From contig NZ_QMKQ01000027.1 in the NCBI RefSeq assembly GCF_003287975.1, positions 1 to 48,333 of the forward strand: 48,333 nucleotides of DNA, read 5' to 3'. Shown in pieces: positions 1 to 48,333 of the stretch. Every line of letters starts with the position of its first letter. The first letter of the stretch is position 1. Source of the stretch: Arthrobacter sp. AQ5-05. Lineage in GTDB: Bacteria; Actinomycetota; Actinomycetes; Actinomycetales; Micrococcaceae. The notes below the pieces were generated by a model. The model was not told the DNA's origin, ran no database searches, and saw only the letters and a list, made by a program, of their open reading frames with translations. The translations under genes and the position numbers were made by a program.

Positions 1-126
1 TCTTGGTCGATAACCATTCAAGAAGGCCCTGACGTCTATCCGGGACAAGGCACGCGGGAAGCCCCGAAAGATGCCTACAAGATTACGGCGTCAAGGCGCC
101 CGCACCACGCTCAAATCCGTAGAGCC
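1..126. repeat. 126-bp direct repeat, copy 1 (IS terminus)
   Basis: These bases are identical to 234-359, and the match starts at the window edge, so the true repeat may reach further left. It ends in AGAGCC, which on the other strand reads GGCTCT, the kind of terminus seen in ISL3-family elements. Copy 2 ends at exactly the same base and then runs into alcohol dehydrogenase coding sequence. I read both copies as the same end of one insertion sequence. The family assignment rests only on the end sequence, because no transposase is in view. Confidence 0.6.
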
Positions 127-233
127 ATGTTCGTTCGCGGGTGTTTGATTACAAAATCTGAGGTGCGGGGATGACCGATTTTGAAATATTAGAGCCATAG
201 AATGGTTCACTGTCAGGGTCTTTCTTGTGGTTT
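127..233. other. Spacer between the two IS termini
   Basis: This 107-bp stretch is more AT-rich than its surroundings and carries a further AGAGCC-like word near 191-196. It could be internal sequence of the second IS copy or the original target. Comparison with the sequence left of the window would decide. No gene is seen. Confidence 0.35.
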
Positions 234-359
234 TCTTGGTCGATAACCATTCAAGAAGGCCCTGACGTCTATCCGGGACAAGGCACGCGGGAAGCCCCGA
301 AAGATGCCTACAAGATTACGGCGTCAAGGCGCCCGCACCACGCTCAAATCCGTAGAGCC
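234..359. repeat. 126-bp direct repeat, copy 2 (IS terminus at the adh junction)
   Basis: An exact copy of 1-126. Its last base is immediately followed by in-frame alcohol dehydrogenase coding sequence, so this is the physical edge of an insertion that removed or displaced the 5' part of that gene. Confidence 0.65.
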
Positions 360-626
360 CTTAACGGCACCCTGGTCAACGTCGGTGCCCCGGCCGAGCC
401 GCTGCCGGTCAATGTCTTCTCGCTGATCACCGGCCGGCGCTCGTTTGCCGGGTCGATGATCGGCGGCATCCGCGAGACCCAGGAAATGCTCGACTTCTGT
501 GCCGAGCACCGGATCGCCGCCGATGTGGAGGTCATCGCGGCCCAGGACATCAACAAGGCCTACGAGCGCGTGCTCGCCTCGGATGTGCACTACCGCTTCG
601 TGATCGACACCGCCACCCTGGCCTGA
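360..626 (+). pseudogene. Alcohol dehydrogenase, C-terminal fragment
   Basis: The frame encodes about 88 residues like the C-terminal end of zinc-dependent, NAD(P)-dependent alcohol dehydrogenases of the YahK/cinnamyl type. Seen are GTLVNVGAP, the FSLITGRRSFAGSMIGG stretch and the ending YRFVIDTATL. A full member of the family is about 345-350 residues, so roughly three quarters is missing, including the N-terminal catalytic zinc domain. The break coincides with the IS terminus at 359. An open frame continues upstream through the IS end, but that part is not homologous. This is a disrupted gene and not expected to be active; the family call is by eye but the motifs are strong. Confidence 0.8.
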
Positions 627-654
627 TCCGGGTCGCCGAACGCGACAGGCCGGC

Positions 655-702
655 AACCGCAGGTCTGGTGCCCCTCCGCGGGTCAACACCAGACCTGCGG
701 TT
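655..702 (+). terminator. Hairpin terminator after the adh fragment
   Basis: A perfect 16-bp inverted repeat (arms 655-670 and 687-702) with a 16-nt loop lies 28 bp after the adh stop. There is no clear T-run, so it may be a non-canonical terminator. It also separates the decayed region from the next gene. Confidence 0.55.
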
Positions 703-731
703 ACGGGCCGGTTCCGTGGCAGGATGGCAAC

Positions 732-1004
732 ATGGAACAGGACCCGCACGACAAGACCCGCGCCGAGCTGCACATCCTTGAAGCCATGGTGCAGGCAATC
801 GAGCGGCGCGAGGAGGTGTTCGCCGCCATTGAATCGGCTGAAACCCACGACGAAGCCTACGACGCGGTGGCGAAACTCCTGGGCATGGATGGGCTCCAGG
901 CGCGCGCCGTCCTTGATATGCAGGCCAGGCGGTGGACGCAGGGCGAACGACGCAAGATCACCGACCATATTGCGGTGCTGCGCGCCGAGCCGGAACCAAC
1001 CTAG
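732..1004 (+). CDS. Small GyrA/ParC-fragment-like protein
   Basis: A 90-residue protein that aligns by eye with the helical part of the type II topoisomerase A subunit next to the coiled-coil tower. LHILEAMVQAIERREEV corresponds to the GyrA stretch like LHILEGLVKALDALDEV, and MDGLQARAVLDMQARRW to IQAQAILDMQLRRL. The catalytic tyrosine domain, the DNA gate and the C-terminal beta-propeller are absent, so it cannot cleave or wrap DNA. It starts with ATG at 732 after AGGATGGCAAC and ends with a 4-bp tail overlap against moeZ on the other strand. Small stand-alone proteins like this do get annotated as GyrA in actinobacteria, but I know of no function. Possible roles are a modulator of gyrase or an unrelated helical scaffold. 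Confidence 0.7.
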   Translation: MEQDPHDKTRAELHILEAMVQAIERREEVFAAIESAETHDEAYDAVAKLLGMDGLQARAVLDMQARRWTQGERRKITDHIAVLRAEPEPT

Positions 1005-2197
1005 GTCCGCACCCGGGTTTCCACCTTCAGCCAGGCATCGATCCCGCCGTCCAGGTGCACCACGTCGGTGTAGCCTGCCGCGGCCAGGGCTTCGAGTGCC
1101 TGCCCCGATCGCACGCCTGACTTGCAGTGCACCACCAGTGGAACATTCCGCGGAATCAGATCCAGCGCGGTTCCGTCCTTGACGCCGGCCAGGGGAACCA
1201 ACACGGACCCGGGGATACGGGCGATCTCGAACTCGACCGGCTCGCGCACATCAAGCAGCACGAAGTCCTCCTCCCCCGTTTCCCGCCTGCCCAGTCGTTC
1301 GGCCAGCCCGTCAACGGAGACCAGGGCATTGTCCGTGGTCGCTTCGGCTTCGCTTGCGGTGAGCCCGCAGAAGATCTCGTAGTCGACCAGCTCGGTGATC
1401 GGCTCCGCCTCCGGGTCCTTGGCGATGCCCAGCTCGCGCCAGCGCGAAGTAAGCGCGTCGAAGACCAACAGCCTGCCCAGCAATGTTTCTCCGACCCCGG
1501 TGATCAACTTGACGGCCTCGGTGACCATGAGCGCCCCGATCGAGGCGCACAGCATTCCGAAGACCCCGCCCTCGGCGCAGGACGGAACCGTGCCCGCGGC
1601 CGGCGGTTCCGGGTAGAGGTCGCGGTAGTTCGGCCCGTGCTTGGCCCAAAAGACGCTCACCTGCCCGTCAAAGCGCAGGATGGAACCCCACACGTAGGGT
1701 TTGCCCAGCAGTGCCGCGGCGTCGTTGACGAGGTAGCGCGTGGCGAAGTTGTCCGCGCCATCCAGGATCACGTCGTAGCCGGCGAAGATCTCCAGGGCGT
1801 TGGTGGAGTCCAGGCGCACCGGGTGCAGCACGACGTTCACCCCCGGGTTGAGCTCGGTAATCGAGTCGCGGGCCGAGTCCAGCTTGGTGCGGCCAATGTC
1901 GTTGACCCCGTGGATGACCTGCCGCTGGAGGTTGCTCAGTTCCACCGTGTCGTCGTCGATGATTCCCAGCGTTCCCACTCCGGCGGCCGCCAGATACAGC
2001 AACGCGGGCGATCCCAGGCCGCCGGCACCGATGACCAGCACCTTGGCGTTCCGCAGCCGGCGCTGTCCCTCCAGCCCGATCTGGGGCATGAGTGCATGGC
2101 GGGAGTAGCGTTCCAGCTCCTCCCCTGACAGCGCCGGTCCCGGTTCCACCAACGGCGGCAACGGAAGAATGCTGTTTTCGACAAGTGCGTGTGTCAA
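1001..2197 (-). CDS. moeZ: ThiF/MoeZ-type adenylyltransferase-rhodanese
   Basis: A 398-residue E1-like enzyme that adenylates and then sulfurates the C-terminal GG of a small sulfur-carrier protein. Residues 30-275 are the ThiF/MoeB domain with the nucleotide loop GAGGLGSP (57-64), DGADN (146-150) and the cysteine in PSCAEGG (207). Residues 290-398 are a rhodanese domain with cysteine 358 in VVHCKSGVRSG, the persulfide carrier. This matches the actinobacterial MoeZ/MoeBR family in length and layout. The zinc CxxC pairs of classical ThiF are not seen, which is normal for this subfamily. It follows thiO, thiS and thiG on the same strand, so ThiS is a likely partner, possibly with MoaD- or CysO-type carriers elsewhere. 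A 142-bp gap upstream could hold its own promoter. Confidence 0.9.
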   Translation of the reverse strand: MTHALVENSILPLPPLVEPGPALSGEELERYSRHALMPQIGLEGQRRLRNAKVLVIGAGGLGSPALLYLAAAGVGTLGIIDDDTVELSNLQRQVIHGVNDIGRTKLDSARDSITELNPGVNVVLHPVRLDSTNALEIFAGYDVILDGADNFATRYLVNDAAALLGKPYVWGSILRFDGQVSVFWAKHGPNYRDLYPEPPAAGTVPSCAEGGVFGMLCASIGALMVTEAVKLITGVGETLLGRLLVFDALTSRWRELGIAKDPEAEPITELVDYEIFCGLTASEAEATTDNALVSVDGLAERLGRRETGEEDFVLLDVREPVEFEIARIPGSVLVPLAGVKDGTALDLIPRNVPLVVHCKSGVRSGQALEALAAAGYTDVVHLDGGIDAWLKVETRVRT

Positions 2198-2339
2198 TGG
2201 GACCTACCTTGCTGGACATTGTTAGCGATGTGGATTGAATTTTCATTTGGGCATGGAAAGGTATCGATCATCGCTGCCAATGACCAATTTTGCGGACATC
2301 AATGGATATCCAGCATTGCCCGAAGCGGCAATGCAACCG

Positions 2340-2999
2340 TCAGCCGGCCTCGCGGCCCTTTTCCGTGCAGACGCAGAAGCGGTTTCCCTGGGCATCGGTG
2401 GCCACCACGAACCTGGGTGCCGCCCCGTGGTCCAGGCTCGCTCCGGTGGCTTGAAGCCCGTCGAGGATCGGCGCGCTTTCACTGAAGGGCACGGTGATGT
2501 CCAGGTGCAGGCGGTTGGCGTTGGGCGTGGTGGTTTTCTGGAACCAGAGGGCCGGTCCGCGCCCGAAGGGATCGACGAGGCTGCCGTCCTCCTGGCGCTT
2601 GTAGCCCAGGGCCAGACGCCAGGACTCCGAAATGGCATCCACGTCCTCGGTGTCGATGGCGATCTCCACGGTGTGCAGGAGCTCGGGCTTCGCGTCGGCC
2701 CCCGCGCTGGTCGCCTCGGCGGAGATCGAGCGGGCCAGCGCCGCGTCGCGCGCGGTCACCTTGCTGCCGGCGTCGTGCGAGGTCAGCGTGATGAACAACG
2801 TGTTGTAGCGCCAGTCGATATCCGGGTGGTGGTTGGCTTCCTGCGCCAGGGCCCCGATGGTGGCGAACAATGCCAGCGCCGAGGCAGAGGACTCGCACTT
2901 CAGCGCGGTGCGCAGCGCGCCCTGGCCGTAGCGCCACTGCGGCAGTGCGGTGAGGTTGGCATGGACTTGTTCCGTGGTCAGAACGTCTTTTGCGGGCAT
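2340..2999 (-). CDS. 4a-hydroxytetrahydrobiopterin dehydratase with VOC-like C-terminal domain
   Basis: A 219-residue protein. Residues 1-100 are a pterin-4a-carbinolamine dehydratase domain with the signature EANHHPDIDW around residues 54-63, including the catalytic histidine pair. This enzyme dehydrates the 4a-hydroxypterin formed by aromatic amino acid hydroxylases. Residues 105-219 look like a glyoxalase/VOC-type domain (LHTVEIAIDTEDV, GRGPALWFQK, NRLHLDITVP, DAQGNRFCVC). The frame is open further upstream, but the start at 2999 is chosen for its GAAGGAG site 6 nt ahead and its match to the family N-terminus. It lies 25 bp after thiG on the same strand. Its place in a thiamine operon is unexplained; a moonlighting role as transcription coactivator exists for animal homologues only. 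Confidence 0.85.
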   Translation of the reverse strand: MPAKDVLTTEQVHANLTALPQWRYGQGALRTALKCESSASALALFATIGALAQEANHHPDIDWRYNTLFITLTSHDAGSKVTARDAALARSISAEATSAGADAKPELLHTVEIAIDTEDVDAISESWRLALGYKRQEDGSLVDPFGRGPALWFQKTTTPNANRLHLDITVPFSESAPILDGLQATGASLDHGAAPRFVVATDAQGNRFCVCTEKGREAG

Positions 3000-3024
3000 G
3001 GTGTGCTCCTTCGAGTTCCGGTTC

Positions 3025-3858
<834 letters not shown>

Positions 3859-3876
3859 TCAAATACGGGAGTGTGT

Positions 3877-4116
3877 TCAGCCGCCCTGGACGGCGGTGAC
3901 GATCTCGATGTCGTCATGGAGTTCAAGTGCCGTGGCCGACCACTGGCTGCGCGGGACGATCCCGGAGTTGCGGGCCACGGCCACGCCGAGGCGCCCGCCG
4001 TCAGCGGGCTTGCCGGTGGGAAGCAGCTCGCGGCCGGTGACGGTTGCGACCAGCTGGGACAGCGTGGTGCCGGCGGCCAGCGGGTGGGTGGCGCCGTTGA
4101 GTTGGATGGTGCTCAT
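3877..4116 (-). CDS. thiS: Sulfur-carrier protein ThiS
   Basis: A 79-residue ubiquitin-fold sulfur carrier. It starts MSTIQLNG, contains GVAVARNSGIVPRSQW, and ends in AVQGG, with the terminal Gly-Gly that MoeZ/ThiF adenylates and thiocarboxylates. Its ATG overlaps the stop of thiO as ATGA, so the two are translationally coupled, with AGGAGA just upstream. It supplies sulfur to ThiG. Confidence 0.93.
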   Translation of the reverse strand: MSTIQLNGATHPLAAGTTLSQLVATVTGRELLPTGKPADGGRLGVAVARNSGIVPRSQWSATALELHDDIEIVTAVQGG

Positions 4117-5357
4117 GGAATCTCCTGGGGTTGCAGTGCGGGCGAGAAACGGTCGGGGCGGAAGCGGTCCCAGGCGGGATCGCAAACCCCTGCCAGCAAT
4201 TGGGTGGTGATGCGGGCGGCCATGGGGGCCAGCAGCACGCCGTGTCGGAAGAACCCGGTGGCGATGATCAGTCCGGGTATCCCGGTTCCGTCGCTTGCCG
4301 CGACGCGGCCCAGCAGCGGCGCGTTGTCCGGGGTTCCGGGGCGGGCGCGGGCGGTGGTTTCGATGAGTTCGAGCTCGGCGACAGCGGGCAGCAGCACCTG
4401 GGCGTCGCGCAGCAACTGGTGCACCGCTCCGGCATTGACGCCGGCCGAGCAGTCCTCGCGGGAGCTGGCGCCGATGACCACGGTGCCGTCGTTGCGCGGA
4501 ACCACGTAGACCGGCAGCCCGCGGACCACCCCGCGCAGCGTGGCGGTGCACAGCGGGCGCAGGTGCTCGGGGACGCGCAACCGCAGGATGTCCCCGTGCA
4601 CCGGGCGAAGCGGCAGCACCAGCCCCTCGGGCAGGGCGCCAAGGCCTGCGGCACCCAATCCGTTGGCGATGACGACCTCGCGGGCGTGGACGCTGCGCCC
4701 GTCATCCAGCAGCACCCCGCAGATCCGGGACCGCGTGTCGGCCGGGTCCTCGTGCAGCAGTGCGGTGACCCGGGCGCGCACCACGGTCTGGTCCTCGCCC
4801 CGGCCCTCCGCCCCGGCGGCGGCAATCAAGCGGGCTTCGATGGACGCTGCCACTGCCCTGGGGTCGACCTGGTGGTCATGGGCGATCAGGTGGGCGGCGC
4901 CAAGGTTCGGGGAGAGCAGGGGTTCGCGCTTCCGGGCCTCGCGAATGGTCAGCTGCGCCACGTCGAGCCCCTGGCTGGTTTGGGCCTCGCGCAGGTCGGC
5001 AAGCGCCGTGCGGTCCGCGGCATCCGCGCCCAGGGCCAACGTGGGCGTGAAGCGGAACCCGGTCTCCGGGTACCCGTCGTCGGCCAGTGCCCGGATGAAA
5101 CCGGGCCAGAGCGCCGCGGAGGCCAGGGTCAAAGGAAGCAGGTTTTCTTCCTGGTAGTGCAGCTCGCTGACCGGGGCCAGCATCCCGGCGGCGGCAAAGG
5201 TCGCGCCGGTTCCGGGGGCCGGGTCGATGAGCGTGACGCGATGCCCGGCACGCTGGGCTTCCAGGGCGATGCCCAGTCCGATGATTCCACCGCCGATGAC
5301 GGCAACGTCGGTGGACAAGTCGTGGGCAGCTAGGGGGTCGGGCGCGGTGCACGACAT
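4113..5357 (-). CDS. thiO: Glycine oxidase ThiO
   Basis: A 414-residue FAD-dependent oxidase that converts glycine to dehydroglycine (iminoacetate) with oxygen for ThiG. The dinucleotide-binding motif [12 protein letters not shown] lies near residue 18-29. Other DAAO-family elements are [16 protein letters not shown], the stretch [14 protein letters not shown], and the C-terminal [17 protein letters not shown]. The frame is open further upstream, but that extra part is the riboswitch read as protein. The start at 5357 has GGAAGGAG ahead. It is the first gene of the riboswitch-controlled unit and overlaps thiS by 4 bp. Use of ThiO rather than ThiH fits an aerobic organism. Confidence 0.93.
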
Positions 5358-5370
5358 CGAGGTCTCCTTC

Positions 5371-5476
5371 CCTACGCCGGTATTAGCCGGATCAGGTTCC
5401 ACGCCCCCGGTGTTCGGGTGGCGTCTGTCGGTCGGCGCAATCGGCGCCCTCTCAGCCAGCATTCCTGGCTCCCGCG
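5371..5476 (-). promoter_or_regulatory. TPP riboswitch (THI element) upstream of thiO
   Basis: Read on the minus strand, the leader contains GGCTGAGAGGGC and then GAACCTGATCCGGCTAATAC and CCGGCGTAGGGA, the conserved cores of the thiamine pyrophosphate riboswitch. The last element runs straight into the GGAAGGAG ribosome site of thiO. This placement suggests control of translation start by hiding the Shine-Dalgarno when TPP is bound, the usual mode in high-GC bacteria. A variable P3 stem lies between the two cores. It should control thiO-thiS-thiG and possibly the genes beyond. Confidence 0.93.
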
Positions 5477-5486
5477 GTACAGAAGC

Positions 5487-5493
5487 TAGTGTA
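5487..5493. promoter_or_regulatory. Overlapping -10 boxes of divergent thiE and thiO promoters
   Basis: The plus strand reads TAGTGT (5487-5492), eight bases ahead of the thiE ATG, the spacing of leaderless actinobacterial transcripts. The minus strand reads TACACT over 5493-5488, correctly placed to start the riboswitch leader. No clear -35 box was found for either. This is inferred from sequence only. Confidence 0.4.
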
Positions 5494-5499
5494 GGGGAT

Positions 5500-6180
5500 A
5501 TGAGCCACATCACCGCCACAGATGACACCGCAGCCGTCTTAACCGCCCCGGGCATCGCCTCCGCCCGCCTCTACCTGTGCACGGATGCACGGAAGGAACG
5601 CGGGGATTTCGCCGATTTCCTGGCCGCCGCCTATGCCGGCGGGGTGGACGTCATCCAGCTGCGGGACAAGTCCCTGGATGCCGCGCAGGAGCTGGAATTG
5701 CTTGGTGTGCTGCGCGAGGTTGCGGCGGATGCCGGGAAGCTCTTCTCGGTCAACGACCGTGCGGATTTGGCGCTGCTCTCCGGTGCACCGGTGTTCCACG
5801 TGGGCCAGAAGGACCTCCCGCTGCCCGCCGCAAGGTCCCTGGTGGGCCCGTCGGTCATCGTCGGGCTCTCCAGCCACGATCCGGTCCAGATTTCCGCGGC
5901 GGCCACCGATGCGAACACCGACTACTTCTGCGTCGGCCCGCTGTGGGCCACCCCGACCAAGCCCGGGCGTGCGGCGGTCGGCCTGGAAATGGTGGAGCAC
6001 GCCGCGTCCCTGGGCACGGACAAGCCGTGGTTCGCCATCGGCGGGATCGACCTGGGCAATGTCGAGCAGGTCGTTGCGGCCGGGGCATCGCGCATCGTGG
6101 TGGTCCGCGCCATCACCGAGGCGGAGGACCCCGCCGCCGCGGCGCAGGAGTTGCTCTCGCGCCTGCCTGAACTGGGCTGA
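5500..6180 (+). CDS. thiE: Thiamine-phosphate synthase ThiE
   Basis: A 226-residue TIM-barrel enzyme that joins the hydroxymethylpyrimidine diphosphate and thiazole phosphate halves into thiamine monophosphate. Conserved parts are [34 protein letters not shown], the glycine-rich [14 protein letters not shown] and FAIGGID. The frame is open upstream, but that part is the antisense of the riboswitch and thiO. The ATG at 5500 is preceded by a TANNNT box and no well-spaced Shine-Dalgarno, so I infer a leaderless message. It is divergent from thiO and so not under the riboswitch, an unusual split of the pathway. Confidence 0.93.
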
Positions 6181-6253
6181 AACGGCCAACACAAGGGCAA
6201 CCGCAGGATTTGATCGACACCACGACCCCGCCCCGGGGCGAATCCGGCGGGAT

Positions 6254-7456
6254 CTAGCGGCGGTAGGCGGCCGCGCAGAAACGCTCGCGCTCATCCGGAG
6301 TGGTCGCGGCACCGGCCACTGTCCGGGCCAGCGCGACGGCCGCCTCGAACATCACCGAGTACGCCTGCTCGGTGTCGGCCAGCGCGGTGAAGGCGTGCGA
6401 GTGGATGGAGGAATCGGCACCGGGGATCGAGAGCCACGGGTGCAGCGACGGGATGACCTGGGAGATGTTGCCCATGTCCGTGGACCCGCCGGCCAGCCCT
6501 GCAGCCGGCGTGACGTCCTTGCCGAGGGACTCCATGGCCGCGGTCCAGTGCGCGGCCAACGCGTCGTCCTGCAGCAGCGGCTCGTACAGCGGCTCCGTTT
6601 CCTCGAATTCCAGCCCGGTCCCGGTCGCCAGCGCGGCACCCTCGAAGCAGTTGCGCACCCGTACAAGAAGCGCCTCGTATTCGGGCAGCGTGAAGGCGCG
6701 GCACTCGAACTCGACCACGGTGCGCTCGGGGATGATGTTGGTGGCCACCCCGCCCTCGGCGATGAAGGACGCAATGCGGTGGTCGGTGGGGATCTGCTGG
6801 CGCAGCAGCCCCATCGCGACCTGCGCGAGGGTCGCGGCATCCCCGGCGTTGATGCCCAGGTGCGGGGCGGCCGCGGCATGCGAGGCCTTCCCGGTGAAGA
6901 TGGCCCGGTAGCGACCCACCGCCTGGGCGGAGGTGCCGGCCGGGTTGTAGGACGTGCCGTCCTGCACCGGGTGCACCATCAGGGCCAGGGACACCCCGTC
7001 GAAGGCGCCGCGTTGAAGCATCAGTGCCTTGCCTCCACCGTGTTCCTCGGCCGGGGTTCCGATGGCCTTGAGCGTGATGCCCAGCTCGTCGGCCAGCGGG
7101 GCCAGGGCCAGGGCAGCCGCAACGGATGCGCCGGCAATCAGGTTGTGGCCGCAGGCATGCCCGACGCCGGGAAGCGCATCGTATTCCACGCAGAGGGCCA
7201 CCGTCAGCTCGCCGGTACCGATACGCGCACTGAAGGCGGTGGGCAGGCCGCTGGTCCCGCGCTCGACGTCGAACCCGGCCCCGACCAGGAGATCGGCAAT
7301 GGATGCCGAAGCCCGGTGCTCCGCGAAGGAGAGTTCCGGGTTGGCGTGGATGTCCTGCGCCAAGGCCAGCACGCGCTCGCGGTGCCGAGCGATCCCCTCG
7401 GAAATCCGCTGGTGAAGAGTGGTTTCGTTCGATCTTGTGGAATCGGCGCTGGTCAT
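6254..7456 (-). CDS. M20 family metallo-amidohydrolase
   Basis: A 400-residue peptidase M20 family protein of the AbgB/ACY1L2 subgroup (p-aminobenzoyl-glutamate hydrolase-like or aminoacylase-like). Zinc-site motifs are [15 protein letters not shown] (residues 91-105), [11 protein letters not shown] (133-143) and the late histidine in SIHSHAF. The dimerisation domain lies between about residues 180 and 300 ([15 protein letters not shown]). The start at 7456 is chosen for GAGGAAACC just ahead; the open frame further upstream lacks similarity. The true substrate cannot be told. It stands alone, converging on thiE with a 73-bp gap, and the gap holds no obvious terminator. Confidence 0.85.
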
Positions 7457-7659
7457 GGTTTCCTCATGGTTGCTGCTGTGGGCGCATCGTGCGGCCATGG
7501 ATGAAGCCCCACAACCATATCGCCGGGCCGGAAGTGCCACCAAGAAGTTCGACAGGTTCCCCCATGGAATCCCGGGGTGCCTGCGAGTCGGACCCAGCAA
7601 GCTCTCGTTGCACCTCGCCGTTCCGTTGCCATCCCGGGCCCATGCCATGGCTCAAGTGC

Positions 7660-7895
7660 ATGGGAACACCGGGAAGGGTTCGCAACTGGTCAGACGAAGA
7701 GGGAAGGGGGTCTTGTCGGCTCGGCCCCCCGGCGGGTGCTGGGTGCATTACCGTGTCGTCGATATCCCCGGCATCGCGTCGCTGAAACCGGAACAAGACG
7801 TTGAGCTGGAGTGGGAACAAGCCCGGCAGGACGGCTTTGGTTTCCGGGCGCTGGCGGTCAGGCCCACCGGCAGCAAAGACGTTTCTGCGTCCTAG
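7660..7895 (+). pseudogene. Frameshifted cold-shock-domain protein
   Basis: One frame begins with ATG at 7660 and reads MGTPGRVRNWSDEEGRG, the start of an actinobacterial cold-shock-like domain (expected GxVRxWxDEEGWGVL). The second frame picks up at about 7705 with KGVLSARPPGGCWVHYRVVD and continues through LKPEQDVELEWEQARQDGFGFRA to a stop at 7895. The switch lies in the G-rich run around 7700-7715. The two halves together give the size of the family, about 78 residues. The expected tryptophan is also lost. A sequencing error in the G-run is the alternative. Confidence 0.65.
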
Positions 7896-8447
7896 ATCTC
7901 CAGCATGCCTCCGTGCGCCTCCCCAATGCCAGGCAGGTCGTTGGTGCCCGGTCCTTCATCAGGTGAATGCCGGCGTACCCGTGGATCATGATGCGGCCCG
8001 TCTCGTCGAACACCCGCAACGAGCGCCGAAGTCGGCCACCGGAATAGTAGGGATGTCGAAGGGAGACCCTGGCGAGGCTCTCCGGCCACGGCCACCTCCA
8101 CCCGGGCATCGCTGATGCCGTCCGCGATCGGGAAGGATTCCCCGCTGGCGGCGCGCCAATATGCGTCCATGTAGGCAAACTGCCCGGTGATGCCGTCGAC
8201 CGCCGCCGGTTCCTGCGTCGCGGTCAGCGCCGCCCGGTTCCACCTGGTTCCCGGAATGCCGTCCGGTTCGATGTCCTCCGGATCTACGGACAACACGGAA
8301 TCCTCGTCTTTCCAAGAGGCCTCGACAAGTTCGCCCCGTCCCTGTGGAACGAAGTCCCTGCACCGCACCCGCGTGGGAAGGTCCACGTCTCGGGGCAGGC
8401 CGCTTCCACGAACGATCCCCTATTCGCCTTGCAACAACCAGAGGCAT
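7892..8447 (-). pseudogene. Decayed gene of unknown family
   Basis: Coding-like sequence on the minus strand switches frame at least twice. One frame carries DFVPQGRGELVEASWKDEDS and AAVDGITGQFAYMDAYWRA. A second takes over near 8050 with RIMIHGYAGIHLMKD, and the end LPGIGEAHGGMLEI is back in the first. Composition suggests one former gene with indels. I do not recognise the family. Its end meets the end of the cold-shock pseudogene. The remaining bases up to the transporter gene show nothing further. Confidence 0.4.
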
Positions 8448-8700
8448 GATCCCAAAAGCCAGGAGCGTTCTTGCCGCATGCCGTTTTTTGGGCCGCCGAC
8501 TGTGCGACTAGCGCTTGCAGCCTAAGCGAATCCGGCGGGCTGGTCTCCTTTTTTGTACGTCACTTGGTTCTATGCACGTTCCGAAACCTTGGCTACGTTT
8601 ATCCCACCACTCAAACGTGATCTCGTTCACATCCGATGGGGCTTGGGATCTCTGCCACTTCTGTTGGGTCGTTCGAGACGTCAGACCTAGAAGGGCTTCC
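8448..8700. other. Intergenic leader of the ABC importer operon
   Basis: About 250 bp without a supported gene. It contains the pyrimidine-rich CTCCTTTTTTG near 8547 and must hold the promoter of the importer operon, but no confident -35/-10 pair was found. Confidence 0.4.
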
Positions 8701-9588
8701 ATGTCCACCATCGTTATCACCGCGCCCGATGATCAACAGGGGACTTCCACCCCCGGCAAGAAGTCAAGGAATCATGCACGGACCGCACGGAGGCGACAGA
8801 CGGCAATCCGCCTCGCGGTTTTTGCAGCCTTCCTGATTCTTTGGTGGGGCGTAACGGCTGCGGGCCTGGTAAAACCATTGTTCCTGCCATCACCCGGGGC
8901 TGTCTGGCATGCCGCCGTCCAGGCGAACTCGTGCCGTCCCGTAGCCGCTGGAGTCGAACGCCTCGTCTGCGGCGAGCAGAACTACTTCATGTGGGAGCAC
9001 TTGATCGCCAGCCTGCAGCGGATCGGCGTCGGCGTGGGCATGGCCATCGTGTTTGGCGTGGCCCTGGGCTTCATCATGGGCACGATAAAACCCATCAACA
9101 CGGTCATTGAGCCGTACCTGAACTTCCTTCGCTCGCTACCACCGCTGGGCTACATTGGCTTGCTGATTGTCTGGTTCGGCATTGGAGACGTTTCGAAAAT
9201 CTGGCTGTTGTTCCTCGCCGCGTTCCCGCCGATTGCGATGGCCACCATTTCCGGGGTGGGCGGAATCCGGCAGGCCCGGATTCACGCAGCACAGTCCCTG
9301 GGCGCGTCCCGGTGGCAAGTCATGACAAACGTCATCCTGCCTTCCAGCCTGTCGGAAATCTTCAGCGGCATCCGCATTGCCGTCGGCTTCGCGTGGACCA
9401 CCGTAGTGGCAGCCGAGCTAAACAACGGCATCCCGGGTATCGGCGGGCTGGCGTACATTTCCGGTACCCAACTGCAGACACCCCTGACCATCGCCTGCAT
9501 CATCGTCATCGGCATCTCTGCCATCGCCCTGGACGCCCTCATCAAGAACCTCGGGCGCGTCCTCGTTCCGTGGCACGGCAAGGCATGA
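8701..9588 (+). CDS. ABC transporter permease, TauC/SsuC-like
   Basis: A 295-residue inner-membrane permease of the nitrate/sulfonate/taurine importer family. Residues 1-33 are a basic cytoplasmic tail, followed by about six membrane helices (for example AVFAAFLILWWGVTAAG and WLLFLAAFPPIAMATI). The EAA-like coupling loop is AAQSLGASRWQVMTNVILPSSL. The family signature LNFLRSLPPLGYIGLLIVWFG is present. The start at 8701 has GAAGGGC about 6 nt ahead; the frame upstream shows no similarity. It leads the operon permease, binding protein, ATPase. An odd cysteine-containing insert (NSCRPVAAGVERLVCG) lies in the first periplasmic loop. Substrate is probably a sulfonate or other organosulfur compound, not proven. 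Confidence 0.88.
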   Translation: MSTIVITAPDDQQGTSTPGKKSRNHARTARRRQTAIRLAVFAAFLILWWGVTAAGLVKPLFLPSPGAVWHAAVQANSCRPVAAGVERLVCGEQNYFMWEHLIASLQRIGVGVGMAIVFGVALGFIMGTIKPINTVIEPYLNFLRSLPPLGYIGLLIVWFGIGDVSKIWLLFLAAFPPIAMATISGVGGIRQARIHAAQSLGASRWQVMTNVILPSSLSEIFSGIRIAVGFAWTTVVAAELNNGIPGIGGLAYISGTQLQTPLTIACIIVIGISAIALDALIKNLGRVLVPWHGKA

Positions 9589-9638
9589 CCGTCCCTTTCC
9601 GCACTCGAACCGCCCGCACCTCAACAGAAAGACTCATC

Positions 9639-10700
9639 ATGACGAAGCTTCCTTCCGGAGCACGTAGCGCCGCCGCTGTTGTCGCCCTACTGGCTATGGC
9701 CCTGTCCGGCTGCGCCAGCGCGTCGGAGCGCACCGCCGGAACCTCAACCTGCCCGTTTGCACCCGATGAATCCATTACTGCCACAGCACGTATTGCCTAT
9801 CAGCACATTCCAAACGGGGATCTGATCGTCAAGGACCAGGGAATTCTCGAAGCATGCATGCCCAATGCGAAAATTACGTGGAGCAAGTACGACTCGGGTG
9901 GAGACGTCGTGCAGGCTTTCGGTTCCAACTCCGCCGATTTGGGGCTGATCGGATCGAGCCCCGCTACGAAGGCGCTCTCAGCTACATTGAACATCGATAT
10001 GAAGGTGGTTTGGCTCCATGACGTCATTGGAGCCGCAGAGTCCCTCATCGCCAAGGACACCTCAGTCAAGTCAATTGCGGATCTAAAGGGCCGGACGATC
10101 GCCGTTCCCTTTAGTTCCACAGCCCACTACAGTCTGCTCAACGCCCTGAGGGAGGCGGGCCTGGATACCGCCAAGGATGTCAAGGTCATCAATTTGTCGC
10201 CCGACAAGGTGATCGGCGCGTGGCAAAGCGGCGAGGTTGACGCCGCCTGGGTCTGGGACCCGACCTTGACGCAGCTCAAAGCGGAAGGGACCGTGGTGAC
10301 AGGCAGCGGTGAGACTGCCGAAGCCGGGTTCCCGACGTTCGATGCAGCGGGCGCCACCACTGCTTTCATATCAGCCAATCCTGGCTTCATGGATGTGTGG
10401 ACCAAGAGCCAGGACTACGCCGTGGAACTTATCAACGAGGATCCGAAGGCCGCCGCGGTCTCCGTGGCAGTCGAGTTGGGAATCTCCCCTGAGGAGGTCG
10501 AAAAACAGTTCACGGGGTACAAGTATTTGACGGCGGAAGAGCAGGGCGGTGCCGAGTACTTCGGCGGCAAGCTCGCAGGAGACATCCATAAAACAGCTGG
10601 GTTCCTCCACGGCGAGGGTGAAATCTCGGCCGTGGGCAACGAACAGGCCTACACCGACGGGCTCTATGGCGCGTCGATCTCCAAGGCGGGCACCAAATGA
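9639..10700 (+). CDS. ABC transporter substrate-binding lipoprotein, TauA/SsuA-like
   Basis: A 353-residue binding protein. The N-terminus is a lipoprotein signal peptide with hydrophobic core AAAVVALLAMALSGC and lipobox cysteine 25. The mature part is of the NMT1/TauA/SsuA type: GGDVVQAFGSNSADLGLIGSSPATKA, SIADLKGRTIAVPF, WQSGEVDAAWVWDP. Start ATG at 9639 lies 50 bp after the permease stop with a modest AGAAAG site. The next gene overlaps its stop (ATGA). Ligand unknown; taurine, another sulfonate or a similar small anion is likely from the family. Confidence 0.88.
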   Translation: MTKLPSGARSAAAVVALLAMALSGCASASERTAGTSTCPFAPDESITATARIAYQHIPNGDLIVKDQGILEACMPNAKITWSKYDSGGDVVQAFGSNSADLGLIGSSPATKALSATLNIDMKVVWLHDVIGAAESLIAKDTSVKSIADLKGRTIAVPFSSTAHYSLLNALREAGLDTAKDVKVINLSPDKVIGAWQSGEVDAAWVWDPTLTQLKAEGTVVTGSGETAEAGFPTFDAAGATTAFISANPGFMDVWTKSQDYAVELINEDPKAAAVSVAVELGISPEEVEKQFTGYKYLTAEEQGGAEYFGGKLAGDIHKTAGFLHGEGEISAVGNEQAYTDGLYGASISKAGTK

Positions 10701-11545
10701 CAGCGGTGGCCAACGGGCCCATTGCAGGCTCTGTACCCTCCGGACGTCGGGTGGTCCTCGAGAATATCTCCCAGTGCTACACAACCGACAGCGGGGATAC
10801 TGTGCACGCGGTCTCGGATACCTCCATCACTGTCGAGTCCGGCGAGTTTGTATGCATTGTTGGTCCGTCAGGCTGTGGCAAAAGCACCCTCATGGACATG
10901 CTTGCAGGGTTTCTCACCCCTACCCAGGGCACTGTCACCATCGGCGGGGAAAGAATCTCGGGACCCGGACAGGATCGCGGCGTCGTCTTCCAACAGCCAA
11001 ACCTGTATCCCTGGCTCAGCGTGCGAAAGAACGTGGAACTTGGGCTAAAGCTCCGGAAGATTCCGGCCTCCGTTCGCCGTGACGAAGCGAAGCGCTACCT
11101 GGAAATGGTAGGGCTGGAGCAGTTCATGGACCGCAAGCCCTATGAGCTCTCCGGCGGTATGCAGCAACGCTGCCAGATTGCCCGCGTTCTCGCCAACGAC
11201 CCCGAGATCATCCTCATGGATGAGCCATTCGGCGCCCTGGATGCGCTGACACGTGAACGGATGCAGGTTGAACTGCTGCAAATCTGGCGAAAAAGAAAGA
11301 AGACCGTCTTCTTCATTACGCACAGTGTCGAGGAGGCAATTTTTCTCGGGACGCGGGTACTGGTGATGAGTGCGCGTCCTGGACGCATCATCCTCGACGA
11401 GACGATCAACATTAGTGACGAGAACGGTTCCCCGCTTGGTGCAGAGCTGAGATCCGCACCCGAATTCGTCCGTCTCCGGGACAAGGTATCCACCGCCATC
11501 TACGAAGCGCAGGGCGTTACGGGAATGTCTCCCGCCCAGCATTAA
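10697..11545 (+). CDS. ABC transporter ATP-binding protein, TauB/SsuB-like
   Basis: A 282-residue ATPase that energises the importer. Walker A is GPSGCGKST (56-64), the Q-loop region VVFQQPNLYPWLSV, the signature LSGGMQQR, Walker B IILMDEPFGALD, and the switch histidine in FFITHSVEEA. All are intact. The start overlaps the stop of the binding protein by 4 bp, so the operon is translationally coupled. It is the last gene of the operon. Confidence 0.9.
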   Translation: MTAVANGPIAGSVPSGRRVVLENISQCYTTDSGDTVHAVSDTSITVESGEFVCIVGPSGCGKSTLMDMLAGFLTPTQGTVTIGGERISGPGQDRGVVFQQPNLYPWLSVRKNVELGLKLRKIPASVRRDEAKRYLEMVGLEQFMDRKPYELSGGMQQRCQIARVLANDPEIILMDEPFGALDALTRERMQVELLQIWRKRKKTVFFITHSVEEAIFLGTRVLVMSARPGRIILDETINISDENGSPLGAELRSAPEFVRLRDKVSTAIYEAQGVTGMSPAQH

Positions 11546-12008
11546 CGTGGCCAGGCGCGCGCCTTGGCGCAACCAGCAATTTCGCACTTTGGGAGTAGCT
11601 GGTTGGCGTCTCCCATCGCACCGCATGGTCCCGGCCGAATCCGCCTTCCGTGGCGAACGGCCGGGACCACGGGGACGTTGTTCCCTCGGCCGGGCCACGG
11701 GTCGGGCCCGGCCACAGGACTTGGCGGGGCCGTTGGCCGCTTCCTCGCCTTCATCCCAACAGGCCGAACCACCTCCAACGGCGACCTGGGTTCCGGGGCC
11801 GCCATCAATTGCGTTGATTACAAGCAGACCCGTTCGCGGGACGTGAAGCGGTCCGGCCTGGAAAGCGTCGGGTTGGATTGTGCCGGCTGTCCATGCGAAG
11901 CCGGGAGCGCTGAACTTCGACTCTCCGGAAGCACTGGGTGGGAGTGGGAGTTCCAGTGAGCGGGTGGAGGCCTACCGGTCCCGGCTCGATGCCGAATTCG
12001 GGGTCCGG
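11546..12008. other. Gene-poor left flank of the transposon
   Basis: About 460 bp with several overlapping open frames and no recognisable gene. Near 11900-12013 one plus-strand frame reads coding-like (ALNFDSPEALGG then SERVEAYRSRLDAEFGVRC) and may be the end of a gene cut by the transposon. A short inverted repeat GGGAG/CTCCC near 11591-11614 could end the importer transcript. Confidence 0.35.
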
Positions 12009-12145
12009 TGTTGACCGCTGCGTTATTTGACGACGAAGCCGCCAACTCGTTTGACGACGGACCGAGCAGGGAAACGCCCCGCCAGGACCGATCTGGCGGG
12101 GCGTCATCGTCAAGGCGGCGGGCTGGTCGTCACCGGTGCCGGGTG
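12009..12145. repeat. Left end of the transposon with transposase-site repeats
   Basis: The region opens with TGT at 12009 and carries two direct copies of TTTGACGACG at 12026-12035 and 12050-12059, spaced 24 bp. The inverted form CGTCGTCA recurs at the other end. Repeated sites of about 20-24 bp at both ends are known in Mu, Tn7 and Tn5053-type elements. The outer boundary at TGT is inferred, and no target duplication was found. Confidence 0.5.
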
Positions 12146-12148
12146 CGG

Positions 12149-12964
12149 TTACTCGGTGAATTCACTGACCGCCGATTGCGCCGCGGATTGGTCCACGATC
12201 GCGCCCTGCGCCGAGCGGGTTGCCATCAACGCAGCCAGGGCCAGGTTGTTCACCGTGCGGGGATAGCCGCGCGAGGCCTGGTGGATGACCTTGATCGCGT
12301 CCTCGGAAAACAACGGATCGGCCCGCCCGGCAAACCCCAGGTGTCCCTTGATGTATTCGGTGGTGTCCTCCACGTTCATGGGACCGATGGTGTAGCGGGT
12401 TCCGATGCGCTGGTCCAAAGCCGAGAGCACCGCCATCTTCAACTGCCGCCGCAGGGTGGGCTGGCCGATCAGCAGCAAGGCGAAATGCGACTCCGTATCC
12501 ATCGAAACATTCGACAACATCCGCAACGCTTCGAGGTCCTCAACCGAAAGCAAATGCGCTTCGTCAATCAGGATGACCGGCAGGCGGGAACGCTCATCGA
12601 GTTCCCCGGCAAGCAGGGACGCGGCCTGGGCCGCCAGGGCCCCGGAGAAGAAGGAGGGTGTGGCACCCAGGGCGCTGACGATCGCCGAACGGATCCCGCG
12701 GATGCCAATGGTCGGATCCGGGACATAGATGATCTGATGCCGGGATGGTTCCAACTGGTCCAGGGCGGCCCGGGCCGCCACCGTCTTCCCGGCCCCGACC
12801 TCACCGGCGATCACTCCTATGCGGCGTTCGGCGATGCACCACCGGATGCGGGCAACCGCTTCGCGGTGCCCTGGGTGCTGGGTCAGTGCCGCCGGCGGGA
12901 TGGCACGACCAAAGGGAAGCCTGGTGAAACCGAAGTGGCTTTGCAGCGTGGAGATCGTATTCAT
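12149..12964 (-). CDS. Transposon AAA+ ATPase (TniB/ExeA-like)
   Basis: A 271-residue AAA+ ATPase of the TniB/MuB/ExeA type. Walker A is GEVGAGKT (54-61), Walker B VILIDEAHLL, and sensor-like RIGTRYTIGPM follows. Such proteins choose target DNA and stimulate the partner DDE transposase. The start at 12964 is chosen because it overlaps the transposase stop as ATGA; the open frame extends ten codons further up without support. It ends close to the left terminal repeats. Confidence 0.88.
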   Translation of the reverse strand: MNTISTLQSHFGFTRLPFGRAIPPAALTQHPGHREAVARIRWCIAERRIGVIAGEVGAGKTVAARAALDQLEPSRHQIIYVPDPTIGIRGIRSAIVSALGATPSFFSGALAAQAASLLAGELDERSRLPVILIDEAHLLSVEDLEALRMLSNVSMDTESHFALLLIGQPTLRRQLKMAVLSALDQRIGTRYTIGPMNVEDTTEYIKGHLGFAGRADPLFSEDAIKVIHQASRGYPRTVNNLALAALMATRSAQGAIVDQSAAQSAVSEFTE

Positions 12965-14511
12965 CGGATGGCCTCGGCTTTCTGCTCGGTGCACGCATGG
13001 ATGTCGGCGAAGCTGATCGGCGCGGCCGTGAGGGATTCGCGGTGCCGGGTCGCGACCAAATCCAGGTAGTTGATCCCGGTGCTGATGTTGGTGGACGTGT
13101 CGTTGTCCCGCGCGGCGTTGGTGACCTTGGCATGCACGTGCCGTCCGATCTTGAGGACTTTTGCTTGCCCGGCCGGGTGGCCGTGGTGGTTGTTCACGGT
13201 GACCTTCCCGTCCAGATCGAAGGGGTCATAAACCAATTCCACCCTCGTTCCGGCCAGCAGCGGATCGACCTCGTAGGTGTTCGAGTGCAGGGACACCGTC
13301 CCGGTCTTGGTCACCGTGCGGACATCGGACCAGAGGAACGCCTCGCGGATCTCATCAAGGGATTTGCGCACCGGTTCCCGGTGTTCCCAGGCCGCTTCCC
13401 ACCGGGCCAGGGGTGTTTGTCCGGTGGTGCTGTGTTGCTGGTGGTGATAGACCATGTTCACCCATCCGGTGAACAGCGTGTTCAGTTCCTTCAGGGAGCT
13501 GATCTGGGAGCCGGCCGCCGGGTCGGTGCCCGGGAGCATGGGCGTATCGGTGACGGTGATTTCTCCCAGGAACTGGCTGGTGACAGTCGAAAAGAAGCGT
13601 TCGATCTTTCCGCGGCCCTGGGGCCGGTACGGGGCCGAGTGCACGAGCCTGATACCGAGTTTTGCGCAGGTTCGGGACAGGGACTTGTCAATCATTGCGC
13701 CGCCGTTGTCGAGGTAGGCGACCTCGGGTATGCCGTAGGTCTGCAGGGCCGGGCGCAGTACCGCGCTCAGCCTGATGGCATCCTCGGCGAAGGCCCAGCG
13801 AGCGGCGGTGACCATCCTCGAATGGTCATCCAGGAACGCGAACAGGTAGGTTTTCCTGCCGTTGATCTTCGGCCCGTGCAGGGCGTCGCCCACCCAAATT
13901 TCATTTGGATGGTCACTTTCGAAGCGGCCGGTGGCAAGCGGTCGAACACCGGTGGAAATATCCTTGGACCGGAAGTGGCGCAGCAATGTGGTCTCCGACG
14001 GGGCGGTGCCCATGGCTTCGGTGATGATCCTCTTGACCTGAGCCGCGGTCCGATGCGGTTTCTCCCGCTTCAGAGATTCGGCCAGGGCCAGCACGGTCGA
14101 ATCGGTCACCGGGGTGGAGGCGCGTTCGTCGGGCTTCAGCCCGTCGAAGCCGCGTGACTGCCAGGCCCCGATCCAGCGGTCCAGGGTCTCGCGGGAGTAG
14201 CGGCGCGTGCCACCGAACGGCCACGGATGATCAACCTGCGCCAGGGACCGGACCAGTGGCCCACGTTGCCGGGTGGTCAACGACGCATCGGCCGCGGCCC
14301 GGATGACCTGGTATCGGAAGAGGGCGATCTTCTCGCGGTGTTCCTTGCGCATCAGCACGGTGGTGGCCCGCGGTGCCGGATTCTGCGGTACCGGGGAACC
14401 CGTAGGCGCCGGCTCCGATACGGCGGCGTCCGCGGGGACCTGCGGGACGGAGGCAGGTGGCTGCGGGGCAGCACCAAGCCCGGCGGGTAGGTGGGTTGAG
14501 GCACTCATCAT
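12961..14511 (-). CDS. Mu/TniA-type DDE transposase
   Basis: A 516-residue integrase-core transposase. Residues 50-190 are helix-turn-helix DNA-binding (RQRGPLVRSLAQVDH, TLDRWIGAWQSRG). The catalytic core shows D209 in WVGDALHG, D268 in YLDNGGAM and E304 in GRGKIERFF, all intact. A Mu-type beta-barrel region follows (VSLHSNTYEVDPLLAGTRVELVYDP). The N-terminal 50 residues are proline- and alanine-rich. The start at 14511 has GGAAGGATC about 6 nt ahead and is chosen over an upstream start. It sits between a zinc-ribbon protein and the AAA+ ATPase, so all three probably form one operon and one mobile unit. Confidence 0.9.
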   Translation of the reverse strand: MMSASTHLPAGLGAAPQPPASVPQVPADAAVSEPAPTGSPVPQNPAPRATTVLMRKEHREKIALFRYQVIRAAADASLTTRQRGPLVRSLAQVDHPWPFGGTRRYSRETLDRWIGAWQSRGFDGLKPDERASTPVTDSTVLALAESLKREKPHRTAAQVKRIITEAMGTAPSETTLLRHFRSKDISTGVRPLATGRFESDHPNEIWVGDALHGPKINGRKTYLFAFLDDHSRMVTAARWAFAEDAIRLSAVLRPALQTYGIPEVAYLDNGGAMIDKSLSRTCAKLGIRLVHSAPYRPQGRGKIERFFSTVTSQFLGEITVTDTPMLPGTDPAAGSQISSLKELNTLFTGWVNMVYHHQQHSTTGQTPLARWEAAWEHREPVRKSLDEIREAFLWSDVRTVTKTGTVSLHSNTYEVDPLLAGTRVELVYDPFDLDGKVTVNNHHGHPAGQAKVLKIGRHVHAKVTNAARDNDTSTNISTGINYLDLVATRHRESLTAAPISFADIHACTEQKAEAIR

Positions 14512-14606
14512 CGAAAAGATCCTTCCGGTGGGGTGAAACACGGGTCCGTGCCGCCCCCTGGGAACCGGAAACGACACGTGAACCCCACCTTCGCCCATTT
14601 ACCGCT

Positions 14607-15296
14607 TCAGCGGCAGGGCGGGCTGGTGTTGCATCTTTCGGGCCACCCAACCTCACTGAAGAACCACGGCCCATGCGCAAACAGGGCAGCGGAATGCCAC
14701 GTCAGGGTGACCACGACGCCCCGGGCCGTGCTGTGTAGGTGGGACAGGACCCGGGCGTGGGCCATCAGCATGCCCAACGCATTGGCGATGGCGGTCTTTG
14801 CGGGTGCCGGCCAGAATCCCAGGGCCTCGGCGGTCGCCCGGTGCACCCGGGCGGTGAAGGCCTCGGTGATGGCCGGGATGTTGGTCTTGAAAGTGCGGAT
14901 CCAGTCCCGCACCGTGCTCTCGGGCCGCCCAAGCCTCGCAGCGATTTTCCGATGCCCCAGCCCCTCGACGGCGTTCAATTCCACGGCCTCAGCAAGCACT
15001 TCCATGTGGTCGGCCCGGCGGCAGGCAAACTCGGCGGGCAACAGAATATGGGTGGCTTCGCAGCCGCAGCAAATGGCCCTGCGCGGGGTGAACCAGCGGT
15101 TTTCCACCGGTGTTCCGCAGCGGATGATCCGCGCCACCCCGAAGCCCCAGGGCCGCAGCAAGCCCTGGCAAAGAGGGCAATCAAGTTCACGGCGTGAGAG
15201 CTGATATTCGACAGTGGCCGGATCGTGGCTTACGGTAAGCAGAGCGCGACTCGATTTCGCGTCAGAACGACCTGGTGCGGCCTTAGAAACTGGCAC
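14607..15296 (-). CDS. Transposon zinc-ribbon/HTH protein (DUF6431-like)
   Basis: A 229-residue protein with a zinc-ribbon-like set, CPLC near residues 40-43 and CCGC near 76-79, followed by a helix-turn-helix (GHRKIAARLGRPESTVRDWIRTF). The same three-gene arrangement of zinc-ribbon protein, DDE transposase and AAA+ ATPase is common in actinobacterial genomes, and I believe the family is called DUF6431. The role may be binding the transposon ends or regulation. The start used is a GTG at 15296 with no clear ribosome site, so the first 20-30 residues are uncertain. Confidence 0.7.
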   Translation of the reverse strand: MPVSKAAPGRSDAKSSRALLTVSHDPATVEYQLSRRELDCPLCQGLLRPWGFGVARIIRCGTPVENRWFTPRRAICCGCEATHILLPAEFACRRADHMEVLAEAVELNAVEGLGHRKIAARLGRPESTVRDWIRTFKTNIPAITEAFTARVHRATAEALGFWPAPAKTAIANALGMLMAHARVLSHLHSTARGVVVTLTWHSAALFAHGPWFFSEVGWPERCNTSPPCR

Positions 15297-15339
15297 CGGG
15301 TCGTTCGTCTTTTAAGTCCTCGGGCGGAAATCCAAGAAC

Positions 15340-15423
15340 AAGGGTCTGTCGTCAGCCTGACGCCGCCGACGAAGAACGTCAAGGGGCCGACAGGGAAATC
15401 TGGAAGCAAACACCTCGTCGTCA
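15340..15423. repeat. Right end of the transposon with inverted repeats
   Basis: Contains TGTCGTCA (15347-15354), ACGTCAA (15376-15382) and CGTCGTCA (15416-15423), the inverted form of the TGACGACG words at 12026-12059. A TGT...ACA boundary is possible at 15392, but no matching target duplication flanks it. The exact end is not settled. Confidence 0.45.
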
Positions 15424-15539
15424 GGCCTGGTGACTACTCGCGGTCATCCACTGCGACGCGTAACAGTCCGGCAACTCAAGAACCTGCACTTCGTCTCGTT
15501 CTCGCCCTTGCACCACTGCACCGAACACAGCATCCATAC

Positions 15540-15840
15540 CCACACTCCACCCGCTTCTTGGTCCTGCAGGCCGTCCACTTGCAGCGCCGCGAAGCCAAGC
15601 ATGCCGACACAGGCCACTGCGTGCGCGAACTCCTCGAACGGCTGGCCAGCGTCCAGGAAATCGTCAGGCTCATCCCTTCGCCCGGCGACCGGCCCGAGGC
15701 CCGGCGCATGTTCACCGAGGAGATCGAGACCCCTGCAGGGCTTGCCGAGGTCTTCGAGCTCGCCAAGCAGGCCCCGAAGAAAGCTGGGGCCTGCATTTGC
15801 GGGTGGCATAAACCATACCTGAATAGGCGTGATGCGACAT
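15540..15840 (+). pseudogene. Unrecognised coding remnant
   Basis: One plus-strand frame has strong high-GC coding character for about 85 codons (LQAVHLQRREAKHADTGHC, RELLERLASVQEIVRLIPS, FTEEIETPAGLAEVFELA). No start with a ribosome site is visible, and I do not recognise the family. It probably is a fragment left by the neighbouring transposition. It ends near a GGGAGT/ACTCCC inverted repeat (15842-15867) that could terminate the ABC exporter transcript from the other side. Confidence 0.3.
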
Positions 15841-15867
15841 TGGGAGTGGCTGGCAAGCAAACTCCCG

Positions 15868-17841
15868 CTAGATCTCCTCGTCCACCGGCAGCGCGAATTG
15901 CGCGTTGTAGAGCTCGAAGTAGGCGCCGCCGGCCGCCAGCAGCTCGGCGTGGGACCCCTGTTCGACGATCCGCCCGGCGTCCATCACCAGGATCAGGTCC
16001 GCGTCGCGGATCGTGGAGAGCCGGTGGGCGATCACGAAGCTGGTCCGGTCGCTGCGCAGCGCGGCCATGGCCTGCTGCACCAGCACCTCGGTGCGGGTGT
16101 CCACCGAGCTGGTGGCCTCGTCCAGGATCAGCACGCTGGGTTTGGCCAGGAAGGCGCGGGCGATGGTGATCAGCTGCCGCTCGCCCGCGCTGACGTTCTC
16201 GGCATCGTCGGCGAGCACCGTGTCGTAGCCCTCGGGCAGAGACCGAACGAACCTGTCCACATAGGTTGCGGTGGCTGCTGCGATGATCTCTTCCTCGGTG
16301 GCCCCGGGCCGGCCGTAGGCGATGTTCTCGCGGATCGTGCCGCCGAAAAGCCAGGTGTCCTGCAGCACCATGCCCATGCGCCGGCGCAGGTCATCGCGGG
16401 TCATCGTCGCGATGTCCGTCCCGTCCAGGGTGATGCGCCCGGAGTCCAGCTCGTAGAAGCGCATGATCAGGTTCACCAGCGTGGTCTTCCCGGCCCCGGT
16501 GTGCCCGACGATGGCGATGGTGTGGCCCGGTTCGGCAACCAGGCAGACGTGTTCGATCAGCGGGACCCCGGGGCTGTAGCTGAAGGACACGTCCTCGAAG
16601 ACCAGCTTTCCGGCGCCCGGACCAGGGCTTTGGGCGGGCACCTGGTCCGCGGACTGCTCCTTCGCCTCAAGCAGGTCGAAGACGCGCTCGGCCGAGGCGA
16701 TGCCCGACTGGACCAGGTTGGCCATGCTGCCCAGCTGCGTCAGCGGCTGGGTGAACTGGCGCGAGTACTGCAGGAACGCCTGCACGTCCCCCAGCCGCAT
16801 CGAGCCCGATGCCACGAACATCCCGCCGATCACGGCGATGGCCACGTAGATCAGGTTCCCCACGAACATCATCGAGGGCTGGATGATCCCGGAGACGAAC
16901 TGGGCGCCGAAACTGGCCTTGTAGAGCTGGTCGTTCTTCGCGTCGAAGACCGCATTGGTCTCGCGCTGCCGGCCAAAGACCTTCACCAGCGCGTGGCCGG
17001 TGTAGTTTTCCTCGATGTCGGCGTTTAGTTCGCCGGTGTGCTTCCACTGGGCGACGAACATCTTTTGCGAGCGCTTGGCCACCTGCGCGGTGATCACGAT
17101 GGTCAGCGGGATGGTCACCGCGGCGACCACCGTCAGGATCGGCGAGACCAGCAGCATCATCACCAGCACGCCGATGACGGTCAGCAGCGAGGTCACCATC
17201 TGGCTGAAGGTCTGCTGCAGCGACTGGGCGACGTTGTCGATGTCGTTGGTGACGCGCGAGAGCAGCTCGCCGCGCTGCATCTTGTCGTAGTAGCCCAGCG
17301 GCAGCCGGTTGATCTTCTCCTCCACATCCTGGCGCAGCCGGTACATGGTCCCCTGCACCACCTCGTTGAGCACGTAGGCCTGCAGCCAGGCCAGCAGCGA
17401 GGAAAAGACATAGAGCGCCAGCACCCCGAGCAGCACCAGACCCAGCGCATGCAGGTCCACGCCAACACCCGGGGTCAGGTGCATCCCGGAGAGCAGGTCG
17501 GCCTGCGAGTTGTCCCCCCTTGCACGCAGCCCCTCGATGACCTGGTCCTGGGTGAGACCGGCAGGAAGCTTTGCGGAGATCACGCCCTCGAAGATCAGGT
17601 TGGTGCCCTGGCCCAAGAGCTTTGGCCCCAGCACGCTGAAGCCGACGCTGAGCACACCCAGGACAAGCACCGCGGCCAGCCCCAGGCGGTGCGGGGCCAG
17701 CCGGCGCAGCAGCTTCTTCGCCGAGGGGAGGAAGTTCATGGCCTTTTCCGCGGGCATGGACGGCCCGAAGCGCGGACCACGGGCCGGTGGCGGGCCGGGC
17801 ATGCGCTCGGCGGTGGCCTTCTTGCCCGTCGATTCGCTCAT
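15868..17841 (-). CDS. ABC exporter half-transporter, second subunit
   Basis: A 657-residue membrane-ATPase fusion. An N-terminal tail with a proline-rich stretch is followed by six predicted helices over residues 50-370, then the ATPase domain. Walker A is GHTGAGKTT, Walker B VLILDEATSSVD, and H-loop FVIAHRLS. The signature is VSAGERQL in place of LSGGQ. The first exporter subunit has the standard signature but lacks the catalytic glutamate, so the pair probably is a heterodimeric exporter with one working ATP site, as in TmrAB or BmrCD. The start overlaps the stop of the upstream subunit (ATGA). Substrate unknown; drugs, lipids or peptides are typical. Confidence 0.87.
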   Translation of the reverse strand: MSESTGKKATAERMPGPPPARGPRFGPSMPAEKAMNFLPSAKKLLRRLAPHRLGLAAVLVLGVLSVGFSVLGPKLLGQGTNLIFEGVISAKLPAGLTQDQVIEGLRARGDNSQADLLSGMHLTPGVGVDLHALGLVLLGVLALYVFSSLLAWLQAYVLNEVVQGTMYRLRQDVEEKINRLPLGYYDKMQRGELLSRVTNDIDNVAQSLQQTFSQMVTSLLTVIGVLVMMLLVSPILTVVAAVTIPLTIVITAQVAKRSQKMFVAQWKHTGELNADIEENYTGHALVKVFGRQRETNAVFDAKNDQLYKASFGAQFVSGIIQPSMMFVGNLIYVAIAVIGGMFVASGSMRLGDVQAFLQYSRQFTQPLTQLGSMANLVQSGIASAERVFDLLEAKEQSADQVPAQSPGPGAGKLVFEDVSFSYSPGVPLIEHVCLVAEPGHTIAIVGHTGAGKTTLVNLIMRFYELDSGRITLDGTDIATMTRDDLRRRMGMVLQDTWLFGGTIRENIAYGRPGATEEEIIAAATATYVDRFVRSLPEGYDTVLADDAENVSAGERQLITIARAFLAKPSVLILDEATSSVDTRTEVLVQQAMAALRSDRTSFVIAHRLSTIRDADLILVMDAGRIVEQGSHAELLAAGGAYFELYNAQFALPVDEEI

Positions 17842-19631
17842 GAGGCCTCCTGCGCGGTGAGTTGGGACTCGACGATTTCCACGTAGGTCGGGCAGGATTC
17901 CAGCAGTTCGGTGTGGGTGCCGTGGCCCACGACGTGCCCGCCCTCCAGCACGATGATCGCCGCGGCATCGCGGATGGTGGCCACGCGCTGCGCCACGATG
18001 AGCATCGTCGCCTGAGACCTGTGTTTCTTCAGCGCCAGGCGCAGCCGGGCGTCGGTGGAGGAATCCAGGGCGGAGAACGAATCGTCGAAGATGTATATTT
18101 CCGGATCCTTCACCAGCGCGCGGGCGATGGCCAGTCGCTGGCGCTGGCCGCCGGAGACGTTGGTGCCACCCTGGGCGATCGCCGCTTCCAGGCCACCCTC
18201 CATGGCCGCGACGAAGTCGCGCCCCTGGGCGATGTCCAGAGCCTCCCACAGTTCCTCGTCGGTGGCATCGGGCTTGCCGTAGCGCAGGTTGGAGGCCACC
18301 GTGCCGGCAAAGAGGTAGGGCTTTTGCGGGATGAGCCCGATCCTGCTCCAGAGCAGGTCGGGTTCCAGGTCCCTGATGTTGACCCCGTCCACCAGCACCT
18401 TCCCCGCGGTGGCGTCGAAGAGCCGCGGCACCAGGTTCACCAGGGTGCTCTTGCCCGAGCCCGTGGAACCGATGATGGCGGTGACCCGGCCGGGGGCCGC
18501 CGCGAAATCGAGGTCGTGCAGCACCGGCTGCTCGGCGCCCGGGTAGGAGAAGGACACCCCGGAGAATTCCACGGTCCCGATTTCCCGCAGCGTGCGCACG
18601 GCCGGATAGGCGGCCTTGACCGAGGATTCGGTGCCAAGCACCTCGCCGATCCGGTCCGCGCTGACCGCGGCACGCGGCAGCATCATCCCCATGAAGGTTG
18701 CCATCATGACCGCCATCAGGATCTGCAGCAGGTAGCTGAGGTAGGCGACCAGCGCCCCGACCTGCATCTCACCCGAGGCCACGCGCAGCCCGCCGAACCA
18801 GATCACCGCGACGCTGGAGACGTTCAGCACCATCATCACGATGGGGAACATCAGCGCCAGCAGCCGCCCGGCCCCCAGCGACACGTCGGTCAGTTCCCGG
18901 TTGGCCGCCGCAAAGCGGGCCTTTTCGTCCTCCTCGCGCACGAACGCGCGGATCACCCGGATGCCGGTCAGCTGCTCGCGCAGCACCCGGTTCACCACAT
19001 CGATGCGTTTTTGCATGAGCCGGAACAGCGGAACCATCCGGGAGATGACCAGCCCGACGGCAACCAGCAGCACCGGCACGGAAACAGCCATCAGCCACGA
19101 CAGGCCAAGGTCCTGCTGCATGGCCATGACGACCCCGCCCACGGCAAGGATCGGGGCGGCGACGAAGAGCGTGCAGGTCATCAGCACGACCATCTGGACC
19201 TGCTGCACGTCGTTGGTGGTGCGGGTGATCAGCGACGGTGCTCCGAAGTTCGAGACCTCGCGCTCGGAGAACCCGGAGACCTTGTGGAAGATCGCCCCGC
19301 GCAGGTCCCGGCCCAGCGACATCGCCGTCCTGGCCCCGAAGTAGACCGCGGCGATGGCGCAGGCCACCTGCACCAGCGTGATCCCCAGCATGAGCATGCC
19401 GGTGGACAGGATGTGTTGCACATTGCCCACGGCCACGCCATTGTCGATGATGTCCGCCACCAGGCTGGGCAGGTAGAGCGAGGCGATGGACTGCGCTGCC
19501 TGGAAAAGGCCCACCGCGATGAGCAGGTTCCGGTAGGGCGCCAGGTGGACACGCAGCAGGCGCAGCAGCATGTTCCCGCCAACCCTCCTGGGCCGGTGCT
19601 TGGCCGCGCGGTGGTTTGTGGAACCGGACAT
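17838..19631 (-). CDS. ABC exporter half-transporter, first subunit
   Basis: A 597-residue half-transporter with six predicted helices (residues 22-330) and an ATPase domain. Walker A is GSTGSGKST, Q-loop IPQKPYLF, signature VSGGQRQR, and Walker B IYIFDDSFSALD. The residue after Walker B is aspartate-serine (DDS) where the catalytic glutamate should be, and the H-loop reads IVAQRVATI with glutamine for histidine. This is the degenerate-site pattern of one half of heterodimeric exporters. The start at 19631 follows TAGGTT and may be leaderless; an internal ATG at 19571 with GGAGGGT ahead is the alternative. It is followed by the second subunit with a 4-bp overlap. Confidence 0.87.
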   Translation of the reverse strand: MSGSTNHRAAKHRPRRVGGNMLLRLLRVHLAPYRNLLIAVGLFQAAQSIASLYLPSLVADIIDNGVAVGNVQHILSTGMLMLGITLVQVACAIAAVYFGARTAMSLGRDLRGAIFHKVSGFSEREVSNFGAPSLITRTTNDVQQVQMVVLMTCTLFVAAPILAVGGVVMAMQQDLGLSWLMAVSVPVLLVAVGLVISRMVPLFRLMQKRIDVVNRVLREQLTGIRVIRAFVREEDEKARFAAANRELTDVSLGAGRLLALMFPIVMMVLNVSSVAVIWFGGLRVASGEMQVGALVAYLSYLLQILMAVMMATFMGMMLPRAAVSADRIGEVLGTESSVKAAYPAVRTLREIGTVEFSGVSFSYPGAEQPVLHDLDFAAAPGRVTAIIGSTGSGKSTLVNLVPRLFDATAGKVLVDGVNIRDLEPDLLWSRIGLIPQKPYLFAGTVASNLRYGKPDATDEELWEALDIAQGRDFVAAMEGGLEAAIAQGGTNVSGGQRQRLAIARALVKDPEIYIFDDSFSALDSSTDARLRLALKKHRSQATMLIVAQRVATIRDAAAIIVLEGGHVVGHGTHTELLESCPTYVEIVESQLTAQEAS

Positions 19632-20354
19632 GTTCCGAACCTAGTCGCGCGCGCAGCGGCCCACAAGGGTACTTTGTCCCCGCGGCGCACATTTGAGCCG
19701 GGGCCGAAGTGCCGCGGACAACGGGCGTCGTTTCCGAAAGCGGCTGCACTGAATCTCAGAACTCGTGTGCATCGCTGCGCCAAGGAAATTGAACGCCGCC
19801 CCAACCGGCAATCCTTCCCGTGCGCATATCGGTCTTGCGGACGGCGGAACGGGCCGCGCCCTGTTGGCACCGCTGAGGCCTGGCTCGGTGAAAGCCCTCT
19901 TCTGTGGCAACCCAAGGGAACGAAGGGCATTCATCTGGGAAGTCGCGTCCCGGCCATTGGAGGATACGTTTGCGTATGCGATCGGGAGTCCGGCCATGAA
20001 TTTGCGTGCAGCGTTTAGACTCCGCATCACCGGGCTTTTTCTCGGGCACGGTAGACGGGAATATGACGCCTGCGGAACCATGCAGTTTCGTAAAATTCCG
20101 AAGCCCTCTGCACGCGCTCCGGTGAACGACCGGATTACGGGACGCTCACAAGTGGAAAATCGGACAGGCCCCTTGCGGGACTGCGCCGATTTCGGCAGCA
20201 AAAGAATGGGTTCCTGATGGTAAGGGAACGGAAATACGCAATGGGCCGCTGCTGCAGGTCGTCCCTGGGCACCCCTGCTGGGGCGTTCTGTAGGCCAGCG
20301 AGCTCTGTTCCTTGGTGTACAACTCTTCCACCAGACCCTGGGAAATTTGAGGAT
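19632..20354. other. Gene-free region between ABC exporter and hairpin array
   Basis: About 720 bp with only overlapping shadow frames and no recognised protein. A hairpin with stem AAATCGG/CCGATTT lies near 20157-20192. Base composition falls towards the right, where the promoter of the hairpin array begins. Confidence 0.5.
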
Positions 20355-20383
20355 TTGATTTTCTCAGGAAGCACTACTATATT
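20355..20383 (+). promoter_or_regulatory. Sigma-70-type promoter for the hairpin array
   Basis: TTGATT (20355-20360) and TATATT (20378-20383) are separated by exactly 17 bp. This is the closest match to the housekeeping consensus that I noticed in the window. Transcription would begin near 20390 and run rightward through the seven hairpins. Confidence 0.65.
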
Positions 20384-20529
20384 TCTTGGCATGCGGGGAG
20401 AATAGCGATTTACCTCTCCCGATTGAGGAAGGTGCAGTTGCTTCCTTTTTGGGGGAAACCCGCACAGTGGTAACCGGCCGTCGGACAGCTTGAGACGGCC
20501 GCAGCAGTACAGCAGTAGCCGGAGGGCGT

Positions 20530-20742
20530 GGTCGTCGGACAGCTTGAGACGACCGCAGCAGTACAGCAGAACCAGCAACCCCGGCAATAAAGCAGTACCC
20601 GCAGTAAATGGCAGTACAGCAGTAGCCGGAGGGCGTGGTCGTCGGACAGCTTGAGACGACCGCAGCAGTACAGCAGAACCAGCAACCCCGGCAATAAAGC
20701 AGTACCCGCAGTAAATGCAGTACAGCAGTAGCCGGAGGGCGT
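20530..20742. repeat. Near-perfect tandem duplication within the array
   Basis: Two adjacent units of 107 and 106 bp differ by one G (the run near 20610 against 20717). Each contains one hairpin and its linker. The near-identity points to a recent duplication, so copy number may vary between strains. Confidence 0.85.
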
Positions 20743-21004
20743 GGTCGTCGGACAGCTTGAGACGACCGCAGCAGTACAGCAGTACCAGCAACCCCGGCAG
20801 TAAAGCAGTACCAGCAGTACCCGGTCGTCGGACAGCTTGAGACGACCGCAGCAATACCAGCAGTAGATCAGTAGAGCAGTACCCGGAGGGCGTGGTCGTC
20901 AGACAGCTTGAGACGACCACAGCAGTACCAGCAACACCGGTAGTACCTGCAGTACCGGGCCGTAGGACAGCTTGAGACGGCCACAATAGTAAAATAACCC
21001 CCAT

Positions 21005-21046
21005 GGGCGGGCTGGTAATGGATCTGTATTCATCACTAGCCCGCCC
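21005..21046 (+). terminator. Closing hairpin after the array
   Basis: GGGCGGGCTGGT (21005-21016) pairs with ACTAGCCCGCCC (21035-21046) with one G-T pair and an 18-nt loop. It lies 22 bp after the last array hairpin. The T-run downstream is weak (CCTTCCGTTCTT), so termination is likely but not certain. Confidence 0.55.
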
Positions 21047-21341
21047 CCTTCCGTTCTTGCCATAGTTTGCGTCGTTCACCGCAGGACCGGAGCTGACACT
21101 ACCCAAGAACCCACGCCAGGAGTTCTTCCGAACCTCTCGGCCTCCCACAGAGCGTTCCCCTTACGGACGCACCGGCGCAGCGCAGACGCCCTCTGCCACT
21201 CGGTGCAATCGCCTTCGAAAATTGGCGCCAGGCATGGGAAAGGGAATCGGGCGGTTTTCAAGAAGTCCGCGCACCTGCCGGGGCACTAATGTAGGCAGCG
21301 GGGGTTCCGGCGATGCGGGACCGGCGGCAAATGGAGAACTG

Positions 21342-23729
<2,388 letters not shown>

Positions 23730-23747
23730 CCCGGTGCGGGCGGCCGG

Positions 23748-24215
23748 CTACTTGGCCGGCGTGCACACGACCTTTGCACCCTGTGCCGCATTGGTCAGTA
23801 CGGCGTCGATCCGGGCCGCGGGACCCTCAAGCCCGGATGCGCTGGGCGTGATGCTCACGGCAAACATGTCCTTGCCCTGCAGCGAGGTGCGCGGCAGGCG
23901 CAGCGTGGCCGTGGTTGCCGAGGTGGTCTCGGCCACGGCCACCGCGTTGTGCACCGTCTTCACCGAGTATCCGGAGGCATCCACCGCGGCCCAAGACAGG
24001 GTCAGGTCCGAATAGGAGCTGCCATCCGTCCGGGAGCAGGACACCGTGGCGGCATCGACACCCTTCGGGGCCCAGGCGCCGGCTGTGACATCGGTGGAGG
24101 CGGTGCCCCCCAGCGACCAGAGCGCCTGGGCGGCTGTGGCACCAAGTCCCAGGACCACCGCCGCCGCAAATGCGATGGCCACCAGTCGCAGGCCCGGCAC
24201 GCGCCCGGCCCTCAT
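23748..24215 (-). CDS. Small secreted or membrane-anchored protein of the SipW cluster
   Basis: A 155-residue protein with an N-terminal hydrophobic segment (LVAIAFAAAVVLGLGATAAQALWS) followed by a beta-rich, threonine- and serine-rich body. The ALWSLGGTAS junction resembles the substrates of SipW-type signal peptidase, which end in A-x-W just after the hydrophobic part. Two cysteines (SC near 60 and VVC near 151) could pair. The ATG overlaps the sipW stop (ATGA). No known family recognised beyond that; it may be a third fibre or surface component. Confidence 0.7.
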   Translation of the reverse strand: MRAGRVPGLRLVAIAFAAAVVLGLGATAAQALWSLGGTASTDVTAGAWAPKGVDAATVSCSRTDGSSYSDLTLSWAAVDASGYSVKTVHNAVAVAETTSATTATLRLPRTSLQGKDMFAVSITPSASGLEGPAARIDAVLTNAAQGAKVVCTPAK

Positions 24216-24814
24216 GCCGACACCTTGTCTGGGCCGAGGGATGCGGCGTTGCCTGTCGCCGCGCGCCGGCGGGCACGCAATCCGCGGAACATGGTGAATA
24301 CCCCGTATCCGATGAGTCCCGCCGCGGCAATCCGGCCGACCGCGCCGCGGTTCTGGGTGCCCAGCCAATTGGCCACGAACCCGGCATACGGGACGGCGTA
24401 GGACAGCTCTCCGCGGACCTGCACCTCGGTGACCGGCAGCTTGTCGGCAACATCGTTGTTGTCTCCCTTGGTCACCAGCGTCCGGTGACCTTCCTGGTCT
24501 GCGGCGATGGACACGATGCGGTGGGTGATGACCTCCGGACGGCCCGATGCCACCTGGTAGGTCACCACGTCCCCCACCTTCAGCGATCCATAGGGTGCGG
24601 GATTGACGACCAGCAGCGTCCCTGGGCCGTAGTTGGGCTTCATGGAGCTGGTCAGCACGGAGTAGGTCTGCGATCCGGTCAGCAGCGGAACCACGACGAG
24701 CACCAGCGCGGCCAGTGCCGCGGCCACCAGCAGCATGAAGCTGGTCGCGGTTCCCGCCCGGCGCAGGGGCGCGGAAGCGGAAGAAGATCGGGATGCTGAT
24801 GGCTGCCTGGTCAT
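24212..24814 (-). CDS. sipW: SipW-type signal peptidase I
   Basis: A 200-residue membrane signal peptidase of the ER/archaeal type. Helix 1 spans about residues 24-46. Catalytic Ser57 is in TSSMKP, and histidine 98 in VITHRIV takes the place of the usual lysine, as in SipW and SEC11. TKGDNND is the conserved box D. A second helix lies near residues 165-180. It is flanked by three small proteins with alternate-type signal peptides, its likely substrates, and the order matches TasA/SipW loci. The start has GAGGTT 9 nt ahead. Confidence 0.9.
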   Translation of the reverse strand: MTRQPSASRSSSASAPLRRAGTATSFMLLVAAALAALVLVVVPLLTGSQTYSVLTSSMKPNYGPGTLLVVNPAPYGSLKVGDVVTYQVASGRPEVITHRIVSIAADQEGHRTLVTKGDNNDVADKLPVTEVQVRGELSYAVPYAGFVANWLGTQNRGAVGRIAAAGLIGYGVFTMFRGLRARRRAATGNAASLGPDKVSA

Positions 24815-24847
24815 GGCGTGAACCTCGTTGCGTTGGTGGCTGGGGGA

Positions 24848-25390
24848 TCAGGGGTGTTGCGTGGCCCCCAGGGCAAAAGTGATTTTCGCGCCCGCTCCCC
24901 CGAGCGTTGCGGGCGCGTTGCCGGCCAGCGTGGTCCGCAGGCACAGCACGGCACTCTTGCCCTGGGCCAACTCCAGCTGGCTTGGGGCGGCGTCCACCGA
25001 GCAATCGGTGCCCTGGGCTCGGTAGATGTCGGTGCCGAGGTAAGCAGCCAGGGCCCCGGAAACCCTCGGACTCCCGACCTGCACCGCGGCCCCCAGCGTC
25101 CCGCTGCCCGCGTCGGACGTATTGGTGAGCGTCAGGGCCGTGGTGCGGGAAGTTCCGGGCAGCAGGCCGGTGGTCCCGGGCAGCGATACTTCTTGCCCGG
25201 ATACCGACAGCTGTTGCGCCGCGGCGCCCTCCGCCTTGATGGACAGGGAGAATTGGGCGGTGGCAACGGTCTGGGTTTTCGAGGCTGCCGCCGCATTCCA
25301 GGCGGCCAGCGTGCCCTGCACGGTGCCAAGCCCCAGGATGGCGGCGACCGCCAGAAGCGCCCCGGTTTTCAGTGCGGTTTTTGTGCCCAT
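24848..25390 (-). CDS. SipW-dependent secreted protein (alternate-type signal peptide)
   Basis: A 180-residue protein. The N-terminus MGTKTALKTGALLAVAAILG with GTVQGTLAAWN is the signal typical of TasA/camelysin-type SipW substrates, with the W a few residues after the helix. The rest is beta-rich with repeated Ser/Thr/Gly and a DC...LC cysteine pair around residues 130-150. The start has GGGAGACC ahead. It lies 33 bp upstream of sipW. It may be a fibre subunit or accessory. Confidence 0.78.
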   Translation of the reverse strand: MGTKTALKTGALLAVAAILGLGTVQGTLAAWNAAAASKTQTVATAQFSLSIKAEGAAAQQLSVSGQEVSLPGTTGLLPGTSRTTALTLTNTSDAGSGTLGAAVQVGSPRVSGALAAYLGTDIYRAQGTDCSVDAAPSQLELAQGKSAVLCLRTTLAGNAPATLGGAGAKITFALGATQHP

Positions 25391-25425
25391 GGCGGTCTCC
25401 CGGCGACCCGGATTTGCCTCGTCGC

Positions 25426-25950
25426 CTAGGAAGTGGGGTTCGTCGGGGCGTTCTGCTCCAGCTTGAAGCCGATCTTGCCCAGGTCGTTGGTTGTGTGGGC
25501 ACCCGTGGTGCCGGTGGTCGATGCCGGGAACGTCACGAGCACCGAGGCGGTGTAGACGCCGCTGGATGCCGGGACAAGTTCCGCGGGAACGGTGGCGCCA
25601 TGCACATCGGTGAGGACCGGGTTCGCCACGCTCAGGTAGGAGGCCGAGGAAGCGAGTTTGTCGGAAACTGTGAGTGAGGCCCGCATCTGTTCTCCCGTGA
25701 GCTCCACCGTGACGGGCTGGGAGAAGCGCAGCTGGTCTCCCGGTACCACCTTGTAGGTGGAGGGGTCGATGGTCTGGCCGGAAGCGTTGCTCCAGGTCCC
25801 CTGGCCCGCCGTCAGCTCCAGGTCGCCGGTGACGATCTTCCCGGCGTTGGCTTCGACCGTGCTGTTCCAGACAGCGAGTGTTCCGCCTCCGCCAAGCAGC
25901 AGGGCCACGCCAAGGCCGGTTGCGAGTGCGCCTTTTGTCATCTTGTTCAT
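25426..25950 (-). CDS. TasA/camelysin-like secreted protein
   Basis: A 174-residue protein starting MNKMTKGALATGLGVALLLG, then GGGTLAVWNSTVEANAG and IVTGDLEL, close to the alternate-type signal peptide and first strand of TasA/CalY proteins. It is the first gene of the cluster, 35 bp before the next one. The start at 25950 has GAGGATT ahead and the upstream frame is not similar. In Bacillus, TasA makes amyloid-like biofilm fibres after SipW cleavage; a comparable surface role is inferred here. Confidence 0.8.
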   Translation of the reverse strand: MNKMTKGALATGLGVALLLGGGGTLAVWNSTVEANAGKIVTGDLELTAGQGTWSNASGQTIDPSTYKVVPGDQLRFSQPVTVELTGEQMRASLTVSDKLASSASYLSVANPVLTDVHGATVPAELVPASSGVYTASVLVTFPASTTGTTGAHTTNDLGKIGFKLEQNAPTNPTS

Positions 25951-26181
25951 GGTGCAATCCTCGAAAAGTCCTGCGCCGGCCCCAGCGGCCGGTGCAGGAT
26001 CAACTTTCCGGGTCGAACCACAAGGAAGGGAACATCTTTCTTGCAATCTTGCGCCAAGCTTTCCGCAGGCGGCTCAAGGGTTTTCGGGCCGCTCTTGAGA
26101 TGTTGTTGCTGTTGCCGTGCTGGATCAACAAAGCATGCACAAAGTTGCGTTTCCCATGCGTCGCGCTGTGGGTTGCGCGGA

Positions 26182-26415
26182 TCAGCGGTTGGCGGTGGCG
26201 ATGACCTCGTCGGGTGCCTGGGTTCCGGCAGCTTCGTGCGCAGCAAGGACCTTCCGGGCACGCTCGCGCTTCAGCTTTTCCTTCGGGTCTCGGTGCGGGG
26301 GAAGCTCGGCCGGGCCGAAGAAGAAGAACCCCACGAACTGCAGGCGCCACAAGGCGCGGTAGACGAGGCTCAGCCCGGTGGTGTCCTTGACGATGGGCAG
26401 TCTCTTGTCGCTCAT
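26182..26415 (-). CDS. Small hypothetical protein, 77 residues
   Basis: A 77-residue protein with a hydrophobic aromatic stretch (WRLQFVGFFFFGPAEL) followed by a charged, lysine- and arginine-rich tail (KEKLKRERARKVLAAHE). It could be peripheral to the membrane. I do not recognise the family. The start has an AGAAAGAG site about 12 nt ahead. It lies downstream of the OhrR-like regulator, separated by 144 bp that contain a palindrome over a possible promoter, so it may be a target of that regulator. Confidence 0.6.
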   Translation of the reverse strand: MSDKRLPIVKDTTGLSLVYRALWRLQFVGFFFFGPAELPPHRDPKEKLKRERARKVLAAHEAAGTQAPDEVIATANR

Positions 26416-26494
26416 GGTTTTCAGTCTCTTTCTGTGGGGATCCGGTCTGCTGCTGCGTGACGGATTCTCCGCGGACGTGCGGCTGTCACCTTCA

Positions 26495-26521
26495 ATTGTA
26501 TTCGAATGATTGGTGCACCAA
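26495..26521 (-). promoter_or_regulatory. Possible promoter with palindromic operator TTGGTGCACCAA
   Basis: On the minus strand TACAAT (complement of 26495-26500) could be the -10 box and TTGGTG (26521-26516) the -35 box with a short 15-bp spacer. The 12-bp perfect palindrome TTGGTGCACCAA (26510-26521) covers the -35 box. MarR-family operators are often such palindromes, so autoregulation or control of the 77-residue gene is plausible. Confidence 0.4.
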
Positions 26522-26559
26522 CTAATTGGCCGGATCCCGGCCCTGGCAAGACAAATGGC

Positions 26560-27012
26560 CTAGTGCTGGGACCTCATGGCGGCGTCAATGAGCTTCTTCA
26601 TGGTTCCGTGGAGCGCGTTGAGTTCCTCGAGATCGATGTCCAGGCGCTGCATCATTTCCTTCGGGATCTCGAGGGCCAGCTCGCGCGCGGCCCTGCCCTT
26701 CTCGGTCAGAATGACCTGCAGGATCCGCTCGTCCGCGGCGCTGCGGCTGCGTTGCACGTATCCCAGCGCCTCGATCCGCTTGACCAGCGGTGAAAGTGTC
26801 CCGGGGTCCAGGTGGAGAAGCGCACTCAGCTCCTTGATCGACAGCGGTTCATGTTCCCACAAGGTCAGCATGACCAGGTACTGCGGGTGGGTCAGGCCCA
26901 GCGGCTCAAGGACCGGCCGGTAGGCAGCAATCACGCTGCGCGAGGCCAGCGACAGGGCAAAACAGACCTGGTTCTCCAGGGCCAGCGGGTCTGCCAGCAC
27001 TTTGTCGCTCAC
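26560..27012 (-). CDS. MarR/OhrR-like transcriptional regulator
   Basis: A 150-residue winged-helix regulator. LENQVCFALSLASRSV carries a cysteine at residue 17, in the place of the peroxide-sensing cysteine of OhrR. LTHPQYLVMLTLWEHEPLSIKELS and LHLDPGTLSPLVKRIEALG form the recognition helix region, and DERILQVILTEKG is the wing. OhrR proteins release DNA when this cysteine is oxidised by organic peroxides. No ohr gene is nearby. The GTG start at 27012 overlaps the stop of the upstream GNAT gene (GTGA), with AAGGAAAAAC ahead, so the two are coupled. Confidence 0.82.
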   Translation of the reverse strand: MSDKVLADPLALENQVCFALSLASRSVIAAYRPVLEPLGLTHPQYLVMLTLWEHEPLSIKELSALLHLDPGTLSPLVKRIEALGYVQRSRSAADERILQVILTEKGRAARELALEIPKEMMQRLDIDLEELNALHGTMKKLIDAAMRSQH

Positions 27013-27596
27013 GTTTTTCCTTGCTGTCGACGAACATTCGGTTCTTCCATCATAGGTACGCCCGCGATATCCCGGTCTCCAGCGGCCCACTCCCCGGCGG
27101 AAAGTGCGAAGCGCCGGTACACGCCGGGAACACCCAAGTATTCATCCGTGTCCCCCGTGCCGGTGGACCTGAAACCGAGTCCGAGCAAGATGCGCATCGA
27201 ACCCGCATTCGCTTCCAGTGCCTCGGCCCAGATCTCATCCAGGCCCATCCGAACAAAACCGTGGCCCAGGGCCGCGGCAGCGGCCCGGCGCCCCAGTCCC
27301 CTGCCCCACAGCCGGCGTTCCCCGATCAAGAACCCCAGCTCGCGGCGCCGCGGCTCGCTGCCGTGAAGGTCCACGTAGCCGACCAGACCACCTGCAAACT
27401 CGGCTCCGAGCCGCACCAAGCCCGCCGGAGGATCGAGCACGATCTTGCGCTGGAACTCCAGGTGGGCCCGCGGCTCCAGGTCCGTCGACCATCCCGCGGC
27501 GCGGCAAAACTCCGGGTCCGCTGCCCATTGCGCCATGGTGGCGGCATCGGAAAGCACCAAGCCACGCAGCGATATGCGGTCCTCGAGTCCACTCAT
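27009..27596 (-). CDS. GNAT family N-acetyltransferase
   Basis: A 195-residue acetyltransferase of the RimJ/RimL-like GNAT group. The acetyl-CoA loop is seen in ERRLWGRGLGRRAAAAALGHGF, followed by NAGSMRILLGLGFRSTG. Substrate unknown. It is the first gene of a pair with the OhrR-like regulator (4-bp overlap). A 115-bp gap separates it from the divergent sugar cluster. Confidence 0.8.
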   Translation of the reverse strand: MSGLEDRISLRGLVLSDAATMAQWAADPEFCRAAGWSTDLEPRAHLEFQRKIVLDPPAGLVRLGAEFAGGLVGYVDLHGSEPRRRELGFLIGERRLWGRGLGRRAAAAALGHGFVRMGLDEIWAEALEANAGSMRILLGLGFRSTGTGDTDEYLGVPGVYRRFALSAGEWAAGDRDIAGVPMMEEPNVRRQQGKT

Positions 27597-27711
27597 GGAG
27601 CCACTCTACGTCCATGCCCAACCGCCCCGCGCCCACTGGCCTTGCAGTTGTCGTCTGCCGTTAACCTAAATGCGGCCAGCTGGTTGATTCGCGCCGATAG
27701 CGTCTTTGGTT

Positions 27712-28923
27712 GTGAGCACGAACAGTGAAGCAAAGACCCTGGTCATCATCCCGGCACGTGGAGGATCGAAGGGGATCAAGCTAAAAAACCTGCGCAGGAT
27801 CGGCGGCCAAACCTTGTTGGCACGGGCCATTGAATCCGCATTTGCCACGCCGTCAGTTCTCGACGTCGTGGTCAGCACGGATCACCCGGAGATCAAGGCC
27901 GAGGCCCTGGCCCACGGTGCGACAGTCATCGACCGCCCGGCAGATATCGCCGGTGATACCGCAAGCAGCGAATCGGTGTTGTTGCACGCCCTGGGCACCC
28001 TGGACGTACTCCCCCAAATCACCGTCTTCATCCAATGCACCTCGCCGGTCATCGACCCGGCGGACCTGCAGGGGGCCATCACCACGGTCGCCAGCGGAGC
28101 AGCGGACGTGAGCTTCGCGGTGGTCCCGGACCACGGGTTCCACTGGAGCTGCGACGAGACCGGCGCCGCCCATGCCAGCGGCCACGACGCCGCCCGGCGT
28201 CCGCGCCGGCAGGACCGCGAGCCGCGCTTCCGCGAAACCGGGGCGTTCTACGTCATGGACACCGCCGGGTTCCTGGAGGCGGAGCATCGCTTCTTCGGGT
28301 CCCTGGCCCTGGCCCGGGTCCCCGAGGAACACGGCATCGACATCGACACCGAGGCGGACCTGGAATTGGCCCGCTGGCGGCTTTCAGGGAACACGCCAGC
28401 CGCAGGGATCGACGTGGACGCACTGGTCACCGACTTCGACGGTGTCCACACCGAAGACACCGCCTACCTCAGCCAGGACGGCACCGAGGCGGTGCGGGTC
28501 TCCCGTTCCGACGGCATGGGCATCTCGCTGCTGAAGAAGGCAGGAATCCACCTGCTGATCCTTTCCACCGAAACCAACCCCGTGGTCACCGCCCGGGCCG
28601 CCAAGCTCGGCGTGGACGTCGCCCAAGCCGTGGCGGACAAGGCCACCGTGCTGAACCAATGGATCGCCGGGCACGGCCTGGACCCGGCACGCGTCGCCTA
28701 CCTGGGCAACGACGTGAACGACCTGGATGCCATGAGCCAGGTCGGCTGGCCGCTGACCGTGGCCGACGCTCGCGAATCGGTCCATGCAGCGGCCCGGCAC
28801 CGGCTTTCCACCAACGGCGGCCACGGCGCGGTCCGCGAAGCGGCCGACCTCATCCTGGCCGGCATCACCGTGGCTGCATCCGCCCCGGCATCAGGGCCAC
28901 TGGAACCATCCCTGGCCCACTAG
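27712..28923 (+). CDS. neuA: CMP-nonulosonic acid synthetase fused to KdsC-like HAD phosphatase
   Basis: A 403-residue fusion. Residues 8-225 are a NeuA-type cytidylyltransferase with IPARGGSKGIKLKN (13-26), STDHPEI and QCTSPVIDP. Residues 235-395 are a HAD phosphatase of the KdsC type with DFDGVHTED (241-249), LILSTE and GNDVNDLDAM. The cytidylyltransferase activates a nine-carbon sugar acid with CMP; the phosphatase would remove the 9-phosphate from the synthase product. This arrangement suggests a Kdn or phosphorylated route. The GTG at 27712 is preferred over a TTG two codons upstream. No good ribosome site is seen, but TAGCGT at 27698-27703 allows a leaderless start. It heads the polymer cluster. 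Confidence 0.85.
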   Translation: MSTNSEAKTLVIIPARGGSKGIKLKNLRRIGGQTLLARAIESAFATPSVLDVVVSTDHPEIKAEALAHGATVIDRPADIAGDTASSESVLLHALGTLDVLPQITVFIQCTSPVIDPADLQGAITTVASGAADVSFAVVPDHGFHWSCDETGAAHASGHDAARRPRRQDREPRFRETGAFYVMDTAGFLEAEHRFFGSLALARVPEEHGIDIDTEADLELARWRLSGNTPAAGIDVDALVTDFDGVHTEDTAYLSQDGTEAVRVSRSDGMGISLLKKAGIHLLILSTETNPVVTARAAKLGVDVAQAVADKATVLNQWIAGHGLDPARVAYLGNDVNDLDAMSQVGWPLTVADARESVHAAARHRLSTNGGHGAVREAADLILAGITVAASAPASGPLEPSLAH

Positions 28924-29010
28924 GCCCCCACAGTTTTCCACCAATCCTCACCGAGACCTTCACCCATTCAATCCCCGAACGGTCCGGCAACACATGAAAG
29001 GCATGTCCCC

Positions 29011-29904
29011 ATGACTATCACCACCACCGAAACCGCACCCGTAGCCATCGGCGAGCAGCTGCTGGGCACCGGCCAGCAGGTCTACGTCATCGGCGAGATC
29101 GGCATCAACCACAACGGCGACATGGAGATCGCCAAGCAGCTCATCGACGTCTCCGCCAAGGCCGGCGCCAACGCCGTGAAGTTCCAGAAGCGCACCCCGG
29201 AGATCTCCACCCCGATGGACATGCGCGACAAGATCCGCTCGACCCCGTGGGGCGACATGACCTACATGGACTACCGCTACCGCGTCGAATTCGATGCAGC
29301 CCAGTACAAGGAACTGATCCGTTACGCCGCCGCGCAGGGCCTGCACGCCTTCGCCTCCCCGTGGGACGTCCCCTCGGTCGAGTTCATGGAAGAGCAGGGC
29401 GCGGTGACCCACAAGGTCGCCTCCGCCTCGGTCACCGACATCGAGCTGCTGACGGCCCTGGCGCAGACCGGCAAGCCGATCATCCTCTCCACCGGCATGT
29501 CCACCATCGAGCAGATCGACAAGGCCGTGGAAACCCTCGGCACTTCCAACCTGGTCATCATGCACGCAACCTCCACCTACCCGCTGCCTCCCGAAGAAGC
29601 CAACCTGCGCATGATCACCACCCTGCAGGAGCGCTACCAGGTGCCCGTCGGCTACTCGGGCCACGAACGCGGCCTGCAGATCTCGTTGGCCGCCGTCGCC
29701 CTGGGCGCCGTCACCGTCGAACGCCACATCACCCTGGACCGCACCATGTGGGGGTCGGACCAGGCTTCCTCGCTGGAGCCCAAGGGCTTCGAGGCACTGA
29801 TCCGCGACATCCGCATCCTCGAATCCGCCATGGGCGACGGCGTCAAGCGCGTCTTCCCGGGCGAGCTGGCACCGCTGAGCCGCCTGCGCCGCGTCGACGC
29901 CTAA
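29011..29904 (+). CDS. neuB: NeuB-like nonulosonic acid (Kdn/Neu5Ac) 9-phosphate synthase
   Basis: A 297-residue synthase of the NeuB family, condensing phosphoenolpyruvate with a sugar. Motifs are IGEIGINHNGDM, NAVKFQKR, KVASASVTD, ILSTGMST and GYSGHERG, with metal-ligand histidines in place. Family members are usually about 340 residues with a C-terminal antifreeze-like SAF domain that completes the neighbouring active site. Here the protein ends after the barrel, so that domain is missing. Kdn-9-phosphate-type synthases may be this short. Start ATG at 29011; an ATG at 28994 is in another frame that stops at once. It is 87 bp after the neuA fusion, forming an operon. Confidence 0.88.
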   Translation: MTITTTETAPVAIGEQLLGTGQQVYVIGEIGINHNGDMEIAKQLIDVSAKAGANAVKFQKRTPEISTPMDMRDKIRSTPWGDMTYMDYRYRVEFDAAQYKELIRYAAAQGLHAFASPWDVPSVEFMEEQGAVTHKVASASVTDIELLTALAQTGKPIILSTGMSTIEQIDKAVETLGTSNLVIMHATSTYPLPPEEANLRMITTLQERYQVPVGYSGHERGLQISLAAVALGAVTVERHITLDRTMWGSDQASSLEPKGFEALIRDIRILESAMGDGVKRVFPGELAPLSRLRRVDA

Positions 29905-29933
29905 GCGGTCATCTTTTCCGCATGGTTTCAGGA

Positions 29934-29971
29934 CCGTGGGGGTGTCCGCCTTCCGGCGGGCACCCCCACGG
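29934..29971 (+). terminator. Strong hairpin between neuB and the glycosyltransferases
   Basis: Arms 29934-29950 and 29955-29971 match over about 16 bp around a 4-nt loop (CCGTGGGGGTG / CACCCCCACGG core). No T-run follows. It could weaken or end transcription of neuB ahead of the transferase genes. Confidence 0.6.
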
Positions 29972-30033
29972 CATGAGGCGGCCAAACGCCGCCAACCAGC
30001 TTTTCCAGACCTAAGGACCACCCCCAGATCCCC

Positions 30034-31059
30034 ATGCCTTCCACAGCCGCACGTCCCTCCGCCAAGGCCCGCATCCCCGGGCTCATCAGCGTCATCGTTC
30101 CGGCCATGAACCAGCAGGACTTCATTGGCGACACCCTGGCCTCGCTGGCACGCCAGCAGCTGGGCGCCCGGGAGCTCGAGGTCCTGGTCATCGATGATGC
30201 CTCCACCGACGCCACCGCTGCAATCGCCGGGGAATTCACCTCGAAGCTTCCGGGGCTGCGGATCATCACGCACCCGGCCAATCGCGGGGTCTCCGCGGCC
30301 CGCAACACCGGGCTTGCGCAGGCAACCGGGGAATTCATCTCCTTCCTGGACCCCGACGATTGGATGGCCCCGACACAGCTTGCCCTGCTGGCCGGCGGCC
30401 TGGAGGACCTGGGCGTGGACTTCGTGCGCTGCGACCACGTGCGGGTCACCGGCGGGAGCCGGGCCCTGTACCGCGCCCCGCAGGCCAACCGGAACATCGC
30501 CCTGGACCCGGCCGCGGACATCTCCCCCGTCGACAGCGCCACCATGATCGACTACCCGTACTCATGGGCCGGCATGTACCGCGCCCGACTGCTGGAAACC
30601 GCGGCCCCGCGGTTCAACGAGGCGCTGCGCACGGCCGAGGACCGGCCGTGGTTCTGGCAACTGGCATTGCGCGCCGAAAGCTACGCGGTGCTCAACGCCC
30701 CGGGGATCTTCTACCGCCGCGGGCTTCCCGGCTCCCTCACCCAGGTCTTCGACGACCGGCAGCTCGACTTCCTGGCCGCCTTCGGTGACATCTTCGAGTT
30801 GGTGCTGGGAGACCCGGCCCACCTGGTGCACGCCCCGAAGGCGCTGCGGCAATTCCTTGCCGTGTCCTGCCACCACCTCGGCCGTGCCTCCGCCTGGCCG
30901 CCGTCGCTGCGCCAGGCCCTGCGCGCGGGCATCGCCGCGAGGCTTTCGGCACTGCCGGCGGAGCTGCTGCACGACGGGCTGGCCCAACTCGACGCCAAGC
31001 GCCGCAAGGCACTGTCCCCGCTCACCCCCGCGGCCAACACCAGGCAGGCAAGCTCATGA
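30034..31059 (+). CDS. Glycosyltransferase family 2
   Basis: A 341-residue GT-A transferase. The N-terminal nucleotide-sugar fold shows ISVIVPAMNQQDFI, LVIDDASTDAT, NRGVSAARNTGL and the metal DxD region FLDPDDWMA. The acceptor domain includes TAEDRPWFWQLALRA. It presumably adds a sugar to the growing polymer at the membrane. Its stop overlaps the start of the polysialyltransferase-like gene (ATGA), so at least the next four genes are coupled. Donor unknown. Confidence 0.82.
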   Translation: MPSTAARPSAKARIPGLISVIVPAMNQQDFIGDTLASLARQQLGARELEVLVIDDASTDATAAIAGEFTSKLPGLRIITHPANRGVSAARNTGLAQATGEFISFLDPDDWMAPTQLALLAGGLEDLGVDFVRCDHVRVTGGSRALYRAPQANRNIALDPAADISPVDSATMIDYPYSWAGMYRARLLETAAPRFNEALRTAEDRPWFWQLALRAESYAVLNAPGIFYRRGLPGSLTQVFDDRQLDFLAAFGDIFELVLGDPAHLVHAPKALRQFLAVSCHHLGRASAWPPSLRQALRAGIAARLSALPAELLHDGLAQLDAKRRKALSPLTPAANTRQASS

Positions 31060-32411
31060 TCCAACTCGTCCAGGCATCCACCTACTTCCAACTCGTCTCG
31101 CTGGCCGCCATGATCGACGCCGGGCTGCTGCCGGCCGCCAAGCGCCGAATCCTGGTGCTGGCCAACGGCAGCCAGCTGCCCGAAATCACCACGCCACTGC
31201 GGCAGAACCCGGGCTTCGAGCTCCTGGCCGCGCGCTTTGACGACGTGGTGGACCTGGGCGAACTGCTGTGGCCGCGCCGCCCCGGGCAATTCAATCCCCG
31301 GAACGAGGAGCTGCCGCTCTTCGAGAAGCTGCTGCGCCACCGCTGGGACCTTGGTCGGGGCCCGGTGTCGCTGGTGCTTGAATCCATCCAGGTGAATCCG
31401 GCCCAGGCGCTGGCGAGGATCTTCTTCGACGCGCCGATCTCTGTGCACTCCGACGGACTGATGTCCTACGGCCCCACGCGCAACAAGCTGCCGGTGGCGA
31501 TGCTCCAGCGCCTGCGCGAAACCATCCACATCGACCTGGTCCCGGGCCTGGAGCCCATGCTGCTGCTCGAAACCCCGGTGCAACGCAAGGTGCTCGGGCT
31601 CGAGGCGCTGGCGGCGGTCTTCACCGAACTGGCGGCCGCAGTCGAGCCGGCCGGCCTCGCCCTGCCCAGGGACGCCGCCCTGGTGGTGGGCCAGTACCTG
31701 GGGTCGTTGGGGATCCTCGATACGGCCGCGGAACTCGAGCTGCACCACCGGATGCTGCTGGCCGCCCGCGATGCCGGGGCCTCGTCGGTGGTGTTCAAGG
31801 CGCACCCCAGCGCGGGGCCCACCGCCGCGCTGCAGCTGCGGGCCCGCGCCGAATCCCTGGGCCTGGGCTTCGAGATCCTGGACACCGACCTGCTGGCCGA
31901 AACCGTCATCACGCTCATGAAGCCGCTGGTGGTGGTCTCCTGCTTCTCCACAGCCCTGCTCAGCGCCAGGTACATGCTTGGCACCCCGGTGATCGCCGTG
32001 GGCACCGCGGAGCTGCTGCAGGAGCTGAGCCCTTACCAGAACTCCAACCGCATCCCCGTCTCGATCGTCGACGCCCTGCTCGTGGCCGGGCTCGACGCCC
32101 CGGCGGACGCCGAGGGAAACGATGAGCTCACCGCGCTGCTGGGAGCCGTCGCCTACTGCATGCAATACGAGAACCTGCCCGGGCTGCGCGAAGGCGCCGC
32201 CGAGTTCCTGGAGGCGAACTACTCGCGCTTCGGCGCCCACTTCAAGCGCCGCCGGCTGGCCGCACTGGATCTTCCGCCGCATTGGGCGCACCCGCGCCGC
32301 CGCCGCCACTGGGGCAGCCGGCTGCAGCGCCGCGCGCTGCGCGTCGGGACCCGCTCGCTGCAGCGCCTGGCACGCACGCTGCAGGAGGGGGCCTCCCGTG
32401 CATCCCGCTGA
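31056..32411 (+). CDS. Polysialyltransferase-like glycosyltransferase
   Basis: A 451-residue protein like the POLYST family, which polymerises sialic acid. Seen are the N-terminal MIQLVQASTYFQLVSLAAM, the HP motif VVFKAHPSAGPT, and SCFSTALLSARYMLGTPVI, matching the CMP-sugar-binding HP and ST-type motifs of bacterial sialyltransferases. A basic C-terminal tail follows (HPRRRRHWGSRLQRRALR). It overlaps the genes on both sides (4 bp and 14 bp). With the nonulosonic-acid genes upstream, it would extend the polymer from a CMP-activated sugar. The exact acceptor cannot be told. Confidence 0.78.
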   Translation: MIQLVQASTYFQLVSLAAMIDAGLLPAAKRRILVLANGSQLPEITTPLRQNPGFELLAARFDDVVDLGELLWPRRPGQFNPRNEELPLFEKLLRHRWDLGRGPVSLVLESIQVNPAQALARIFFDAPISVHSDGLMSYGPTRNKLPVAMLQRLRETIHIDLVPGLEPMLLLETPVQRKVLGLEALAAVFTELAAAVEPAGLALPRDAALVVGQYLGSLGILDTAAELELHHRMLLAARDAGASSVVFKAHPSAGPTAALQLRARAESLGLGFEILDTDLLAETVITLMKPLVVVSCFSTALLSARYMLGTPVIAVGTAELLQELSPYQNSNRIPVSIVDALLVAGLDAPADAEGNDELTALLGAVAYCMQYENLPGLREGAAEFLEANYSRFGAHFKRRRLAALDLPPHWAHPRRRRHWGSRLQRRALRVGTRSLQRLARTLQEGASRASR

Positions 32412-33426
32412 GTACCGGGCTGATTCCGGCGTGGCCCGACCCCGCTTCGGCCACGCCGAGGTCTGGGTCGAGTCCCCGCTGCAGCTGCTCTCCGCCATCG
32501 AGGCGCACGGCGCCGGGCTGCTGGGCACTTCCAGCCGCATCCACCCGCGCGGGGGCACCACGACGCTGGATGCCACGCTGGCCACGCTGATGGCCCGGGC
32601 ACCGGCGGGCGTGGAGTTCGCGCCCCCCACCCAGGTGCCCCCGGCCCCGGGATCGGCCGGCGCGCGGCGCTGGGTGACCGGGGACGCCTACTCGGGCCGG
32701 GTCCAGCGCGCACTGCTGGGCCACATCGCGGTGCAGGAAATCGTGGTCATCGACGACGGGCTGGCCACGCTCGGGCTCATCCGGGCGCTGGTGGCGAGCG
32801 AACCGACGGCTCTGGTGCGCCCGCGCTCCAATCCCAACCCGGCGCGCCGCGCGCTGGGGATAGCCAGCTGGTACCGGCTGCGCGCCCTGGCCCGGGCCTC
32901 TCGGCTGCTGGTCTTCACGGCCCTGCCGGTGGAGCCGGGGGTGGCACGCAGGTTCCGCGAGCTTGGTGGGCACCTGGAATCGCACCGTTTCGAGTGGCTG
33001 AACACCCAGCCGGTGGCCGAGCGGATCGCCGAACCCACAGTGGTGGTCGGCTCCGCGATGGCCGCCGACGGGCTGATCCACCCGGACCCGTACTTCCGCT
33101 GGCTGCATTCGCTGACCCTCGACGGGCCGGTCGCCTACTTCCCGCACCGCCGCGAATCCCCCCAATTCCTGGGTCTGCTGGCCGCGCACCAGAAGATCGC
33201 GGTGCGCGAGCACACCATCCCGATCGAGATGCGCCTGCGCGCCCTGCGCCGCGGCCAGGTGGTCCGTGCCCTGCCCTCCACCGCGTTGCCCTCGTTGCGG
33301 CTGTTGCTGGGCGGATCGGGCGTGCGGATCATCGGCAAGCAGGTTCCCGGCGCCTGGTGGACCCCCGCCGCCACGGAAGAACTTCGTTCCCACCTGTCCT
33401 CGTCCCTGGAGCTGCTGCCCACATGA
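32398..33426 (+). CDS. Putative sialyltransferase-like protein
   Basis: A 342-residue protein. The GTG at 32398 has AGGAGGGG about 9 nt ahead and overlaps the previous gene by 14 bp; the longer open frame above is a shadow. WVESPLQLLSAIEAHG resembles the start of GT52- or GT-B-type sialyltransferases. VVIDDGLATLG, VAYFPHRRESPQ and IPIEMRLRAL followed by ALPSTALPSLRLLL parallel their donor-binding elements. The similarity is my reading of motifs and needs a profile search. It ends with an ATGA overlap into the next gene. Confidence 0.6.
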   Translation: MHPAEYRADSGVARPRFGHAEVWVESPLQLLSAIEAHGAGLLGTSSRIHPRGGTTTLDATLATLMARAPAGVEFAPPTQVPPAPGSAGARRWVTGDAYSGRVQRALLGHIAVQEIVVIDDGLATLGLIRALVASEPTALVRPRSNPNPARRALGIASWYRLRALARASRLLVFTALPVEPGVARRFRELGGHLESHRFEWLNTQPVAERIAEPTVVVGSAMAADGLIHPDPYFRWLHSLTLDGPVAYFPHRRESPQFLGLLAAHQKIAVREHTIPIEMRLRALRRGQVVRALPSTALPSLRLLLGGSGVRIIGKQVPGAWWTPAATEELRSHLSSSLELLPT

Positions 33427-34655
33427 ACACACCCGTTGCCAGGCCCAGCATTGTTGCGGTGGCCGACTCGGATTCCTACCTCAAGCTCGCCTGCACCACG
33501 CTCGATGCCCTGGGCCCGGAATGGGACCGCCGCGTGGTGCTGGTGCGCACTCCCATCGCGCCGACGCCCGACCAGGTCGCCGCCGCCACCTCGGGCACCT
33601 GCTTCCAGGACGTGCAGATCCCGGTGCTGCCGCGCGCCGCCTTGGACTACCGCTCGCTGGATGCGCACATCATCTTTGCCGCGGCCACCGGACCGGTGGT
33701 CAGCGAGCTTTTCACCAAGCTCCTGCGCTCGAGGGCCAACGCGATGCGCCCCTCCGCACTGATTTCGGCGTTGCCCGGAGTCGCCTACCCGGCCACCGCC
33801 AAGGGATGGGCCTATCGGCGCAGCGGAGATGCGTTCATCGTGCATTCCCATGCCGAGGCCCGCGAATTCCTGCAACTGGCGGAGGCGGAATCCGGGCACC
33901 GCCCCGACGTCCTGGTCTCCAAGCTGCCGTTCCTGAAGACCGCGGGGTTCCCGCAGCCGGCACCATTCGCCATCGACACCGTGGTGTTCGCGGCCCAGGC
34001 CAAGGTCCCGGTGCAGCGTGCCGAGCGCCAGGAGATCCTGCTGGCCCTGGAGAAGGTGGCGAGGCTGAACCCGGCGGTTCGGGTCCTGGTCAAGCTCCGT
34101 GCCCGGGCCGGGGAGCCCCAGACCCACCTCGAGGCCCATCCCTACGACAGCTTGTGGGAGGAACTGGTCGCCGCGGGGAAGATCGGGAACGGGCATGTGG
34201 AGTTCGTGACCGGCCCCATGGAGAAATCGCTGGCTCCAGGTTCCGCGTTGCTGACGGTTTCCTCCACAGCGGCCCTGGAGGCGGTGGACCGCGGGCTGCC
34301 GGTGTTGGTGCTGACCGACTTCGGGCTCAATGATGCGATGCTCAACTCGGTTTTCCGTGGTTCGGGCCTGCTCGGAACCCTAGATGACGCGGCTTCGTTG
34401 CACTTTTCTTTTCCGAATCGTGCGTGGTTGCGCGAGAACTACTTCCACCGTCGCGGCCCGGAGTTCGCCTCGGCCATGGCCCATTACGCGCAGCGCGCCA
34501 TGAATCAGACATTGACCACGTCAGATGCGCAATTGGCAATGGTGAAGGAGGTTGCCTTCCGGCAGCGGGTCCGCACCACCTTGCCGCGTCCGGCATTGGC
34601 AATGCTGTTGCGGATCCGGCGTTGCTGGCTGAGCGAACGGGGCTCCCGGACCTGA
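33423..34655 (+). CDS. Putative glycosyltransferase, DUF6716-like
   Basis: A 410-residue protein of GT-B-like layout. The N-terminal half has VAVADSDSYLKLACTTLDALG, LISALPGVAYPATAKGWAYR and FIVHSHAEAREF; the C-terminal half has a donor-like LLTVSSTAALEAVDRGLPVLVL. I believe related actinobacterial proteins are named DUF6716 putative glycosyltransferase. The start ATG at 33423 overlaps the previous stop. It is the last gene of the polymer cluster. No exporter (ABC-2 or Wzx type) follows, so export must rely on genes elsewhere. Confidence 0.65.
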   Translation: MNTPVARPSIVAVADSDSYLKLACTTLDALGPEWDRRVVLVRTPIAPTPDQVAAATSGTCFQDVQIPVLPRAALDYRSLDAHIIFAAATGPVVSELFTKLLRSRANAMRPSALISALPGVAYPATAKGWAYRRSGDAFIVHSHAEAREFLQLAEAESGHRPDVLVSKLPFLKTAGFPQPAPFAIDTVVFAAQAKVPVQRAERQEILLALEKVARLNPAVRVLVKLRARAGEPQTHLEAHPYDSLWEELVAAGKIGNGHVEFVTGPMEKSLAPGSALLTVSSTAALEAVDRGLPVLVLTDFGLNDAMLNSVFRGSGLLGTLDDAASLHFSFPNRAWLRENYFHRRGPEFASAMAHYAQRAMNQTLTTSDAQLAMVKEVAFRQRVRTTLPRPALAMLLRIRRCWLSERGSRT

Positions 34656-34785
34656 TCGGGGCCCGCCCTCACCCTCGCGGGACACCCCTGGGGAATAACC
34701 GGCACGGCTTCTCACTTAGCATTGAAAGTGTGCCGGGCGGCGGGTCTTCCCCTGCTTGGAAGTTTTTGATTTTGAGGAGACAAAG

Positions 34786-35871
34786 GTGTCGGAAAATCCG
34801 ATTCGGGTTGCAATCGTTGGCGTGGGCAACTGTGCCACGTCGTTGGTCCAGGGTGTCCAGTACTACCGTGACGCGGACCCGCAGGCCACCGTTCCCGGAC
34901 TGATGCATGTCCAGTTTGGCAAATACCACGTCAACGACGTGCAATTCGTTGCGGCCTTCGATGTGGATGAGAAGAAGGTCGGACTGGATCTGGCCGACGC
35001 CATCCTCGCTTCCGAGAACAACACCATCAAGATCGCCGATGTTGCCACCACGGGCATCACCGTGCAGCGCGGCCACACCCTTGACGGCCTGGGCAAGTAC
35101 TACCGCGAGACCATCACCGAATCCTCCGCCGAGCCGGTGGACGTGGTTGCGGCCTTGAAGGACGCCAAGGTCGACGTGCTGGTTTGCTACCTGCCTGTCG
35201 GATCCGACGCAGCGGCCAAGTTCTACGCCCAGGCATGCATCGACGCCGGCGTGGGTTTCGTCAACGCCCTGCCGGTGTTCATTGCCGGAACCAAGGAGTG
35301 GGCCGACAAATTCACCGCTGCAGGTGTCCCGATCGTGGGCGACGACATCAAGTCCCAGATCGGCGCCACCATCACCCACCGGGTGATGGCCAAGCTGTTC
35401 GAGGACCGCGGCGTGGTCCTGGACCGCACCTACCAGCTGAACGTCGGCGGCAACATGGACTTCAAGAACATGCTTGAGCGCGACCGCCTGGAATCCAAGA
35501 AGATCTCCAAGACCCAGGCCGTCACCTCCAACACCTCGGCCAAGCTGGAAGCGGACGACGTGCACATCGGCCCGTCCGACTACGTCGCCTGGCTCGATGA
35601 CCGCAAGTGGGCCTTCGTCCGCCTTGAGGGCCGCAACTTCGGCGACGCCCCGGTGTCCCTGGAGTACAAGCTCGAGGTGTGGGATTCCCCGAACTCCGCC
35701 GGTGTCATCATCGACGCCGTGCGTGCCGCCAAGATCGCCCTGGACCGTGGCATCGGCGGACCGCTGGTCTCGGCGTCGTCCTACTTCATGAAGTCCCCGC
35801 CGGAGCAGTTCAACGACGACATCGCCAAGGAAAAGGTCGAGGCCTTCATCCGCGGCGACATCGAACGCTAG
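34786..35871 (+). CDS. ino1: myo-Inositol-3-phosphate synthase
   Basis: A 361-residue NAD-dependent enzyme that turns glucose 6-phosphate into L-myo-inositol 1-phosphate, the first step to phosphatidylinositol and mycothiol in actinobacteria. Seen are the dinucleotide motif [50 protein letters not shown] and the late [13 protein letters not shown]. The GTG at 34786 has GAGGAG 6 nt ahead. The length is that of the short actinobacterial enzyme. It is monocistronic, with a terminator after it. Confidence 0.95.
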
Positions 35872-35901
35872 GCACTTCACGCCCCGCGCTCCCGGGGGCC
35901 A

Positions 35902-35939
35902 AATGCCGAAGCCACCACGTAGGTGGTGGCTTTGGCATT
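35902..35939. terminator. Bidirectional terminator between ino1 and fhs
   Basis: AATGCC-GAA-GCCACCAC pairs with GTGGTGGC-TTT-GGCATT around a 4-nt loop. Because the two genes converge, it can serve both. Confidence 0.8.
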
Positions 35940-35994
35940 CAAGCTCGTTCTTGCCGGTTTCAAGACACGTCGCAGTTCCTGCGCTGCCGTCGCC

Positions 35995-37680
35995 CTATGA
36001 CAGGCCCACTGCGTTTCCGTTTTCGTCGACGTCCATGCGCATGGCGGCCGGGATTTTTGGAAGGCCCGGCATGGTCATGATCGTGCCGGTGATTGCAACG
36101 ATGAAGCCGGCACCGGTCTTGGGGATGAGATCCCTGACCTGCAGCGTGAATCCCTCGGGGGCTCCCAGGAGCTTGGGGTCGTCGGAGAACGAGTATTGGG
36201 TCTTGGCCATGCACACCGGAAGGTTGTCCCACCCGTTGGCGTGGATTTGTTCAAGCATCCGCATGGCCCCGGCCGAGTACTCGACTCCGTCTCCTCCGTA
36301 GATCTCGCGGACCACTGTCAGGATTTTTTCCTCGACGGGCCGATCCAATTCGTAGAGCGGGGCAAAGTTGCTCGGTGCCGCGATGGCGCGCAGGACGGCG
36401 GCGGCCAGGTCCTCGGCCCCCGCACCGCCCTGGCCCCATACATCGGCCACGGCGCATTCGATGCCGTTCGCGGCGGCCCAATCGGTGACAACCGCGAGTT
36501 CGTCGTCGGTGTCGGTGACGAACTTGTTCAGGCCGATGACCGGTTGGATCCCGAACTTCTTGATGTTTGAGGCGTGCCGGGCGAGGTTTGCCATGCCCAG
36601 GCGCACGGCCTCGACGTTTTCTTCCTTGAGACCGTCCTTTGCCACTCCCCCGTGCATCTTCAGTGCCCGGATGGTGGCCACCAGGACGACCGCGTTGGGG
36701 TCGCAACCCGCATATCGGGCCTTGATGTCCATGAACTTTTCGGCGCCAAGGTCTGCGCCGAAGCCGGCCTCGGTGACTACGATGTCGGCCAGCGAGCGTG
36801 CGGTGTTGGTGGCTATTACGGAGTTGCAGCCGTGGGCGATGTTGGCGAACGGACCTCCGTGGATGAAAGCGGGTGTGCCGGCCATGGTCTGGACAAGGTT
36901 GGGCTTGATCGCGTCCTTGAGCAGCATGGCCATGGCTCCGGCTGCGCCGAGGTCATCGACCGTGACCGGGGCCTTGCCATAGGTGTAGCCGATGGTCATG
37001 CGTCCGAGGCGGTCGCGCAGATCCTCGAGGCCGTTGGCCAGGCAGAAGACCGCCATAACCTCCGAGGCCACGGTGATCTCGAATCCCGTTTCGCGCGGGA
37101 CGCCCTCGGTGGGGCCGCCAAGGCCGATGACGATGTTGCGCAGGGCGCGGTCGTTCATGTCCAGGACGCGCTTGAACGTGATGCGTCGCGGGTCAATGCC
37201 CAATGCATTGCCTTGGTGCAGGTGGTTGTCGAGCAACGCCATCAACAGGTTGTTGGCGCTGGTGATGGCGTGGAAGTCCCCAGTGAAATGCATGTTGATT
37301 TCATCCATGGGCAGGACCTGCGAATAGCCTCCGCCGGTGGCTCCGCCCTTCATGCCGAAGATCGGACCCAGGGACGGTTCGCGCAGGGCAATCATGGTCT
37401 TGGTTCCGGTGGCGGCCAGCGCATCCCCCAGGCCCACCACCATGGTGGATTTCCCTTCACCGGCAGGGGTCGGGGAAATGCCGCTGACCAAGACCACTTT
37501 TCCTGGCTTGACGCCGCGTGCCGTCAAGAGTGCCGGATCGACCTTTGCCTTGTACCGACCGTAGGCCTCGAGAGCGTCCTCCGGGATCCCCGCGGTCGCG
37601 GCGATCTCGGAAATGGGCTTGAGCACGGCCCGTGAGGCAATCGCTAGATCACTCATGTCGGTTTCTGGCGTCGCTGTCAT
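35995..37680 (-). CDS. fhs: Formate-tetrahydrofolate ligase
   Basis: A 561-residue ATP-dependent enzyme that makes 10-formyl-THF from formate. The P-loop-like [10 protein letters not shown] (70-79) is the family signature, with [22 protein letters not shown] and [11 protein letters not shown] following. The C-terminal region ([17 protein letters not shown]) is typical. Length is normal. The start has AGGGGAC ahead. It stands alone in one-carbon metabolism here, and no ZTP riboswitch motif was seen in its leader. Confidence 0.95.
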
Positions 37681-38164
37681 CGTGTGTCCCCTATCTGGAT
37701 TCCCGGTGTTCGGGGGATGAGGAAGACCAAGGTTTTTGGTTTTCCTTGATTCCCCTTCAAGCTATCACCGCAACGCTGTAAACGTCCTGAATGCGGGGCC
37801 GTGGGGGCCTATTCGAAACGCTCCCCCATCGGTAGGTCGGACGTCGTGTCGGCGAAAGCAAGAACCACATGGTTTCCCTCGCTGCCGGCGCTGAGACCTT
37901 GGCCTGTCGTCAGTCCGCGGCACAGGGAGCCGGCAACGTCCCTCCGGCTCCCTCTCGGGGACCGGAGCGCCTTGCCCTATCCGTCCAGAGGAAGAATTCC
38001 CCCGGAACAACGATCCGGGTGTCGAGCAGTGTGGGTTTCTTTCCTTGGCCAGGAACAGACTCGCTCCACCGGCATCCCGGTCATGGGCAACATCGATGGC
38101 GGCCGCCTGTCGGTGGATTTGCGGTGATTCAGTTCCGCAACGGTGCGATGGGAGAATGAAGAAC
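37681..38164. other. Intergenic region between fhs and the HAD gene
   Basis: About 480 bp without a supported gene. It has a 9-bp inverted repeat GGGAGCCGG/CCGGCTCCC (37925-37933 and 37944-37952). Both divergent genes need promoters here, but no confident boxes were identified. One minus-strand frame across 37850-38100 has a coding-like look, but no start or homology. Confidence 0.4.
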
Positions 38165-39094
38165 ATGACCACAACACCGCCATTTGCCTTGCTTCTCGAT
38201 GTCGACGGACCGATCGCCTCGCCAGTGACCCGCGACGTCGCCCCGGAAATCATAGGGCTGCTTCTGGATCTTGCAGTCTCCGGAATTCCCGTTGTCTTCA
38301 ACACGGGGCGATCGGATGATTTCATCAAGCAGCAGGTGATGGCACCCATGATCGCGGCGGGAATGGCCTCGACGTTGAAGATCCACGCGATTTGCGAGAA
38401 GGGTGCCACCTGGTTCACCTTCGATTCGACAGGCGCCGGCGAGGTGCATGTCGACCACGAGCTCGCTGTTCCGGGGCACTACTCGGATGAGATTCGGGAG
38501 TTGGTGGCTTCATCCTTTGGGTCGCACATGTTTTTTGACGAGACCAAGCGCGCCATGGTCTCGGTGGAGCAAAACATCGACGCCGACAACACCGAGTACC
38601 GGCGCGTCCAGGCGGACTTCGACGCGGCCGCACTGGAAGCGATGACTCGCCTGGGTCTTGGCGTGGAGCGCCTCGAGGTCAGCATGGCGGGCACCAACAA
38701 CGGGATCGAATACCGGGTGGACCCAACCATCATTTCCACGGACATCGAATCGGTGGCACTGGGCAAGGACCTTGGTGCCAGGCGCACCCTGGACCTCTTG
38801 GCCTCCGACGGGATTGTGCCCGCAGCGTGGTTCACCGTCGGCGATTCGCGCACGGACTATGCCATGGCCGATTGGCTGGCTGCGCACGGGCACGAGGTCA
38901 GCCACGTGGATGTACGCCCGGGTGATGGCATTCCTGCCGGGAAACCATACCCCGTGCTCACGGCCAGGGATCTTGGCCTGGACGACGATGTCATTCACGA
39001 CCATGCAGGGCTGGCGTTCCTGCGCCACTGGCGTGCGCAGTTGGACCCGGGCACGGTCATCGATTCGACAGAGCCAAGCGAAGCGTCCGTTTAA
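38165..39094 (+). CDS. HAD-superfamily hydrolase
   Basis: A 309-residue HAD phosphatase of the Cof/sucrose-phosphatase-like type. Motif I is LLLDVDGPIASPV, motif II VVFNTGRSDDF, and motif IV VGDSRTDYAMADWL. The cap lies in the middle. Substrate unknown; a sugar phosphate is likely. The ATG at 38165 has GGGAGA about 10 nt ahead; an ATG at 38156 is the alternative. It is monocistronic, with a clear terminator after it. Confidence 0.8.
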   Translation: MTTTPPFALLLDVDGPIASPVTRDVAPEIIGLLLDLAVSGIPVVFNTGRSDDFIKQQVMAPMIAAGMASTLKIHAICEKGATWFTFDSTGAGEVHVDHELAVPGHYSDEIRELVASSFGSHMFFDETKRAMVSVEQNIDADNTEYRRVQADFDAAALEAMTRLGLGVERLEVSMAGTNNGIEYRVDPTIISTDIESVALGKDLGARRTLDLLASDGIVPAAWFTVGDSRTDYAMADWLAAHGHEVSHVDVRPGDGIPAGKPYPVLTARDLGLDDDVIHDHAGLAFLRHWRAQLDPGTVIDSTEPSEASV

Positions 39095-39098
39095 TCGG

Positions 39099-39129
39099 CA
39101 AAGCCCGCCGGTGAAGCCGGCGGGCTTTG
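39099..39129 (+). terminator. Rho-independent-type hairpin after the HAD gene
   Basis: CAAAGCCCGCCGG and CCGGCGGGCTTTG pair perfectly around a 5-nt loop just after the stop codon. The T-run is short (CTTTG), but the stem is strong. It may also end transcription from the small-ORF operon on the other strand. Confidence 0.75.
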
Positions 39130-39171
39130 CACTGTGGGTTTCAGTTGTTTCCATGGGTCTTGCTCCTGTGT

Positions 39172-39229
39172 CGGTGAGTGAGCTGAATTCCGGATCGGCT
39201 GTGGATGCCCGATCCTAATTCACTCACCG
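39172..39229 (-). terminator. Long hairpin overlapping the end of the 40-residue gene
   Basis: A 10-bp perfect stem CGGTGAGTGA/TCACTCACCG (39172-39181, 39220-39229) encloses a second stem GGATCGG/CCGATCC. It includes the stop codon of the 40-residue ORF. It could be a terminator or a stabilising 3' structure for the small-ORF message. Confidence 0.5.
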
Positions 39230-39346
39230 CACGCGGAAGACCATGTCCATCGGAAGGTGGTTACGCAGTTCACGATCCCGGTTGTCCGGGTTGAACTGCG
39301 TCTGAAGCCAAGCCTTGTTCTTCGGCTTTCGGTTTTTTGCAGCCAC
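39224..39346 (-). CDS. Small basic protein, 40 residues
   Basis: Starts with GTG at 39346, with the strong site GGGGAGG 8 nt ahead, and encodes a 40-residue basic protein, MAAKNRKPKNKAWLQ at the start and LPMDMVFRVR at the end. It contains 12 Lys or Arg. The start lies 5 bp past the stop of the 48-residue ORF, so the two look coupled. I do not recognise the family; it resembles no ribosomal protein I know. The strong ribosome site and tight spacing support translation. Confidence 0.6.
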   Translation of the reverse strand: MAAKNRKPKNKAWLQTQFNPDNRDRELRNHLPMDMVFRVR

Positions 39347-39351
39347 GGTGG

Positions 39352-39498
39352 TTACCTCCCCTCGACCTTGTTGGAGGTGCGGAAGGCGGCCTGTTCGGCC
39401 GGCCGAGTGGTGCGGGCATGCAACGCTTCAGGTCCGGCGAATATTAGTTCGGCGGAGCGAGCAGCCTGGGTGGTGATCGAAGTGATCTGGGTAGACAT
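39352..39498 (-). CDS. Small protein, 48 residues
   Basis: Starts with ATG at 39498 after GAGGAACTTTCATC and encodes 48 residues rich in Thr, Ala and Ser (MSTQITSITTQAARSAEL, then TTRPAEQAAFRTSN). There is no signal or membrane segment. Its stop TAA lies within the ribosome site of the next gene. Family unknown. Confidence 0.55.
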   Translation of the reverse strand: MSTQITSITTQAARSAELIFAGPEALHARTTRPAEQAAFRTSNKVEGR

Positions 39499-39571
39499 GA
39501 TGAAAGTTCCTCAAGGATTTGGTCGATTAATGACTCATCAGCCTCGGGAACTTTGAAAAGCTAGGGAAGTA

Positions 39572-39679
39572 CTAGCAGGGCGCCATTCCGGAGGCAGGGG
39601 AAGTTGCTCGGGCGGTAAAGCCGCCGAAGCCATGACGGAGCACATAGAAGCCGTCGAAATTCATTGAATTAATCATCAT
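39572..39679 (-). CDS. Small Gly/Phe-rich peptide, 35 residues
   Basis: Two ATGs (39679 and 39676) follow AAAAGGAGGTGGG, a near-perfect ribosome site. The peptide begins MMINSMNFDGFYVLRHG and has GFGGFTARATSP before ending MAPC. The Gly/Phe core with a terminal cysteine could suit a leader peptide or a peptide precursor, but no modification enzyme is nearby. It is first in a row of three small ORFs. Not recognised. Confidence 0.55.
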   Translation of the reverse strand: MMINSMNFDGFYVLRHGFGGFTARATSPASGMAPC

Positions 39680-39747
39680 TCCCACCTCCTTTTCTGGAAG
39701 AACATGCCAGAAACACCTGGCGCCAATATTGTCTATTCGATCTCGAT

Positions 39748-39767
39748 GTCTCATTGAGACTTCTCAA
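39748..39767. promoter_or_regulatory. Two overlapping palindromes upstream of the small ORFs
   Basis: GTCTCATTGAGAC (39748-39760) and TTGAGACTTCTCAA (39754-39767) overlap. They lie 70-90 bp ahead of the 35-residue ORF and could be an operator. The region is AT-richer than the surroundings, but no confident -35/-10 pair was assigned. Confidence 0.4.
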
Positions 39768-39832
39768 TCACAGGTTCCACTGTACACAACGATCCGACAT
39801 TGCGCCACATCAATTTGGGAAAACTTTAAGGA

Positions 39833-39882
39833 AAGGGTCCCGTATCGGCGTGTCTCTTTCGACACGCCGATACGGGACCCTT
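39833..39882 (-). terminator. 22-bp perfect hairpin terminator after cca
   Basis: Arms 39833-39854 and 39861-39882 are perfectly complementary over 22 bp with a 6-nt loop. Read on the minus strand, the 3' side runs into TTTCCTTAAAGTTTTCCC. It lies 17 bp after the cca stop and shields the small-ORF region from read-through. Confidence 0.85.
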
Positions 39883-39898
39883 CGAGGATCTGATTGGA

Positions 39899-41338
39899 CT
39901 ACTGCCCGGTTGACTCCGGCTGCTGCGCCCACCACTCGCGAAGCACGGATACCGCTTCGTCCCGGTCGATCGGGCCGTTGTCCAGGCGGCGTTCCAGCAG
40001 GAAGTTGTAGGCGCGTCCCACCACCGGGCCGGGCTTGATCTCCAACAACTCCATGATCTGCTGCCCGTCGAGGTCCGGGCGAACGGCCGCCATCTCCTCC
40101 TGCTCGCTGATCTCGACAATGCGGGCCTCGAGATCGTCGTAGGCAAAGCTGAGCCGGTCGGCCTTCTTGCGGTTGCGGGTGGTGACATCGGAACGGGTCA
40201 ACCGGTGCAGGCGCTCCAGCAGGCCCCCGGCATCGTGGACGTAGCGGCGCACCGCCGAGTCGCTCCATCCGGCATCGCCGTATCCGTAGAAGCGCATGTG
40301 CAGCTCGACCAACCGGGCAACGGCCTTGATGGAGTCGTTGTCGAAGCGCAAGGCGCGCATTCGCGCCTTGACCTGTTTGGCGCCGACCACGTCGTGGTGA
40401 CGGAAACTGACGGCCCCGTTGGGCTCGAACTTGCGGGTCGCCGGCTTGCCGATGTCATGCATCAGGGCCGCGAAGCGCAGCACGAAGTCGGGCCCGGGAA
40501 CCGGTCCGTCGGCATCGCTTTCCAGTTCCATGGCCTGTTCGAGCACCGTCAGGGAATGCTGGTAGACGTCCTTGTGGCGGTGGTGCTCGTCGATCTCCAG
40601 GCGCAGGGCGGAGACCTCCGGGAGCACGATGTCGGCCAGCCCGGTGTCCACCAGCAGGTCGATGCCCGCGCGCGGGTTGGCGCCGTTGATGAGCTTGACC
40701 AGCTCGTCCCTGACCCGCTCGGCCGAGATGATCTTGATGCGTTCGGCCATTTCCGACATGGCGGCCCGCACGTCGGCAGCCACGTCGATCCCCAGCTGGG
40801 AGGCGAAACGCGCCGCGCGCATCATGCGCAACGGGTCGTCGGAGAAGGACATCGACGGCGCCCCGGGTGTGTGGACCTCGCCGGCGGCCAGGTCGACGGC
40901 CCCGTTGTAGGGGTCCACCAGCTCCAGGCCCGGCAGGCGAAGGGCCATGGCGTTCATGGTGAAGTCGCGGCGGTACAAATCGTCTTCGAGTTTGTCGCCG
41001 AAGGCCACGATGGGCTTGCGCGAGGACGGGTCGTACGCGTCGGCCCGGTAGGTCGTCACCTCGATGGTGTGCTGGTCCTTGCGCAAGGCGATGGTGCCGA
41101 AGGCGCGTCCCACTTCCCAGGTGGCATCCGCCCACCCGGCCACCACGGCCAGGGTTTCATCAGGGGAGGCGCTGGTGGTGAAGTCCAGGTCCGGGGACAC
41201 CCTGCCAAGAAAGAGGTCCCGCACCGGGCCTCCCACCAGGGAGAGTTCAAAACCGGAGTCGACGAATCGCTGTCCCAGTTCAAAGATGACGGGGGGCAAT
41301 AGTTCGGTGAGAACCTGGGGGGACGGTAGTTGCTGCAT
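39899..41338 (-). CDS. cca: CCA tRNA nucleotidyltransferase
   Basis: A 479-residue class II enzyme that adds or repairs the 3' CCA of tRNAs. LVGGPVRDLFLGR (35-47) and DLDFTT form the nucleotidyltransferase core, RRDFTMNAM follows, then DPLRMMRAARFA. A C-terminal HD domain has LMHDIGKPAT and HDVVGAKQ. The actinobacterial form is this length. It diverges from the NUDIX gene, with a 172-bp gap. Confidence 0.93.
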   Translation of the reverse strand: MQQLPSPQVLTELLPPVIFELGQRFVDSGFELSLVGGPVRDLFLGRVSPDLDFTTSASPDETLAVVAGWADATWEVGRAFGTIALRKDQHTIEVTTYRADAYDPSSRKPIVAFGDKLEDDLYRRDFTMNAMALRLPGLELVDPYNGAVDLAAGEVHTPGAPSMSFSDDPLRMMRAARFASQLGIDVAADVRAAMSEMAERIKIISAERVRDELVKLINGANPRAGIDLLVDTGLADIVLPEVSALRLEIDEHHRHKDVYQHSLTVLEQAMELESDADGPVPGPDFVLRFAALMHDIGKPATRKFEPNGAVSFRHHDVVGAKQVKARMRALRFDNDSIKAVARLVELHMRFYGYGDAGWSDSAVRRYVHDAGGLLERLHRLTRSDVTTRNRKKADRLSFAYDDLEARIVEISEQEEMAAVRPDLDGQQIMELLEIKPGPVVGRAYNFLLERRLDNGPIDRDEAVSVLREWWAQQPESTGQ

Positions 41339-41510
41339 AGTTCTTTAAGGGTGCCAGACTTTCTGGATAGTGCCATGATCCCGGCCACTTCAATTCGGCG
41401 TTAGCTTCCACACGCCGCCACATCGCCGCCCCGTAACGAAGACACGAATAACACGCGGAGGCCGGGCGGGGCAAGCCACTAAGCGCCGCGGAACCGATAG
41501 AGTGGTTGCC

Positions 41511-42056
41511 ATGGCCCATCCAGTTCCCAGCGCCCCGAAGCGCACGCCGTTGACTGCGTCAATGGCGCATGCGCAGGCGCAGGTGAGCCCCGGCCACCAC
41601 CCGCTACCCACCGTGGAGGAAGTTTCGGCCGGCGGCGTCGTCATCGACACGTCACTTCCCAGCCTGCCGGTGGCCATCATTGCCCGTTACAACCGCGGCG
41701 GACGGCTCGAATGGTGCCTGCCCAAGGGACACCCCGAGGGCGTGGAAACCAACGAAGAGGCCGCGGTGCGCGAGATCGAGGAAGAAACCGGGATCGCCGG
41801 GGAGATCCTGGCACCGCTGGGCTCTGTCGACTACTGGTTCACCGTCACCAACTACCGCGTCCACAAGACCGTGCACCATTTCCTGCTGCGTGCCACGGGC
41901 GGCGAACTGACCATTGAAAACGACCCCGACCACGAAGCCGTGGACGTGGCCTGGGTTCCCCTGCTCGATCTAGGCAAACGCCTGTCCTTCCCCAATGAGC
42001 GGCGCATCGCCGATCTTGCGCGCGAAGTACTCCCCAACTATGTCCCAGGTATCTAA
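41511..42056 (+). CDS. NUDIX hydrolase
   Basis: A 181-residue hydrolase of nucleoside diphosphate-linked or similar compounds. The Nudix box GHPEGVETNEEAAVREIEEE followed by TGI (73-95) is complete. VSAGGVVIDTS and LEWCLPKG lie before it. The first 35 residues are low-complexity. TAGAGT (41498-41503) sits eight bases before the ATG at 41511, and no Shine-Dalgarno is seen, so the message may be leaderless. Its end overlaps murJ by 17 bp. Substrate unknown. Confidence 0.85.
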   Translation: MAHPVPSAPKRTPLTASMAHAQAQVSPGHHPLPTVEEVSAGGVVIDTSLPSLPVAIIARYNRGGRLEWCLPKGHPEGVETNEEAAVREIEEETGIAGEILAPLGSVDYWFTVTNYRVHKTVHHFLLRATGGELTIENDPDHEAVDVAWVPLLDLGKRLSFPNERRIADLAREVLPNYVPGI

Positions 42057-43773
42057 GCACCCCGCGCGCCCAGGCACGCCACCCAAGATCCCGCAGGCAC
42101 CGGCCGAGCAACAGGCCCAACGCCAGTCCAAGGCATACGCCCTGATGGCGTCGGGCACCATGGTCTCCCGCATTCTCGGATTCATCCGCACCGCGCTGCT
42201 GGCCGTTGCCATCGGCTCGAGCACCACGATGGCCGACATCTTCGAGAAGGCGAACGTCATCCCGACGATCATCTTCATGCTGCTGGCCGGAGGCATCTTC
42301 AACGTGGTGCTGGTCCCCCAGCTCATCAAGGCCTCGAAGGCCTCCGACCGCGGATCCGCGTACACCTCCAAGTTGGTGACCCTCACCATCGTGGTGATGG
42401 GCCTGGCCACGGTGCTGCTCGTTTCCATGGCCGGGCCGCTGATCAAGGTGCTGACCCTGGATTGGACCGAACCCATGATCGCCATGGGAACCACGTTCGC
42501 GTACTGGTGCCTGCCGCAGATCTTCTTCTACGGCGTCTATGCGGTCATCGGCCAGGTGCTCAACGCCCACAACCGCTTCACCGCCTACATGTGGTCCCCG
42601 GTGGCCAACAACCTGGTGCAGATCCTCACCATCGGCACGTTCATCGTCCTCTTTGGCTCCTACGGCGGCGGGAACGACCAGCTGGATGGCTGGACGACCT
42701 CCCAGACGGTCCTGCTGGCCGGTGGAGCCACCCTGGGCATCCTCGTCCAGGCGCTGGCCCTCTTCCTGCCGCTGCGCCGCATCGGGCTGAACCTGCGCCC
42801 GGACTTTTCCTGGCGCGGCATGGGCCTGCGCCACGTGGGCAAGCTTGCCGCCTGGACCCTGGGCTCGATGATGGTCGGCAACATCGCCTCGCTGGTGAAC
42901 TCCAAGTTCGTCTCCGCCGCCACCAAGGCCCGTGAGGGCATGCCCTTCGGTGGCGCCAATGTTCCCGGCGAACAGGCGCTGAACACCTCCCAGCTGATCA
43001 CGGTGCTGCCACACTCGATCTTTGCCCTCACCCTGGCCACGATGCTCTTCAACGAGTTCACCAAGGCCTTCCACGAGAAGCGCCGCGGGGACATCGCACC
43101 GTTGCTCTCCCGCGGATTGCGCACCACCGCCGTGCCGATCGTCTTTGCCACGGTGGCATTCATCGTGCTGGCCGGGCCGCTGGGCCGGCTGTTTGCCGGC
43201 AGTTCCTCCACCGCGATGCTGCAGGGCGCCGCCATCGGCCAGCTGCTGCTGCTCACCACGCTGGGGCTGCCATTCAAGTCGATCCACTTCTTCATGATCC
43301 GGGTCTTCTTCGCCGAGGAGGACACCAAGACGCCCATGTTGATCCAAACGGTCATCGCCGTGCTGTGCGTCGTGCTGGCCTTCGGTGCGGTGCAGGTCCT
43401 GCCCGCGACGGAGATCGCCCGGGCCGTGGCCCTGATCTACGGGGCGACCAACGTGCTCTCCGCGGTGATCGCGCACGTTCTGGTCGTCCGCCGATACGGG
43501 GACTACGGCGTCGCCCAGGTGATCGACAGCTATGTGCGGATCGGTGTGATGGCCGCACTTTCGGGTATGGCGGGCTCCGGTGTGCTGTGGCTGCTGGGCG
43601 GATACAGCTGGGGATTTGCATGGAGTTCCATCGGTTCGGCCATGATCTCGATTGCCGTCGTCGGTTCCGTCATGGCCGTGGTCTACATCGTCTTGCTGCG
43701 GCTGATCCGCTCCGAGGAGCTGGATAATTTCCTCGGCCCGCTCGCCCGCCGGATCCCTGTGCTGCGGCGCTAG
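42040..43773 (+). CDS. murJ: Lipid II flippase MurJ
   Basis: A 577-residue polytopic membrane protein, MATE/MviN type, that moves lipid II across the membrane for peptidoglycan synthesis. SGTMVSRILGFIRTALLAV is the first-helix signature, and about 13-14 hydrophobic segments follow. The start ATG at 42040 lies inside the end of the NUDIX gene, so the two are coupled. The mycobacterial homologue carries a pseudokinase tail on the same protein; here that role seems to fall to the next gene. Confidence 0.92.
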   Translation: MSQVSKHPARPGTPPKIPQAPAEQQAQRQSKAYALMASGTMVSRILGFIRTALLAVAIGSSTTMADIFEKANVIPTIIFMLLAGGIFNVVLVPQLIKASKASDRGSAYTSKLVTLTIVVMGLATVLLVSMAGPLIKVLTLDWTEPMIAMGTTFAYWCLPQIFFYGVYAVIGQVLNAHNRFTAYMWSPVANNLVQILTIGTFIVLFGSYGGGNDQLDGWTTSQTVLLAGGATLGILVQALALFLPLRRIGLNLRPDFSWRGMGLRHVGKLAAWTLGSMMVGNIASLVNSKFVSAATKAREGMPFGGANVPGEQALNTSQLITVLPHSIFALTLATMLFNEFTKAFHEKRRGDIAPLLSRGLRTTAVPIVFATVAFIVLAGPLGRLFAGSSSTAMLQGAAIGQLLLLTTLGLPFKSIHFFMIRVFFAEEDTKTPMLIQTVIAVLCVVLAFGAVQVLPATEIARAVALIYGATNVLSAVIAHVLVVRRYGDYGVAQVIDSYVRIGVMAALSGMAGSGVLWLLGGYSWGFAWSSIGSAMISIAVVGSVMAVVYIVLLRLIRSEELDNFLGPLARRIPVLRR

Positions 43774-43916
43774 GTGCCCTGGCAAGCGGGCTTCACGTGC
43801 CCGCCGCACCGGCGACATCGGGCTTGCTCTTCACGAAATCCCATCCCCGGCCCGGTAACATGGAACGGGGCACCCATGAGGGTGCCGGCAACGCAAAGTA
43901 ATCCCGGGAGGGAATC

Positions 43917-45491
43917 GTGTCGCAGCCCATCGACGCTGGCGCCGTGCTTGGCGGCCGCTACCAGGTGACCGAATCGGTCTTGACCTCGGCAGACGGAGAC
44001 CAGGTACTCAGTGGCATCGACCAGGTGCTCAACCGTCCGGTGAGCATACTCGTCGGTTCAACGGCCAATGCCTCGCAGCTGGCCACGAGCGCGCGCGAAA
44101 TCGCCACCGGTGAACGTTACGCCGCGGTGCAGGTTCTTGACCTCGGCATTTCCGAGGGCAACACCTATCTGGTGACAAACCTCGCAGAACCGGCCGACCT
44201 CCTTGACCTGGTGGTCCAGGCCGACTCGACATACGTCGAGCCGTTCTACACCGACACCCTGGGCACCGAGATCTTTGGCGTGTCCCGCTCCTCGGAGCCA
44301 GCCAGCTACGCGGACGACGCCGAGTACTACGAGGACCAGCGTGCCCAGGAAGAGCAGCGTCCGGCCATGCTGGACAGGCTTCCGGAGATCAGCCTCAACG
44401 AGAAGCTGAACAACATCAAGGGCCGTTTCACCCGCGGCAAGCAGGTCCCCCCGGCAGCAGCGCCTGTCGCGCCGCCCGCCACGGTGGGCTCGAGCACCGA
44501 ACAGGCACCCGCGGTGCCCGCATCCTCGGCACCGTCGCCTGCGGTCCCGGTTGTTCCCTCCCCGGAGGCCCCCGCCCCCACCATGGCAGCGCCCGTCACT
44601 CCGCCGGCTCCGCCCGTCGCCAAGCCCGCACCCAAGGTCACCAGGATGGAGCAGCCGGGCCATGCCGAGGAGCCCGTGGTGACCTCGGCGGCGGCCCTGG
44701 CCGCGGCGCAGAAGTCCCGCGGCATCACCGTCGACGATTCGGGCCAGCGCGTGCCCTCCAGCTTCCCGGTGGCGGCCCAGTCCTATTCGGAGCCGCTTGC
44801 CGACGACTACGAGGACGAGGATGCCGGCGAGGGCGGCAAGAAGACCACGCGCCTGTTGGTCGGCGCCTTGCTCTGCGCCGTCCTGGTGCTGGCCGTCGTC
44901 TTCGCCTACAACACCCTCGGCGGAGGCAAGCCTTCGCCCGTGGCCACCGGCACCCCCACGCAGAGCGCCTCCGAATCCGGCAGTGGCAGCGGGGAGACCT
45001 CGCAGTCCCCCAGCGCCGAGGCGGTCAAGCCGAAGATCGCGGACATCACGCGCCTGGTCCCCGGAAACCAGGACCTCAACTCGGACACCGACGACACGCT
45101 GGCCAAGGCCATCGATGGCAACCCGGCGAGCCTGTACAAGTCCTATTCCTACACATCCCCACAGTTCGGCGGCCTGGCCTCCAACATGGTGTTCATCGTG
45201 GAGCTGAAGAAGCAGTCCGACATCTCCGAGATCCAGCTTGAGGGCCTCAACGGCTCCGGCGGTTCCTTCGAGATCCGCGTGGGCAAGACCAACAACCTTT
45301 CCGATGCCAAGATGGTTTCCAGCGGTTCCTTCACGGGTCCGACGGTCACCGTACCGGTCAGCGGCGAGGACGGCGCCAGCGCCCAAGGACAATACGTCTT
45401 CCTGAACGTCACCGAGCTGCCGCGCCGCGCGTCGGGAGCCAACGCCTCACGCCCGTACGGACTGCAGATCGGCGAGTTCCGCGTCTCCTAG
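43917..45491 (+). CDS. Pseudokinase/discoidin-like membrane protein
   Basis: A 524-residue single-pass protein. Residues 1-110 resemble a reduced protein-kinase N-lobe (GAVLGGRYQVTESVL, NRPVSILVGST), without catalytic motifs. Residues 155-290 are proline- and alanine-rich. A membrane helix spans about 310-332 (LLVGALLCAVLVLAVVFAY). The outer part (370-524) is like an F5/8-type C or discoidin sandwich (TLAKAIDGNPASLYKSY, ISEIQLEGLNGSG). The GTG start has GGGAGGGAATC ahead. It follows murJ, as the matching domains follow MurJ in mycobacteria, so it may bind or regulate MurJ by a phosphoprotein partner. Inference from layout. Confidence 0.75.
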   Translation: MSQPIDAGAVLGGRYQVTESVLTSADGDQVLSGIDQVLNRPVSILVGSTANASQLATSAREIATGERYAAVQVLDLGISEGNTYLVTNLAEPADLLDLVVQADSTYVEPFYTDTLGTEIFGVSRSSEPASYADDAEYYEDQRAQEEQRPAMLDRLPEISLNEKLNNIKGRFTRGKQVPPAAAPVAPPATVGSSTEQAPAVPASSAPSPAVPVVPSPEAPAPTMAAPVTPPAPPVAKPAPKVTRMEQPGHAEEPVVTSAAALAAAQKSRGITVDDSGQRVPSSFPVAAQSYSEPLADDYEDEDAGEGGKKTTRLLVGALLCAVLVLAVVFAYNTLGGGKPSPVATGTPTQSASESGSGSGETSQSPSAEAVKPKIADITRLVPGNQDLNSDTDDTLAKAIDGNPASLYKSYSYTSPQFGGLASNMVFIVELKKQSDISEIQLEGLNGSGGSFEIRVGKTNNLSDAKMVSSGSFTGPTVTVPVSGEDGASAQGQYVFLNVTELPRRASGANASRPYGLQIGEFRVS

Positions 45492-45600
45492 CCGGACAGG
45501 GCCGGGAATACCACCAAGGCATTCGCTGTTATGCCGCATAGCCCCTCTTCCCCGCGGTGTGTTTGAAACAAGACCGCACTTATGAAAGGTTTGCACACCC

Positions 45601-46584
45601 GTGGCCACAGAAGCACAAGACGCCATCCGCAACGTCATCATCATCGGTTCCGGCCCCGCAGGCTACACCGCTGCCGTCTACACGGCCCGCGCCAACATGA
45701 AGCCCCTGGTCATCGCCGGTTCGGTGACCGCCGGCGGCGAGCTCATGAACACCACCGACGTGGAAAACTTCCCGGGCTTCCCCGAGGGCATCATGGGCCC
45801 GGACCTGATGGACAATATGCAAAAGCAGGCCGAACGCTTCGGCGCCGAGATCCTCTTTGACGACGTCACCGCCGTCGAACTGGCCGGGGACATCAAGATC
45901 GTCACCCTGGGCGACGGCACCGTGTACCGCGCCCACGCCGTGATCCTGTCCACCGGCTCCGCCTACCGCGAGATCGGGTTGCCCGACGAGAAGCGCCTGG
46001 CCGGCCACGGCGTCTCCTGGTGCGCGACCTGTGACGGCTTCTTCTTCCGCGACCAGGAAATCGCCGTCATCGGCGGTGGCGACTCGGCCATGGAGGAAGC
46101 CCTCTTCCTGACCAAGTTCGCCTCCAAGGTCACCGTGGTGCACCGCCGCGACACCCTGCGCGCCTCCAAGATCATGGCGGACCGCGCCCTGGCACACCCG
46201 AAGATCGAATTCATCTGGGACTCCGAGGTCGTCGGCATCACCGGCGAACAGAAGGTCACCGGCATGACCCTGCGCAACCTCAAGACCGACGCCCGCCAAG
46301 ACGTCCCGGTCACCGGCATATTCGTGGCCATCGGCAACGACCCGCGCACCGACCTCGTCAAGGACGTCCTGGACCTGACGGACGAGGGCACCATCGCCGT
46401 CGAGGGCCGCACCTCGAAGACCAGCCTGCCGGGCGTCTTCGCCGCGGGCGACGTCATCGACTCCTCCTACCGCCAGGCCATCACGGCCGCCGGTTCGGGC
46501 TGCGCCGCGGCCCTGGACGTCGAGCACTACCTTGCCGATGTCGAAGCCGCAGCAACGGCAAACGCAGTTACAGTCTCCAACTAA
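45601..46584 (+). CDS. trxB: Thioredoxin reductase
   Basis: A 327-residue NADPH-dependent flavoenzyme. IIIGSGPAGYTAAVYTARA binds FAD, WCATCDG (C141, C144) is the redox pair, VIGGGDSAMEEA binds NADPH and FAAGDVIDSSYRQ closes the FAD site. It starts with GTG at 45601; GAAAGGT lies about 13 nt ahead. With trxA 49 bp further on, it forms the thioredoxin operon. Confidence 0.95.
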   Translation: MATEAQDAIRNVIIIGSGPAGYTAAVYTARANMKPLVIAGSVTAGGELMNTTDVENFPGFPEGIMGPDLMDNMQKQAERFGAEILFDDVTAVELAGDIKIVTLGDGTVYRAHAVILSTGSAYREIGLPDEKRLAGHGVSWCATCDGFFFRDQEIAVIGGGDSAMEEALFLTKFASKVTVVHRRDTLRASKIMADRALAHPKIEFIWDSEVVGITGEQKVTGMTLRNLKTDARQDVPVTGIFVAIGNDPRTDLVKDVLDLTDEGTIAVEGRTSKTSLPGVFAAGDVIDSSYRQAITAAGSGCAAALDVEHYLADVEAAATANAVTVSN

Positions 46585-46633
46585 TTTTCTATCCCCAGCA
46601 CGGGGAAGAGATCCTCTACGAAAGGTGCAGGCC

Positions 46634-46957
46634 ATGAGCCAGACCAAAGACGTCACCGACGCAACTTTCCAGACCGAGGTCCTCGAGGCCACCAAGCCGG
46701 TCATCGTCGATTTCTGGGCCGAGTGGTGCGGACCGTGCCGCCAGTTGACCCCGATCCTCGAGCAGATCGCCGCAGAGCACGCCGAGAAGGTCGACGTCGT
46801 CAAGATCAACGTCGATGACAACCCGGCCATCGCCGCCAAGTACGGCATCACCAGCATCCCGGCCGTCTACGTCTTCCAGGGCGGCGAGCACGTTGCCACC
46901 TCCATCGGCGCCAAGCCGAAGCCCGTCCTGGAAAAGGAATTCGCAGCTTTCCTGTAA
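46634..46957 (+). CDS. trxA: Thioredoxin
   Basis: A 107-residue thioredoxin that reduces protein disulfides, itself reduced by TrxB. The active site WCGPC is at residues 31-35, and cis-proline SIPAVYVF follows. The ATG at 46634 has GAAAGGTGC ahead and the longer frame above lies in the trxB end. It is the last gene before a strong terminator. Confidence 0.96.
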   Translation: MSQTKDVTDATFQTEVLEATKPVIVDFWAEWCGPCRQLTPILEQIAAEHAEKVDVVKINVDDNPAIAAKYGITSIPAVYVFQGGEHVATSIGAKPKPVLEKEFAAFL

Positions 46958-46978
46958 GGCACGCGACTTTTCTGTCCA

Positions 46979-47021
46979 CTCGGTGCAGCCACTCCCTCGG
47001 GATGGCTGCACCGAGCTTTTT
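46979..47021 (+). terminator. Rho-independent terminator after trxA
   Basis: CTCGGTGCAGCCA (46979-46991) pairs perfectly with TGGCTGCACCGAG (47003-47015) and is followed by CTTTTT. It is the clearest canonical terminator in the window. Confidence 0.95.
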
Positions 47022-48206
47022 AAGCCCCTACCTCCCACCAGGGTGAGGTTGTTGTCCCCAACGATGGACACTGGAACAACCCGTAAGTATAAACAATGTA
47101 AATCATTTGTTTATTATTTAGCTCTCCAGAGAATTCCACATATGCCTTGATAGCATCCACGATCGAGCCGGTTACGATCACAATCGATGCTGATACATTG
47201 TTCCGCAGCTGGAAGGTTCCAGAAGATCAAAGGAACCCAGGAGAACCGTCGACATCTGGAGTATTTGATACTCCCGCCTAACCGGGCTCCACTTCGTTCA
47301 TATACGAGGTGCGGAACAATTTGGCCAACGTCCGCGGCTTGCGCCGACAACCCGCTGCAAGTGAGTTTCACCGACTCGTCCTCCGCGAGTATCTGTCGCG
47401 CTCGGAGTCAAATGCCCCAGAGCCGACAAGGGGTTTGCCCCGGAAGCAGCTGGTCCATCCCCGCCTCGCCAGCTGGTTTCCCATTCCAGGGCAAGACTTG
47501 GTCCATGTTCGCGCTGCCGTTGTCGGATCTATGATCATCGCCATCTAAAATGATCAATGCCGGCTGTGTCTCCGTGGACCGACGGTTCCGGATCAACAGA
47601 CCATGACTTGAAAGTCCCCCAACGCCGGCGTGGTGCCGGGGACATCCACCAATGCTGAACGGTGCCGACCTTCTTTCGCACGTTCCAGCCTCCGGAATCG
47701 GTCCAGAGGGGTTTGTGGATGTCCGTCCCATGACCGCTTCGCCGTGGAAGCCGGGACACAGTCGCCGGTTCGCCTCAAGAAACCGCGGGCAGGATTGAAC
47801 CGGCCATACATGCCCAGGGCCCTGAAACGCCCATCGGATAGTCCAGGGCAAGCGGTCCATCGCCGGCGCTGCGGACTCACCGCACGGGAAAGGCCACCCG
47901 TCGACGGCCAAGTGCCTCCAGCAATGCCATTCGTGGCTCACACGGGAAATACTCGCGTTTTCCCGGGATGGTCCCCACTGGCAATATTGCTGGCTCCACA
48001 GAAGCAAATACTCAGCCGGTTTCTGGATCGTGCGACCGGATCGCTGGACCGGATCGGCCTCATGGCGCTTCCATCAACGACAGCTGCCAAATGATCCCGC
48101 ATCCTCGATGCACCAGGTTGGCTTGATCGCAGGGTCGCTCGTGGAGCATCGACCGCCACCGATTAGGGCGCGGGGTCGAACCCGAAAAGGCGAGTCTCCT
48201 TGAGTG
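47022..48206. other. Gene-poor debris between trxA and the IS21-like end
   Basis: About 1.2 kb with no intact recognised gene. An AT-rich stretch near 47095-47150 is unlike its neighbours. A short plus-strand frame near 47156-47281 reads IEPVTITIDADTLFRSW and stops at TAA, and several minus-strand frames over 47400-48000 look like decayed coding sequence. None has a ribosome site or similarity I can name. The lower GC and broken frames suggest transferred and decaying DNA. Confidence 0.5.
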
Positions 48207-48333
48207 TGTCAGCGGAAGTTCTAAAGTGACCGTAGGCGGCAATCCCCGCTGACCACCAGCGGCAATTGAACTGACCACCGGCGGCAACCGGTTTTGACCA
48301 CTGGCGGCAGGCTTTCCCACCCCATTTCCGGGC
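48207..48333. mobile_element. Terminus of an IS21-family-like element
   Basis: From TGTCAGCGG at 48207 the sequence holds four copies of TGACCRYYRGCGGCA at 48227, 48250, 48272 and 48295, spaced 23, 22 and 23 bp. IS21-type elements (istA/istB) have such multiple terminal repeats of about 20 bp as transposase sites. The element continues beyond the window, so istA is not visible. Family assigned from the ends only. Confidence 0.7.

Follow-up and report, generated by a model that had tools for sequence, protein, structure and literature searches.

A candidate new family of structured non-coding RNA with arrayed hairpins in Arthrobacter and related Micrococcaceae

The window is the whole stretch of DNA that was analysed, namely 48,333 nucleotides of Arthrobacter sp. 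AQ5-05 (contig NZ_QMKQ01000027.1). Comparison of sequences and predicted folds indicates that positions 20355-21046 of the window are one of several dispersed copies of a gene that specifies a structured non-coding RNA. The array gene is patchy in related bacteria. We put the probability that 20355-21046 is an RNA gene at about 0.93, and its family appears to be new, as it was found in neither Rfam 15 nor the literature searched. The first-pass annotation had proposed a candidate new non-coding RNA, and the parts shared with relatives together with the compensated stems support a structured, non-coding gene on the plus strand. The likeliest function judged from its design is that of a multivalent decoy, for which we see about an even chance, and a candidate partner was sought. 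Genomes (G), contigs (C), and loci (L) are given by our own handles where needed.

Architecture of the array in the window

The layout described by the first-pass annotation at 20355-21046 was confirmed. It consists of a promoter with 17-bp spacing, seven hairpin units of 25 nt, and a strong closing hairpin. A folded leader is also predicted between the promoter and hairpin 1, and the predicted RNA length is about 660 nt. The features are as follows.

20355..20360, plus strand: -35 hexamer TTGATT (TTGA promoter in 36 of 40 arrays or pieces)
20378..20383, plus strand: -10 hexamer TATATT (promoter scan and comparison of arrays)
20392..20464, plus strand: predicted leader domain with nested stems P1 (UGCGGG/CCCGCA), P2, and P3 (six single-sequence folds from both clades; within-clade alignments)
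20476..20500, plus strand: hairpin 1, GGCCGUC-GGACAGCUUGA-GACGGCC
20530..20554, plus strand: hairpin 2, GGUCGUC-GGACAGCUUGA-GACGACC
20637..20661, plus strand: hairpin 3
20743..20767, plus strand: hairpin 4
20823..20847, plus strand: hairpin 5
20894..20918, plus strand: hairpin 6, loop AGACAGCUUGA
20958..20982, plus strand: hairpin 7, GGCCGUA/GACGGCC (stem variant in 9 of 164 units)
20501..20957, plus strand: linker span with hairpins 2-6 inside, U-poor, with repeated CAGYA (CAGCA/CAGUA; count against shuffles)
21005..21046, plus strand: closing hairpin, probable terminator without a T run (arms 21005-21023 and 21028-21046)
20026..21142, no strand: strain-variable segment with the RNA gene inside (1081 bp of different sequence at this place in relative G006)

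The seven hairpins have a common loop as had been reported, with GGACAGCTTGA in six of them and AGACAGCTTGA in the sixth unit. The reported exchange was also found, at stem pair 3, which is C-G in the first and last stems and T-A in the remaining stems. No other pair covaries within the window. In the last unit the innermost pair is lost as well, with A opposite G.

The plus-strand fold of 20390-21060 beats 20 of 20 shuffles (z -6.2). The minus-strand fold likewise beats 20 of 20 shuffles (z -3.8), which is expected for hairpins. No Rfam 15 model matched the window or six relatives at the gathering score. At E up to 10 all matches were far below that score, the best being a snoRNA model on the minus strand of the closing hairpin with an E-value of 0.021. 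The literature search gave no report of such an RNA family, with subscription papers mostly outside its reach. A CRISPR array was considered and rejected, since a 107-nt stretch that includes a linker is repeated at 100% and the spacers are thus not unique.

The array is not a protein gene on the plus strand, as had been argued. The three frames hold 10, 6, and 11 stops over 20390-21046, and the spacing from unit to unit (54, 107, 106, 80, 71, and 64) differs by numbers that are not divisible by three. A protein gene on the minus strand, with one frame open across the array, is hardly credible. An open reading frame of 337 aa does lie on that strand at 20135-21148, and the frame is without a stop over 657 nt. 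However, its product is of low complexity, and its third-position GC is 0.57 compared with 0.84 and 0.90 in two ABC-exporter genes. The shifts in unit spacing and the compensated stem changes described below also speak against this reading, and in other arrays the open frames have other lengths and positions.

The promoter TTGATT/TATATT with its spacer of 17, which had been predicted earlier, is the sole sigma-70-like match in 20020-21345. Shuffles of that stretch gave a mean of 0.4 matches compared with the one found. The promoter of the window is thus weak evidence by itself, and its conservation in relatives is the stronger point. A promoter with TTGA and TATATT was identified in 36 of the 40 arrays or pieces, and the spacer is 17 bp in all 36 in a search that allowed spacers of 16-18. 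Three of the four arrays without this promoter start at the edge of a DNA piece. The array on contig C5 of G012 (L106 8185-8349) has four units and a closing hairpin and lacks the usual promoter. We suggest that it may be a decaying or differently expressed copy.

Loop, stems, and shared parts of the arrays

The loop GACAGCUUGA is conserved across 197 units while the number and spacing of the units vary among arrays. Each loop position is kept in 191 to 197 of the 197 units, which is an upper bound because the loop itself, with up to 2-3 changes allowed, served to find the units. Units with other loops were seen by eye in L164, L165, and L167. The loops of the 197 units are 10-11 nt long and the stems are 7 bp. 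Pair counts from this set lean to pairing, because a unit whose loop had changed had to form 6 of 7 pairs to be retained.

The main covariation test used 48 distinct exact-loop units (39 distinct stems) with no pairing filter and the better of two registers, and the counts were compared with shuffles that leave the relatedness of the units in place. There were 14 two-sided stem changes vs 4.4 in shuffles (0 of 2000 as high), and 90.5% of the stem cells were paired vs 85.9% (0 of 2000). Five of the seven stem pairs show two-sided change, with 2.4 expected (30 of 2000 shuffles). Extra pair types in the stems were not above the shuffles (12 vs 10.3; 282 of 2000). A selected alignment of 28 units (A2) gave eight two-sided cells vs 0.9 in shuffles (1 of 500). 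The units of A2 are 28 of 34 that were picked from 109 distinct ones, and some of the six left out pair less well. Its paired fraction of 98% is too high owing to this selection, compared with 90.5% in the unfiltered set. Two of the five measures of A2 are weak, namely the pairs with two-sided change (22 of 500 shuffles) and the further pair types (159 of 500). The same alignment slid by +3 columns scores 0.192 vs 0.219 in register. Another alignment (A3) had gaps inside stems, and its pairs were counted by script.

The first-pass annotation had proposed selection on RNA structure and had named uncompensated stem changes in relatives as evidence to the contrary. The stem changes in relatives are compensated, which upholds the proposal. 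When the stems are read on the plus strand, the non-Watson-Crick cells are of the G-U type in 30 cases and of the A-C type in nine (binomial p 0.001). The plus strand is taken to be the RNA because the wobble cells are G-U rather than A-C. These counts also bear on a function at the level of DNA, for example a cruciform array for recombination or protein binding. Palindromic tandem units in mobile surroundings would suit such a function, but the excess of G-U cells and the conservation of promoter and leader at the 5' end make it very improbable.

The leader folds as nested P1-P2-P3 in both clades. Six single-sequence folds agree on this, and they beat shuffles by only a moderate margin (z -1.8 to -4.0). 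The P1 stem reads UGCGGG/CCCGCA in Paeniglutamicibacter and AACGG/CCGUU in Arthrobacter, a between-clade change that was noted by eye. The within-clade alignments keep the leader fold with slight covariation. In the joint alignment of the leaders, the P1 arms of one clade are out of register with those of the other, and for this reason RNAalifold gave only three pairs there.

The linkers are U-poor and rich in CAGYA, which was observed 625 times vs 119 in shuffles over 28 array sequences. Most Arthrobacter arrays also have a second hairpin type (type B), CCGUC-AAGCAGUAGGA-GACGG, with 36 units, and none was found in the Paeniglutamicibacter arrays in the same count. The type-B hairpins (loop AAGCAGUAGGA and variants) are interleaved with the main type in L098-L102, L113, L116, and L164-L171. 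Pairing of the loop ACAGCUU with AAGYAGU of the linkers or type-B loops (6 of 7 bases) was rejected, as it was judged by hand to be no better than chance.

The closing hairpin is larger than the units, as had been described, with arms of 19 nt that are 84% complementary. No T run follows it, and for that reason it falls outside what the scan accepts as a classic intrinsic terminator. The closing hairpin likewise varies with its pairing kept. Among 18 closing hairpins, which were chosen by hand among distinct ones, stem pair 8 is A-T, T-A, C-G, or T-G and stem pair 9 is A-T, G-C, or G-T. The closing-hairpin pattern matched 31 of the 40 arrays. Seven of the nine misses show a hairpin by eye and two are cut off.

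Distribution, surroundings, and mobility

The covariance-model search of relatives that had been suggested earlier returned 18 of 395 Micrococcaceae genomes, the source genome included (E up to 1e-5). Two more arrays of the source genome lie on its contigs C37 and C25. The exact unit pattern is present in 13 of the 395 family genomes and the reversed control pattern in none. A covariance-model search at the order level with stricter filters (E up to 0.01) returned 27 of 396 genomes, and among these only the source genome and G154 have more than one match or exceed 28 bits. A search across 84,980 species gave 31 stretches with the exact pattern, and 22 of them are in Arthrobacter, Paeniglutamicibacter, Paenarthrobacter, or a Micrococcaceae bin. 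The nine single exact matches outside Micrococcaceae were rejected, as there is no second unit nearby and about 7-8 chance matches are expected by hand (257 Gb, both strands). A phage origin was also rejected, with no match in 50,697 phage records. Two single matches in viral contigs have no second unit within 300 nt and were likewise discarded.

In the loci retrieved, a script identified 42 clusters of two or more units, and the removal of two antisense artefacts left 40 arrays or pieces. This is an upper count, since some pieces at the edge of a contig (ES3-54, ISL-85, and others) are possibly halves of one array, and two of the 40 (in G012) are one 99% duplicate. The copies are found on chromosomes and plasmids, with two Arthrobacter plasmids carrying an array, and several genomes have two or more copies.

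The surroundings differ from copy to copy. A link to the ABC exporter or the UvrA-like gene that flank the array in the window was rejected, since the majority of the other copies lie among different genes and the close relative G006 has other sequence at this spot. In one relative, G004, the UvrA-like gene likewise stands next to the array. Across the 19 loci compared, no gene family recurs in all of the surroundings, and this points to an RNA that acts in trans. The most widespread neighbour outside the frames of the arrays is a resolvase family, which is found within about 8 kb at varying distance in six of the 19 loci. Pfam matches were obtained for 21 of 30 neighbour proteins, and these are exporters, UvrA-like proteins, a desaturase, transposases, resolvases, a Clp-type ATPase, HSP20, and others. 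Transposases or resolvases lie close to several copies. The relative G006 matches the flanks of the window locus at about 95% identity towards the UvrA-like gene and 93% towards the exporter, and 1081 bp of other sequence stand where the window has 20026-21142 (ends from the alignment). This 1081-bp sequence (L137, between the homologues of 20025 and 21143) has small frames that look like the monooxygenase type, by reading only.

Eight Arthrobacter copies have about 500 nt upstream in common (170 nt shorter in G106), with a sharp common left end. Five of these eight copies and G268 also have about 190 nt in common past the closing hairpin. The upstream flank is a conserved non-coding sequence in L098, L099, L104, L166, L169, L170, and L171, with the boundary GAACGCTCTGCGGGA and an identity of 72-92%. 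It is perhaps the end of a non-autonomous mobile element. The flank of the eight copies was rejected as a second structured RNA because only five of 99 predicted pairs show a two-sided change, and one copy of it had no Rfam match above chance. Two contigs of G012 (L105 and L107) share, at 99% identity, a 4.45-kb segment that bears an array, and the left end of this duplicate resembles IS21-type sequence by reading. The array on the two Arthrobacter plasmids (L116 and L117) adjoins, and is convergent with, a gene pair of umuD and a Y-family polymerase. A DNA-damage link via umuDC was set aside, since both plasmid copies and G335a look like one syntenic group and are probably one event.

These surroundings bear on the main alternative to a decoy, which is a selfish element that would use the RNA structure for its own spread. 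The repeats expand and contract, and a mobile unit could carry them without a host function. We regard a selfish or structural element, where the RNA serves its own mobility or a scaffold and has no host regulatory target, as unlikely but worth weighing. It would agree with the dispersed copies, the sharp left flank end common to eight Arthrobacter copies, the plasmid copies, the transposases and resolvases nearby (resolvase family in 6 of 19 loci), the 4.45-kb duplicate in G012, and the patchy presence in 18 of 395 genomes. However, the promoter, the loop, and the stem pairing are kept across genera, and a passenger would have no need of them unless the RNA itself aids transposition. There is also no mobility gene common to the copies, as even the most widespread one, the resolvase, varies in distance.

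Proposed function, candidate partners, and known systems

We propose that the RNA is a multivalent decoy that would be made strongly and would present the same loop many times. It would titrate one trans-acting partner, either an RNA-binding protein or another RNA, off its normal targets, and the array length would set the decoy capacity. The proposal is based on the near-consensus promoter, the many copies of one loop, the lack of a common neighbour, and the free array length. The gene would spread within a small non-coding mobile unit or on plasmids. As it spreads between hosts, its partner would be expected to be present in them already.

A further step, which we put forward tentatively, is that of a self-contained mobile decoy RNA that would move between replicons of soil actinobacteria and titrate a conserved host regulator. 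The tandem array of one invariant loop would then use the number of hairpins as a dial, and the family would have a new partner. To our knowledge, no other sponge RNA family spreads as its own element. If the RNA is a decoy, the invariant loop would be a ready bait with which to fish out an RNA-binding regulator where the usual ones are missing: Hfq had no match in the 18 array genomes and CsrA had none in seven of them. Arrays of different length in related genomes would be a natural dose series, and the horizontal spread would show host regulation by a stand-alone mobile RNA. Complementary 11-mer sites of the loop were considered as a lead and rejected, since 4 of the 21 such sites in the source genome are outside arrays and about two are expected by hand.

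CsrA was considered as the partner. The first-pass annotation had set it aside because actinobacteria generally lack CsrA, which is wrong for this genome, where a CsrA gene was identified at 71 bits. The gene is on the minus strand (G000:C30:26865-27017, which is L140 4866-5018), downstream of FlhA-like and FlhF-like genes by reading of the translations. With E up to 0.001 allowed, CsrA (PF02599) was found in 125 of the 395 Micrococcaceae genomes. A CsrB/RsmZ-like sponge with CsrA as its partner, the CsrA gene adjoining flagellar genes here, is nonetheless improbable. The source genome has CsrA, as do 11 of the 18 array genomes compared with 114 of the 377 others (Fisher p 0.009, uncorrected for kinship), and GGA totals 360 vs 241 in shuffles. 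On the other side, A(N)GGA is not enriched (142 vs 158 in shuffles, 28 array sequences), and GGA is present in only 142 of 197 loops even with the base before the loop counted, while GACAGCUUGA is kept without GGA. The loops of 10-11 nt on stems of 7 bp also speak against the CsrB type. Seven of the 18 array genomes (G004, G102, G242, G268, G312, G328, and G335) are without a CsrA match, with assembly completeness of 88% for G004 and 90% for G328. A recheck of G004, G312, and G335 at E up to 10 gave at best one match, with an E-value of 0.33. CsrA is a poor candidate because of these seven genomes and because A(N)GGA is not enriched.

An Hfq-binding decoy was considered as well. CrcZ is a decoy of this kind, and Hfq was found in none of the 18 array genomes at E up to 0.001, with five of 14 control genomes positive.

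Rli55 and EutX are sponges for ANTAR proteins. We give little credence to a sponge of this kind here, in which an ANTAR-domain antiterminator would bind the loop core ACAGCU as an A1..G4 hexaloop. ANTAR proteins are present in 18 of 18 array genomes, which is weak support as the count covers array genomes alone. Of 197 loops, 196 keep the A at position 1 of the loop core and 195 keep the G at position 4. But the predicted fold of the window array has 11-nt loops and no hexaloop, and all loop positions are conserved without A1 and G4 being singled out. According to PMC8164766, ANTAR-target RNAs are dual stem-loops that have hexanucleotide loops with A1 and G4, and the linker is 2-25 nt, a range that the linkers here often exceed.

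The array RNAs can be compared with four groups of known systems. ROOL, GOLLD, and OLE are large structured bacterial RNAs whose role is not established. The array RNA is likewise structured, and it differs in having no Rfam gathering match and in being a simple tandem array rather than a complex fold. The antitoxin RNAs of type III toxin-antitoxin systems, such as ToxI, are tandem repeats with a promoter and a terminator, are found on plasmids, and form pseudoknots. The arrays also are tandem repeats with a promoter and a closing hairpin and are found on plasmids, but they have hairpins in place of pseudoknots. No type III toxin was named among the 30 neighbour proteins scanned, which are part of the neighbours and include nine without a match.

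The likeness to ANTAR-target RNAs consists of hosts that encode ANTAR proteins, hairpins in series, and an A and a G three positions apart in the loop (A1/G4). The arrays differ from them in lacking a predicted hexaloop, in having many units rather than two, and in linkers that are often too long. The sponge RNAs CsrB/CsrC and RsmX/Y/Z are described in a review (PMC7652899). Like these RNAs, the array RNA is predicted to be a stand-alone RNA with many hairpins and one repeated loop motif, and there is no gene common to its surroundings. Unlike CsrB and RsmZ, the arrays have the loop GACAGCUUGA instead of ANGGA, occur also where CsrA is missing (seven of the 18 array genomes), and are multi-copy, dispersed, and variable in length with a folded leader domain.
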